In this document: positions 1 through 64,000 of the stretch, piece after piece | How positions within the stretch are numbered: the first letter of the stretch is position 1 | Layout: each line of letters begins with the position of its first letter | Assembly: GCF_003073045.1 (NCBI RefSeq) | Contig: NC_037601.1 | Location: 10,217,807-10,281,806, forward strand | Direction of reading: 5' to 3' | DNA from: Pomacea canaliculata | Lineage: Eukaryota > Mollusca > Gastropoda > Architaenioglossa > Ampullariidae | DNA length: 64,000 bases | The notes under the pieces: model-generated | Seen by the model: only the letters and a program-made list of their open reading frames with translations | Told to the model about the DNA's origin: nothing | Database searches by the model: none | Position numbers and translations under genes: made by a program

Positions 1-3000
1 TTTCTGAAAAAGCTGCTATTATAGCACAATAAATGCAGACTTTCAACATCAGAATAATCCGAACTGTTGTTTAGTCTCTCTCTTATTCTGTTTATATTGC
101 CTGTATCTACCAATATTTGCAAAAAATGGAAACCATTCAGGTTGATCTTGATAAATTTGTCAACTAAAGTAAACCCCCTTTGCCAGTGTGTAGACAAATG
201 TTGAGAGGGTGGTGGTTTTGCCAATAATGCTGGTGTTTTTTGTGCTGACAAAGCAGCAGGTCTCTTCCCTATGACTCGGGGATTGCTGAAAGCATGAATG
301 CAGACATAAGTGAAGATATGATTTTTCAACAGTAAGTTAATGTTACATTTCTTCTCTCACGTTCTCGCAGTGTTCTCACTGTGTATTACAGAGCAATAGT
401 AAATTTACTGGAAGGTACAGCTTTTATAGTTGTTGTTCGAACACTGTATGGTTGTATAAAGCTGTTGTGTTTGACAGAGAGTATTGCTGATGTTAATAAT
501 TGGCTTGTTGGTGCTGTTAATGTTGGTATTTAATGTAGTTTAAGAAACTAGTCTGTTTTTGTTTGATCTACTTTACCTGTAACAGCTGCCTAAATCTGTC
601 TATAAAATGCTTAATTTTTCTTCTTAATCTTTATTGTGATCCTGTAGTCATTTCTCAGAAATATGTGTGTTATTTTCAGGGATTACGATGGTGACATGAT
701 GTGATGAGCACCTACCCCCACAGTGCATTCAAGAAAACCCATGGGTGTTTAAGAGAGTGTTCCCAACCATACACATTTAGGTGTGGAATTTGAGAATAGG
801 GGATGGGTGGGAGGGTTAAACATGGCGGACCTTTATCATGTAGCATTCAACACCCCTCAGATCTGCTCGGCAGCTTCTGCTTTTATCTCCAGTAGTTTAT
901 TTTGTTAGATCTTTGTCAGCCTCAAGGTTTTTATTTTGATTTATGATCTTGCTTACCCCTTCATTTTTTCATTGTATTTTGAACAATTGCCCGTTTAACA
1001 TAAATATAATGCCATCTTGCAACACCCATGCATACACACAACTGTCACCATGACAGTGAGAATTGGCTGTCGCGAGTTTGTATTCTGACACCAACAAACC
1101 TCTCTTTGAGTGTGATATGTTTACAAGGCTGACCATCATGGGTGGGTGAGGTGGGAAGTGTGAGTGTGTGTATGTATGTGTTGTGTGGGTGTATATGTTT
1201 GTGTATATGTGTTGTGTGTGGGTTTATGTGTTTGTGTTGTGTGTGTGAACATATAAGTTTATTTGGATGTGTGTTCATAAAGGTTCACTTGATTCTTACC
1301 TTAGAAAGATGAGTGCTTGTGTGTATGTAAGGCACTTTGAGTGCAGCTGGTTGCTGTCATTTTTATTCTTATTTATATTCTTTTTAAAGCAACAGATGTG
1401 CTTCTATTAATGTGCTTTAACTTAAATTGCATTGTTAAAGATGTGCACCATTATTACTAATGTATCATTAACCAATGAATCGCTTTGTTTTTACTGGGAA
1501 AACTCTACTGCCAGTCAATAGCTATCATGCTTCTGAACACTTTGTGATCTGGCAGTCACGTTTGTTGGTGTGATAATCAGCAAGTTCAGCAAGTACTTAT
1601 CTCTGGATCTTTATAGCCGCCAGAATGTCATTGCTTATTATTTTAGCTTGTTGTTGCAGTTTTGTATTGGAGAAATGATGTTTAGCATTTATGAGCAGGT
1701 TAATTTTATACTAACACATTTTTCCCAGTTTTTAAGTTTTCCCAGTATCCTTTAGTAGATAAACACTTAATATTTTATGAGGTGCTGTATTGACAGGACT
1801 GGAACTGTCAACTGTAGTACAAGGCAGCATAAATAATCCTGAACACAGCTCTTGTGTCCTTGACTCTCTCCAGGTATGGAATGGGAATTATTTTAAAACT
1901 TTTTTCCTGCTTCTTTGAGGAGAGTTTTATGGCTCTCAGGTTTAAACAAGTTTATCATCTTGTTTGGGTTTTGTCACTTTCACCTGATTAATTAAATTTT
2001 CATGTTTTTTCCCTTCTCCCTGAAGATCAGAAGATCAGCCGCTAAACATGTCCACCTCTGAAACATTTGAATTGTGTATACATCATACAATCCATGCTAC
2101 TTCCTACAGGCAGCATTCTGGAAACTGGTGTTTTACAACATCCAGATTATGTTAATGGACAAATGTAGAAACAGTAGGTTTTTTGGTGCGTAGTGGAAGA
2201 GCAGAGCAGTGGTCCTTAGTATATTGTGATGCAGGTTCTCATGAATATATTATTTGAATGTCTGGACAGTGGGCATCCATTTAGCAGTTCTTTGTTCAAT
2301 ATATTGCTTGTCTTGGGGTGACAGTGACATCCAGTACTGAGCAGTAGAGAAACCACATAATGTCCTGTATGAGAGGGGCAGTCCAACACAACACAGCTAT
2401 ATTCTGGATGTTGCTGCTACATTTGAACTGTTGTCATCAAAGGAAAAGTTACAATGTTTTCATCATTGTAACAACATGATTAATACTGCTTCCTCAGAGG
2501 AAGGCTACCATTTTTAATTGTTTTAAAGAGTCCTGAGTTTTGTTTTTAAACTCTTGTCCTTGGAGGTTAATATGTTTGGAGGATACATGATAGCTTGTAG
2601 AAGTCTTGACATGGCTAGGCGCTAATTGATGACAACTTGGCTATAGTTGTGCAAAACTGATCTATGCTGTGCACTTGCTGGCTGTGAAAGATGTAGCTGT
2701 AAAGTCAGCACCCTGCAAGCTGTGCAACACTGAGAAGCTAGTACCGGCTTCTAACCTGTAAGCAGAATCACTCTGTGATGTCTTGGCTTAGCTGGTCAGC
2801 ATGTTCTTTCTCAGTCATTGTGGGACATTTGAAATGCCTTGTGTCACAAGGTAACAACACCTCAGAGCTGTTCAACTTGTTTGTCAGTGCCACTGTTTAA
2901 TGAAGATGTAGCAAGGGTACATACTGTTTTGCAATATGCTAAGCTTCTAATATAAAACTGTCCATGTAGTATGGCTTGTGGAAGCACAGCGCTCAGGTGT

Positions 3001-3700
3001 GGAAGTGATTATTTCTGCAATTGACCATCAGTTTGCTAAACAGTTTCTCAATTGTGACAGTCTTTTGAGTGCTGTATAAATTGAAAATTAGTTGAATGAC
3101 TGCATTTTTCTGAAGATATGTCAATAATGAACGGTTACAGTCTAAAGCTCATTCTGCCTTAAGAGGATTAACATTCTATAGTTGAAGGTTTTTCATATGT
3201 ACATGGCATACTTTCCAAATTTTGTGTAATTTATAACAATATTATCAATGAAATTCTTTTTTACTGGGTACTGCAAGGAGTGTTGCAGTATTTGTACAGA
3301 TTATGTTAATTTTTAATAATAAATCTGCATGTATCAAGCACTCACGAATTCTTATGTCATCATGTATAACAGCATACTGCAAACCTAGAGATCAAACAGT
3401 TTTGATTATAAAAACTTTAATTAGTAGAATGAGAAACAAATTTAGTAAGGCAGGTGAGCAAAGCTGAGTGAATATGTCAATGTACACTGGAATAACATGC
3501 ATAGAAGATAAAGCAAAAAAAGCTACAACTGTGACCTGAACATTGTGTGTACAAATGGGTGTAGAACGGTTGGCAGCCACAAAATGCATGCAGCGTAGAC
3601 ACATGTTCAGACATCTTAATGGCAGTTTGTCAATGTACCGACCTCAAAACACATTTAAGACCAGCAGCTTATTTGTAGAGCCAAACCGAAATGGTTTTTA
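1..3700. other. non-coding stretch, no gene seen
   Basis: AT-rich DNA with stops in all frames and no splice-consistent coding segment that I could join. It holds a TG/GTGT microsatellite at about 1150-1262. It could be intergenic, or 3' UTR or intron of a gene beyond the left edge. Confidence 0.5.
1145..1265. repeat. TG-rich microsatellite
   Basis: Interrupted (TG)n/(TGTGT)n run. The 77-aa open frame on the opposite strand is only the translation of this repeat (His/Thr rich). Confidence 0.8.
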
Positions 3701-4701
3701 ATACAGAGAATATTTACTTCTGAAACGTTTTAGGAAAATCCTATTGTTGCACTTTGTATCTGTGTTCCAAGAGGACAGTGAAAAAAGTTGCTGATGCATT
3801 CAAAAGACAGTCAAGATCCCTTGAGGGCGCGCCACACCAGCATCTACAGCAGCTGGCGATGTTACCCACATGTCTACTGTAGCTGACGGTTTGGTGGATG
3901 ATTTTTATAGGAACTCTAGTATTTGCCAGTACACTGAGCCTCATGATGAGTGAAGCTCTTCTGACTGGTAGGTGATGGCCGCAGTCTATGGAGCTACCGA
4001 ATAAAGGGTTATGAAATTGCGAGATAAAAATACCAAAACTCAAAACAGTTTGGAAAATGAGCTTGCACGCCTTAAACTGTTTGTGAATCGTGCGCAGTTC
4101 GAACCATCAACATGAATGCCATTGTGTGTCTGTCAGTGTGAGTGAGAGCTGTGTGTGTGTGTGCTTGCATACCTACTTGTGTCAGTGATCTCGCCGAGTA
4201 TATTGTATTCCATTTTGTATTGTGGCTGATATTGCCATGTAGCAAGCATTTCTTGTATGTCATGGCATTCTTGAACAAATGTGTTAACATTGAAACAATT
4301 GTCAATAACACTAAACAATTTCATAATCGCCATTGTTATAGATATCATATGTCGCAGACTAGACCATGCAGTCGTAGACATGACAAATATGCTACATAGG
4401 CTTATGATACAACATATCTCTTCAACATATTCCACTGTTGTTACACAAAATTACGATTCTTCACAAAGGCACTGAATAATCGGAGAATTGCTAATGCGGG
4501 TGGGAGGAGGTAAGTTTGGTGTTTATGTTCGTAGAGTTTCTAAGAAAATGTGAGCGCAGGCCTTTGACCAAAGTGTAAATGCCGAGGCTTGTGCACCAGA
4601 CCCACAGAAATTCTGGTGAGGTGGGGTGTACCGAACTGTCAGTCTTTCCTCGCAAAAAAGAACGAAAACGGATGGCCGTGGACTACTTTGATAGAAAGTT
4701 A

Positions 4702-4956
4702 TTACTCTTTAGCACCCTCTTCCGCCGTCTTGGCTTTTTCCGACTGCCCAGGGGTCGCTGTGTCTGTGGCGGGTGTCTCGTCGATTTCGATTACTTCTGG
4801 TGCAGGGCCGTCGTCCAATGGTGGCTTTTCTTGCTCCGCCTTCTTGGTGCGCAGCAGGCACTTCCGGGCCTTGGCCACAGTGGCACCAGCAGCAAACACG
4901 TAGTCGTACAGCAGGCCGGCCACGATGCCACCCGTCAGTGGCCCCACCCAGTACAC
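4702..4956 (-). CDS. AQP: aquaporin coding exon 3 (helix 6 and C-terminal tail)
   Basis: Begins after a TTGTTTCAG acceptor with [14 protein letters not shown], the helix 6 consensus, then LLYDYVF. It continues into a charged tail of about 60 residues and ends in TAA at 4704-4702. No N-glycosylation or PDZ-like terminus is obvious. Confidence 0.93.
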
Positions 4957-7900
4957 CTGAAACAAGTGACACTCGCCCGTGAGACATTTGTTAGGTATAG
5001 CAGCCTTATTTACCCAACACACTGAGGGCAATTACATGGACAGCTGCTGGGAATATGTTAAAAAAGCTGTTACAGAATTTGGCGAAGCGACATCAGCAGG
5101 TTTGGCACCAAGTACAATACCAAAATTGGTCTCAAAATTCTAAAGTATGCGGCGGGCCGGCATAATACCAAAAACTCACCACGACTATACAACAAACCTA
5201 GTGAAGATGGGGATGGAAACCGTACACCATGATGTTCATTTACCAAGTTTCATGTGAAAAGTGAAGCTGTTTAAATTCGCTCACAGTGAAAATTTAAACC
5301 GTCTTCCCTCTCACAGTTCCATCAGACGCCAGACTCGTTATTTGTTATTTTTATACTTTTTCTGTTAGAATGTTACGGACTGATGATTCCGCACACTAAG
5401 TCTTATTTGATAAATTAACATTCAACCAAATTAACCTAAGTTAAATAACTAACAAGACAAGTTATTAAAACAAGTTTGCTTCGCATTTTGGCTGAAGGGC
5501 CGGTCCAGAGACGTCAACGGGGTGCATCTGGCCCACCCCTGCTCTAAAACGACTTCACAACTATTCTGGCCTTGGAGGTTAAAATGGAGCCGTGGAAGCA
5601 ACATCACACAAAGAGTGTTTTTTCCCTGAAACATGTTTATGCGTCGCCTCATGCATCAATCACGTGATCTGCCGAACGAGGTGAAAGTTAAGGGTGGCGG
5701 AATTATCCATCAGATAACACATGCCATCCCGCCACCAACCCCATTTACCCCACTTGCCCCAACCTCTGGTGGTTGCAGAGAAAGATACGCGAGTTGTTGA
5801 ATTGTATCTACCTTTTGAAGACATCGGCTTTGCGAATCTGTCCATAAACTTATTTTGAACACACGCTTGGCTTGAGTCGCCACAATTACAGCCTTGATTC
5901 ACTCTTGTCTTCTTAATCAGTTGCCCTCATTTCTCTTTCTTCCGCAAATCGTCTTCTTATCTTCTGGGTTTTAGACAACAAAGCTGTTGACCATTCCAGA
6001 TTTTCCTCCCCGTTGCCCTCCACCACCCCTTTTGAGAGTAAAACACCGTTAGCGACCTGATAAGCCGGCAAGCCAAGACGAAGGTGGCATTATGTTACAC
6101 AACCAAGGATCTGTCTCCCCTGCCTGCAGATACCGGGTGTCTGGAGCCCATGACGTAGTTGTTGGAGCTGCTACCCCACCCCAACCCCCACTATCTGTGT
6201 TGCTGATGAAAAGCCGTCTGACGCCTGTTTCCAGCGGGCACAGCTATGTGATTCTTTCTCTCTCCACTGTTGACATACTTCGTGAAAACAGAAGATAAAC
6301 AAGCTCTTTTTACTGTCCACAAGGACGTAGTGATTATTGACTCCCTCTCACACACACTCTTACTCTCATACATACACTCTCACGGACACGCACACTATTT
6401 TAATCTCTCAGGGAAAGAGGTGAGGAGAGAATTTGTTAAAAATTTAGGTCAGCATCTTTGGTCATCTTTAGTATCGTTACACGGCGTCAACCGACAAGGT
6501 ACCTGCTGGCCCATAGAGGAGAGGGAACTGGTGGGATGTTTGTACAGGTTGAGGCCCAGACCCTGGAACTTGTCTTCGGTTGCCGTGACAATAGACATCA
6601 GTTCCACGCACCTACAACTGTAAGGCTTGCTACTAGCCTCGGCTTGTAGGGGAAGCGGGCGGGAGGGAGGCGTTATCACGATGTGAACAGAACTCGTATT
6701 ACTGGACTGCTTGCAAAGGATTTTTTTCCAGTTAACTACTAAAACGAGGCTGCTGTATACAAAGCTTCCGGTTTAGTCACATTCATTGCTTAAGCTCACC
6801 CGGAGACCTCTGCAAGAGGCTAAGCATTGGTCTCGGCAGACAGCAATCCACCTATACATGTCCGTGTTGTGACCGACTGATTGGATGGCCGTGAAACCTC
6901 CATACGACATAACTACTTCACCGAGGCCTCACACCAAAAACCACTCCATTGAGGCCTCAGTTTATTGTGGCAACTGAGATTAAGAGGAAGAAGAGAAGGT
7001 AATAAGGGTAGTAAGGGTTCGAAACAAGGGAGGGAAACGATGATACTGGTGGGAAGCGCAGTTATAGGGGTGGGGATAATGTTAATAAATTAGAAAGTAC
7101 AGTAATAAGAGTGGAGTTCACGGTAATAAGTAGTAGTAGGCGTTGCAAGGTAATAAGGGTACGCCGGAAGGGGCCGTGTGGCTGAAGATTGCAGACTGGA
7201 AGGCGTGTTCAGCTTTCTGGGTCACAGGGAGGGTTAGCAGCGCTGCAGAAGTCATCAGAGGTCAGGCCGAAACATTTGCACAATGTCGTCAGTTTATCGC
7301 CTCCCTCCCGAACTCAGCAGACTGGCGAAGAGTTGTCAGAAGTGGTTCCTACGACCAACAGCTTTTATCACAGCTACTCACCACTAATCTACCCACACTC
7401 CCGTAATAACAGTAGTTCTTCCGTAATCACAGCTACTCACCCAGTGGCTCTCCCAGACTCGCGTAATAACGGCTACTCACCCAGTGGTTGTTCCAGATTC
7501 TCATGATCACTGCTGGACCGAAGCTGCGGGCGCTGTTCATGCTGGCACGCGTGTAGTTGATCTGTCATCAAAGCATCGCCATTGGTCATTTTATCCATAT
7601 GCACGGACGTCAAACACACATACTATACATATATCACTTATTACAGTGTTGACATCAAACTTAGTGACAAGTGTCAATTATTACAGTGTTGACATCAAAC
7701 TTAGTGACAAGTGTCAATTATTACAGTGTTGACATCAAACTTAGTGACAAGTGTCAATTATTACAGTGTTGACATCAAACTTACAAAATACGTTTTGTAT
7801 GCACCATGCGTTGTAATTATTGTCATTTGCTTGATTTTGAATGTAGAAGCATATGATGGCCATACTGCTATACCAACATATCAACTCGATACCACGCCGA

Positions 7901-10900
7901 CACTGTCATTAGAGTTGTATAAAATAGGAATTAATGCCACTTTCTGTCTTCTGTCATGTCATTACATTAACAAATAAGTAATAATGTAACGTGTTGTCCT
8001 TGCAACATTTGCATTCAAGCTTTTTTTTGAGGAGACTTACAGCACACCCACACAATTTTTTGAGGAGCCTAACAGCACACACAAGCAACCGGCAGCGCGC
8101 CTCCATCCTTATCTGTGTGACTGGGTGGCCCCGTCTGAACAACTTACTGTTTGCAGGGTTAAAAACGGTTGGCACTTTTGTTTATTCTCATATTTGCTCT
8201 TTGTTGTTGCTTTTACCAGGCCTTTTCATTTCGATAAATTTAATTATTGCATTAGCCTCTCTGCTCACTGCTATGGTGAGGCTGTATAGACTTGTAGACC
8301 TCACGAAATGTGGTGAGATTGTGTCGACTGTAGGCCTCACTGCGGTGAGGTTTCGTGGTCTGAAGGGTCCATTGCTTGTGGACGGCAGGGCTTGTTGTGG
8401 AATGGTTGAGGACATGCAGAGAGTAGGGTTCACTGTGGCGAGATTGTGCAGACAGCCAGACTAACGCGGTCAAACCATTGTGGTCCTGCACTTCTCGCAC
8501 ATCACGACAGTGGTGGCATCGGGTGGGGCAGCAAGTGGTGTTTCTGTCCACGGAAAGAGACTGGAGGTGGGGGGGGGGGATACAGACAGGGTAAGAAGGT
8601 TCTGGAAGGGGCAGACCGGATACGCTATACTTGCAGGGTGTTGGTGTGAACAGGTGGGAACGAAATGTTTGTGTAGACCGATGCCTGGGCATCAAACACA
8701 TGTTGTACGTGGTATGCATATTTGTCAATCATATTAGTGAATAACTGAGAGAACTTGTGTATGTGTGTGGGCCCTATTTTCCCAAACCCCTAGCTTCCTT
8801 CCTCCTCACCTCCTCTCTCTCCCAAACACACACACCCATGCACCCTGGCGTGTTAATTTGATGCTGCACATAAACAGCCTGAAGAGCGGAGGGCTCAGTG
8901 GAAACCTGAAGGAAAATTTCTGGGTCAAGGGAGTTCCTATCGGCGTGAGAAGCAGGGGCTGGAGTGGAAGGAAAAGAAGAGGAAAGGACTGTTTATCAGA
9001 AGTGATGGATGGATGGAGTTGAGCCTCTTTACGAACACTTCACGTAGAAAATTGATGTGAAACGAAGATGACACTGGCCTTGCGGTAGATTAATTTAATT
9101 TTTTTTTAAATTTCGGTATCCAGGCTAACATTTTGCAAGTAAAAAAGCGTTATGAGCGGCGCTCAGTCGTGAATCGAAAGCTCTGAGCTATCAGTGGAGA
9201 CAACGCCTCCTACAGAGGGTACAGTCAATGTAGATTGCTGTATCCACATAATCACCAAGCAGAGAGAAATTGCATTAAAATGGTAGGTCACATGAGTGTT
9301 TGGCGACGGTGGAAGGTTCCTCGCAGTGAACCTGTTTGTTCAAAAAGGAAAAAGGCAAAAAGCTACAGACAAGCTAGCGCACAGAGGAACTAGGAGGATA
9401 TAGACCCACAACATGATGATAAAACCAGAAACGATCGTGGACAAAACAGAAAAACAGAGACAGCTGCTTCAATCAGCCTGTTAGGCGACGGGACATTAAT
9501 CTGATTTTTAAGGACGGTCAATATAGAGAGGGTACTGTCAACGTACGAAGGGTACACAGTCAACATACAAAGGGTACACAGCGTACATAGGGTACATAGC
9601 GTACAAGCTTTCAAGCGGTGCAGTCAGCAGGAAATACGGAAATGGATTGTAATGGGTGTGGGGAGTGGATCTGGTCAAACAAGCTCCTTAAGTTGCAACA
9701 TAAATTCTGTGCTTGGTTCTCATCTCTCATACCCATTACAATGGCGGCTGTTGTGGCGGCAAGACATAAACACGATGATCTTATTTCGTCCATAAGAAAG
9801 CATTTATTGTAAGTAAATATAAGAAGGCATGTGTGCTTTTGAACATTGACTTACGTCCCAGGAAGCAAGTGGCTGTACAGCTAAGAGGTCATGGACTTGA
9901 CAAGACGGGCACGCACATGCGCAAAAGGCGTTTTAATCAATACTCGGTTGTTCCGTAGCACCACATCCATAACAGACATCTTTCATCACTGTCCACATTT
10001 ACTTATTGCTCGTGTATAGGGCACCACGAATCATGTACATTTTGCACAGGTATAGGGTGTCTCGAACCATGGCCAGTGCCATCCTCTCTAGTGAAACACC
10101 TGTATCTCAGGTGAAGATATTGCTGTCCTTGATCCCAAAATAACAGCATGGTCTTTGATAGATTTAGATATTACTTTCTTTGCATTTAAAAATTAAATAT
10201 GACACGAGAAACTACGTTCAATGATGATGATGATGATTTATTAAAAGGGAAAAGCAGGTTTCTCCAAATGTAACATTTAGAAGAGGGAGGGGGGGTAAGC
10301 ATGGGAGACGACATAAGGCAATGAAATCGAAGCACGATACAAATAAACAACCAGCCACAAGCACATCCATCATGGCGATGAGCGCTACTCACCGCAAATA
10401 GATGGCAGACAACAACAGCAAGGCCTATGGTAAGAGGCGAGGATCCACCCAGGTCGGTGCGGGCCGAGTCTCTGGACGCGAAGACGGCGAGGACGAAAAG
10501 GAAGGTGATGAGCAACTCTACCCCGAATGCCTGGGCGGCCGTCAGGTCGGACGAAATGATGGTGGCACCAAGGTCACCCCTTCTGGTCGCGGGGGTCAGC
10601 CCATACAGCGCGCCGGCTCCCAGAATGCCTCCAATGATCTGAGCGACGATGTAGAGAACTCCGCGGATGATGGAAACTCGCCTGGTGACAAGAGCCGCCG
10701 CCGTCACAGACGGGTTGAAGTGGCCGCCGCTGATGTGGGTGAAGATCCACACAGTGGTGCCAACCGCCAAGCCGAAGGCCAGCGAGATTTGAACCACGTC
10801 AGGTGCCGACCAAGGCACCCAAGCGCCGCAACCCAGCAGCACGATGACCAGGGTGCCCAGGGTCTCGCAGGCCAGTGACCGCCACAGGTTGGGGCTCAGC

Positions 10901-10935
10901 AAATCTTCCACGTTGTCCTTCATGATCTTCCACAT
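4702..10935 (-). CDS. AQP: AQP4-like aquaporin (water channel), 3 coding exons
   Basis: Predicted 292-aa major intrinsic protein, a six-helix membrane water channel. Coding exons on the minus strand are 10935-10393, 7561-7481 and 4956-4702; both introns are GT...AG and phase 0. Landmarks: helix 1 about residues 20-40; SLAF/GLAVG helix 2 about 48-67; loop B motif SGGHFNPSV with NPS at 74-76; loop E motif [10 protein letters not shown] with NSA at 190-192; [10 protein letters not shown] across the last junction; and an acidic, Pro/Thr-rich cytosolic tail. The aromatic/arginine filter residues by alignment to AQP1/AQP4 are F54, H178, A187 and R193, the water-selective set. Both asparagine boxes deviate from NPA, and the usual Gly before ASMN is Arg. 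Introns are 2.8 and 2.5 kb. The sequence is closest to vertebrate AQP4 from memory; orthology is inferred. Confidence 0.95.
5490..5541. mobile_element. fragment of a hAT-like MITE (one end)
   Basis: Ends ...TCTGGCCCACCCCTG, the reverse complement of the CAGGGGTGGGC type of hAT terminus, preceded by GGGCCGGTCCAGAG. No opposite end was found, so this looks truncated. It lies in aquaporin intron 2. Confidence 0.4.
6741..6784 (+). repeat. 44-bp dispersed repeat, copy 1
   Basis: Reads AAAACGAGGC...TTCCGGTTTAGTCACATTC. Its reverse complement is at 12016-12059 with 41 of 44 positions identical. Class unknown; the two copies bracket the 5' half of the aquaporin gene. Confidence 0.7.
7372..7487. repeat. 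tandem duplication spanning the aquaporin exon 2 donor
   Basis: The 15-bp string covering the last exonic bases and the donor (CTACTCACCCAGTGG on the plus strand) is at 7473-7487 (real junction) and again exactly 40 bp away at 7433-7447. A shorter copy (AGCTACTCAC) is at 7372-7381. Shared CGTAATAAC spacers show they are tandem units. Confidence 0.8.
7481..7561 (-). CDS. AQP: aquaporin coding exon 2 (loop E, second NPA box)
   Basis: An 81-bp exon, too short to stand out as an ORF. It codes INYTRASMN / [11 protein letters not shown] / RIWNNHW. It has an AG acceptor (complement of 7562-7563) and a GTGAGT donor (complement of 7475-7480). It joins in phase to exon 1 (...HLFA) and exon 3 (VYWVGP...), which reproduces the family order [29 protein letters not shown]. 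The donor end is duplicated in tandem downstream in the intron. Confidence 0.92.
7641..7782. repeat. 40-bp tandem repeat, 3.5 copies
   Basis: Near-identical 40-bp units start at 7641, 7681, 7721 and 7761 (partial), each beginning TTACAGTGTTGACATC. It lies in aquaporin intron 1, about 80 bp from exon 2. The copies are almost unmutated, so the expansion is recent. Confidence 0.95.
7790..10185. other. aquaporin intron 1, remaining part
   Basis: Non-coding. It holds imperfect GGTGAGGTTGTGTAGAC-like repeats at 8270-8450, a G-rich run near 8565-8580 and a short degenerate tandem repeat at 9525-9605 (units near GGGTACACAGTCAACATAC). No exon or RNA gene seen. Confidence 0.5.
9525..9605. repeat. degenerate tandem repeat, unit about 25 bp
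   Basis: Repeated GGGTAC(ACAG)TCAACATAC-like units, about three copies, in aquaporin intron 1. Confidence 0.6.
10393..10935 (-). CDS. AQP: aquaporin coding exon 1
   Basis: Codes residues 1-181, starting [11 protein letters not shown] and ending AVVVCHLFA, followed by a strong GTGAGT donor (complement of 10387-10392). It contains helices 1-4, most of helix 5 and the NPS box. The open frame runs past the donor, so the last 68 residues of the unspliced frame are intron. Confidence 0.93.
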
Positions 10936-11059
10936 AATCCGCTTATCCCCAAGTTTTCGGCGTTAAAACCCTCTGCTTCTTATCCCCAGGCACGACAAGA
11001 ACGACAAATGAAGTGGACGATACTGCGAGGTTCTGCTGCTAGAGTGGGAGGGGAGATAA

Positions 11060-11110
11060 TGCCGGCTGCAAGTAAGAAACATGGACTACGTTGCTGACCT
11101 TTATACAGGA
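11060..11110 (-). promoter_or_regulatory. candidate TATA promoter of the aquaporin gene
   Basis: Minus strand reads GTATAAAGG (TATAAAG = complement of 11099-11105), about 165 bp upstream of the aquaporin ATG and inside a GC-richer patch. A start site near 11070 would give a 5' UTR of about 135 nt. Based on motif and position only. Confidence 0.4.
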
Positions 11111-12015
11111 CCCGCGCAAGGCGTTCATTTGCTGAAATCAAGTGAAGGCTGTCGCTGATTGGTTAGCTCTAAGCTTAACGCAGGGTACATTCGGCGTAGT
11201 AATCTTCCAGGGCGGGGCTCCTGTGAACTGCCGGAAGTGGCGTCTGGCGGTGCCACATTCTGCAGGCGCAACGGGGATGTGGGGTTATGGGGGAGGAGAT
11301 GGGGACTCTGGAAGTGGCAAAAGACACGAAGGGTGGTGGTGGGAGGAGGAGAAGAGTTGACTTCTAGACACTTGCTGACAAGTCCAGAGAGAACGACGGG
11401 CACTGCGCGCGCGCACGCACACACACATACTTGTACTCTATATCGCGCAGACTGCATGCCGAACAGGTTCTCAATGGCAGGCTGTGTGGTGCATGAAGAC
11501 AGCAGCGTTCTCAGAGTAAAGTAAGCTAGTCAAGACAGTCATATACAGTCTTGCCGATGGCACACTGTCTTGGTGATAACACAGTGTCTTGCTGATGCTG
11601 ATGATATACAATCGAGGCGCCCGGCTTAATCTTTCTTTCTTGATCACCCGGCAATAGTAAGCTCTATAGGCTGCCAAGAGGGAAATGTTCTCTAATTTTC
11701 TCGTTATAGCTATACAATGCATTATATACGAATATAATGCATTTTAAATTTATGCAATTCAATTTTTTAAGTATAGAATGCATGCTATAGCTAGAGAGAG
11801 AACTCGGTAAAAACCAAAGTATTTCATTTATATTATACTCAGAAGTTGATGTCCAATTCATTTTAACTATAAAATTCCATTGTGTAGCTACAGAATACAT
11901 TTTAGCTATACATTTCAACTGTATAGAATGAAGTCTGTAACTACAGAGTTGAAATAGATGCGGAACGAAGCTGGCTCATTTGCATATGGGACAAGAAGGT
12001 CAAAGATCAGCCAAG

Positions 12016-12059
12016 GAATGTGACTAAACCGGAAGCTTTGTACACACCTGCCTCGTTTT
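12016..12059 (-). repeat. 44-bp dispersed repeat, copy 2 (inverted)
   Basis: Inverted counterpart of 6741-6784, upstream of the aquaporin promoter. Too short to classify. Confidence 0.7.
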
Positions 12060-12589
12060 GCCGGGAAAAAATCGTCTGCCAGCAGTCTAGTAATACAAGT
12101 TCGTGATGTAACCGACAATGGAATAGCTTATACAAGAGAGAATTCGACTGACAGTGGAATAGCTTATACTTATGTCTACAACACAAGAGAGAGCTGAGGG
12201 TGAGACCTCAGGGCGGCGGCTGTAATGAAGGAGACGAAACGGAAACAAACAGTCGGCCGTCGGCACAGAAAGTTGGAGATAACGCTCTCAACTTGTACCA
12301 ACTTTGATTTTTTCCTTGCCTTTATTTGCGAATTGTGCCTGAACAAACAACATTTTGCTTTGGATACCAGCGCCATCTGCAGGTTGCTTTTTTCTGTCAT
12401 TTGAAACTCAGCTGACAAGATCGGAAGGCAAGGAAGTGCGACTGGGGTAGCCTGAAGTGCCGATAAAGTTAGCGTGAAACGTGAAAATTGTGGCGTTTGT
12501 ACGTTCTGTGTTTCAATATTTTTGTGTAATAAAAGAAAACAAAGACACAGTTGAGAAAACAAATTGAACAAAACATTGATGATGATAAT

Positions 12590-12660
12590 AATTATGATAT
12601 GTTTATTTGTATAGCACTTTTTCCCACCACTTCAGACGGGCTCAAGGCGCTTTACTAAAA
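12590..12660. repeat. interspersed repeat tail (TATAGCACTTTTTCCC type)
   Basis: Reads TTTGTATAGCACTTTTTCCC ... GGGCTCAAGGCGCTTTAC, a widespread 3'-tail sequence of non-LTR elements in animal genomes, next to a GATGATAATAAT microsatellite. Class inferred. Confidence 0.45.
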
Positions 12661-13569
12661 GGAAAAACACACAAACATAATAAGAATGGATGGTAGTCTC
12701 ATAAACAGTTGTAGTATGACTGTATATTTGTGACCTTTGCCAATCACAGTCTATAGCTGATAGGCACAGGCAACAAACTGCACGATGACCATTCTGATGA
12801 AAACATTGATGTTAAGAGTGACCGTCATTTTTTTTTTTTAGCTAGTGGCGGGGAGGTGATGCTGTAAGGCTGACTTGCTGGTGGAGAATCATAGAATTGA
12901 AATTTGGAACAAGCACAAAGTTTTGTGACTGATTTGTCTGACATAACTTTGTCTCTCTTTAGCTCTTGACATTCTTTAATCTATAAACCTTACCAGCTAT
13001 TAGTTTTAAGAAAGACATAAGTACAGCAATCAGGTCAAAGGCCTCAAAAACAAGTTGACATTTTTCACCATAAGTCAGATTAGTCTGGATATACATGTCA
13101 AGGAAGGCAGTCAAAGTTTGAAGTCGACACTGCCGATACCTCACATCTAAGTAATGATAAGATGGCCCTGATGTGACAGTAGAAATAAAATTGCTCAGGA
13201 AAAGATTAAAAGTGGCGCAGATACAGAAATGCATCCAGAAACATAGCAAATATCATAACAGATGAACTAATAAACATTATACACACAACTTCATGCAGAT
13301 CAAGGGACAAATATGTAAAAGTGAGGGACAGGAGTCACCCTCGAGCCAGTTAAACGAAGGGCCACCAAAGGCGTAAGTATCGCACTTCCCCATCCTCTCC
13401 ACATCATAGCAACAATTTCTTGACACGTACAGAAAGATTATGTATTAGTTTGTACTAGCACGTACACGGACAGACTGACTGACCAGCAAGGACAGAGGAA
13501 AACAATATGATGGCGAGTGAAGGGGCAAGCAGTCCGTCATGTTTGCCTTGTTACAGGCAGTTCGTACGA

Positions 13570-13680
13570 TCAAGAGGTGAGGAGCGGGCCAGGTCAGTGT
13601 GGGTCGAGTCTCTCGACAAGAAGACGGTGAGAAGGAAAAGGAAGGTCATGAGCAGCTGATCTACTCCGAATGCTTGGGCG
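13570..13680 (-). pseudogene. relic of a second aquaporin exon
   Basis: Minus-strand translation gives NSAQAFGVDQLLMTFL followed by FLLTVFLSRDSTHTDLARSS. It aligns with [16 protein letters not shown]...[13 protein letters not shown] of the intact aquaporin (residues 132-166). The similarity stops abruptly on both sides; the flanks lack the remaining helices and a stop follows shortly after. It lies about 2.6 kb upstream of the intact gene on the same strand, consistent with a decayed partial tandem duplication. Confidence 0.8.
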
Positions 13681-14384
13681 GAATTAAGAAAATGAAAGTG
13701 GCATTCCATCACTAACCGGCTAATCACCCAGCCATCCTACCCTCTCTAACCCGAGCCCTGGTAGCGGGAAATGCAAGTTGCTCAGGTTGCCGCCATCACA
13801 TCACATTTCTGCAGAGCTTCACGGGTTCCAGAAAAAACCCTGGTGTTGTGCGTGTGTGCTCAGATAACCCCAGATGCTACATCGTATTTTTGAGGCAGGG
13901 TGAGCCCTTCCCACCCCAAGCTACGAGTTTCCGGTGATAAAGGAACACAGCCCCAAGAGTGAAGGGTGGGGGAAGGGGGTTGAGGTAAGGAAAAGAAGAG
14001 ATGAAATAAGTCAAGATCTGGGTCAGGGTTAGGGTTAAGTCTCCTCCAGTCTGCGAGTGGCAGAGGGCTGATAGAGACTGAACTTCCAAATTTGGAGGCT
14101 GTCGTTGACACAAGAGTGGGAAGAATACACCGGGGGCCTTTATTCCATACTTTGAGCTACGGGTAAGGCTTAGGGTTAATTCTTTGACAAGCTGTTAATA
14201 TCTCTTACTGCCCGTCAATACTCTTTCAGACTTATAGCTATACCACATCGAGAGAGAAACTTTACATTCAAGTGATGAGCGTATATAGATTGTATATAAT
14301 CTCAGGCGAGGTCGAGAGGCCCCAGCAATATTGTCAAGTCTCTGTGATATTGCCAAGTCACCACCTGTAGGACATATTGCTGTA

Positions 14385-14830
14385 TGACATATTATTAGTG
14401 ATATATAATAAGTGTTTGCTTGCCATGTGGAGTTAAGATTATCAGGCTACCATATAAAGATTACGAGTGATGTATAACAAGGATCTATTTGGTTATCCTG
14501 TCGAGTAAAGATTGCCAGTGGTATAAAAGCATCAATTTGGTTACCATGTCGAGTAGTTACCACTGATGTTTAAAGTATTTATTTGTTTACCATGTCGACT
14601 AAAGATTATCAGTGATGTATAAAAGTATTTATTTAGCTAGTGAAGTAAAGATGACCAGGAATGTACGTGTGAAAGCATCTATACTTAGTTACCATATCCT
14701 GTAAAGATTATCGGTAATATATAAAGGTATGTTTGGTGACCATGCATGTTGAGTAGATTACTATATATATAGAAGTGTGTCTACTTGGTTTCTATATCGT
14801 ATAAAGATAACCAGCCTCTCATCTGCACAC
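14385..14830. repeat. degenerate tandem repeat, unit about 50 bp
   Basis: About seven diverged units containing ATGTATAAAAGTATTTATTTGG, then TTACCATGTCGAGTAAAGAT. No coding content. Confidence 0.75.
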
Positions 14831-15184
14831 TTCGTACCTCTGCCTCTAATCATCTTTTGCTAACCCCGATCTCTATTACAGTTTGATGACCTGAGCCCGG
14901 TTACATTTTGTGGTTTCAATTTTTCCACTTAACCTATAGTTTCTATTTTCCTCCCAGTCTGACGTGTATAGCAAAAGCCCAGGATTTATTTTTCAGCCAG
15001 TCTAATATATATATCTGTCAAAAGTGTAGTTTTATATTCTTACCTAGTCTAATCGATCTGTGCCTGTGAATTATGTTTTCCACTCAGTCTACTTTTTATT
15101 TTACATTTGTGATATTTCCTTTTTTGCTTAGTATCGCTTCTGTTTCCCCACCCTAAATTGTATTTTTTCCTAAATCGCATAGAC

Positions 15185-15698
15185 CAGGGATGCACAACCT
15201 ACGGCCCGCGGGCCATATCCGGCCCGCGACGCGGTCCCATCCGGCCCGCGAAACTTCTGCCCACAGTGCAGAAAATCCGCATGTTAGTAATAATAAAAAA
15301 AAAAAACGAAAAAAAACGAAAAAAGGGAAGAAGAAGTATTTATCCCCACGTAGGGGCGTCTCTCAATCTCTTTTTCGATGGACGAACATTTCGATTCAGT
15401 GCTCCGACTTGGTGTCTCTACGATGAGGCCGGACATTCAGAAGTTGGTTTCTGGAAAACAACTTCAAATATCTCACTATTTACTACATAACTAATGGTAA
15501 GTACAACATGTTCCTAATAAAAAATGGTATCTGCTCAATTTTTTTTTCTTTTTTGTATTTTTGCGGTGAAGTGGCCCGCGACACGGCTGTCCGAAATGGA
15601 TATGGCCCGCGACACGGCTGTCCGAAATGGATATGGCCCGCGACACGGCTGTCCGAAATGGATATGGCCCGCAGGCCGAAAAAGGTTGGGCATCACTG
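15185..15698 (+). mobile_element. hAT-like MITE with 8-bp target duplication
   Basis: Left end CAGGGATGCACAACCT, right end AGGTTGGGCATCACTG (imperfect terminal inverted repeat). A perfect 8-bp target-site duplication GCATAGAC is at 15177-15184 and 15699-15706, diagnostic of hAT insertion. GGCCCGCG motifs lie inside both ends. No transposase is encoded in the 514 bp, so it is non-autonomous. An internal 31-bp tandem repeat is at 15573-15665. Confidence 0.88.
15573..15677. repeat. 31-bp tandem repeat inside the hAT element, 3 copies plus
   Basis: Identical units start at 15573, 15604 and 15635, each reading GGCCCGCGACACGGCTGTCC..., with a partial fourth at 15666. Subterminal repeats of this sort are common in hAT elements and may be transposase-binding sites (inference). 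Confidence 0.9.
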
Positions 15699-15709
15699 GC
15701 ATAGACTAT

Positions 15710-16640
15710 ACAACGTGGTCAAGCGTAGACTATAAAAGATAATCCCCATAGACTATACAAGATAATCTATAAACCCCATAGACTATAGAACCATAGACTA
15801 AGATTATCTCAAAGCCGACAGCGGCTGCATCATAATGGTTGACTACTGGCTCACTTCATTACGGGAGATAACTGCAGAAGAATCATTTACGGAGATAAAA
15901 GGGTTTACATCCCTTTACTGCTCTTGCTCGGGATTTTGCTTTATTCTTCTCTGTGACTTTCTCTCAAGAAAAAGAAATGTGATTAATAATAACATATACC
16001 ATTAACTAAATATAGCCCTTTTATTTTACAAGATATAGAAAGGTTATCATCTTAAACGTTCTAAACTGACGCGTTTTGTTATGGAGAGCTCTGTGGGTGT
16101 ATGTTTTAATTCCTCTTCGCACATTTTAGGATCTTCAATTTATCACAGGGCAGGCGGTGGGCGAATTTTTTTCCCACCAATAGGGTCGGATGAATGTCCC
16201 AATAGATTATAGATACGAGAAACTTTTTATGTATACGTTACTATAAGTGCGAGATTCATTGACCTCTTAGCTCGTCATCTGTGATAGCTTTGGGCTTTGG
16301 GTTAGATATATAGAGCTTTATTATAGGCTTTTATTTTGGTTAGAATAACTGAGCAGACAAAACGATCGAGGTTTAAGATGTCTGGCCCCACCAGAGATCA
16401 GGTTATATATATATTGTCTCTGCGCGCCACCAGAGAGGTTCTCCTGTCCTTGATCAGGGAAAGTAGGTCAGCTGCACTGAACTAAGCTAGAGATATGTAT
16501 GATAAGTATATCTCTGACTGAGCTCGCTGACTCTAGTCATGCAAAAACGAGCTCTTATCTAAAGTGGAATAGGCGATATAAAATGGATGATCCGATAGGT
16601 AGCGTTACTGTTATATAAGTAAACAATAACCACCTAAACA
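15710..16640. other. intergenic, no gene seen
   Basis: AT-rich. Short CATAGACTATA(G/C)AA repeats at 15700-15800, otherwise unremarkable. Ends at the tRNA gene. Confidence 0.5.
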
Positions 16641-16643
16641 GTT

Positions 16644-16757
16644 GTCAGGATGGCCGAGTGGTCTAAGGCGCCAGACTCAAGGTTCGACCTTTCACCCCGA
16701 GGTGACGAGTGTTCTGGTCCACGAATGTGGGCGTGGGTTCAAATCCCACTTCTGACA
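16644..16757 (+). tRNA. trnL-CAA: tRNA-Leu (anticodon CAA) with a 30-nt intron
   Basis: The acceptor stem GTCAGGA pairs with TTCTGAC (16750-16756) with discriminator A. The A-box region is TGGCCGAGTGGTC. The anticodon stem CCAGA/TCTGG encloses loop CT-CAA-G-T with CAA at 16678-16680. The variable arm is CCAC/GTGG. The T arm is GTGGG-TTCAAAT-CCCAC (B box). The intron occupies 16682-16711, one base 3' of the anticodon, the canonical position for nuclear tRNA introns, and can itself fold (CACC/GGTG). A T run follows at 16762-16767 and is a plausible pol III terminator. All helices pair, so it looks functional. Confidence 0.96.
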
Positions 16758-17699
16758 ATATGTTTTTCACCTTTTTTTCGAAACTTACATGGACGAAGCT
16801 TTTTTTAGGCCATTCTTGTAAGTGGTGTAAGCTACTCTCCTTTTGTACAAAGCGATTTCAATGTACATGACTATCTGCTGGTAATGATGGATGAAAAGCA
16901 ACATTTTTAGTTGTACAGATGACTGTCATTCGGTGAAACGCTGCTTTTATGTTATTTTATGCTATTTGTTAAAATGTCATTTTAATACTAACTTTGAGTA
17001 GGAGTTAACATTTCACGACTGACGTTAAGTCTGCCTGTGTGTAACCTAACGTTTCAGCATCAGCTTTATAGTTCGGCAGATGCACTCTTTCGTAAAGAAG
17101 GGATCGAGGTGTTTCTGAGGCTGTCAGACATGGGACTATGAAGAAGCAGTCATACATGAGGTTACATAAGAACATATATATGGTTAACAATATACACAGG
17201 GTTAAGAGGAAGCAAAAGTACATGAGATTAAACAGGGGCAGCTATATTTACGGTTAACAAGGAGCAGTCATACTTGAGGTTAACTAGGAGAACCTTCATG
17301 TATGTGTGATGTTTCAATCAACACGAAAATCAGTATAAAAGTTTTTTTAAATGGCTAACAATTAAGCCCAATTAATATTGGTGCAGGTTCAATACTCACC
17401 GCTAAAGGAATTAGGCTTTTTTTTTTAAACGATGTTATTCTTGCAAGTCTTTCGTCGATCAGCTGTTTATAAGTCACGTTCTTGACTGCTTATAAGAGAT
17501 GTTACAGGCTGTTTATAACTCATGTTACAGGTTGTTTATGAATGAAGGTTCTGACTGTTTATAAGGAATTTATCTGTCTTTTGTCACGAGATTTTTGTGA
17601 AAGGAAAATAATCACGTTTATATTGTTCTTGGCTGCTTTTGTCACGTAGGAATGTCAAAGACAAGTCTACCACTGGTGTCTTGGATCCTCTTGACGTTT

Positions 17700-17745
17700 T
17701 TATATCAAATCAAACTTTATTGTCTGTCTGAGGAAGTCCAAGACA
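17700..17745 (-). repeat. probable non-LTR retrotransposon 3' tail
   Basis: The minus strand reads GACAATAAAGTTTGATTTGA, an AATAAAGTT tail followed by short repeats. It resembles the tail at 35128-35175. Confidence 0.35.
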
Positions 17746-19089
17746 GAAATTTTTCTTTTGCTCACAAACCAACCACATATATAAACATTATATGATAATA
17801 TATATATATATGTGACCCTCCACGACGAAATGAGTCTCAAGTCGCGGAGCAGTTTTGTGCTAGAGGCCCAGAAAGCTGATATAGGGGTCAGTTTTGTGCA
17901 GTTTGACTTTTCTTTAAAAATGGATTCCTTGGTTATTAAACTATCCGGAAAATACACTGCTATGTGAGAATAAAAGTTAGAAATGGACTTAAAAAATGTT
18001 TTAATCGAGGTACCCTACTGCTATTCGTACCGATTTCAGACGAAATTCAAACGCTGTTTCGATACTGTTTCCCAGTCATAACCACATCGTGTTATACATT
18101 GCCAGAAAGCCCGAAGTCTATAATGTTCATCTTCTTTAAATAACGATTCAAATACTAACAGATCAAAAGATTTCTCTGAAAACGTTTAGGAGTAAACAAA
18201 CCTGGTCGGCCATCTCGACGCTAATCTTTGAACCTGCTTTTCTCAAAATGGCCGCCACCGTTGTTTCACACTTCAAACGATTATAACTCAATGTTAAGAG
18301 TAGAAGAACAACTTTTGTATCAAAAGAAAGTTCAAAACCTCTACTTTTTAAAAATCTGCAATTTGAAAAATCTTACATTTCTGACTTGTAGAAATTGCTG
18401 CTTTAGCTTCCCTGCCTGCACTGCCCAATTCACCACAATGTCAGCAGTAAAAAAGAAGAGACCATTATAAAATGTTTAATTTTCTTTGCAATTATTTTCA
18501 CTCGAAATTATTTCCCCAACCTGCATGAGAAAAAGGAAAGAAAAAAGACGCCCCTTTTGTAAGCGACAAAATAGGTCCTTAAGCCAGGGAAGTGGGATGG
18601 AAGTACATAATTATCGTGTGATTATTTTTCAAGGAATGTCGGAATGACAGTTAAGTCAACAGTGGTTCATGTAGTATTGCCGAGCATTTCCTTAACATCA
18701 ATGTCAACATGAAGGGCCCCGCCCAACATTCACTCCCTCGCGCACACACACACACTCATATGTATATACACATGCAATCACACACACACGCACTACCCGA
18801 CCGTTCACTGGCACACCGACTGACACATGCGTTAAATTGTCTGGGGTCCCTCGGAGCTCACGCCCGGCAATTTGTATCTAAATATGGAAGCAAAGTGCAT
18901 TTTCTTTTATCGGCATTTTGAATTGAACAGTTTTATAGCATTTAATGAAATACCAAGTAGTTGAGACAGAAGAATATTGGACAAACAATGAAGTATATCA
19001 GCAGAAGCAGCTCATTAAATCCTGTCACAGCGCATATAAAGTCTATGGATGGACTCCACTGAGAGGTAACTGCAGGAGGTAGACTAACA

Positions 19090-19560
19090 CATCATTAGTA
19101 CATTGCACTTTGTAGACACCGCTTTACAAACTAGTTGTACACACTACAGTACACGTCATCTTTACACACCGTAGCACATATCATTTGTACACACCACAGC
19201 ACACATCATTTAAACTCTCCACTGTACTGGTACACATGGTCAACAGCAATAGTAAATATCTTTACTAATCACAACATTCTACACATACTCATAATCAGTT
19301 CCAATTACGTACACATCACACTCTCATAGTCTGTACTAATTATGTACATACCACACATAGTCATAATCTGTACTAATTAATACATACTACACGTACTCAA
19401 ATCACATAATACCACACGTACATACCGCCCACACTTTAGGAATCATGTAATACCACACGTACATAATACACACTCTCACTATCTCATACTTAGCACACGA
19501 ACACAGCGCGCGACCACAGACACACACGCTCATTGTGTGTACTAATCACGTACACACCAC
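19090..19560. repeat. CA-rich degenerate repeats
   Basis: Loose repeats of TACACACCACAGCACACATC and AATACCACACGTACATA. No fixed period. Confidence 0.5.
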
Positions 19561-20643
19561 AGGCTGACATCGCTGTACATGTTACCTGTGTCATCAGGTG
19601 TACAAGGGTTAACATGTCTGACCACTGCAGGCGGACAGACTGGACTTCAAAACTAAAAAGACTGAGGTAAGGCGTTTGTTCGCGAGGCCCAAACAGGTGT
19701 CCGTCTTTTCTGACATTTGTGACAAATCCTGTGTATCATGCCCGTCGGTCTGTAGGTACCCTGGCTTGTCTGATGCCTATTATGTCTGAGTAGCTGTAGA
19801 TTGTTGTCGCCATATCTTTGAAGAAATATCATCACAAGATAGACACGGGAATTCACTAACATCGTCAGATTTACTTTTTCTTCTACTATTTGCAGCTGAC
19901 TTTAATATCACCAACTGTTGTTGGGCGAAAGAAACAGATTAGAACCCCACATCAAGCACCCTATTTCTTTAAATTAAAACAAAAATTATCTTTGGAAAAG
20001 GTGGTCTCTTAGGAAAGAGTGGGTTTCAACAATAAGTTTGTGTGGGGGTGCGTGGGTGTGTCTGGATGTTCCAGTGGGTGGGGAGGGAGAAGGCCTTCCT
20101 AAAGAAGTTTCGAGAAAGAGTCAGTGATGTTCTTTGCCAGGAATAGTAAAGAAGTTTGGAACAGATCCCACTCTGATGTTTAAAGCAGTCCTAAAGTTTT
20201 TCTACTAAAAAATGTCTGTAAATAATATAAGCAAAAATAAAATAAGAAAGATCTCTGCTAGTTTTCACTGATAGTTACCAGGTTTTCACTAGTAGCTCTC
20301 CATTGTCAGGGTAGTCTAGATGCTTTGGGGAATGAAAAACATGGATTTCCATTTTCACGTACATAAGCTATATTTTATGTTAAAGATGTGTTTAGACCCT
20401 TGTACTGTATATTAGGTGCTTTTCACCCTTCCGTAGATAGTCATTAGTGTCACGGGACACTACTCTGACAAAGGTAGTGGTTACGACGGATTATTTTTCT
20501 ATATTTTTCTATAGATGTGTTATGCTAGTGTTTATCCCTGACAGAATTTTTTTGTTGTTGCAGAAAGACAACTTACTTTCAAATTGTCCTGCTATTCGTT
20601 TAAGAATGTTACTATGGCAACTGACAAATTCTAACTTTTCAGA

Positions 20644-21906
20644 ATGTTGAACATGACCTTAGTAAGTAGTCCTCCGTTCAGCTCTGCATCCATAGTAACT
20701 GGCAAGACAGAGGCAGTCTGGACACCAGGTGAGACTGACAGAGGGACGTCACTCGTGCCAGAAGGCTGTGTGGTGCTGCGCTTTACAGATTATGTCCCCT
20801 GGAGTAATCCCCAGATGCTTATTTCCCAGGAAGTGGAGGAGCTGTTCCAGACGGTGGTCTTCTCGGCACTACTGCCTCTGTCGTTTCTGATCAGCGTCCC
20901 GACCAACATCATCAACATGATCGTCTTCTACAAACACGGCCTCAAGGAGCGAATCAACGTGTGTGTGTTTTACCTGTCTCTCGTGGACATGCTCTATGTT
21001 CTTCTGGCCTTTCTTTTTCAAGGCGACACCATGTACCTGAAGATCAAAAACATGTCCCGGTACAGCCTCATCAGAGGGTTTTTCATTGTCAACAAGATGG
21101 CTGGCGTTCTGGGCGTGTTCTGGGTGTCTACATTCGTCTCCATGGTAATCGCGTGCGAGCGCTGCTTTTGCGTCATGAGTCCCTTAAAAGCCCAGAGGGC
21201 GCTGCAGACCAAGACGACAGTGGTGGTGCTGATGCTGGTGTCCCTGGCCATCATCGCGGCCTACTTCGTGGTGGGAGCTCGCTGGACTGTCACGTGCGTT
21301 TTAGATACATCGTCCAATGTCACGTCCTTGACCTCCTACCCCAGCAGCTTTTACCTGAGCCATCGGAAGGCCATCGACACGCTGGACGGCGTCGTGTACG
21401 GCCTCGTCCTGCCCAACGTGTGCGTGGGAGTGGTGGCGCTTTGCACAACCATCACCATCGTGAAGCTGCGAATCATGGCGACCTGGAGACACCAGTCGTC
21501 GTCTGCTGACACAGTCTCCACCCGTGACGTGGCACTCACCCGGATGTTGATCGGCACCTCCCTCGTCTTTATGGCGTGCAGCCTTCCGGGCATCGCATTT
21601 CGCACCGCCATGTTGTTCGTGCCCGACCTGAGTGTCGACGGTCATTACCGCAATGTCTTCTACCTGTTGTTTTTTATGCACCAGGAGGCCTCCTACCTCT
21701 GCTGCACTTTCAACTTCTTTGTTTACTATAAATACGGCACCAAATTTAGAGACACGGTACGTGACATGTTTGGTAATTGTAATCATAGATGTGCATTCTC
21801 TTTTAAGAAACATTCCCCAATAATACCAAAGCATCGTGACATAATGTCTAAGCAGTCTGATATTAGCGAGCAGCATGGGGCCATGAGGCACACATCAGGG
21901 GCTTAG
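20644..21906 (+). CDS. rhodopsin-type (class A) GPCR, molluscan chemosensory-receptor-like
   Basis: Intronless 420-aa receptor predicted in the plasma membrane. Extracellular N-terminus of about 68 residues with an N-glycosylation site (NMT, 3-5). Seven hydrophobic helices at about 70-95, 104-126, 147-171, 191-213, 249-273, 299-322 and 338-362. Class A landmarks: LSLVD in helix 2 (D115), ERC in place of DRY (172-174), P257 in helix 5, CSLPG in helix 6 and NFFVY in place of NPxxY (357-361). Extracellular loop 2 has C218 and an NVT site. The chosen ATG has A at -3. A pyrimidine-rich stretch with CAG lies just before it, so an intron in the 5' UTR is possible. It resembles lophotrochozoan orphan/chemosensory receptors from memory; the ligand is unknown. 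Confidence 0.9.
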   Translation: MLNMTLVSSPPFSSASIVTGKTEAVWTPGETDRGTSLVPEGCVVLRFTDYVPWSNPQMLISQEVEELFQTVVFSALLPLSFLISVPTNIINMIVFYKHGLKERINVCVFYLSLVDMLYVLLAFLFQGDTMYLKIKNMSRYSLIRGFFIVNKMAGVLGVFWVSTFVSMVIACERCFCVMSPLKAQRALQTKTTVVVLMLVSLAIIAAYFVVGARWTVTCVLDTSSNVTSLTSYPSSFYLSHRKAIDTLDGVVYGLVLPNVCVGVVALCTTITIVKLRIMATWRHQSSSADTVSTRDVALTRMLIGTSLVFMACSLPGIAFRTAMLFVPDLSVDGHYRNVFYLLFFMHQEASYLCCTFNFFVYYKYGTKFRDTVRDMFGNCNHRCAFSFKKHSPIIPKHRDIMSKQSDISEQHGAMRHTSGA

Positions 21907-21973
21907 TCGACATCATGTGATTTCGGGTCTGGGGAAATATTGAGCACACAACTGCCAAACACAAAGTGATGCG

Positions 21974-21983
21974 AATAAATAAA
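21974..21983 (+). terminator. polyadenylation signal of the GPCR gene
   Basis: Overlapping AATAAATAAA about 70 bp after the TAG stop, giving a short 3' UTR. Confidence 0.6.
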
Positions 21984-21989
21984 AAGAAA

Positions 21990-24715
21990 TGAATTGACAG
22001 ACGTTTACAAGCAAACGAATGAATTCACATTCTGAATTAACATGAGAAACTTACAGATATTTACAAACAAAAGCGAAAAGACTAACGAACAAGGTTTGAC
22101 ATCAGAATACAGCTACCTCCCCTTTCGAGCAGAGCAACAACTTTCCCATAGTTATGGATTTTAGTTGCAGCTGCAAAAATATTTTGACGAGCCGAGTATA
22201 ATATAGTTATCGTTGGAACACGTAATAAAAGAGCTCTCTCTCTATATATATATCTAAAGCAGATATATGAAACGTAGCTTATGCTGGACAAGTAAACACG
22301 GTATACTGTCCCGAGTTTAAAGAGGTATAACTCAATCATGTATATAAAAAATATAATTAACCACGTAGTAGCAAAAAACTATATTAGATTTATGTCAACA
22401 GAAGAAGATATATGACTAATATTGACTGACATGCAATATTCATGTTCCCTATCGGATCTGGTCTCCATGGCTTTTCTCCTTGAGGATTCTGAAAATGTTG
22501 GTCGATGTGCGCATGTGCCAGAGCCTGGAGCTGCACAATAAAGTTATCTCCGGGACTCCCTTCAGTAAGTGCAGCTAGTGTTTCCCCATTTAACAGATTT
22601 AACACAAGTTCCACGAAAGTAATGTAAGTTTATAAATTCTATAAGTTATATAAATTATGTATACCTCTAAAACCGATTGACTCCAGGCACCTTAAGGTTA
22701 GTGACTCGGTTACTTGTCTTAGTTACCTATGGCTGTCAGCACAATTTGAGCTGTAGGTGTTCTTAGCTAGAGATGTTTGTACAGTCCAAGTGTAAGTTAC
22801 TTTGTTACTTAGAGCTGTGTATGCAGTCTATGTCTCCTTCACTACAGACGTTTGTACAGTTTTTTTCCCAGAAACATTTAAATTTGTTTTCTCTCTTACA
22901 AGTTCGAGAAAACTCGTACTTATTTTTCTTCAAAGGACATATGTTCTCCACTATTTTAATACAATGTTTGTACTTAACAACTTTCAGAGCAAGCGAGATG
23001 ATTGTAATATCTCCTGATGCAGTCTGTAGTCCAGATACCAGCTTTGAACTTGAAAATGTAGAACCGCCCAGATTCTATGCAGCACTAGCATCTTTCCAGT
23101 CATCCTTACCTCAGTGACAATCTTCTTTCTCTCTCGCATGTGAAGACTGTTGGCTTGCGACTAACAGTCTGAGGATCTTTTTTCACTTTTGCTTATTTAA
23201 ATGTCGACCTCAGTGAATTTTTTGTTGTCTAATAATCGAAATGCGTTTAGTGGAAAACAATATTTCCCAAAATTATAAATAGCACACTTTGGTTCTTCCA
23301 AAGCAGTCTACAAGCCACAAATTACAAATTTGCAACATTGGTGTGTTTCTAAGGCTACTACCAACTGAAGTTATGTGCCAATAGGTTAATTAGGCGCCTC
23401 TGTGAACGTTCGTGACCTCACGACTTCTGTAGACTGTGTCTATTGAATCCTGGCGACTGATGTTTCGAGGAGAGGCTACTTCCTCAGAGTTTGGACGATA
23501 GTCTTAATTGATTTAATTAATGTCACATTCTTTGTTGCCCTTAATGTCTGTGGTACGACTTCCCCTTGTGTCGGGGATAGAGTTCAAGGCAGCGAGATTC
23601 CTGGGTCATGGGGTTAGAACTCGTGCACCACGGACAGCACCTCTGGACGTGGCATCTGACATGTCACGTATCTTCGGGGTTGGACCGGGTCGTCATTATA
23701 AAGCCTGCTTGTAGACATGACCGATGTCACTAGGTAGTCAAAAGGTTAAAGGTATCTGCTTTGTGGTGATTTTCATGTCCGAGTCATTTCTCCAGCTTCC
23801 TGTCAAAAAGGAACATTTTCATAATTTTAATATCGATTGGAGTGAGAAAGAACAATAATCCGATAACAGATGAAAAAAGCACCAATCATAATGTAAGGTG
23901 GATTCCAGCATAGAAAGTATTAGCATATCAATGCACAGGGTTAGTATCGAGTATCATATGGCTAGTGCCAGTATTGATACTAACCCTCAAAACGATTATA
24001 TAGGAAACAGAAAAATAGAGATGCTTATGATAAGAGCGAAGACAGTGACCTATTGGTCTGTTTCATCTGAAATCATTGTACACTTGAAAAAAATTATTTT
24101 AATTATTACCGAAAATTTGTCCGAACTTACCGACTCTTACATACCAAAAACCCACAGACATGCACACAGAGAAATATGCACAATATTTGAAGAAAGTGAG
24201 TGCAGCCCTGTAGCTGAGGCCTTTTGTAGACATATTTGTGTTTGAGAGGAGTTGACAGGATAAAGACTGTCACTGTGATGTCAACCAGCACCAGCAGGAA
24301 ATATCAGGCATTGAAGCTCCGCGAAAAATCCGTTAGTGTGTGTGTTAGACTAATCCTCGTTTCTCATGTACGCTAGTATTTATCAATGTACACTAATATA
24401 CACTAATATTTCTCCCGAATGAACAGGTACATTAATGTTTTGTACAAAATATTAATACATGTGTATAATTCTATTTGTAAAGAATGAACACGTAGACCGA
24501 CAACTACGAAGTGTACCTGCACACATACAGCTACTACCGATATAATACGCTACCAAACAGACATGCTGGGCCCTACATGCTCGACTATCACCAGGAAAAT
24601 ATATATGTTAGCGCCCATTTGGGAGCCCTTATTGTAAGTGCAAAATCGACTTACAATGGAACGACATTGGCGTAAGGTTGGATTCATTGTAAGTATAAAT
24701 TGACCATGTATTCGG
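21990..24715. other. intergenic, no gene seen
   Basis: AT-rich, with a TATATA microsatellite near 22230-22250. The short open frames at 22773-23117 and 23520-23714 have no recognisable domain and no splice support. Confidence 0.45.
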
Positions 24716-24724
24716 CCAACAGAA

Positions 24725-24918
24725 TTATAAACTGGCGCCAAGTATTAAACTAACCTGCATTGCGCTCATCTGCTCCGTCTTTATTTAGTTCAACAGCAAT
24801 GGTGTTTTGGGAAAAAATTCCCTTATGGGATCGCAAATAAAGTTTTAGAGACATGAAAGCTTTAACAATAATTTGTTCTCAAGAAATTGCAAGACACGAC
24901 TAATCTTGACTTTATATC
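24725..24918 (+). repeat. dispersed direct repeat, copy 1
   Basis: About 190 bp, highly similar to 26121-26314. Shared strings include GCTCATCTGCTCCGT, CAACAGCAATGGT and GCTTTAACAATAATTTGTT. Class unknown. Confidence 0.85.
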
Positions 24919-25053
24919 AGTTGTCATGACTATATTCACATAGCTTCGTTTATATTTGTGAGACTAATATTTGTACCTACATGTGCACGCTCATATATCA
25001 CACAATTACTATTGGTAATGAATGTTATCCGAGCCAGACAAGAATCAATGAAG

Positions 25054-25244
25054 GGAGAGGTAGGAAATTGGTGTTTTACGCCGTGCCAGCAACTGAGGCT
25101 ATATTACGGCAAGGCAGCCAGGCCTGTAAACAGATGCCACGTGCAGAGAAAGAACAGCGTGCCCGAGACGAGAAATGAACTCAGGGCAGCCAACCTTCAC
25201 TGTATTGGTGACAGGCGCTAACCGTTGCGCCACCGGGCCGCTCC
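25054..25244 (-). mobile_element. tRNA-derived SINE with 17-bp target duplication
   Basis: The minus strand starts GGAGCGGCCCGGTGGCGCAA with an A-box-like GGTGGCGCAACGGTTAGCG and a weak B-box-like GAGTTCATTTCTC. The body includes TCGTCTCGGGCACGCTG and the 3' part has GTTGCTGGCACGGCGTAAAA. A perfect 17-bp target-site duplication (GACAAGAATCAATGAAG) is at 25037-25053 and 25245-25261, so both ends are defined and the insertion is young. Confidence 0.92.
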
Positions 25245-25431
25245 GACAAGAATCAATGAAGTGCAGCTGGAGCATTTTGCGTGGATTCCGTAGTAGTCTG
25301 TGGGTCGGGGTGGATGACTAGTCTTCCTTCTTATTTTTAAGTATATTTTGTTTTTGTACCAGTGTTAAGTAAATAACGTCCTTGGAGTGGTTCACCGGTC
25401 AATACAGCGTCTACCTAGCACAGCACGAGCC

Positions 25432-25562
25432 GACGTCAATATTTCTACGTCAACACGTCAATGAAACAATGACGTCAATATGACTATGACGCTGTTTCAG
25501 AGCTGACGTGATTAATATCCACAAGTTGGCCACGCCCTTGCCACGCTCATTTTGGAACGTCA
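25432..25562. promoter_or_regulatory. cluster of CRE/ATF-type TGACG sites
   Basis: Seven TGACG/CGTCA motifs in about 130 bp, including one perfect palindromic TGACGTCA at 25470-25477. No gene start is recognised nearby; the receptor gene begins about 3.3 kb downstream. Motif-based only. Confidence 0.4.
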
Positions 25563-25769
25563 GCACCAAGTGTTTTCGTGCCTGTGAGACTGTCGTGCTC
25601 GGTATAGTACTCTCAGTAAATATCGATGGTTAAGGTGTGCATGTAGGTGATTAAGGTGTGAATGTCGTGTGCAGTTTGGGCAGGTCATGTATAGTTGGAC
25701 ATGACAGGATCTGGTACAGTCATAACATCAGGTGTGCTACGAAGTACAGACTGTACAAGTCCCCTCCAA

Positions 25770-26000
25770 TACTGCTCCTGCTTTACAGATGTAAAATGCG
25801 GATTTTATAATATAGGGAGGAGAATCTAGGCTTTTGAGAACAAGTGCCTGAAGAGACTGCTCCGATCTCGCACAAAGAACATAAACCAATGAGTTTGTAC
25901 GAAGGGCAGTCGCCACTCTCGTAGGACACCAGGAACCCTACTCGCACTGGTCAAGCGGCCTAAGTTAGACTGTGTTTTGGCCACCTGATCAGGCACGACA
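25770..26000 (+). mobile_element. LINE remnant, reverse-transcriptase C-terminal end
   Basis: Broken translation matches the conserved LINE tail: LLYRCKMRIL, then AFENKCLKRLLRS, then VATLVGHQEP, then FGHLIRHDTLS (compare LYGCETWTL...AFENKCLRRLL...HVTRHDTL). Several stops and frame changes; strongly decayed. Confidence 0.7.
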
Positions 26001-26120
26001 CTTTGTCAAGATTCAAGATTCTTTATTCTGCCACCCTCTAATGGGTATTGAGATATTAAAAATACATCCATAAGTATTCACACACATTCCTATCTTTATA
26101 AATAGTATCTCTCATTCACA

Positions 26121-26314
26121 TGATAAACAGGTGCCAAGTATAAACGTGGCCTGCATTGTGCTCATCTGCTCCGTTTTTATTTACTTCAACAGCAATGGTA
26201 TTTTGGGAAAGTATTCCTTTATGAGATCTAAAATAAGGTTTTAGAGACATGGAAGCTTTAACAATAATTTGTTATCAAGAAATTGCAAGACACTACTAAT
26301 CTTGACTTTATATC
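26121..26314 (+). repeat. dispersed direct repeat, copy 2
   Basis: Second copy of the 24725-24918 repeat, same orientation, 1.4 kb away. The region between holds a SINE, a CRE cluster and a LINE remnant. Confidence 0.85.
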
Positions 26315-26319
26315 CTTTT

Positions 26320-28640
26320 TATCATCATGGTTGTAATGATACAGTATTGGTAATTTTGGTAATTCATATTGACATCACAGAAAACGTTAATAATTACAAG
26401 AAAGAATCTAATGTCACTTTTTACTTTTTAAAGCCCTAAAGCTTTCAGTATAAATTATTTCACAAATACTAACAATAAAGTTGACAGTAGAAACCAGTTC
26501 AGATGCCTTTTGAAGCAGTGGGCGTTCATGAAAGTCTTGCTTTTTTGGAATGGGCAAGTGTTAAATGTTACATATGGGGGCAGTCATCATCTCATGCTAC
26601 ATGTTACACGTGTGGGCAGTCTTCGTCTCATATTGCATATTACACACGTGGGTAGTCTTTGACTATTGATGGCACTCCACTGATTGTGCGAGAAATGGCT
26701 CCATTGCCAAATGAATCATGGTTTTCAAGAATAAATACGCAAACTCTTGGTCGCTTCAGGGATTAGTTTCCCACGAATAACTAAAGTGAGCAACCAATCA
26801 GGTGTTTGGCTCCATTTGTGGTATCGGAAAATATGTTTTTCTAATGATAAGTGGTTGACGGCCATTTCTTGCTTAGTTTGTCACGGACTTACACTATATA
26901 TTGTAAAAATGACAGCGTTAAGGTTAATAATACCGATGCCTATGTAAATTTCTAATAAAATTGTTGATACTTAATCGTGTTACACGTTCATTTGCCATTT
27001 TTTATTTGTGCAGCATGAGAGAATATCATGACCACAAACCACGGTGAAAAATTATTTTCAAATGAGTCTATTACCATTCAGCTCAGCGCATTAGCCACGA
27101 GTGAAGTCACACAGCAACAGGGAGCGAACGTCATCTGTAGGTCTGAAGAAAGATGGGTTATCCAGAATACCCAGAAGGTGCTGTAAAGGAGAAGAGTGTG
27201 TTCAGTGTCACTAGAGGCAAATCAGGGTACTGACAAGGACAAGGCTTGACCGATCAGGTTACAGCTAGCGACATGCAGAGGAATTTTGACTTTGGGCTCT
27301 GTCCTCAGGAGATGACGCGTGTTGTGCCTGTCGGTGACAGTCCAAGCAGGAGAGATGATACGGGTAGGTCGTGTGAGGTCGCGCAAAACGAGCGGGTGGC
27401 ACCGGAAGTAAAAGTCCCTTCTCTCAGCGTTACTAGTGATGGTGGGCCTTCAGTAGTTGACGTCACTGTCTGCACCCTGGAGCAATAAGGGGGGGGGGGG
27501 ACACGCAGTTGTTGTTGATTCGTTTGACTACTACTTATTTAACACACTATCACTCTCACGAATTCACACCTAGCACCTCATGAACGCACTCATCTCTCAC
27601 ACATTTACATCTAGGAGGGCCCCATTAAACACACACGTTCACATCTATCTCTGCATGAACACACTCACCTCCAAACACTTACATTTAGCACTTCATGAAC
27701 ACACATTTACACCTACCCCTTCATGAACAGTCACCTCTCACACATTTACATATAGCATGGCCCCATTGAACACACACATGCACACTCACATCTAGTACAT
27801 CATTTATACACTCACCTCCCAAACATTCAAATGTACACATTCACATATAATGCACAGCTACCTCTCACACATGAACATCTAGCCTACCGTTAACACAAAT
27901 CTCTCTCACAACCACATCTTAATACCTCATTAATATTAACCTTCATCAACACCTACCCATTCACTTATCACTACCACATGCTTTCCACTAACACTCAGTC
28001 TCCCTCACATTCACAGCAGCACTTCTCTACCACACCCAGATCACTCTACAGACGTGGCGGGTGCACGTTCACTACCCTAGAGGGGTGGGAAGAGGAGAAT
28101 GGAGGAGAATGTTTGATAAGCAAAGCTGGTGAATGATGAGATAGCGTGTTGCCTGTTTATCTTCCTCTCCACATTTTGCCCTGCAAACTTCCGTTTCTCA
28201 TTGTTTTAACGACGCATGAAAGGTGAATCAAGTTGTGCAATGGCTAGACAGTGTGTCTGACTGACTCTACCTTGCAGTCACACGCTGGACCTCATTTGAC
28301 CACAAGTTACAGACCAGCTTCAAACTACATTTCAAAAAATGGTCACTTATTTTGCTGAATTGCAATTGTTTTTACAGAAATAGTCACAGTTTTATAGGAA
28401 TACTAAATGTGTATTTACTAGCTGTAAATACTAACTGTAAATACTGCACCAAGTCGCTGTTATTTTTCTACACAACAACTTCTTCTTGGTAAAACATCAG
28501 CTAACACAGTCATACAATAACGGAAGTGAACAAAGTCATACAGGGAACACAAGGATATACAAAATCCGCGACAGTAAAAGAAGGGAAAGACCACACTGTC
28601 CACCTAGTGACAATAGCTGCGGATTCGTCAACTGACTAAA
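26320..28640. other. intergenic, no gene seen
   Basis: Non-coding apart from a CA-rich degenerate repeat at 27540-28030. The 80-aa frame at 27246-27488 has no recognisable features and no splice partners. Confidence 0.45.
27540..28030. repeat. CA-rich degenerate tandem repeat
   Basis: About ten diverged units of 45-60 bp built on CTCACACATTTACATCTAGC and CATGAACACACTC. Confidence 0.7.
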
Positions 28641-28724
28641 TTGCTTCATCAAACATGGAGCTGGGTGTTATCAGCCGCGCGTTTGTTCAGGAAATGGAGT
28701 GTGCACCAACTCTACCTGCTTTGA

Positions 28725-28900
28725 AAGGACTATAAACAGAGGCATGCTGGGATGCTGTGATACAGCTAATGTGCACGTCACCTAGGGCAAAACACGAGAT
28801 GTCTGTGTGTAGACAGGATTCAGCTGACTGAGCTGGCAACTTTCTGAATTGGCAGCTGGATCTGGCTGCTGACGTCTGAACAAAAATAGAGTTCAGGTGA
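28725..28900 (+). promoter_or_regulatory. candidate TATA promoter and 5' UTR exon of the receptor gene
   Basis: TATAAA at 28731-28736. A strong donor (TTCAG|GTGAGT) at about 28896 could end a non-coding first exon. An acceptor TTATGTTAG ends near 29354, before the coding start at 29406. The pieces fit a spliced 5' UTR, but only by motif. Confidence 0.35.
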
Positions 28901-29405
28901 GTTTGATTCAGACACTGTGGCAGGTGGACAAGACTCAGCGATTCTATTTTACGGCTGGACTTGGCGATCACACTCCAGGCCCTGCAGCTCGGTTTTCTGA
29001 CCGTGTGAGAGCAGGCAGTGGTATGATACATCTGCACCACAGGAAGCGCGACAGAAATCTGCCACAACTAAAATTTGCTGCTTCATGAACATTCTACAAA
29101 GTGTCACCCAACACAGACACAAAAAGGTTTGTCGTGTTTTTTTCCCCTTCTGCTATGGAAAAATTTCAATATTAAAAATGATTTGTCGTAAGGCGAAAGT
29201 CCTCCTCCTCAGCAGCAGCAGCAGCAGCATGTGTATTTGCGCATATGCTCCTTTATATTTTTTGTATTATTATTGTCTGTCATTACCATGTTATGCATCA
29301 ATCTCTTATTGTCTGTCATTACAATGTCGTTCATCATTCTGTTTATTATGTTAGCGGACGGAGGTCAGCAGTTCAGTTATGCACCAAAAGCCACAACAGC
29401 ACAAC

Positions 29406-29609
29406 ATGCCCCTTGTGCTGCTTGTGTTAACAGGCAGCAGTGTCATGGGGTCAAGAACAGAGTGCAGGGGTCATCTACAGTCTCTCAAGTCACTGCTGCT
29501 CGATAGTTACAGCAGCGGCTGCCCACCTGTTGAGGAGAATAAAGCAACCGTTAACGTCAGCCTCGATGTGCACATCGCCGCCATCTTGGATCTCAACGCC
29601 GTTAATCAG
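29406..29609 (+). CDS. receptor exon 1 (signal peptide, N-terminal helix, strand 1)
   Basis: Codes 68 residues ending LDLNAVNQ, followed by GTTTAC, a weak donor but at the conserved position. The start MPLVLL is chosen because it gives a hydrophobic leader; an in-frame ATG nine codons upstream (29379) would only add polar residues. Confidence 0.82.
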
Positions 29610-32600
29610 GTTTACGACATCAGATCTTGAGACCAACTTTAGTGCTTTAACGTTAAGAAACATGAAATGATTCGTACTGTTGGCTACTAACTGTAAATGA
29701 CGATGTCTCTTGTACTGTTGGCTCATTAGAAAACGCGGTGTCAGTTGTTAATATTTGCTGCAGTCTTGACCGGTGTGTTATATTCTGCGAATCCTGTCCA
29801 GTGTAATGTACACCTCACACGGTAGGAAGATCGGTAGGTCCTGTCTACATTGTGCTTGACATCCCATGGTATAAATGTCTGCAGGTTCTGTCGAGTGTGG
29901 TCTACATGTCGCTGACGTGGCAGGACCCAGCTCTAGCGTGGAACGTCACGGACTGGCAGGACGTGGACCTCATCAGCCTGCAGGCCGGCGAGGTGTGGAC
30001 ACCGCAGCTGGTGTTAGTCAACAACGTCGGCGACAACCTGGTGAGCGATCGCAACAGACACTGACACCAGAAATAGGGGGAGCAACAGAAGGTAGGAGAG
30101 GAATTGCAGTGGAAAAAGCAGAATGGGGTAGGGATGCAAAAGACAAAGGAAGAGATGCACAAATAAAGATACGCTGGACAGGAGGGGAGAATAGTGATTT
30201 ACGTTGAGCCAGCAACTGTTATGTCTAAACGAAACAGTCGACCTTGGAAACAGGTGCTACACGCAGAGAAGGAACAGTGTACCTGAGACGAGATCTGAAC
30301 CCAGGAAGGCCAGTCATCACTTTAAAGGTGACAGACGCTAACCATTGCGCCACTGGATCACTTAAAATGGACAGGAAGAGAGAAAGAGAGGATGGGAGAG
30401 AGCGGGAGAGACTTACAAGCACAGATAATATAAACAGCAAGAGAAAAAAAAACTTTCTCAAGTTTTTTTTCTTCACACGTGAGGCATAAGCCCCTTAAAT
30501 GCGTACCTTAAATATTACATTATGATCTTGACATGGCTATGACTCTGTAACAACTTGTATCAGTTTTTACCTGGACTACCTGTATGCAGTTTTTGTGTGT
30601 GTGTGTGCAGGTGGTCTCCAGTTATGACTCTGTACATGTAGACTGGCAAGGTAACCTCATCGCCAGTGTCTTCATGAAGCTTGAAACCACCTGCGAGATA
30701 GACGTCAGCATCTACCCTTTTGATGTTCAGAATTGTCGGGTAGGTAATTCGTCTTCTGGGGGTTAAAAATTGCCATGTATGTGTCAGCTGACAGCTGAGT
30801 GTTTGTAGTGTCAGATACGTAAAGTCATGTATAAACCACTGTTTGAGGTGTTCACAGTGTCATGTACACCATGTGCAGGCAGTTGTAGGCGATGTTATCA
30901 AAATTAAAATAACAAAGACTGGGGTCATTGTCAAAATATGACGTTTGAAATATTAACAGCTGTTGGTATTATGCTGATGACTGCTTATGATTCGATGTAC
31001 TATATGATTACTATTCCATGCCTTTTTGTTTATTTTAATAACTGGCATCATTGACTAGAGGATTACAAAGCAAATTATATTTGCAGTAGTAACTGGAAGA
31101 TTAATTGAGTATTTATGTATTGTACAGATCATGGTAGCACCATCCTATCACTCCAGGGTGACCTTTACTGGAACAAGCTTAACCTTGACCTTTATGAACG
31201 TGACCTATATCTCGGGTGAGTGGGAGTTGAAGGCGGCGAACTCTCATGTGAACCAGGAGCTGTTGGAGATCCATCTACAGCTGTCCAGGCAGTGGCGCTT
31301 CTACACTTTGACAATCATCCTGCCCATTGTGCTCCTGTCCCTCACTGGGGCCTGTGGCTTTCTCCTGCCTCCGCAATGTGGGGAAAAAGTTTCTTTTCAG
31401 GTCAGCAGGTTAGACGTAAATCAGAGAGTAAATGGAGAGCCAGCATCAACCCTCTTCCCTAGACATCCCTTTCACAATCCTACATCAGTTCCGGTCGTGA
31501 AACAGTCCGTACATTATACTCACGAAGAATTTATTATTATTGTTGTTGTTGTTGTTGTTGTTTGGTGGTGGTGGTGGTGGTGGTGGTGGTGGTGGTGGTG
31601 GTGGTGGTGGTGGTGGTCTTTGTTAAATATATCTATATTGTTACTCTGGGCGGGGATGCCCCTATGGAAACGAGTCATGTTTGAATTTGGTGGAAGAATG
31701 TTGAAAGAATGCGCGCGTCGTGCCTGTTTGGTGTGACATTGTCGCTGTCAATGTCTGTACAGGTTGTTATCATGGTGTCGCTGTACAGGTTGCTATCATG
31801 GTGTCGCTGTACAGGTTGCTATCATGGTGTCGTTGTACAGGTCGCCATCATGGTGTCGCTGTACATGTTGCTATCATGGTGTCACTGTACAGGTTGCTAT
31901 CATGGTGTCACTGTACAGGTTGCTATCATGGTGTTGCTGTTTGTACAGGTTGCTATCATGGTGTTGCTGTTTGTACAGGTTGCTATCATGGTGTTGCTGT
32001 TTGTACAGATTGCTATCATGGTGTCGCTGTACAGGTTGCTATCATGGTGTCGCTGTACAGGTTGCTATCATGGTGTCGCTGTTTGTACAGGTTGCTATCA
32101 TGGTGTCGCTGTTTGTACAGGTTGCTATCATGGTGTTGCTGTTTGTACAGGTTGCTATCATGGTGTCACTGACGCTGTATCTGAACTTCATCAACGACGC
32201 CATGCCCAAGACCTCCACCAAACTATGCGGGTTTGCCATCTACGTGGACCTGTTGCTGCTGCACAGTTGTCTCGCCTTCCTGGCCACACTGACCGTTCTC
32301 AGCGGCCAGCACCAACTAGCCAAGTTGGACCGGGACACAAAAGTGGTCATGATACAGGAGCCGGGTAGTGTAGCCACTATTGAACACACTTGTAGGCTAG
32401 GGATGAGGGGTTTTCTTGCTGCTGATCGCACACTTCATACGCTAAATGACAAAAAAATCTGTAGTGTAGACTTGCTAACTTTAAGCCCTGAGGGAGATGT
32501 GGACTAGAGGGACATTGTTTCAGATAATGCTCTGACAAGCAGGTACAAGTAGCGGCATACTTATTGACTTATATACTTGACCTTCTAGACCTCTTGACTT

Positions 32601-33098
32601 TTGTACTTGGTGACGTTTATACTTATTGACTTACATATTTTATGGTGTCATTTTTCACATAACTCTCTGAGAATCAGAAACAAGTGGCGATATGCTTATT
32701 GACATATACTTGGCAAGTCTACTAATTGACATATACGTGATGGTAACATGTTTCAGATAACGCTCTGACTAGCTGAAACCAGTAACGGTATACTTCTTGA
32801 CATATATTTGATGACTTTTATACTTATTGACTTGTATACCTGATGGTGTCATGTTCCAGAAAGTGCGACGACAATCAGTCGAGATGACTTTGTGGCGAGT
32901 GCTCCACGCACACACCTGGAGACTGTGCGGACTGCGGGCCGCGAATGGGTTAACAAGCTGCGGCAGTGCGTACGGCGATGGTACTGTTGTTGCTGTTGTT
33001 TGCCACCTGAATCGCTCGACAAATTCTTCTTCTTTTTCTTCTTTTCTACAGCAGCAGGTCTTCCAACAGGTCTATATATGTTGTTTGTGAAGATGTGA
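29406..33098 (+). CDS. Cys-loop ligand-gated cation channel subunit (nicotinic-receptor-like), 6 exons
   Basis: Predicted 404-aa pentameric-channel subunit. Coding exons are 29406-29609, 29885-30040, 30611-30739, 31128-31400, 32151-32364 and 32860-33098; all introns are GT...AG with matching phases (0,0,0,0,1). A short signal peptide (MPLVLLVLTGS) is followed by the extracellular domain with VNVSLDVHIAAILDLNAVNQ and LTWQDPALAWN, then WTPQLVLVNN, then a Cys-loop with exactly 13 residues between C148 and C162 (...YPFDVQNC). Helix M1 is about 221-244; CGEK precedes M2 (about 251-275), as in cation channels; M3 is about 280-304. The cytoplasmic loop is short with a CCCCC run, and M4 is about 379-402. 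There is no vicinal Cys pair in loop C, so it is not a typical alpha subunit. The family is clear; the ligand is unknown. Confidence 0.92.
29885..30040 (+). CDS. receptor exon 2 (loop D and loop A region)
   Basis: Follows a TCTGCAG acceptor. Codes VLSSVVYMSLTWQDPALAWN, then NVTDWQDVDLISL, then GEVWTPQLVLVNNVGDNL, then a GTGAGC donor. This is typical nicotinic-receptor content, including the W-x-D and WTP motifs. Confidence 0.92.
30195..30362 (-). mobile_element. tRNA-derived SINE in receptor intron 2
   Basis: Same family as 25054-25244. The minus strand reads GTGGCGCAATGGTTAGCG (A box), GGGTTCAGATCTCGTCTC (B box) and TGTTCCTTCTCTGCGTGTAG, with GTTGCTGGCTCAACGTAAAT near the 3' end. It is more diverged than the first copy; no clear target duplication. 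Confidence 0.85.
30611..30739 (+). CDS. receptor exon 3 (Cys-loop)
   Basis: Codes 43 residues from VVSSYDSVHVDWQGN to CEIDVSIYPFDVQNCR. It contains the diagnostic Cys-loop with YPFD. Acceptor TGTGCAG, donor GTAGGT. Confidence 0.93.
31128..31400 (+). CDS. receptor exon 4 (loops B/C, M1, start of M2)
   Basis: Codes 91 residues from IMVAPSYHSR to CGEKVSFQ. M1 is WRFYTLTIILPIVLLSLTG. The usual GSWTY after the Cys-loop is absent and loop C has no CC pair. The exon ends at pore position 4', so the pore helix is split between exons 4 and 5. Donor GTCAGC. Confidence 0.92.
31530..31617. repeat. trinucleotide microsatellite (GTT)n(GGT)n
   Basis: (ATT/GTT)n followed by about 18 uninterrupted GGT/TGG units in receptor intron 4. 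Confidence 0.95.
31763..32150 (+). repeat. 14-unit tandem array of the exon 5 splice acceptor and pore-helix start
   Basis: Fourteen head-to-tail units abut exon 5. Each begins GTTGCTATCATGGTGTC, the first codons of exon 5 (VAIMVS), and ends GTACAG, the exon 5 acceptor. Units are 26 bp (1-6, 10, 11) or 30 bp (7-9, 12-14, with an extra TTTG). Only unit 4 has lost its AG (ACAT). All three forward frames are open across the array. Starts in frame with exon 5 are at 31815, 31893, 32061, 32091 and 32121. Confidence 0.97.
32151..32364 (+). CDS. receptor exon 5 (rest of M2, M3)
   Basis: Codes VAIMVSLTLYLNFINDAMPK, then TSTKLCGFAIYVDLLLL, then LAFLATLTVLSGQHQL. By alignment with alpha-7, pore position 9' is Val rather than Leu and 20' is Asp. 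Acceptor TTTGTACAG, donor GTAGTG at 32365, phase 1. The open frame continues past the donor to 32507 as intron. Confidence 0.9.
32510..32859. repeat. degenerate tandem repeat carrying exon 6 acceptor-like sites
   Basis: Three diverged units of about 100-135 bp in receptor intron 5 end in ATTGTTTCAG (32523), CATTTTTCAC (32658) and CATGTTTCAG (32756); the true acceptor CATGTTCCAG is at 32859. Each is followed by sequence resembling the start of exon 6 (ATAATGCTCTGACAAGCAGG against AAAGTGCGACGACAATCAG). Confidence 0.75.
32860..33098 (+). CDS. receptor exon 6 (cytoplasmic loop end and M4)
   Basis: Acceptor ATGTTCCAG; the first two bases complete the codon left by exon 5. Codes EWVNKLRQCVRRWYCCCCC, then LPPESLDKFFFFFFF, then STAAGLPTGLYMLFVKM and TGA. 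The hydrophobic end fits M4. The Cys5 and Phe7 runs come from GTTGTT- and TTCTTC-type repeat DNA. Confidence 0.82.
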
Positions 33099-33099
33099 T

Positions 33100-34040
33100 G
33101 CGAGTCTGTCGCTACCTGCCGCCACCCGACTCACAGTACCCGCCTAGATGAGTAGCTGATGGCTAACACGTACAATGAGCCTATAACTTTTTAAAAATAT
33201 TAGCACTAGCTTGTCTGACCATTAGAAGTATGCCACCCAGCTAGTGATGTGGCCACGTGGTCAGCTGTGTACAGATAGTCTATGTGTCATGTACACGTGG
33301 TATGTCTCATTGTCATATATACACGTTTGCTTATGTGTGAAATACACATATTCTGTCTTTCATGCCTAGCCTACACGATGTACATTTATATACAAACAGC
33401 CTACGTGACATGAGTATTGTACAGAATGTGTACACAGTGTGTGGTTTATGTGTAATGTAGGTGTTATATATAAATCGTAATTGTTGTGTGTATTCTATAT
33501 GAAATGCGTAGCTTACATGTTATGTACAGTGTGAGTTACATGCACTCTACGTGTTACATGTAGTCGACGTGTTGTGGGTAATCTTCGTGTTACCGTTTTG
33601 TGTGTGGTCTACGTGCCATATGCAATCTTTATGTTACGTGTAGTGTAGTGCTATATGAAGTCTACATGTTATGTGGGATGTAGGTGCTACGTGTGGTGTA
33701 CGTGTTACGTGTAGTCTACGTGCAAAAGAAGTCTTCTTGCTACGTGTAGTCTAGGCTTTTGTATGATGAGCGTTATTGTAGTTTCTAAGATAAGAACAAT
33801 GGCATTCCACTAATTGCAAGTAGCAATCACTATTTGCGAAGATCATTCACAAGTGCCAATCACACAAAACATTAGCAGTCCTACAGAACAGACATCATTC
33901 ATGCAGATCAATCACATTCCAGTATTTACACAGGATAACCCGATAGTAAGTCAAAGTCAAAGTAATTATTTTTCTGGAACCTAGAATTCCTAGAAACCTA
34001 TTTTTAGTCTCGCGCACAGTCACGTGATCTTATTCGTGTC
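33100..34040. other. downstream of the receptor gene; degenerate GTG/ACG repeats
   Basis: 33260-33750 is built of loose TACGTGTTACGTGTAGTC-like repeats. No gene seen; part may be the receptor 3' UTR, but no convincing AATAAA is nearby. Confidence 0.5.
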
Positions 34041-34435
34041 TCTCTCCCTTTCTGTATTCGCCACCTCCGGTGACCTATTGAATCCTTTAAACTTGCCTGA
34101 AAACACACCTCTCCGTAAACATTACTCCTAACACCCTTTCCCATCATGCTCGTCCTTATTCACACCCTTCCCTGCTAGTCTTTATCATGGTACTCTCAGT
34201 TCTTGCTCTTGTTATTTGGTTCCTCTTTGTGTTTTCTGTATTTGGTTTTATTCTTCGTTAGTACTATTGTTTATTCTTTTACAGCTCATATGTTATTTGT
34301 TTTCCTGTCCCTCGTATGCTGTCCATGTTTCGTTCTTGTTTTTAAGTGCTAAGAGCTTGCTCCTTAGGAGTGTGAGCATGCGCTTAAAAAATTTTTGCAT
34401 TTATTATTTTATTATTATGATGATGTCACTGTATG
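34040..34435 (+). mobile_element. LINE 3' end (C-terminal FKTHLF-type tail and 3' UTR)
   Basis: Contains decayed ESFK...LKTHL-like coding (AATCCTTTAAACTTGC, GAAAACACACCTCT), then a 3' UTR ending GCGCTTAAAAAATTTTTGCA and an ATT repeat. It is highly similar to 41745-42100, showing a shared element family. Confidence 0.75.
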
Positions 34436-34729
34436 ACGAGTCAAGATGTGATCTAAGATGTTTGTAGTGAGATGTCTAGCTGTGCACCCACAGGGGGATC
34501 TAGCTGTGTACTCATGAAATGTCTTGTATTTATGTCTGTACATGTGCAGATATCCACTAGTTGTTGAAATGTTGATTGGCAATAATATGAGCTGACAGAA
34601 GTATAATACAGTTATACTTTTATTACTTTCATGGTTACACGAATCAAACAGGGTTACGTTCATTGTCACAGTGGATGAGCTTACTGACAATACAGTAATA
34701 AGCAAAATAAAAAAGCAAGTAAAGGATGT

Positions 34730-35110
34730 GTGTTGTGGTTGTTTTTAACTGGCACTTTACGGCCCTCTGCTTGTCTGTGTTTATTAAACTCAGTAGGCGG
34801 AGGAGGAGTTGGTGTGTTTGTCTGTATGTCGATAAAGGTACTTGAGAAGATGCTGTGTCTGTTTATTAAGGTACTAAATAGTTGGAATAGTTTTATACAC
34901 CAGTCTGTTGTATTACTGAATAAGTGTTGGAAGGATTTGTGAGTGTGAGGGTGTGGGTGTGTGGTTTGGGAATATAGTTTTAGTGTTGTTTCTTATTTAG
35001 TCGGGTATTTACATGGACTGTAGGTGTTTGTGTGAGATGATAGTTTGAGTGGAATTAAGTTGTTATTAAGTTTTTATTATAAGTTTTATTATCAGCCAGT
35101 TGTTTTACCA
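34730..35110. other. GTG/TTTATTAAGG-rich degenerate sequence, no gene
   Basis: Short repeated phrases (TGTCTGTTTATTAAGG, AAGGCACTT/AAGGTACTTGAG). The small open frame at 34730-34942 is derived from them. Confidence 0.4.
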
Positions 35111-35127
35111 CGTCTTTTAATTTCTCC

Positions 35128-35175
35128 TAGTGAGATAATAAAGTTAAATTGAATTGAATTGAATTGAATTGAAAG
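35128..35175 (+). repeat. LINE-type 3' tail with (AATTG)n
   Basis: AGATAATAAAGTTAAATTG followed by four AATTG units. Typical end of a non-LTR element; class not resolved. Confidence 0.55.
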
Positions 35176-35764
35176 GAACTGCTGTTGTTTATTAAGGCAG
35201 TTGATCTGCTGAGTGTTTGTTTATAAAGGCACTTAGAGAGCTGGGTGCGAAGACAAGTGAGGTACAATATATTAAGAATAATAACAATAATAATGACAGT
35301 TGGTTTGTATACCACCGTATATTGTCCCCTGTGGACAAGCTCAAGTCACGAACTTGTATTCCACACGCACGATGGCAGGCCCGTCACAAACATACACAAT
35401 CACAAGTCCAACACGAGGAAGACATAAGATAAGACAAATATTCAACAGAGCTCAGCCCCCCTCCAGCCATTTTACCAGCGGATGTCACTCTAATTCGGAG
35501 TGTGAACCAGAAAAGCTCCGAACTCGGGAATTTCTAACAGGCAATGGGAAGCTACTTCGTCACGTGGCTGGTCACAACGACATCTGGTGGAGGGGGCAAG
35601 AGTGCAGATGACCATGCACCTTATAGGCGCTGATCTCAGGCTTTTCCCCTACCTCCATGTGCTCCTCCCCAGTCTGTAAACAACTCGTAATCTCTGACAA
35701 GTCGGCATTTGAAAGAATTTGTTGGTGCAGAACAGATGTCAGCAATTGAACGATTGAGGAATAA

Positions 35765-36180
35765 TATAAACACAGCTGTTTAGATGTGCTGCTGAGCAGT
35801 GGAACTCTCTTCCACATCACATTCGCCACTCTGAGGCTACATTCTGAAAACATATTAGTTCACAAAGTACTATCCCTAAATTACTATTCTTAACTACCTG
35901 GCAATACTGTCTGTCATGTTAACCGTCACATAACGATTCCATCTGACACTGTTGATAGTATCTACATCCCTTCATACCTTCATCCATTACTTTATGTTCT
36001 ACTACTCTTGTACCTCATCTTTATGTTGTTCAGTGTGTCTATGCGTACCTCCCTGTTTCTGGCTGTTATCTTTCATTTATCATTATTGGTCAGAGAGTGC
36101 GATCTATCTTGGTCGCCATGCTGCGCGTTATGAATTGTTATTATTATTGACTGCATTCAAGTGAGAGTCAAGACAGAATA
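35765..36180 (+). mobile_element. LINE C-terminal remnant
   Basis: Translates to WNSLPHHIRHSE, the conserved WNSLP..IR motif near the end of CR1/Jockey-like LINE polyproteins, followed by a decayed tail. A different family from 34040-34435. Confidence 0.6.
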
Positions 36181-36184
36181 AGGC

Positions 36185-37510
36185 ATCGATGAAAACTCCA
36201 AGATTCCAAAATGAGAGAAAGATATTAACCCTAGAGATAGAAAAGTAGGGACTATGGCACGCAATGTTTTATCTACATTTCGCTGCCATGCTATATTTAT
36301 ATGTGGTATACTTGTACATGTGTTTATTCATCATACTTGTGCGTGTGTATATTTATATATCAATGTTGTAATGTTTGAATTTATATATGACACACTTGTC
36401 CGTGTATATATTTATTTATAAGACAAGATATGAATGTACAGGTGTATATTTATGACGATAGGCGAACTTGTACATGTATAGCAATCTATGACATATTTGT
36501 ACATATGTGAGAGCAAACCCGTTTCTATTTTTATTGACAACTGAACTGCCGCCATTGGTGTTCACTTGTGGTCTGAACTCTTCATCAAAATGTTCCGTGC
36601 CCATGAAATCCAGTATATATATATAAACCCGTTTCTATTTTAAGTCTAGGTTTCCGGCAGTTCCCGTGCTCATGAAGTCTACGGATGGGGGAAAACCCCG
36701 TTTCTATTTTTACTTCTGACTACGTGGCCGCCATTACTGTGGTGTGAACTGTTCATCCAACGTAGAGATTCGATTTGTGTAGCTTTCTGTCCTCTTGTTA
36801 CACTGTCTCTACAAAATAGTCTCAGTGAGTATGTTTGTCGTGTGTCTGTTACACTATTTCTACAAAATATTTACAATATATCGTACGGGGCCATAGGTCA
36901 CACTGTTTGGCACAAACAGCCTCGATCGTGCCGCCTCAGCAGTTACTGACAGTACGACTGACTCATTACCGGTTACATGCAGCATTTCTAACGATGGTTT
37001 ACTAGAACCTACAGTATAGTCATGATGCCACATTAGTGATACCTACAGTAGTCATGATGCTCGTTCTGTGTTTACTTACATTATTCTAACGATGGTTTAG
37101 CTGTGCCTGCAGTATTCATGATGCTACTGTAGTGCTGACCTATTGTATAGGTAACTCTTGTGTGGTGGTACAGTACTGACGCTGTGTAATGTGTCTGAAC
37201 ATATTACCTATAGCACCTATGGCATAGCAGTACTCAAGGGTCGTCGACCTTTATGTGAGTCACAACCTTGACATGAACTTTAGCCCTCTACTCAGTCTAC
37301 TGCAACTGAAGATGCCTGTCTTAAGTTGTAAATAAATCTTTTTAAGGCATATCCCATGTTACAGCTGTGTCTTAAGCTGTAAATAAATAGCTGTAAATGT
37401 ATCCCATAATACTCTTCTTGCTGTAGGTTCACTTTGTCTTGAGCACGACATGCTCGTAAACTGCTGATCACAGAGGGCATTGTCTAGACATAGGGCAGAC
37501 CAAGCACCCA
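36185..37510. other. intergenic, no gene seen
   Basis: AT-rich with diffuse repeats such as AACCCGTTTCTATTTT at 36510, 36625 and 36695 and TGTGTATATTTATA near 36350. No coding content. Confidence 0.45.
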
Positions 37511-37514
37511 AATC

Positions 37515-38120
37515 GGATACACTAATTACACATTCATACATCTTCCATATTACTTATACTAATTACACATTCATATAACTTCAATATTGATTACATTAAT
37601 TACATAGTCATACGACTTCCTATTGATTACACTATAATGGCATATACAATTTCCTATTGATTACACTATTTACAGTCATACAACTTCATATTGATTACAC
37701 TAACTACATAGTCATACAGTTTCCTAATAAGTACACTAATTACACAGTAATATAACTTCCATATTTATTGCAATAATTACACATACATCTTTCTATTGAT
37801 TATTTTAATTATACAGTCATAAAATTTCATATTGTTTTTTACTAATTACACAGTATTAGCATTTCATATTGATTACATTGATTACACAGTCATACAGCTG
37901 CCTATTGATTACACTAATTACACAGTCACACAAATTCCTAATAATTACAGTAATTACACAGTCATATGACAACACCATATTGATCACACTAATTACACAG
38001 TAATACAACATTCTATTGATTGCAATATTTTTGCTGATTACACAGTCACACAACTTCCTATTGATTACACTAATTATAGATATACAACGTCCTGCTGATT
38101 ACACTAATCACTAGCTACAC
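37515..38120. repeat. degenerate tandem array, unit about 36 bp
   Basis: About sixteen diverged units built on CTATTGATTACACTAATTAC and ACAGTCATACAACTTC. It fades out toward 38460. Confidence 0.85.
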
Positions 38121-38814
38121 TGAACACAGTTATGCAACATCCACTTATTGACAAGTACAATAACTGCATGGTCACACATGTTGATTATACTAGCTGCATA
38201 GTTATGTAATGTCCTGCTGATTACAATACTCACACTGATAACAATATTTACAGTTATATATATATACAACGATTATACTTATCACTACAGTTTTACAAAG
38301 TCTGCTTATAACACGAATTAATCTTTCACGCTTATGCAACATTCTGCTGATAACGCGGTTATACAGTAACAGTCGTGAATGATGGCTTACACCCTGATTA
38401 CATATAAATACCTTATAGCTATGTATCATGAAGTTGTTGATTACATACAAATGATCTTTTGGTCATACGTGGCATGTTAATGGTACCAATGGTAAGCACC
38501 CCTTTCACCAAGCCAACACACGCAGTGCCCTACTACCAGAGGTGACCCCTACGCCTGTAAACATTGTCACGAATGTCATGGCAAGGGCAGCCGGTTCGCA
38601 CCTTACTGAGTATAGGTATACGCTGCCTGAAGGCCATACTCAGGTGCTACATAAGCTGTGAGGACCTTGCTATAGTCTGTAACCCCATACACAGTGCACA
38701 ATGCTCCACAGTTCACACTAACCGCTTGCCACGAAAAGGGATTTAACTTTCTGGCCTCGTAATTCTGGCCGTTAATGCACCACTAATTTACTGAACTTTA
38801 TGTGTTTAGAGAAT

Positions 38815-39320
38815 TCTGTAACATCTAGCACTTTATACTACAACAACGATCTTCTCGCGCTCGCTTTCCTGACTCGTTCTCCTTTCTCTCTCTCGCTGCG
38901 CGCGCACACACACGCTCTCTCTCGCATGCTCGCGCGAGCTTACATACGCACAAAAATGCATTTAAATAATTTGTTTAAGATCTATCATTTTATACTACAA
39001 TAGCGGTCTTCTCTCGCTCGCTTTCTCATAACTCCTTCTCCTCTCTGTCTCTCTCTGGCACGCGCGTGCGCACTCACACACACACAAAACAAACAACTGC
39101 ACAAACCAAGAGACAAGGAATGACGTGCACCATTAAACAAATAACAGAGATTACATCAAAACTAATTTAGTGGTCAAATTTATTGAACTATATATGCATT
39201 TAAATAATTCTTTGAAATCTATCACTTTATACTACAACAGCGGTCCCTCTATTTCACTTTCTCCAAACTCATTCTCCTCTCTCGACACTCTCCCTCTCAA
39301 TCACAAACTCTCTCGCTAGC
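38815..39320. repeat. three-copy tandem repeat with CT/CA microsatellites
   Basis: Copies start near 38821, 38978 and 39210 with ATCACTTTATACTACAACA(G)CGGTC, each followed by CTCTCTCGCTCGC and a CA run. Spacing differs because the microsatellites vary. Confidence 0.8.
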
Positions 39321-39329
39321 ATTTTTTAT

Positions 39330-40207
39330 CCATGCCAGTTTTCACAGTAACCGGATAAACCAGTTTTTCTGTCTGAAAACAAGTGAAAACGTGTTCAAGT
39401 AGTTGCATGACTCAGATAAGTTAGAAGAATTGTCTCAAAATACATTTCTTCTTCAGGTTACTCTTTTATTGCTAATAGAATTAGTGATATCTTTGGACAA
39501 AGTGGTTGTATCAATTGTAAATGTCCTTTTTTCATTCCTAGAGGCCAGCACCACAGATGCTCATGTTTTTGTCGCCTTAATAGAGCACAAGAGTGAATAA
39601 GAGTTCAAAAGTCCAGGGAAAAGTGTACAAACAGCTCAAATTCCTTGCAGTCCATACTGCCAAAGCAATGACTGTGATATTGTCACATTTATATTATTCA
39701 TGCATTGAATATTTATGACAACATCAGTGCATGTAAAGAAACTAATAAAACACTACTTTTCTAAGGAAGAAATAAGCATTGATTAGAAGAGTATGCGCTA
39801 TTGATTTTCTTTCTATGTGTTCTTTAATTTTCCCAAAGAAATGTATTGAAAACAGATCACAATGTATTCTTGTGAACAGCTAATGAGAGAATCAAATTGA
39901 AAATATTTTTACCTAACACAGGTAATCTCTTCAATAATCTGTCACATATTGTATCAAGCTAACAGCATTTTTACTGATGCTGTAGCACCGAGTACTCTGT
40001 TCATGTTTTATGCATCAATACAGTATTATAACTGTCTACAGGTTAAGTGTCTTTTTGCAGAGCAGCATCTCCCGGTCAACACAGTTAAGAACGGTCTTTA
40101 TTGGTCACTGTCATCACGAATCCTCTTCACCATATTCTTTCTTCGTCAGCTTCCTCACTGTTATCATTGCTGTCGCAGTTGTTTGGTGATAAGTCTGGGG
40201 GATCACC
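39330..40207. other. upstream region of the CARD-LRR gene
   Basis: No promoter motif I would trust. The stretch just before the ATG (40080-40207) is less AT-rich and could be 5' UTR. Confidence 0.35.
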
Positions 40208-40351
40208 ATGGTGACGCTAGGAGTTCACAACAAACGATTACCTCTTGAGGACGTCTTGGCTAGGAAAATTCGGGAAGAATTCGTGAGAACAGTGGACCCT
40301 TCTCTTCTCATCCCCAATCTTCCTCACAACCTGCTGACAGACGTTGACGAG
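40208..40351 (+). CDS. CARD-LRR exon 1 (first half of CARD)
   Basis: Codes MVTLGVHNKRLPLEDVLARK to LPHNLLTDVDE, then a perfect GTAAGT donor. The open frame beyond 40351 is intron. Confidence 0.88.
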
Positions 40352-43300
40352 GTAAGTTATCTCTCTTTCTTTCTCTCTCTCACACACACAGAGCGAGAGA
40401 GGCAAGCAATGTACAGACACACATACAGGCCTTTTCTACACGCATGCACATACACTGCACTCAACAACTTAACCAGCTCCACTCATCCTTTCTCTCGCAG
40501 TCTCTCTCCCTTCATTTCATGTTTATGTGTCTCAGGTATACTGTTCTTCGAGAGAAACATTTACTGTAAATTTCGTACTATAAGCCGCCACTTTTGTCCT
40601 CAGCCTCAAGCCTTGCGGCTTAAACAGCGATATATTTCTACACACTTAAAATCTTAGCATATTACTTCACACACACACCTACACACACACACTTAAACTT
40701 AGTTTTTCTGTACACACATATAAGCTTAGCTTATTTATTCATGCTTGCAGAAGCTATCGTATTTGCTAATGCGTGGAAACACTGCTGTAGCCGACTTTCA
40801 GTGTGGTTTGAACTTCACTCGAGGTGAACTGAGATAACATCTGATGCTGGGTGGGAGGTCTACTCATATAGCTTTGTGTTTGTTGTCGCCTATCGGCTGG
40901 ACCTCATGTCAGACGAGCAAAGTCGTTAGGAATACCACAATCCTTACTCAGGGTGTATGTGACTCACTATGAGGCTGTAGTCCTCGATATGGTGCTGTAC
41001 AGTGTCGTGCAGCCCTCAAGTGTAACTGGCTTGCAGGAGATGATTCAAGCAAAGCAGGACACTCACGGCCGGACCCACGCGGCTTGGCTCATGTTACGTC
41101 GGTTGTCAAGAAGAGGGAACTGGGTGCCTGGTCTACAGCTAGGACTATGCAGCAGCCAGGTGCGACTGGAACACCTGGCCCAAAAGATTGAGGACCTGTT
41201 ATGTGAGTTTGCAGTTCTTATTGGTGAGACGTTGAAAGCAGTCACTTGTGTCTAAAGCCAGTTGTAGATATGTGTTTAAATCCACTTCTAAAAATCTCTA
41301 CACCTCGGGTGTGTTTGATTCATTTTGTCTCTGTTTACTACATTTGCACACCTGTATATCTCTAGAGCATGTTTTCCTGGTGGCAGTGGAGGAACTAACG
41401 CTCTCTTGCATGGCTTGCCACGAACCTCATCAATGGGCGGAGAAGGGGGAACAGTTTGGTTTAAGGTTAATTTACCTCCCACACCTAATCATTGGTGTAG
41501 GTGACAATGTGACAATGACAATTCTTTGACAAACACAATGAAAATTTTATTAACAAGAGGTAAAATAAGCAAGAAAATGCATTTTTCCATTTAGTCCTCG
41601 CCCTTCACAGGGAAAGAATAAGCTAATTAAAATAATTTTGTACTATTAGAATAAGTATTAAATACAGATAAACTAAGATTATCGTCTTCTTACTCTTCCT
41701 CTCACCAGAACAACATATGGCCACAGGACTTTTAGTTATTGTGCAGCGAAACAATGGAACTCTCTCCCTTTCCATATCCACCACCTACCCACTATTGAAT
41801 CCTTTAAACGTGCACTGAAAACACACCTCTTCCATAAACATTACTCCTAACAACCTTTCCCATAATGCTAGTCCTTTGCCACACCCTTCCTTTTGCAATA
41901 TCGTGTTACTCTCAGCTCTTGTTCTTGTTATTTGGTTCCTCTTTGTGTTTTCTGTATTTTATTTTATTATTCGTTTAGTACTGTCCATGTTTCGCTCTTG
42001 TTCTTAAGCGCTAAATACATACATTCTTTGTTGGCAGTACGCGCTTTACAAATTTTGCATTTATTGTTGTTATTATTGTTGTTGTTGTTGTTATTATTAT
42101 ATCGATGAGATGGGAAAGTTGACAGTTATTGTACACACCTGTTAGGTGAGATGGGAGAGTTGACAGGTATTGTACACATATCTGTTCAGGTGAGGTGGCG
42201 ATGGAGGTGGATTTCGTCGAAGAAGAAGAAAATGACATGGAAGTTGACCATGACAGTCCACTTTCTCCGCGTACTGCGGGACTTAATCTTGATGAACCAC
42301 TTTTAAATGAGCTGGAAGGACGCCATCTTAGTGACCTTGTAGACGATCAAGTCCAAAGGTTTCAGAAGGCGGTCATATCAGCTATCGCGGAAACCTTTTT
42401 CACAACTGTTGCCAAGGAACCACAGCATGTGAGCAGCCTTGTGTTCTTACGATTCGATATATGTGTTTAAATTAGGAGTGCTGTATTCTTATACGGGTGT
42501 AGTGGTGAAATATGATAATGTGTATTTTATGGGTGTAGTGGTATAGTGGTGCGACGGTGTAGTGTTGTAGGGGTGTAGTAGTGTAGGTGGTGAAGTATTG
42601 TAGATGTGTATGGTCGGCTTTGCGCTGACAGAAGACAATACGAGCATCGTTGTTTTGAGCTCTCTAAAAATTGTCCAACAAGCAGTCAGGGAGGGATAGA
42701 TGAGCGCTCTAAAGCTTGTCGAGCAAGCAGCTAGGGGCCTTAACCCTTAAGATCGGCCTCAGTGTGAGTTCTCACCGCCGCTGCTTCTCATCCTCGCCCA
42801 TTCCGACTTCATGTACCGGGGGGTTTCCTCCCCTGGTGCGCCTGCTTGCTCCGTGTCCGGCGGTTACAGATGATGATGATAATGATAATGATGATGTATT
42901 TCTGTGTGTCTATGTATATTTACTTATAGTGATAGAAAAGTAATGTAATTCTGTGTCATGATATTCCATAGAAATCAATGGCTACTTTCAGGTGACGCAT
43001 TTAATCGAGCTTTACAAGAATATTGTCAACACCATCAGCGCCACGTCTGTGACTGTTGGCTGTCTACATGTAGGCCTGCGTATGAACTATGTGAGTGACG
43101 TCAGCACAATCCGGAAGTTTCTGGAGGGCGGGTCGCTGGTGCAGCTGTTGGAGCACGGCCTGCTGACGGAGGAGCGGCGCCGCTGGCTGAGGGAGCAGGC
43201 GGCCGGCTATGGACTGATATGGCGGCGGATTGGGCTCAGAGTGGCCATTACGGAGGACAACCTCAACCACTGTGAAGCTTTCCTGAAATGGGTCAACGGT

Positions 43301-46300
43301 AAGTCAAACCATATTAAACACGAGCCTCTGATAGGTATCTATGTATCTTCAGATGGTAAATAGCTGCATTCATAGTGAAAATATGTGTTGATTCTAGCAT
43401 ACTGCTAAGATAAAATGTAGAAGTTTGATTGATTGAATGATTGGTGGAATGTGATGTAGACTCCCTCGTTGGAAACATCAAAGAGGTGATACTGTCAGTA
43501 GCCTAGGAGGTTCTATGGCGATATAGAAATAAGAAACAGGCATGGGTCACGAATGACATCCTAGATCTCTGTGACCCAAGGAACTCACTGAAGAGAGAAA
43601 AGGAAAGCAAACTGGAAGCAGCTTCCAAATACAAAGAAGTGAACTGCACCGTCAAGAAAGGCAGGAAGGTAGCTAGAGAGAATTGGATCGAGAGCCAATG
43701 CCGGGAATGGCACAAGGTGACAGCAAAACGGCCTACCAACTTCTAAAGACCTTCATAAACACAGATCAGCACAAGACCACCGCAGAAGAGCTGCTACCAT
43801 AAGAACAGATTGGTTTCAGATCATGTAGAAGGACAGTTGAGCAGATCTTCAACAGTCGCATTCTCATAGAAAAGCATCTTCCGCATCAGCGGAACCTCTA
43901 CCATAATTTTGTTGACTTTAAAATGAGCCAGTCAACACGAATGATAGCAATGTACATTCAATCAGCATCACAAGTAAGAGCAAGCGTGATTACAGATGTG
44001 TGTGGGTGTGTTTATGTGTGTGTGTGTGAGAGAGAGAGAGAGCGTGAAAATGCATGAAAATTTTAGGTGAGGGGTAAAAACTTAGTCTAAGAAAGAATTA
44101 TCACACTTTGTGGTCTGACGTGACGTTCTATTCATACAGTTTACATTATCTACTAATCCTAACTTTTACTTGACTGTTTAGAGCCCTCACTTGCCCGGTC
44201 AGTGGGAGAAGCGCTGCTGTTCAACCTCCTGTCCACATGTCCGCAGGCGAGCGCCAAGATGTACCACGTGACCCACATCCCCCGCCTGCTGAGGTCTTTT
44301 CTAGACTGGCTAGCCACCCATCACCCAGTCTTGGCGACAACAGTAGCAACGGAGTTAGTTGACAGGCCTTGGGAAAAGGCTTTGATCTTTGCTATGAAAG
44401 CTTGCAGGGAGTTTTTTCGATTAGACGTTGACTACGTCGCCGACTTGACAACGATCGTGTCGACGCTTTTTGTCAAACTCAGCCAGGAGAAAGTCGTCGC
44501 CACGGCAGGGGTACAAATGGGAATGGACACTGGGCGGGAGGGGGAAGCAATGGTAGTACTGGACGTACAGGAGTTGTCACACTTGTCTTTAGACTTCCTC
44601 CCCGCGGCTGAGCGACTGCGCACTGCCGGCCTTCTCGTGCCCGTCACGTCATCAGGTCACCTGGGGCGGCTCACCTTCTGTGACCCCTTTGTGGCGGACC
44701 ATGCGATCAGTAGCATGGTGTCTAGTTTGCCTGCTCCTGACGACAAACATTTGTCCTTTGCCTTAGGAGTTGGCTCCCATCACATAGTCCTTCACCTCCT
44801 CGCGAAGGATGACACCTCTCCCTCACAACCCTTGACGCTACCCTCAATGCTTGTCTCTAGTGCCGACACGTCACTCTCACATCCCCTATCTTCTCCAAGT
44901 GACACTACGCAGCTGCTGCTGGATTGTCTCTCTTGCTATGACACTTCACATCCAGCCTTTGAGTTGGTGGCAGCACTTTCCCCAGAGTGGCCTCCACCTG
45001 CGCATATTGCGGTCAGCACGTGTCCCGCCCTCACACCGGCCCTCAAGCGGAAGCTGCGTCACCTAAGGCTTGACGACGTCGACTGGGAGACGACAGAAAC
45101 GACGCTGCAAGCTGTGGTGTCGGCCACCTGTCATGTTGACCTCAGCAGAAAGCTCAGCGACGCTACAGATGTGGAGCTGCGGGCCGTGCTTGCATGCACT
45201 CAGCTCACCAACTTACCCGGTCCTCTCGTCCTCCGCCCCATGCTTCTGTCGGTCGCCTGGCAGGATCGAAGCCCGCGGCGCCTGGCCAGTCACCCGGCCC
45301 TGAAACTCTGCAACAACCGCCTGCAGGAACGCCACGTGTGCTGTCTAGAGACCGCCATGTTAGGCTTGGAGTCGGTCGCTCACTTTGATCTGTCGGACTG
45401 CGAGGTCAGCCTGACCCATCTTCAGCGGCTGCTGGACGCCATGCCCTGTCATTCGGTTCAAGAACTGGTCTTAAACGGTATACGCCTGACAGACGACAAA
45501 GAAGGACAACTCCCCAAGTTTTCTCACCTGGGAAAACTACGCAGCTTGATGCTGGAGCGTACTGGCCTTCGCGACAAACACCTTCAGCACTTGGGACGAC
45601 AACTCCAGGCACTTCCCGACTTGCGCGAGCTTTCCCTAGCCTCAAATGTCATCACCTCGACAGGGTTGTCACACTTGGTGCCGGCTCTGGCCTCGCGCTC
45701 CACCTTGCGGCTGCTGCGATTGAGTGAGTGTGAGCTGGACGTCGGGTCGGCCTTCGTGATTGGATGCATTCTGGCCGCCGCACGTGATTTGCACGTGATC
45801 AACCTAAACGCCTGTCACCTTCAAGACGATGGGCTCCAGCACCTTGTGCGAGTTCTTCACGACAAACTGCGACTAACCAAAGTGTCCCTGTGGCAGGGGG
45901 GTTACTCTACTGAAGGGCTAATGCCTTTGCTGAAGCATCTGTCGTTGTGTCACAACATGCAGTTCCTAGAACTAGGGGAGTGCACTCTGGTGGATGACAT
46001 GGCTGACCTCGGAGACAAACTACTGATGACTTTAGCTGAATCGGACGTGTGGCACTACCTTGGTCTATGGAAGTGCCACCTGGGCAAGAGCCGCTACTTC
46101 CTGCAAGGTCTGGGTGGACTCACTACACAGTTGCGGGGCCTGGACAAGCTCGTGCTACAGGAGAACGACTTGGACGACGACAGCTTCAGGCTTCTGGCGG
46201 ACGCCGTGCGCCGAGGCGTCTTCAAGTACCTTCGTCACCTGAACCTCATCCACAATCCTGTGACAGAAAGTGGCGCCGTCTACCTGGCTGATGTACTTCA

Positions 46301-46799
46301 CTGTCTGCCTCGACTCCAGGAACTTCTTCTTCAGTATTCTAATATTTCGCCCCAGGGAGCGTTGCGCCTGTCACAGGCCGCTCTCAACCTTCCCGACATG
46401 ACCGTCCTTGACCTGTCAGAAAGTAGCTGCATGACGTCAGACGATGCGCGTGACGTACTACGTGAGGTCATTGCCGCTGTGCACGAGGGAGGCGTAGTGG
46501 CAGGACACGGCGTAGCCTTTGTTGCCGTGGAGGGCGATCTAGAAGATTTTCTGCTGCCCCAGGCGGAAGAAGCGGAAATCTCGGTACCTCACAGGGATGT
46601 TGTACAGGAAGATGGAGAAAGAATTGCACAAAAAGGGGAACCTGCGATAATCACAACAACAGCCACAGAGCAGCCATTTACAGAGAGAGTTGCGTCCCCT
46701 CAACAGTTTACACGTCAAAACGCCATCGTCAACATTGAGGTCGGAGAGGTAGTTGTTGACGATAAGTTCCACATCAAGATCACACGAAAATTCTTCTGA
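40208..46799 (+). CDS. CARD - TRADD-N-like - LRR protein lacking a NACHT domain, 5 exons
   Basis: Predicted 1157-aa cytosolic protein, probably an innate-immune or cell-death adaptor (inference). Exons are 40208-40351, 41037-41202, 42190-42428, 42992-43298 and 44182-46799; all introns are GT...AG with consistent phases. Residues 1-103 form a CARD resembling RIG-I/MAVS-type CARDs (LTDVDEEMIQAKQD...AAWLMLRRLSRRGNW). Residues 104-125 are an acidic linker. Residues 165-285 look like a TRADD-N-type fold (SVTVGCLHVGLRM, then EGGSLVQLLEHGLLTEE, then RIGLRVAI). Residues 286-680 are helical with a stretch like the NLR winged helix (AERLRTAGLLVP...LTFCDPFV). Residues 680-1055 hold about ten ribonuclease-inhibitor-type LRRs (LRELSLASN, LRHLNLIHNP). 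No Walker A (GxxxxGKS/T) or Walker B was found. The start ATG has a good Kozak context (ATCACCATGG). Confidence 0.9.
41037..41202 (+). CDS. CARD-LRR exon 2 (second half of CARD)
   Basis: Acceptor GGCTTGCAG. Codes EMIQAKQDTHGRTHAAW, then LMLRRLSRRGNWVPGL, then LEHLAQKIEDLL plus one base; donor GTGAGT. Joined to exon 1 it completes LTDVDE-EMIQAK, the CARD signature. Confidence 0.9.
41745..42100 (+). mobile_element. LINE 3' end in CARD-LRR intron 2
   Basis: Codes a decayed WNSLP...ESFKRALKTHLFH-like end (AATGGAACTCTCTCCC, AAACACACCTCTTCC), a 3' UTR with AGTACGCGCTTTACAAATTT, then (GTT/ATT)n to about 42100. Same family as 34040-34435. The duplicated exon 3 acceptor starts directly after it. Confidence 0.78.
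42104..42200. repeat. tandem duplication spanning the CARD-LRR exon 3 acceptor
   Basis: Two units precede the exon. Unit 1 (42104-42145) ends CACACCTGTTAG. Unit 2 (42146-42189) starts GTGAGATGGGAGAGTTGACA and ends TATCTGTTCAG. The exon then starts GTGAGGTGGCGATGGAG, so each unit repeats the acceptor plus exon start. Using the upstream AG adds 44 nt and shifts the frame. Confidence 0.75.
42190..42428 (+). CDS. CARD-LRR exon 3 (acidic linker and helix)
   Basis: Acceptor CTGTTCAG. Starts with GT, completing the Cys codon from exon 2. Codes EVAMEVDFVEEEENDMEVDH... to TTVAKEPQH; donor GTGAGC. Its acceptor region is duplicated upstream. Confidence 0.87.
42992..43298 (+). CDS. CARD-LRR exon 4 (TRADD-N-like domain)
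   Basis: Acceptor ACTTTCAG, phase 0; donor GTAAGT, phase 1. Codes VTHLIELYKNIVNT to CEAFLKWVNG. The beta - GSLxxLLExxLL helix - beta order resembles the TRADD N-terminal domain; assignment from memory of the motif. Confidence 0.87.
43450..43935 (+). mobile_element. LINE reverse-transcriptase remnant in CARD-LRR intron 4
   Basis: Translates KQAWVTNDILDLCDPRN, then KESKLEAASKYKEVN, then after an internal gap EQIGFRSCRRTVEQIFNSRI and EKHLPHQRNLYHNFVDFK, which are the linker and palm-start motifs of non-LTR reverse transcriptases. Internally deleted and with stops. Confidence 0.85.
43995..44045. repeat. (TG)n(AG)n microsatellite
   Basis: TG then GA dinucleotide runs, in CARD-LRR intron 4. Confidence 0.85.
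44182..46799 (+). CDS. CARD-LRR exon 5 (helical region, LRRs, C-terminal tail)
   Basis: Acceptor GACTGTTTAG. The first two bases complete a Glu codon; the frame is open for 872 codons to TGA at 46797. The C-terminal 100 residues after the LRRs are acidic and Thr-rich and end HIKITRKFF. Confidence 0.93.
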
Positions 46800-46859
46800 T
46801 TTTATTATCTCATCGTATAAAACCTGAAACACATGAATAGAGCTGACTGAAACTGATTG

Positions 46860-46985
46860 TAATGAGTTGTGCAGGTCTGATGGTGTATGTGTGGTGTGTG
46901 AGTGGTTTTGTGTGTGATGTACCAGTGGTGTATGTGTGTGTGAGTGAGTGGTGTGTGTGTGGCGTGCGTGGAGTATGTGAGCAGT
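46860..46985. repeat. TG-rich microsatellite, 3' of the CARD-LRR gene
   Basis: Interrupted GTGTGTGTG/GAGTGGTGTG run, probably within the 3' UTR. Confidence 0.75.
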
Positions 46986-47505
46986 GTGCTTGCTGCGCTT
47001 AACATCTTTTTGTGTGGCATCTGGATGATGCTATTTTCAAGAAAAACAAACGACATGAAGAGGCAGTTGAACGTCTGCTTGAAACTGCTAGAGGTCGGTC
47101 AGTTGGTCGGTCTAGAACTATATGAGAACAACAAACAACAACATTCTCGCTCTAACATCCGACGTGCGAGTTGTTGACGTCTTAGTGCAGCTGCTAAAAT
47201 TGGACTTTCTCTGTACTTGCTCCATCCTGACCGCTGTCCAACATTAACGGTGCTCACTCCCCACCTCTGTGACTACATCTGGTCAAATGTCTGCATTGCT
47301 CATCTTTACTTCAACTGAAGATCAACACTTTCCACTTTTCTTCACCTCTATCTGCAGGGCCACGGAAGAGACCTGCACAGTCTGACTGTGTCCAGCTCTT
47401 TCCACTTTTGACTGTGCGCTGGCGGAGAGAACATTTGTCGGCCATTTTCATCCGTTTTCCTCCGATTGAGGAGAACTGGAGAGAAGGTGGGGAGTGTTTT
47501 GAGAG

Positions 47506-47511
47506 AATAAA
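47506..47511 (+). terminator. candidate polyadenylation signal of the CARD-LRR gene
   Basis: AATAAA about 700 bp after the stop; the first good match downstream. Confidence 0.4.
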
Positions 47512-47724
47512 GTTGCTTTCACTCCTTTGTACCAAAGATGGACAGTAGTAACTTGCTTAGGAGCAGCATATTATTCATCATCTCAACTTAACCCTAATTT
47601 AATAATTATATTGGCACTTAATAAAAAAGCAAGTTTAAAACAACAATGATTATTTTTGTGTTTTGCACAATGTATTTTATGTATCTAAATGATACGGGGA
47701 CAGACTCCTTTTAATATTAGGAGA

Positions 47725-47885
47725 GTGGTCCGGTGGCCCAACGGCTATCGCCTGTCATTAACACAGCAAGGCTGTGTGTCGTTGTTCCTCGTGTTCCGGC
47801 GTGTGTCGCCGATTGCCAACGTTCCTGCTTTTTACAAGTGAGGGAGACCATTGTATGAACTGTAAATAAAGTGTTTGAAACTCTC
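47725..47885 (+). mobile_element. possible tRNA-derived SINE, second family
   Basis: Starts GTGGTCCGGTGGCCCAACGG (A-box-like) with a poor B-box (CTCGTGTTCCGGCGTG) and ends with an AATAAAGTG tail. Ends not defined. Confidence 0.4.
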
Positions 47886-48087
47886 TGACCGCAAGGACTC
47901 AATTATACTGGTCAAAAGTCATGTTACTGAAAACAAATAGTTATTTCTTAACGATATTTATGTGCTCAACAAGAATATGTCAACCAAAATGCATAATTGG
48001 CTCTAGTTTTTGTGTGTGTGTAATCTACAACAATTATTGAGTACAGTGTACTTCACGAAATGCATGCTAATAGCAAAGGAACTTTGG

Positions 48088-48860
48088 TTAATACCTGTAA
48101 CAAATGAAGTCATCGACTACGTCTGAGATTTCTTTGCCTGTCTCTTGTACAGATGTTAGGAAGCATCTCTGGGGGATTGTCCAGCAGTAGTCAGCGAGCA
48201 TTGCAGTGGGCAATTTTCCATGGTATCTTTTTTCCACTGTTGGGATATCGTGATGAAAGCGTTGGCCATGTTTATCACTAACCATACCACAGTTGTCCTG
48301 AAAAAAATCCAGATGGGAATGAAGGAAGTTGATCTTTAGAGACATATTGCAGCCAAGTTTCTGATACTGTTACTTGTAAGTTTTCTGTCCTAACATTCCC
48401 GAGAAAGTGTGTAGACACTAGGCCAGAAAGATGCTTGTTTCATATCATCCTGCTAGCAAGTTGTTGAACTGGTCATGTTTGAAGAGCTCTCAAATCTGAG
48501 GACCCACAAAATCTCCCTCTTTAATCTTTGCCTCGCTGAGTGAGGGAATTGTTTCTGTAGGTATCGGAAAGCCGGCGAAGTCCGGTCCATGGCTTTCACG
48601 AAGTTCTTCATCAAACCTAATGAAGGAGTGGTATAGTAGGATTTTGTGAGCCTCGACCACAGCTGGTCCCTGCTGCAGTCCCGTTAAAAGGGCAGCAATC
48701 TTGAAATCACCTCAGAAGTGCTAGCTGTACTTATTATACTCAATGGAATTCAATAGCTGCCTTAAGTTATCGTACCTCTCTTTCCTGCGTGCGCTACTGG
48801 AATAAATGGAAGACGGTTTCCATTGTGCAAGAGCACAGCCAGTTTCGAAGAGTCTACAAA
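48088..48860 (-). mobile_element. decayed copy of a repetitive mobile-element-associated ORF family
   Basis: The minus strand encodes SLKINFLHSHLDFF, then GMVSDKHGQRFHHDI, then EKRYHGKLPTAMLADYCW. Upstream in the same direction are pieces resembling GDFKIAALLTGLQQG, LGLMKNFVKAMDRTSPAFRY and SLSEAKIKEGDFVGPQI. This set belongs to a multicopy protein family found in many arthropod and mollusc genomes; the class of element that carries it is not certain. The copy is broken in several places and old. Confidence 0.7.
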
Positions 48861-48869
48861 TAGTCTCCA

Positions 48870-50975
48870 TTCTTGTAGGCCATGAGTTATTTCTAAGGCA
48901 TTCACGAGGCCCTCAGTATCGAAACAGATTGCCTTCCATTCTGAAGAAAGGCTCTAACTGCTGGTGGCGCTTTCGATCTGAAGTAGTTGTGACATCTTGT
49001 AGAAGATTTCACTGTCGGAGTCTAGAACTGGACAATTCTGCCATGTACTTGGATACGAACCAGGTCATTAAGATTCTTCCGGTGTTATTCTTTGTGGGGT
49101 TGATAATACACAACAGTGAAAATCTGGATCACTGCATGCTGACTGACCAGGAGAAGAACAGGTCGGCCCACCCTCGTTATCATCAGCTGAATCAAGAGAA
49201 TATTCTGCTGGAGGTTCTGGAATAGGAAGTCCCTCACCTTACTGAACTTGCCTCAATGCAGACGACATGCTGGGGCAGACTATTCTCCACTTCTTTTGCA
49301 ATGGATGACGTGTGCATGACGTTATTATGCAAAATGATGCAGCATGACGTCATTTTAGGCTTATTTAGGATGTTACAGTCCTACTGGGTTCATGAACACC
49401 GTGAAACACAGACAGTGAACTATCAAATAGCTTCAAAAAGAGAGCCAATAAAAAGTTTTCATGGTCTGATGTCTTTTGTAAGTTTTCCTATTTTTAACTG
49501 ACTATTGGATGTGCCAGAAACTGCAGTTGGTTGAGAACACTTCATTTAAAAGAGTCTGTCGATCACGTGACTGAGACGTGACTGTCACGGACGCTACTCT
49601 CACAAGAGCAACACACACACACACACGGCGTCCACACGCGTTCTTTCAACAACACAAAACAACGACCTGTCCATGGGCATCTCGTCTTTTACTGAAGTGC
49701 CCGCTGTCTGCTTCTCTGTTCTTCTTCTTTGTTAGTTTTTTTTTTAAAGCTAGTTCTGGTCAGGTCACAAATAACACGAATACTCTCCAACACAGTGTAA
49801 AAACCAAATAATTCTACTTAGACAACTCGCACAGAGAAAACTCAGTGCTAACTACATCCTCTCACAATTCTCAGTTCCACGCCAAAAATGTAAAGTTTCT
49901 CATGTTTGTCCTGGCATCTGTATACTTGATACCAGAGGAATGGGATGACGTCACGGAACTTTGTCCGATGAATAGTGGCCACTCTGAAAAAAATAGAGTG
50001 AGTCAAAAAATTTTTTATTTCTGATGTATCAAACTGCACATAAAGTTCATACTCAACAGCACACTTTTAAATAATCAAATATACACAGAATACATTGTGT
50101 ATACATGTATCCAGATTCAAATATACGATCATTTCAGAGATGTGTGGATTTGTTCAATGAAGTGTACTTATTAACGAAAATAAATATTTTAAATGCAATG
50201 CTCACATGATAGGTTTCCCCTCAGAAGATACACGCTGTCCTCCTTTTGTTCCCTTGTAGAATTGACTGGACTGGTTTTCCATTCCTTCCATTGCAGTTTC
50301 TTTATTCCTCTTGTCGGCAGAGTTTGTCCCCGAATGATCTCCAAACCACCGATGTATTGCAATTTTCATCTTATGTTTCCTCAGCCGTCCACGTGAATCC
50401 ACTTTCTTGGCCGCAGTTTTGTTGAATAGACGTCTCGGATGAAACAGAAAAAAAATGAGAAGGGTTACCCCAAAGGCACCAAGCAACTAATCTTGAAACT
50501 ATAACAACTATCTATGACACTGCAAAGATGGTTGACATTTTTCACAGATTATCGGTCAGAGGCCACGTGTATTAATTAAGGTCGGTAGACGTGGACAGCT
50601 GAAGCGCACAAACCTTTGTGTAGCAAGATTGCACAGAACAACCAAAGAAAAAGTCCGCGGTACCAACTTCACAAAAGAACAGTCTGTTAACATTTACATA
50701 AAAATTTACATAAAAACTGGGCCACGTGACAGAATCGATGTGGTTATCGTGCCTTATCACGCGCAAGATCGAGGTACCAAGTGTCCCAAGTTACTCACAT
50801 ACATTGCACCAAACTTAGGGTTCGACTATTAACCAGACGGACATTGTGGCATAGTAGGCATGGTCAGGGTGCCACGTGACCCACTGCTAGTACTTTTCGT
50901 TCCTCTGGTTAATGTGCTCTGCCTAGCATCTCTAGACGATGTCCCCAACATTTAATTTTTAATTGGCCAGTTCAA
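48870..50975. other. no gene seen
   Basis: Short open frames only. The left part may be more of the element at 48088-48860. A CA run is at 49610-49630. The 94-aa minus-strand frame at 50202-50486 has a hydrophobic start and a basic body but no recognisable domain. Confidence 0.4.
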
Positions 50976-50979
50976 GATA

Positions 50980-53300
50980 CCCTGTGATTGCCGCTCCCGA
51001 CATTGTTGCACCATTTTTGATGACACCTTCTACAATGGATCATCACCTCATTCATTTGTAATTTTTATATGTTTAAAATATTGTTTGTTTCTAAGGGTTT
51101 ATAACCAAATAAATGTATAAGCATTTCGAAAGCCTATTAAGTTTTTTAACTTTGCATGGGTTACCTTGAAGTGCCATGTGGTTGCCTCTCCCGCTATTTT
51201 CGCATCATTTGGTAAGCGAAAAGCGATCGACAGATTGACTAGGATGGCAAGGTGGAGGCATCTTCTTCATTTCTTGTTCATATTTTTCTAAGGGATTTAT
51301 TTTGTCATCCATGTAAATATGTACCATTTTAAGCCTCTTACGTTTGCAATTTTTCATTTAATCTATTGCTATTTCAAAATTTTTTGTTATGAATATAGAA
51401 CCTAGCCTTGTAAGTTAATATTTGAGTGGATAGCTAGACATGCTATACGGCTGCCGCTTCCGCCATTTCGTATCGTCTTGGGAGGAAAGAGATGGACACG
51501 GACCTTGCACAGCGCAGTAGGCTTCTCCATTAATGTGATAAGTAATTTTATTAAGACCTTAAAAATAACCATAAAAAATACGTTTTTAACTTTTCATTGG
51601 TTAGTACCAGATGCCATGTGTCTGCCGCTCCCGCCATTATTCATCACATGGTGCGGGAAGCGGTCGATCCAGACCTACTAGCATGGCGAAGTGTAGGCAT
51701 CGTATTCATTCATATTTAGTAAAACTCTCTGTCAAAGGTTTTATGAGTTTTTGTTTTTTTTTTGCAACCACATGTTTATAACTCTTTATTGTTTAGTTTG
51801 AGATGCAGTTGGCAGCCGCTTCCACCATTTTGAATTGCTTGGTGCGGGAAGCGGTCTTTACAGATTTTAATGGATTTTTTTTTAATCAACCTTGAACCAC
51901 AAAACGGAAGGATTTTGTGTCTCTTTCTGTTTGCATTTTTGCTTCTAATTCAAATATTTTGTTACCCCTTTATGTTTTTAACTCTTTATTGGTTTGAGTG
52001 CATATTTCTTATCGCGTAACTCTTGACGACCATAACAAAATGGCGGACCTGTAGGCGGAGCTAAACACAAACGGTGACGTCACTCGCCCTCCGTCTGCTC
52101 GCTGCTCCATACCCGACACTTATATAAAACAGTCCAAAAACAACAACAAAAGAAGCAAAAAAACAACAAAAAACAAAAACCAAAAAACGAAAACACAACA
52201 GCAAACAAACTATAATATCCCTTTAACGCACACAGCTTCACGCCCCACCTTGTACTCCCCTCTGAACAATCACTCGTACTTGAGGTGACCTTCGCTCGCC
52301 TCTGTTCAAATAGCATCCAGAGACCTGTGACGTACATCCGTTATCCTACAAGAAGTTACCAGTTGGCTGCAGCTTCCCACACCAAGCAATGCAAAATGGC
52401 GCCCTATTGCATTGCATGGTGTGGGAAACAGTCGACACAGACTTATCATGACAAGGTGTAGGCACCGTATCATTCCTGTTATATAGACTTTTCCCTCAAA
52501 GGTTTTGTGATTTTCTTTTTTGCAACCACACATACGCATAAGTATTTTGTTGCTCATTATGTTTATAACTCGTATTGGATAGTTCCAGATGCCATGTGAC
52601 CGCCGCTTTCGCCATTAGTGCAGGAAGCGGTCGACACAGACCTTCTAGCATGGCAAAGTGCAAGCATCTTATTCATCTCCGTTTTAGAGATCATTTTGTA
52701 AGTTTTAAAAAAAAAATGATTAACCACATAAGGGATAAGCACTTTGTTGCCTCTTAAAACCAATCAATGATTAAAACCTTGAGATGCCAGTTTGCTGCCA
52801 CTCCCGCCATTTTTGTATCGCTTTGTGTGGGCAGTTGTTGACATAGACTTAATGGCGAAGTAGAGGCATCTTCTCATTTCTGTTTCACATAGTTTTGTTT
52901 TTGTAAGTATTTAACGATTTGCTTTATCGACACATAAATCGCCAAGTTTTTGCAAGCGCTCTTACAGCTTCAAACTTGTATTGGTTGTGTGAGATGCTCT
53001 GATTTTTTAACCACATAAATGGACAAGCCTTTTGTAAGCCATGTAAGTTTTCAACTTTTCATGGAGATGCCATGTGGCTGCCACTCTCGCCATTATTCAC
53101 ATTTTCCCCTCAAAGGTTTTATGAATTTCTTTGCAACCACATATATACATAAGCATTTTGTTACCCTTATGTTTATAACTCTTATTGGTTATATATATAT
53201 AGTTCCAGATGCCATATGGCTTCGGCTCCCGCCATTTTACACCACTTGGTGCGGAAAGCGGTGGACCCAGACCTACTAGCAAGGCATCGTGTTTACTCAT
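50980..53300. repeat. degenerate tandem array with GC-rich palindromic cores
   Basis: About ten units (cores near 50985, 51180, 51435, 51610, 51800, 52365, 52590, 52785, 53065 and 53210). Each core reads like GATGCCATGTGGCTGCCGCT, CCCGCCATT, CTTGGTGCGGGAAGCGGTCG and ACACAGACCT, and is separated by AT-rich spacers (GTTTATAACTCTTATTGG). Unit length varies from about 145 to 280 bp; 51960-52340 holds a divergent A/C-rich insert. Confidence 0.85.
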
Positions 53301-53559
53301 ATTTTCGTTCAGATTTGTGTTAATTTCAAAGGTTTTAATATATTTTTATCAACCACAAAACGGAAAGATTTTTTTAGGCCCTTAACGTTTGCATTTTTGC
53401 ATCTAATTCATTTCTGTTTCATAAATTAACAAAAAAATTAAAGTTTATATATCTAATTTTGACATTTTATTGGTTTTTGAGATTTTTTAAGCCCTCTTAG
53501 TTTTTGTTATTGGTTAAGATTTAAGATACCACCTGGGTGCCACTTAGGGGAACGAAATA

Positions 53560-53860
53560 CAAATTGTTTTGAAAAGATTGTTTGCGATGTACCAAAGGAT
53601 AGGAAGGAGAGAGAGGAAGGAAAACAGTGCAAGGAATAGGAAAGGAATACATCCCTTGGGTAGCCGCCGTTGCTTTGTTCGGCGCAGTCGTCGTCCTTTC
53701 CTAGCCAGCTGTTGTTGAGGTCGATGGTGTGATAGTCGTAATCACCGAGCAACATGAGCTGGCCACGTTGATGGCAGTGGTGGTCACGCCAGTTTTTTAA
53801 TCCAGTCTCATTAGTCGAGAAAGAGTTGGTGGAGTAGCGAGAAACTGTAACAACAGAGTG
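53560..53860 (-). CDS. possible exon of an unrecognised protein (low confidence)
   Basis: After an acceptor-like CTGTTGTTACAG (minus strand) an open frame reads GLKNWRDHHCHQRGQLMLLG, then DYDYHTIDLNNSW, then GKDDDCAEQSNGGYP. The L..GDYD...L...W..DD spacing loosely recalls a beta/gamma-crystallin Greek-key motif. A related segment is at 54030-54260. No partner exons found; it may be a relic. Confidence 0.25.
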
Positions 53861-54029
53861 TGTCAAACAATAACAGGTATCTATTTACAGAAAAACTGTC
53901 GTAACAAAGTAAGGGGAATACCATCATAATACTCTGTGTGCAATAACATGTTCAGTGTCAGTTGAAATTGTTTGTTTTTTTGTTTGTTTGTTTTTTTATT
54001 TTTGCTGCCTCGACGTAAAGATTATCCAG

Positions 54030-54260
54030 GGAAGAGAAAATACATTTTGTTTTGTAAACAATATGCCGATGTACCCTGTAAGTATATCCTGGTAGCCGCT
54101 GCTGCTTTACTCGACGTGGTCACTGACCACCATAATCCGTGTCAGGTGATCGTTGATGTCTTGGTGGACAAAGTCACTGTCCTCTCCTACCCATCTGTTG
54201 TTGGGGTCAGTTGATAGTCGTAGTCACGTGCAACATTAGGTGGCGACGTTGGTGGCTGCT
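54030..54260 (-). pseudogene. diverged copy of the 53560-53860 segment
   Basis: Shares ordered matches on the minus strand (DYDY, NN-W-G-D) and nucleotide similarity such as TGATAGTCGTA(A/G)TCAC and AGCCGC(C/T)G(T/C)TGC on the plus strand. The frame is interrupted. A local duplication about 470 bp apart. Confidence 0.35.
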
Positions 54261-54284
54261 TCCCCCAGCAGTAGAGCCCCACAC

Positions 54285-54745
54285 TCTTGAGAGGTGAAGG
54301 GGAAACTGAGAGAAAGGTTAAGAGAGAACAGAGGGAAAGTAGAAAGGGTAGGAAGGGAGGAAAGAGACTAACGTGTTTGAGGGAAGAGGAGGGACATGAA
54401 AATAAGGGAAAGGAAGAAGTGGTTAGGAAAGTGGATGAAAGTGTTAGAGGAGAACAGAAAAAAGAGATGAACGTGTTGCAAAGGGTGGGAGAACAGGAAA
54501 GGAGAGTCCAGAAAAGAGCTGGACCAAAGGGAAGCAAATTGAGAAGGAAAGAGTGAGAGGGAAGAGAAGGGATATAGAAAGAAGGTGAAAAGGAGGAGAC
54601 AAAAGATAGGGGGAGATAAACGTGAAGTGCAGGAAAGAGGTTGGAAAGGGGTGAGAAAGTAGTGAGTAGAAAAGAAAGGTAGGAAGAAACGGGCGGGTAG
54701 GAAGAGGACTGGAAAGGAAGATAGCGATTGGAACCGGCAGAAAGT
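54285..54745. repeat. polypurine tract
   Basis: About 460 bp of almost pure A/G on the plus strand with loose GGAAAGG(T)AGAAAG units. The 198-aa minus-strand frame is its Ser/Pro/Leu/Phe translation, not a gene. Confidence 0.85.
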
Positions 54746-54780
54746 AATGGAACCCGGTGTCGTGAACTCAGGAGAATGAA

Positions 54781-56620
54781 CACGCGAAGACGGTCAGAGG
54801 TTGCGATTGCCGTTGTCTCGGGCTGATCACACTCTCGACACCTCTACCAACTCACTCCGACATTTACCGTACGTGTACACTTAAACTAAATTGCTAATTA
54901 TACTTTACTTGACTCTTGAGCCCCCAGCGCGCATCTACAATAACCAACAGAAGGCAATTTATTGTAATAAAGAAGGCTATTAATGATCGAGAGGTTTACA
55001 AATCAATTTACAAGATTATACAATTTCAAATATGGCCGCTCTCTAGGTGTCCCGTTACTTCCCTATGCCTAGTCCAGGTATCATTACCTTTACTACTACA
55101 CACAGCACAAGAACTTGTCGAACACACATTCGCCACTTATCTCTTCCCACAAGTCTCTTGTCATGTTGTCATATCCTCCGTCGATCGTAGCCGCCTCAGT
55201 CACGAGCGCAGAGACTCGGGCACCGCCGTGTGTCACCACGTGTCTCATCCTCACCTCTTAGGCCGTCACAGCGGTCAGAGCTTGACCACGCCTAACGAGG
55301 ACCAACGCTTATCTACCAGCCTCGAGCTCTACTGTCTGCGACCAGACAGCTGCTGGTGATGAAGCGATGAGCACTGGCACTGCTGTGTGCCACCATGTGT
55401 CTGTCTCGTCCTTTAGGCCGGACTGCTGTCTAAAGCTTAACAGCGCCTAACAAGGACCAACACTTATCTTCCAGCCTCAGCCTCTACTGTTTGCGACCAA
55501 ACAGTTACTCTGGTGATGAAGCGTTGTGCACTCTGTGACTGAGCGGGTCTTATGCACCTATTGAGTCAGTTGTGCTGGAGCAGTCCCGATTCCAAGACAA
55601 CTCACAACGGAGAATATGAACAGCCTTGAAGAGATCTCTATTACAATTTTATTCCTCGAGAACCCAGTGTGTAGACAACGATTCTTTGCTGCTCGCAATT
55701 GTCGTGAACTTCGGGGAATGAGCACGTGAAGATGGTCAGAGGTTGCGATTGCCGTTGCCTCGGGCTAATCACACTCTCGACACCTCTACCAACTCCGACA
55801 TTTACCGTACACGCACACTTACACAAGATTGCTAATTACACTTGACTCTTGAGCCACCAGCGCGCATACCCAATAACCAACACAAGGCAATTTAGTGTGA
55901 TAAAGAAGGTTATTAATGATCGAGAGGCTGACAACTCAATTTATATGATTATACAATTTCAAATAGGGCCGCTCTCTAGGTGTCCCGTTACTTCCCTATG
56001 CCTAGTCCAGGTATCATGAGCCACTAATTACCTGTACACATAGCACACTACACTTGTGTAACATACACTCGCCACTTATATCTTCACACAAATCTCTTGT
56101 CAAGTTGTCGTATCCTCCGTCACGAGCGCAGAGACTCTGGCACTGCCATCTGCCACCACATGTCTCATCCTCACCTCTTAGGCCGTGACAGCGGTCAGAG
56201 CTTGACCACGCCTAATGAGGACCAACGCTTATCTACCAGCCTCGAGCTCTACTGTCTGCGACCAGACAGCTGCTGATGATGAAACGTTGTGCACTCTGGC
56301 ACTGCCGTGTGCCACCATGTGTCTGTCTCGTCCTGTAGGCCGGACTGCTGTCTCAAGCTTAACAGCGCCTGACAAGGACCAACACTTATCTACCAGCCTC
56401 TGTCCTTTGATGTCACCCCGTCGATCGTAGCGGCCCCCATCATGAGCGCAGAGACTCTGGCACTGCCATGTGTCACCACGTGTCTCGTCCTCACCTCTTA
56501 GGCCGTAACAGCGGTCAGAGCTTGACCACGCCTAATGAGGACCAACGCTTATCTACCAGCCTCGAGCTCTGCTGTCTGCGACCAGACAGCTGCTGATGAT
56601 GAAGCGAGGAGCACTCTGTG
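54781..56620. repeat. nested direct repeat: about 940-bp unit with about 165-bp subunits
   Basis: 54781-55535 and 55724-56405 are two direct copies (shared AGAGGTTGCGATTGCCGTTG and GTCCCGTTACTTCCCTATGC); a partial third is at 56419-56610. Inside, about 165-bp subunits (GACCACGCCTAACGAGGACC, ATCTACCAGCCTCGAGCTCT) recur at about 55203, 55366, 56113, 56283 and 56440. Four carry a hairpin CTGTNTG-CGAC-CANACAG. Confidence 0.88.
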
Positions 56621-56889
56621 ATAGTCCCGCAGTCCGACCTGACCCTGCGCTATGTCTGTCGTGACGTAAGCGGTCCGAGGTTCACATGAGAGATAAACGG
56701 TGGTGGGGCTTCTTGGCCTTTTGTCCATCCGACAGTCCAGTACCGCCAGAGGCTGACTACTGTGTCGCCGCCGCAACCGCTAACTCATCCCCACTGTTAC
56801 CCATTCCACCTTCTGACAGTCTGTTTACATCAGCTCGACTCGTGCAGGGAGAAGAAGTGCGGCACCAACACTAAAGCCTTATTCCTAGT

Positions 56890-58060
56890 TATCATATGAC
56901 ATTTGGAAGAGAAAGAGTAAGACGAGGATGGCAGGAAGGGTCAAAGGAAGAGACGGAAGCTGGGCCAAACCGGAAGGGTGGGAACGAAGAAATGGTGGAG
57001 GAGAGAAAGAAGGAGTGGTGGGAGTATGGGGATAGAAAGCAAAGAAGTAGGAAAGGAAGAAGAAGGGTGGAGAGAGAAGAGGTGGAAAGGAGAAAAAAGG
57101 GAGGAAAGAGAAGAAAGGAAAGGAAAGGAGGACGTAGAGAAGGTATGTGAAGAAAAGGATGAAAAGAGACGGAAGGGGTGAAAGAGGCGGAGAGGGTTAG
57201 AATGGGAAGGGAGAGTGGGTCCCTTCCCATCTCAACCCCTCCACCCCTTCCCCCTCCCATCTGAGCTCTATTCTTCCCCACCTCTCTACATCTCTTTCTG
57301 ACACCCTCTTTCCTTAATGTTAGGAAAAAGAGGTCAGGAGAGGCGCAAAGATGTGGGATGAGAAAGATGATGTGAAAAGAGTCGGGAAGGTTAGGAACCC
57401 ACCCTTCCTTCCCGTCCCGTTCCTTCTCACACCATCTTTCCCATGACATCCCAACCAACAGAACATAGGAGATGAGGTTGGAAGGGGGTGAGAAAGGATG
57501 GGAAAAGGTGTGATGGTGAGGAATTAGTCAGAAAGGGAAGGGAATAGAAAAAGATTTGAGAGCTTGAGGGGTGTAGAAGTGATGGAAGAACATGAAGGCC
57601 AGAAAAAAAGGGCAAGTTTGGAAGATAAGGTGGGAAGGCCATAAGGGGTGAGAAGGAAGAGAAGGTGAATGAATGGGGTGGTAAGTGGAAAGAAGGGTTT
57701 GGAAAGGTTTGATGTAAAGGAAAAGCTAATAAAGGGGGGGGGGAGAGAGAAAGGGGTAAAATTGGATTTGCAAGGAAAGGAGAGAGAGGGAGTTGGAGGG
57801 TAGCAAAGTGTGAGAGGTAGAGGTGAAAAGTTGAGAAGGTTTGGAAATTGGTGTGTAGAAGGGCAAAATAGGGAGGGGATTGGAAGGTTTGTGGGAAGGG
57901 AAGAGGTTAGAAATGATGAAATCATGACAAGAAGGTAAAAAAGAATGTCTGGGATTAAAGAAGAAAATTGATGAAGTATAGGGTGTGGGAAGGGACAGCA
58001 AGGAGTGAGGTTGGTGGAAAAGGAAGGAATGGAAATAGCCTGAAAACATAAAAGGGAAAT
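56890..58060. repeat. long polypurine/polypyrimidine domain
   Basis: Purine-rich plus strand at 56890-57215, pyrimidine-rich at 57220-57310 and 57395-57460, purine-rich again to 58060. Degenerate GGAAAGG/AGAAGG repeats. Open frames on the minus strand (136-188 aa) are artefacts of the composition. Confidence 0.85.
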
Positions 58061-58638
58061 GTACAACTGTGGCTAATGTAATGCAACCAGAAAGCATTGG
58101 GCAAAATAATAGCATTGTGTAAACATGTGCTGCCAATTACTATTCAGCATTATACATAGTACAAAAATGAGAACAAAAGAGTGAGATTCCTACAAGAAAC
58201 CTAGAGGCAGTTCCTTCCAAAACCAATCTCTATGCAAGTATTGGAAGAAGCAGTTGAGTGCCTGTGTATTTGTATGTGTGTGTGCTCGCGCACATGTGTG
58301 CTGGGAAGTGAATACAAGAAATGCAGATAGCAATTGTCATTTAATGGAACTCAACTATGTCTTTAAATAAAGGGACAATCTAAATACACAAATACTAAAT
58401 CTTAATTGCAAAAGCAGTTACATGAAATCAATGTGTCTGCATCATTATAATCCTTGAAAGGTGACTGAATGGTTCATGGGTGAAATTACCAAAAGACATG
58501 TGTCAAGGGAGTTAAGAGATAATGTGCTGTGTAGTGCGGGTAACAATTATTATTCAAGGAAATTTAAATATCTCATTGAATGAAACGAATCCTCAATCAT
58601 AATCGAAAATGCCTAAATTAAGTTTGGTGCCACTTACC

Positions 58639-59124
58639 CAGAGGCGGCGTTAGGAACCGTTAAGAAAACGCGGGGCCTGGGGCCGACCATCCGCACGGGG
58701 CCTGGGTAATGGAGTACATGTATCAACATCCCTATTGATATGATGCCGGAAGCACTGATTTATATACAGTTAGATAGGCTGGATCAATTTCGCCAGATAA
58801 CGCACGAATTTAGTGTTTTAATTGTTTGTAACCTTCCCCACCGTTTGTGACAGTAGCGGCTTTTTCTTAAAGCGAAATAATATGGTGACGATAACTTAAT
58901 AAACTGCTTGATGTTATTGTCGGGTTTAACATGAAGACATGGGTTCAATAATTTGCTTAATTAAAACTTCGAAGTGTTTTCTGAACGTCAATTTTTTGGT
59001 CACAACTTGTTTAACACAGCTAGCAATAAGTCATAAAGATGACATAGGGGCTGAAGCGCGGGGCCCCTTCGAGAGCGGGGCCTGGGGCGGCCGCCCCATT
59101 TGCCACCCCCTAACGCCGCCTCTG
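58639..59124 (+). mobile_element. hAT-like MITE with perfect 16-bp TIRs and 8-bp TSD
   Basis: Termini CAGAGGCGGCGTTAGG and CCTAACGCCGCCTCTG are perfect inverted repeats. The target-site duplication CACTTACC is at 58631-58638 and 59125-59132. At 486 bp with no transposase it is non-autonomous. Subterminal GGGGCCTGGGGC motifs occur at both ends. Inserted in the 58.3-61.6 kb array. Confidence 0.95.
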
Positions 59125-59242
59125 CACTTACCTTATGGGCTGACCTGACCACCACTTGGCCTGCTGGTTTTGAAAGCTGGTTTACCAAACCTGTGATCTG
59201 TAAATGATGAGGAACACATATTAATAAAGCAATGGTATTTTG

Positions 59243-59487
59243 CAGTGGCGTAGGAAGATGTTCGGCGTTGGGGGGGCAAACTCCCTGCTGACAGTGAACG
59301 GCGTTCGCACTCGCACGGTGATGACCGTCTCCTCTCTACGTTCCCCTACCTTTCTTCTGTTCTTTGCTCTTTGTGAGGAATTACGTCTCAAATATTGGGG
59401 GGGGGCAAAAGGATATTCCTGCCCCCCCCTGTATTTTCCTGGGGGGGGGGGGCTGCCCCCGCTGCCCCCCTGGTTCCTACGCCACTG
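59243..59487 (+). mobile_element. short hAT-like MITE with 14-bp TIRs
   Basis: Termini CAGTGGCGTAGGAA and TTCCTACGCCACTG are perfect inverted repeats, with internal G/C homopolymer runs that can fold back. TTTTG flanks both sides (59238-59242, 59488-59492). A full 8-bp duplication is not visible, so superfamily placement is by terminus only. Confidence 0.85.
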
Positions 59488-61579
59488 TTTTGAGGTAACT
59501 GTAATCTCATACACAATAGACATTCTTACCTAATTCCTTCAATTCTAGACTACATTTTTTTTAAGCCCACATGTAATAATTTGAGAGCACATAGATTGAT
59601 AGTATCTGTATAGCAGCAAAGAATTAAAAAGAGTCTTGGTCCCAAACTGTGTGTGAGTCTGAGTGTCTATATGCGCCGGTGTGTGTGTGTGCATGTGAAT
59701 GTATGTGGTGGGAAGTGAATCCTAGGAGTGAAGGTAATAATTGTCATTCGGGAAAATTAAATATTTCATAGAATAAAGAAACAGTCTAAATCCTATTTAT
59801 TAATTGCAAAGACCAAAAAACTGTTTCCTGACAAGAAAACTAAATAGATAAATGTACACACACAAACACATATACCATGAGACAGACACCAATACACACA
59901 AATGCATGCACAAAGCAGACTAAAGCATCAATGGAGTTGAGAGATGTGTTGTGCAAGAACTAAATTAGATTGGAAATAAACTTTTACAATTCAAATTATG
60001 TTTTAGAGATTGCAACTCACGGTGTTGTATAATAGACATTTCAAGTTTACTTTGTTGTGCACTGTATTGTATTATTATAATCTAACTCCCTGTCTCTTTT
60101 ATTGTTTTTGATTGTGTATGCGTGTGTAGAGTGCGAAGCGCATGCTAGAAGTTCAGGTATTTAAGGGAATTTAAATGTTATTGAACAAAAGTAACAATAT
60201 AAATCCTAAATCATAATTGCAAAGGCCTAAATACCCATCCCGTAAATGTAACTACAATGTATAACATACATAACCACACTCATGGACACAAAGACACTTA
60301 TACAAACACCCAACAGACAAAAACACAAATACACCCATTGACATAAAACAATACACACACATACATCAAGGGAGCTAAGAGGTGATGTGTCATGGAAAAC
60401 CTAATTCAGCTGAGAAATTAAAACTATTGAAATTCAAATTAGAGTTAGAGATTGAACTCATGATGTTCAATAATAGGCATTTCAAATGTACTTTGTTGTA
60501 CACTTTAACTGTATCATTAGTTACAAGAGAAAATATCTCAGTTGTCTTTCATTCTTGTTTGTCCTCACTATGCATCTAAATTCCTGTCTGCATGTGAGAG
60601 AGAGTGTGTGAATGTGAAAAGCATGCTAGGAGTGGAAGTTGCAATTATTACTAAAGAGAATTCAACTATGTCATCACATGAAAGGAACAATTTAATTTAG
60701 TCTTAATCGCAAAGGCTGAAACACCCATCCACATAAACACACTTAAACATAAACAAAAACCAATGCACACAAGCATGCATGCACAAAGCACACTAAAGTA
60801 TCAAGTTCAGAGATGATGTGTTCTGGAAAACTAATTCAGCTGAGAAACCAAAATATCAATATTTAAATTATACTTAAGGAATGCAACTCATGATGTTGAA
60901 TAATACACATTTTAAGCATACTTGGTTGTACACTATATTGTATTATTCATTATAAGTAGATATACTTGACTGCTACATGTGTTTGCTTGCAATGCATAGT
61001 GTGATGTACTTGTGTTGAGGGAAGTGCATGCTAGGAGTGGAGGTTACAATTTTCATTCATGGAAATTGAAATGTCATTGAGTGAAAGAACATTCCAAATC
61101 CTAAATCTTAATCACAAAGGTCTAAACACACTTCCCTTAAATGTGAACTACAATGGACACACACACATATGCACACACAAATACATGAACACACACAGGC
61201 ACATACCATCGTCAGTCAAGGAAATTATACTATCATTATCATTGAATGAAAGGAACAATCTAAATCCTAAATCTTAATTGCAAAGGCCACAATACCTCTC
61301 ATCTTACATGTGAACTAAACTGGATATAAAGACACACAAACACACACACTGACACAAACAAACACACAAACGCACACACATGCATGCGCAAAACATACAA
61401 TTTCTGTGCCTTGCTTTTTACTCACATGAATAGATTACTAGTAACTGTATTATAGCAAAGAAGAAAGGTGTCCTGGAAGGTGAGTGGTTCATGAGCCTCA
61501 TTCAAAAATCAATGACAGCTTAAACGTCCAGGAAGTTGAGAGAATTTGTTGTGAAGAATCTTTAATTGAAACTATCACA

Positions 61580-62980
61580 ATTTATTCCGGGTATTGTTCA
61601 CTCAGAGTCCGAGGACTACACAGTGTAACGAAGTGGTTATTCCTTGACCTATAACAACATTGTAAAGACTGAACATTTACCTTTGCTAGACAGCATATTT
61701 TGATATTTTACAGTCGTGCAACACTGCGAGGTAAGGCACAGAAGTGACCTGCTGACAAGTCTTTTCGTAGCTTGCACACAGTCAAGGGTGAGCACGAGCT
61801 CTGGTCATGGTGAGCATGCAGCCTGCGGACTGCACGTGATGTACGTGTTGTCACCTGGGCTAGAGCACCTGAACCGCTGTCTGTGTTGTCCCGTGTGTGT
61901 TTATATGACATTCTGGAATCCCTGGTTGACTGATTATTTGGTTCTTTTGACACTGGGGCTCTGTATAGAGCCAACAGGCTCGATCCCCATCTATCATTTG
62001 ACCATTTATCCATTGGTCACAGCCCCGAGTCAATTGGACTTATAGCCCTGTTTCGATTTGATTTCCGATTACAGAAATTACTATTCAGCATAATAACACT
62101 CTCGTTACTCGCATGTAAACAAAGCTACTTGTTTTCAGTGCAAATCAGTCAAGTGATTAATTGTTATTAAGTAAAACTGGACGCTGCACAAAGTAACAGA
62201 GAGTTTGAGATCCTTAATGACTAGGTAAGACGGGTACGGGTACCTATGACCTCATCCTCTATATATACGGTATACCCACGCCGTGAGGGATGACCACGGC
62301 ATTAGGCAAACTATATAGGCAGTTGCATAGGGCAACAATATAGAGTGGGGTGCAGGGATGGTCTGCGGTATTTTTTTTTAAGAGATGTACTTCAGTAAAA
62401 AAAATATAATGTTCACAGTATTACAGGAAAACTTTAGGTTGCTTTACGATAATATCACCGTGCTGAGTGTGCCAGGACAGCACCTATCACCCTTTGCGGC
62501 CCCACATTTCAACTGTCGAGAGTCCACGCCCAATTCGCAGGAAATGGAGGGAAATCGAACGCGGCTCGATCAGGTAATTACCTAGGAAGAAGACTTAAGT
62601 CAAAGCTGACCCCGAGGGTAGAGGGCCCCGCATCTGCCACCTCTTTCGTACCTTTCCCCAAGTCAGCAGAAACCACAGGCCTTAGGCAGCAGCATTCAGG
62701 GGCAAAAACACTTGAGGATCTATTGTGCCATGCATGTTTCTAACTGGTTGTGGCAATTATGATACATACAGTGTTTATCATATAAAAATAATTCCTTAAT
62801 ATAGAAGTATTGTGACAAAGAACAATCAGTATGGGGTTATAGTAATTAAATATGCAGAATAAGGAAACATCTGCACGAAACTTGCAATGACCCTGTCAGG
62901 TCAGGCAGATACCCTTCAACACACTGCGATGACCCTGACAGGTCAGGTTTGCCCTTCAGCAAGGGGCAGCTTTACATAGC
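61580..62980. other. no gene; possible decayed DNA-transposon remnant
   Basis: 62295-62340 (CATTAGGCAAACTATATAGG, GTTGCATAGGGC) and 62620-62690 (GAGGGCCCCGCATCTGCC, GGCCTTAGGCAG) resemble opposed ends of an old MITE. The rest has no recognisable content; the 100-aa frames on both strands near 61710-62045 overlap and lack domains. Short AATGACCCTGACAGGTCAGG-type repeats are at 62885-62950. Confidence 0.35.
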
Positions 62981-62986
62981 ATAGAA

Positions 62987-63172
62987 CAGGGGTGGGACCG
63001 TAGGCAATTAATTTTCCCAAGGGGCCGCATGAGAAATCGGGATGGTTTTAGCGGGCCGGACTAATATAGTTAACTCAGTTTTACCCAATACTGTATATAT
63101 AGTATATATAGTGGCGGGCGGGCCAGCGGGCGGGCCGGTCAGAGACAGGAGGCCGCCCCTTGCCCAGGTCTG
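62987..63172 (+). mobile_element. short hAT-like MITE with 8-bp TSD
   Basis: Left end CAGGGGTGGGACCGTAGGCA with CCCAAGGGGCCGCATGAGAA, right end CCTTGCCCAGGTCTG. Flanking GCATAGAA (62979-62986) and GCATAAAA (63173-63180) match at 7 of 8 positions. 186 bp, internally deleted. Confidence 0.78.
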
Positions 63173-63354
63173 GCATAAAAGATACGAATGTGTTCGACGT
63201 AAAAGCTGGTATATCGTCTGGATATTCTGTTGTAGGTCCTTTTGCATGAATGAAATGTTTTGTGTATATAAATAAATGTAAATCTGTTCACCATTTCGAC
63301 CCGACATAAATAAAAGCTCTGATCTCATGTGTAATAACGACACAGAAGGATAAG

Positions 63355-63840
63355 GTCAAGGGCGGGACACTCAGCAATCGTCACCCTCCACAAAAAAAGG
63401 AGACACCAACAACCCGGCTAACTACCGTCCGGTGTCGTTACTTCCCTAGCACCATCGGAAACCAAAAGTTTGCAGACGATCGATGTCGCACTCATCTCGG
63501 CGACACCCACAGGCCTCCAAAACCAAATTACAAACCTAGAGCAATCATCAAAACAGCTTGGGTTAGAAATTAACTAAGAGAAAACAAAAACCATGGTATT
63601 CAGAAAAGGAGAGCATCTCTCAGAAAGCGAACACTGGTATATTGGCTCAAAGGAAATTAAAGTTGTAAACAGCTACAGGTATCTAGGTTTTTATTTTAAC
63701 AACAAAATTATCGCTCACGACTGCACTTTTTGAGGTTGCCAGAAGAGGAAAAGAAAGTTGCTGAAAACAATGTGGAGGCTATGTAACCCGAATCCTAGTA
63801 TATTTTTTAAACTGTTTGATACCCAGATCTTAACCAGGCC
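63355..63840 (+). mobile_element. LINE reverse-transcriptase remnant
   Basis: Translates VTLHKKGDTNNPANYRPVSLLP, then after a deletion KFADDVALIS-like (FADD box), TPTGLQNQITNLEQSSKQLG, EKTKTMVFRKGEHL and VNSYRYLGF, then RRGKRKLLKTMWRLCN. These are ordered palm/thumb motifs of a non-LTR element; frames change and parts are missing. Confidence 0.85.
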
Positions 63841-64000
63841 TGACGAGAGGGGGGGGGGGTCTAGTGTACCCGGGCCCGCGGCTGTCAAGCGGGCCCGGCC
63901 TTGGTCAGTGGATTTTTTTTCTTCTTCTCCTTTTCTTTTTCTTTTTAAAGAAAGGTCTAAGGACAGAACACCCAAGCATTACACATGCAGAAGTTGAGTT

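Follow-up and report, generated by a model that had tools for sequence, protein, structure and literature searches.

The window analyzed here, a stretch of 64,000 nucleotides, holds on its forward strand a gene whose product is, by its domains and homology, a subunit of a 5-HT3/nicotinic-type Cys-loop receptor. Six exons, joined via five GT-AG introns, give an open frame of 404 codons. The joined protein has an intact ligand-binding domain (PF02931, E 2.6e-32) with the Cys-loop, and a membrane domain (PF02932, E 1.4e-7; 32.5 bits against a cut-off of 28.1) comprising M1-M3 with a GEK motif. When exons 1-5 were used as the query, the best solved chain was 5-HT3A (E 1.7e-32); the other solved chains found were nicotinic subunits and, lower, receptors of the cephalopod chemotactile type. 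In the standard primed numbering scheme for M2, residue 4' is the last of exon 4 (GEKVSFQ) and 5' the first of exon 5 (VAIMVSLTL). The initial annotation had named the same receptor family, the same exon 4/5 junction and the same M2 site between 4' and 5', and all three were borne out. The exons are as follows (window coordinates; a slash marks a splice point).

29406..29609, plus strand: putative exon 1, start codon to ...NAVNQ, assigned from its open frame, a phase-0 CAG/GT donor and 5-HT3A homology.
29885..30040, plus strand: putative exon 2, in a joined protein that has the PF02931 match.
30611..30739, plus strand: putative exon 3, with the Cys-loop motif C-x13-C.
31128..31400, plus strand: exon 4, through M1 to M2 residue 4' (...GEKVSFQ).
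32151..32364, plus strand: exon 5, with M2 from 5', M3 and the start of the intracellular loop; phase-1 donor CGG/GTAGTG.
32860..33098, plus strand: tentative exon 6, with the rest of the loop, a possible M4 and the stop; an open frame without homology support.

The M4 candidate in exon 6 shows no homology, and no paralog aligns there; this tentative exon carries coding microsatellites (CCCCC, FFFFFFF). Elsewhere in the window lie a minus-strand aquaporin-family exon (10186-10962; PF00230, E 2.2e-44), a single-exon frame of 423 aa that resembles a 7TM receptor (20635-21906; PF00001 below cut-off), and an 878-aa open frame that is leucine-rich-repeat-like by eye (44163-46799).

The feature of main interest is the end of intron 4. 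A base-by-base check of positions 31763-32150 gave 14 head-to-tail units, eight of 26 bp and six of 30 bp, each a copy of the start of exon 5 with its acceptor in front. This agrees with the 14 units of 26/30 bp and the repeated acceptor described in the initial annotation, as does its count of 13 AG-bearing units.

31401..32150, plus strand: intron 4 (750 bp), of which the initial ~355 bp lie outside the array.
31563..31617, plus strand: (TGG)18 microsatellite within intron 4.
31733..31762, plus strand: 5' edge of the array, with a GTGAC motif (putative branch point) and the first GTACAG acceptor.
31763..31918, plus strand: units 1-6, 26 bp each, with the AG lost at 31865-31866.
31919..32008, plus strand: units 7-9, 30 bp each, with a TTTG insert before TACAG.
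32009..32060, plus strand: units 10-11, 26 bp each.
32061..32150, plus strand: three 30-bp units (12-14), each in the frame of exon 5.
31867..32150, plus strand: 142-bp segmental duplication, units 5-9 against units 10-14.

Fifteen GTACA[G/T] sites bound the array, ending at 31762, 31788, 31814, 31840, 31866, 31892, 31918, 31948, 31978, 32008, 32034, 32060, 32090, 32120 and 32150. AG is present at 14 of these 15 junction sites and at 13 of the 14 unit ends, the exception being the AT at 31865-31866. Tandem Repeats Finder (TRF) scored the region 31755-32171 at 527 with a period of 26 and at 673 with a period of 142. The longer period corresponds to the segmental duplication (31867-32008 against 32009-32150), whose halves match at 137 of 142 positions. 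Units are on average 94% identical, their variation is confined to 8 columns, and the two unit lengths occur in an ordered pattern. The TCACTG variant of exon 5 recurs in units 5 and 6 only; units 7-9 and 14 are identical, and the most divergent, unit 4, is not an edge unit. At this junction 11 nt of the intron side and 23 nt of the exon side are copied (median identity at least 0.8). Exon 5 itself is open, homologous to the receptor family and intact at the edge of the array. A second large minisatellite in the window (37518-38108; 36-bp period, ~16 copies) is free of CAGGT.

Where might such an array have come from? A DNA search of all 24 contigs of the genome (440,159,624 bases, with the window at C12:10217807-10281806; simple repeats and common words skipped) returned the array as a single match, and a mobile or dispersed repeat was accordingly rejected. 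At Rfam gathering scores no known RNA element was found in 29000-34000. The intron 3 acceptor and the start of exon 4 (31105-31149) have TTGTACAG and ATCATGGT in common with the array unit, probably by chance; derivation from that acceptor was unconvincing, the best window ranking 34th of 8,462. A founder model, in which TGTCGCTG of the intron slipped against TGTCACTG of the exon and 10 bp were then lost between CTGT repeats, can be aligned satisfactorily but is suggestive only: once the acceptor hexamer is removed, 103 of 2000 shuffles score equally.

The reading frames of the units are mixed. Five of the 13 upstream AGs are in the frame of exon 5, their starts (31815, 31893, 32061, 32091 and 32121) being the same five given in the initial annotation, and eight are out of frame. 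That annotation also stated that no frame has a stop, which holds inside the array but not beyond it, where out-of-frame AGs reach TGA at 32170 in one frame and TAG at 32366 in the other. Clean inserts of the type VAIMV(S/L)LFVQ arise only from 32061, 32091 and 32121, so that the hydrophobic inserts of 10, 20 or 30 residues proposed for the last three in-frame starts were recovered. Starts 31815 and 31893 would give inserts of 112 and 86 residues that consist largely of out-of-phase peptide. Neither 26 bp nor 142 bp is a multiple of three. Because the 26-bp units and the 142-bp duplication disregard the reading frame, the variety of frames and the pore-helix content of the array look incidental.

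Arrays of this kind, although rarely described, are known. In amphioxus, junction-spanning minisatellites termed mirages are reported from Adh3, globin genes (BflGb6, BflGb9), troponin C and PGBD5; their length is reported to be unstable, and RT-PCR and the Adh3 data are taken there to suggest that regular splicing is undisturbed (PMC3087553, PMC3902484). The array at intron 4 has the same make-up. Its units hold the intron end and the exon start, 14 of 15 splice dinucleotides are kept and the exon is intact; in mirages as reported an intron-exon boundary is likewise copied in tandem, with AG/GT kept in many of the copies, and BflGb6 is affected on the same side (3' end of the intron and 5' part of the exon). 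The differences lie in unit size (14 units of 26/30 bp here, as against 150-160 bp reported for BflGb6 and 10-72 bp for Adh3), in the setting (a mollusc, a Cys-loop receptor and M2 codons) and perhaps in the pattern of homogenization, which in the amphioxus reports spares the array edges and here may not do so in that way, unit 4 being the most divergent.

A second counterpart is the human ABCA7 intron 18 VNTR, whose 25-bp units have the donor GT as their first two bases, and for which exon skipping linked to its length and the retention of a single unit are reported (PMC5954066). As described in that paper, its units are flush with the exon and repeat a splice dinucleotide, as they do here; that array starts at a donor GT, however, whereas ours is on the acceptor side and has exon codons in every unit. 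NAGNAG acceptors, as described, also make AGs compete at one acceptor, but there two AGs lie 3 nt apart (PMC3250501), whereas the 14 AGs here are spaced by 26-30 nt, with a single 52-nt gap. The array thus belongs to a kind of junction-spanning minisatellite that is known, if seldom described. The initial annotation knew of no such case in a Cys-loop channel gene; a search that was not exhaustive found none either, but the kind itself has been described, in amphioxus and in ABCA7. In the open-licence literature, in searches that did not combine molluscs with such arrays, no mollusc mirage was found.

Is intron 4 older than its array? Searching the genome with the receptor gave 33 matches, two of them the gene itself; the other 31, all paralogs, cross the 4'/5' point uninterrupted (stop codons lie inside seven). 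This first suggested intron gain, but the search favours contiguous matches and the pattern is partly that bias, as was seen from a receptor family search and from 15 fetched receptor regions. Several of the 82 matches in the family search have an end or a start near the 4'/5' point. In eight of the 15 regions, read by eye, codon 4' is interrupted by an intron following its first base, 2 nt upstream of the focal site; L032, L034, L035 and L037 show both sides of this intron, and L038, L039, L040 and L043 the donor side only. In the remaining regions an intron lies elsewhere nearby or the reading by eye is unclear. Molluscan nicotinic receptors are reported to form a hugely expanded family in which many copies are intron-poor (PMC6896357). 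The ~355 bp of intron 4 that lie outside the array likewise indicate that the intron predates it. Intron 4 is therefore probably old rather than array-born, and has perhaps slid by 2 nt. None of 37 focal-protein matches in the fetched receptor loci has an array (period at least 10, at least 3 copies) within 60 bases.

The same ~355 bp tell against gain of the intron through AGGT tandem duplication (PMC4974935), under which the whole intron should derive from the copied exon segment. Fission yeast introns that consist of tandemly repeated units with proto-splice sites (PMC3629103) and the AGGT model resemble our case in that each tandem copy has a splice-site-like AGGC or AGGT. Those introns, as described, are new and repeat-built, whereas intron 4 contains other sequence and sits near the ancestral position.

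We consider it likely, on the evidence of the sequence, that we are dealing with a mirage (a minisatellite that grew across an old acceptor), that the exon-proximal junction 32150/32151 is the one used, and that the copies are normally intron. An ordinary minisatellite would have arisen over the pre-existing intron-exon junction and grown from the duplicated end of intron 4 together with the first ~20 bases of exon 5, leaving the units between the old intron end at the 5' edge and the exon body at the 3' edge. Since 32150/32151 yields the family-standard M2, it is the predicted productive acceptor, the copies being spliced out as intron. The last AG could be served by the branch-point-like ATCAT motif of the last unit; the motif lies 20 nt ahead of the AG in each 30-bp unit. 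Use of an upstream AG would lead to a frameshift and premature stop (8 of 13) or to an in-frame insert (5 of 13), and the array is therefore expected to act as a leak, probably length-dependent, on a functional receptor mRNA.

In pyrimidine content the acceptors of the array do not fall behind the four other acceptors of the gene (0.56-0.62 as against 0.50-0.62). Sites that follow 30-bp units are richer in T (8-9 of 16, against 6-7). The tract of the last AG (0.62) equals that of the first site and is not better than those of the other 30-bp sites. Under the scanning model the first AG past the branch point is preferred (PMC1431707), and the branch-point-like GTGAC lies 26 nt ahead of the first AG, use of which would cause a frameshift; taken together, the model and the motif's position would count against use of the last AG. 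RNA structure masking the upstream AGs was considered and rejected. The array folds better than ordinary shuffles of it do (z -3.54; none of 100 equalled it), but when its consensus is compared with arrays of shuffled units, 25 of 150 fold equally well (z -0.93), and the last AG is equally buried.

A broader extension of this reading, in which such arrays feed intron sliding and the focal intron is a slid intron caught mid-process, with 13 spare AGs and a spliceosome that prefers the exon-proximal copy or ratchets through the AG/GT units, is speculative and rather improbable as a whole. Less probable again is that the gene is decaying or a pseudogene, and that the array is tolerated because the product is no longer important. 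The microsatellites of exon 6, its want of M4 homology and the modest PF02932 score would all fit decay; the five GT-AG introns, the 404-codon frame and the intact ligand-binding domain speak against it.

Splicing to any unit would leave CAG/GTTGCT, which could be spliced again, onward to exon 5, and the final mRNA would be the same. The 13 CAGGT on the plus strand of the array allow for this, and exon 1 is predicted to use an equally poor donor, CAG/GTTTAC. GTTGCT, however, has no G at +5, which 10 of 15 predicted donors have (5 of the focal gene and 10 of its paralogs, read by eye), and T at +3 occurs in just one of the 15; such re-splicing is quite unlikely. Slightly more doubtful still is the suggestion of the initial annotation that the array is a source of variant pore lengths, with 32061, 32091 and 32121 purposely used to lengthen M2 by 30, 20 and 10 residues. 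Units 12-14 are indeed all 30 bp, in frame and stop-free, and their inserts are hydrophobic (Kyte-Doolittle means of 2.46 to 2.77). But every insert loses the helix register (by simple geometry, inserts of 10, 20 and 30 residues turn M2 by ~280, ~200 and ~120 degrees), the remainder of the array disregards frame, and the 31 paralog matches are uninterrupted at this site, although the seven with stop codons may include decayed copies. We found no support for it. An assembly artefact or incorrect copy number is very improbable: tandem arrays are difficult to assemble, but the assembly is described as a long-read one (PMC6129957), the units differ at 8 columns, their lengths of 26 and 30 bp come in a set order, and comparable arrays recur with paralog-specific lengths.

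That recurrence emerged from pattern searches of the genome. The acceptor pattern, three acceptor-like TTNCAGGT at 15-45 spacing, gave 251 matches and its reverse 65; the donor pattern gave 499 against 296 for its control, and a third pattern 143 against 105. No enrichment of AG/GT arrays can be proved from these counts, and none is drawn, because matches that share an array depend on one another and the totals are dominated by a few long satellites. The matches listed for the acceptor pattern (C1 to part of C6) form at least 27 clusters, of which we inspected 25, leaving out C5:17886907 and C5:34045004, and six of the 25 lie at a likely coding junction. Among the matches listed for the donor pattern (to part of C3), 16 clusters were found and all inspected, and three span a junction (L079, L091 and L096), L079 being common to both sets. 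The remaining clusters of both patterns are non-coding or unclear by eye. The junction cases are these.

L047, C1:7436 kb, minus strand: WSC exon, with E 3.2e-5 by itself (under the curated cut-off) and 5e-11 once the two sides of the junction are joined.
L079, C3:526000-527200, minus strand: ~12 copies, in 46-bp units, of the last part of a SAM_PNT exon with its donor.
L101, C3:40.46 Mb: acceptor side, 5 junction copies; exon with 3 paralogs at 67-69% identity.
L080: donor side; exon without a Pfam match.
L098: acceptor side; exon without a Pfam match or a second copy in the genome.
L077: array ending 13 nt before an acceptor; Pfam matches below threshold only.
L091: weakly 7TM-like exon (PF00001, E 0.0058, below cut-off; PDB, E 0.0035).
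L096: exon tentatively named beta-lactamase-like (PF00144, E 0.0033, below cut-off; no PDB match), with 18 further matches in the genome.

Among the six found with the acceptor pattern, homology supports the exons of L047, L079 and L101 but not those of L080, L098 and L077. The units of L047, mostly 30 bp and containing TTACAG/GTAGGT, run flush from the donor and occupy a large part of an intron in a WSC-domain gene. The exon of L079 matches SAM_PNT (E 3e-10) and ETV6 (E 3.5e-13), and that of L101 is transporter-like by eye, without a Pfam match. Minisatellites with a period of at least 10 and at least 3 copies make up 4,180 of 190,670 bp examined (2.2%), a sample that includes the window and its receptor paralogs. 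With minisatellites this common, their overlap with junctions would need no special mechanism.

Two of these cases have paralogs in which copy number can be compared. L096 and six of its further matches (L107-L112) are clustered at C3:38.55-38.68 Mb, with donor arrays ranging from none to ~8 units of 29 bp. Three of the seven loci, read at the donor, have arrays (6.9, 4.9 and 7.8 copies), L110 has a decayed remnant, and L109, L111 and L112 have none; the GT donor is kept in all seven. At the acceptor of L101, four paralogs were compared. L101 itself has 4.6 copies and L113 has 2.6, while L114 and L115 each show, on inspection by eye, a single additional copy that has lost its own upstream AG (L113-L115 lie at C5:28.67-28.69 Mb). 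In each of the four the last copy precedes the start of the exon that the paralogs conserve. No stronger evidence was obtained here, and it is drawn from other genes and not from the receptor, that the exon-proximal junction would be the functional one and the copies would be treated as intron. At a common junction the copy number varies from paralog to paralog, and the arrays therefore grow and shrink at conserved splice sites. Junction-linked arrays are thus supported as a recurrent class in this genome, on both the donor and the acceptor side, that turns over quickly at conserved splice sites.

What is new is the setting in a snail Cys-loop receptor and the recurrence of the mirage class within this genome. 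Fourteen near-identical acceptors, in three frames and before one exon, amount to a natural test of how the spliceosome chooses among equal AGs, and each choice would leave a distinct, readable mRNA. The paralog sets (none to ~8 copies at one donor, ~2 to 5 at one acceptor) provide a natural copy-number series. If confirmed, these findings would mean that mirages are no peculiarity of amphioxus, and that gene models of minisatellite-rich genomes may err at such junctions.
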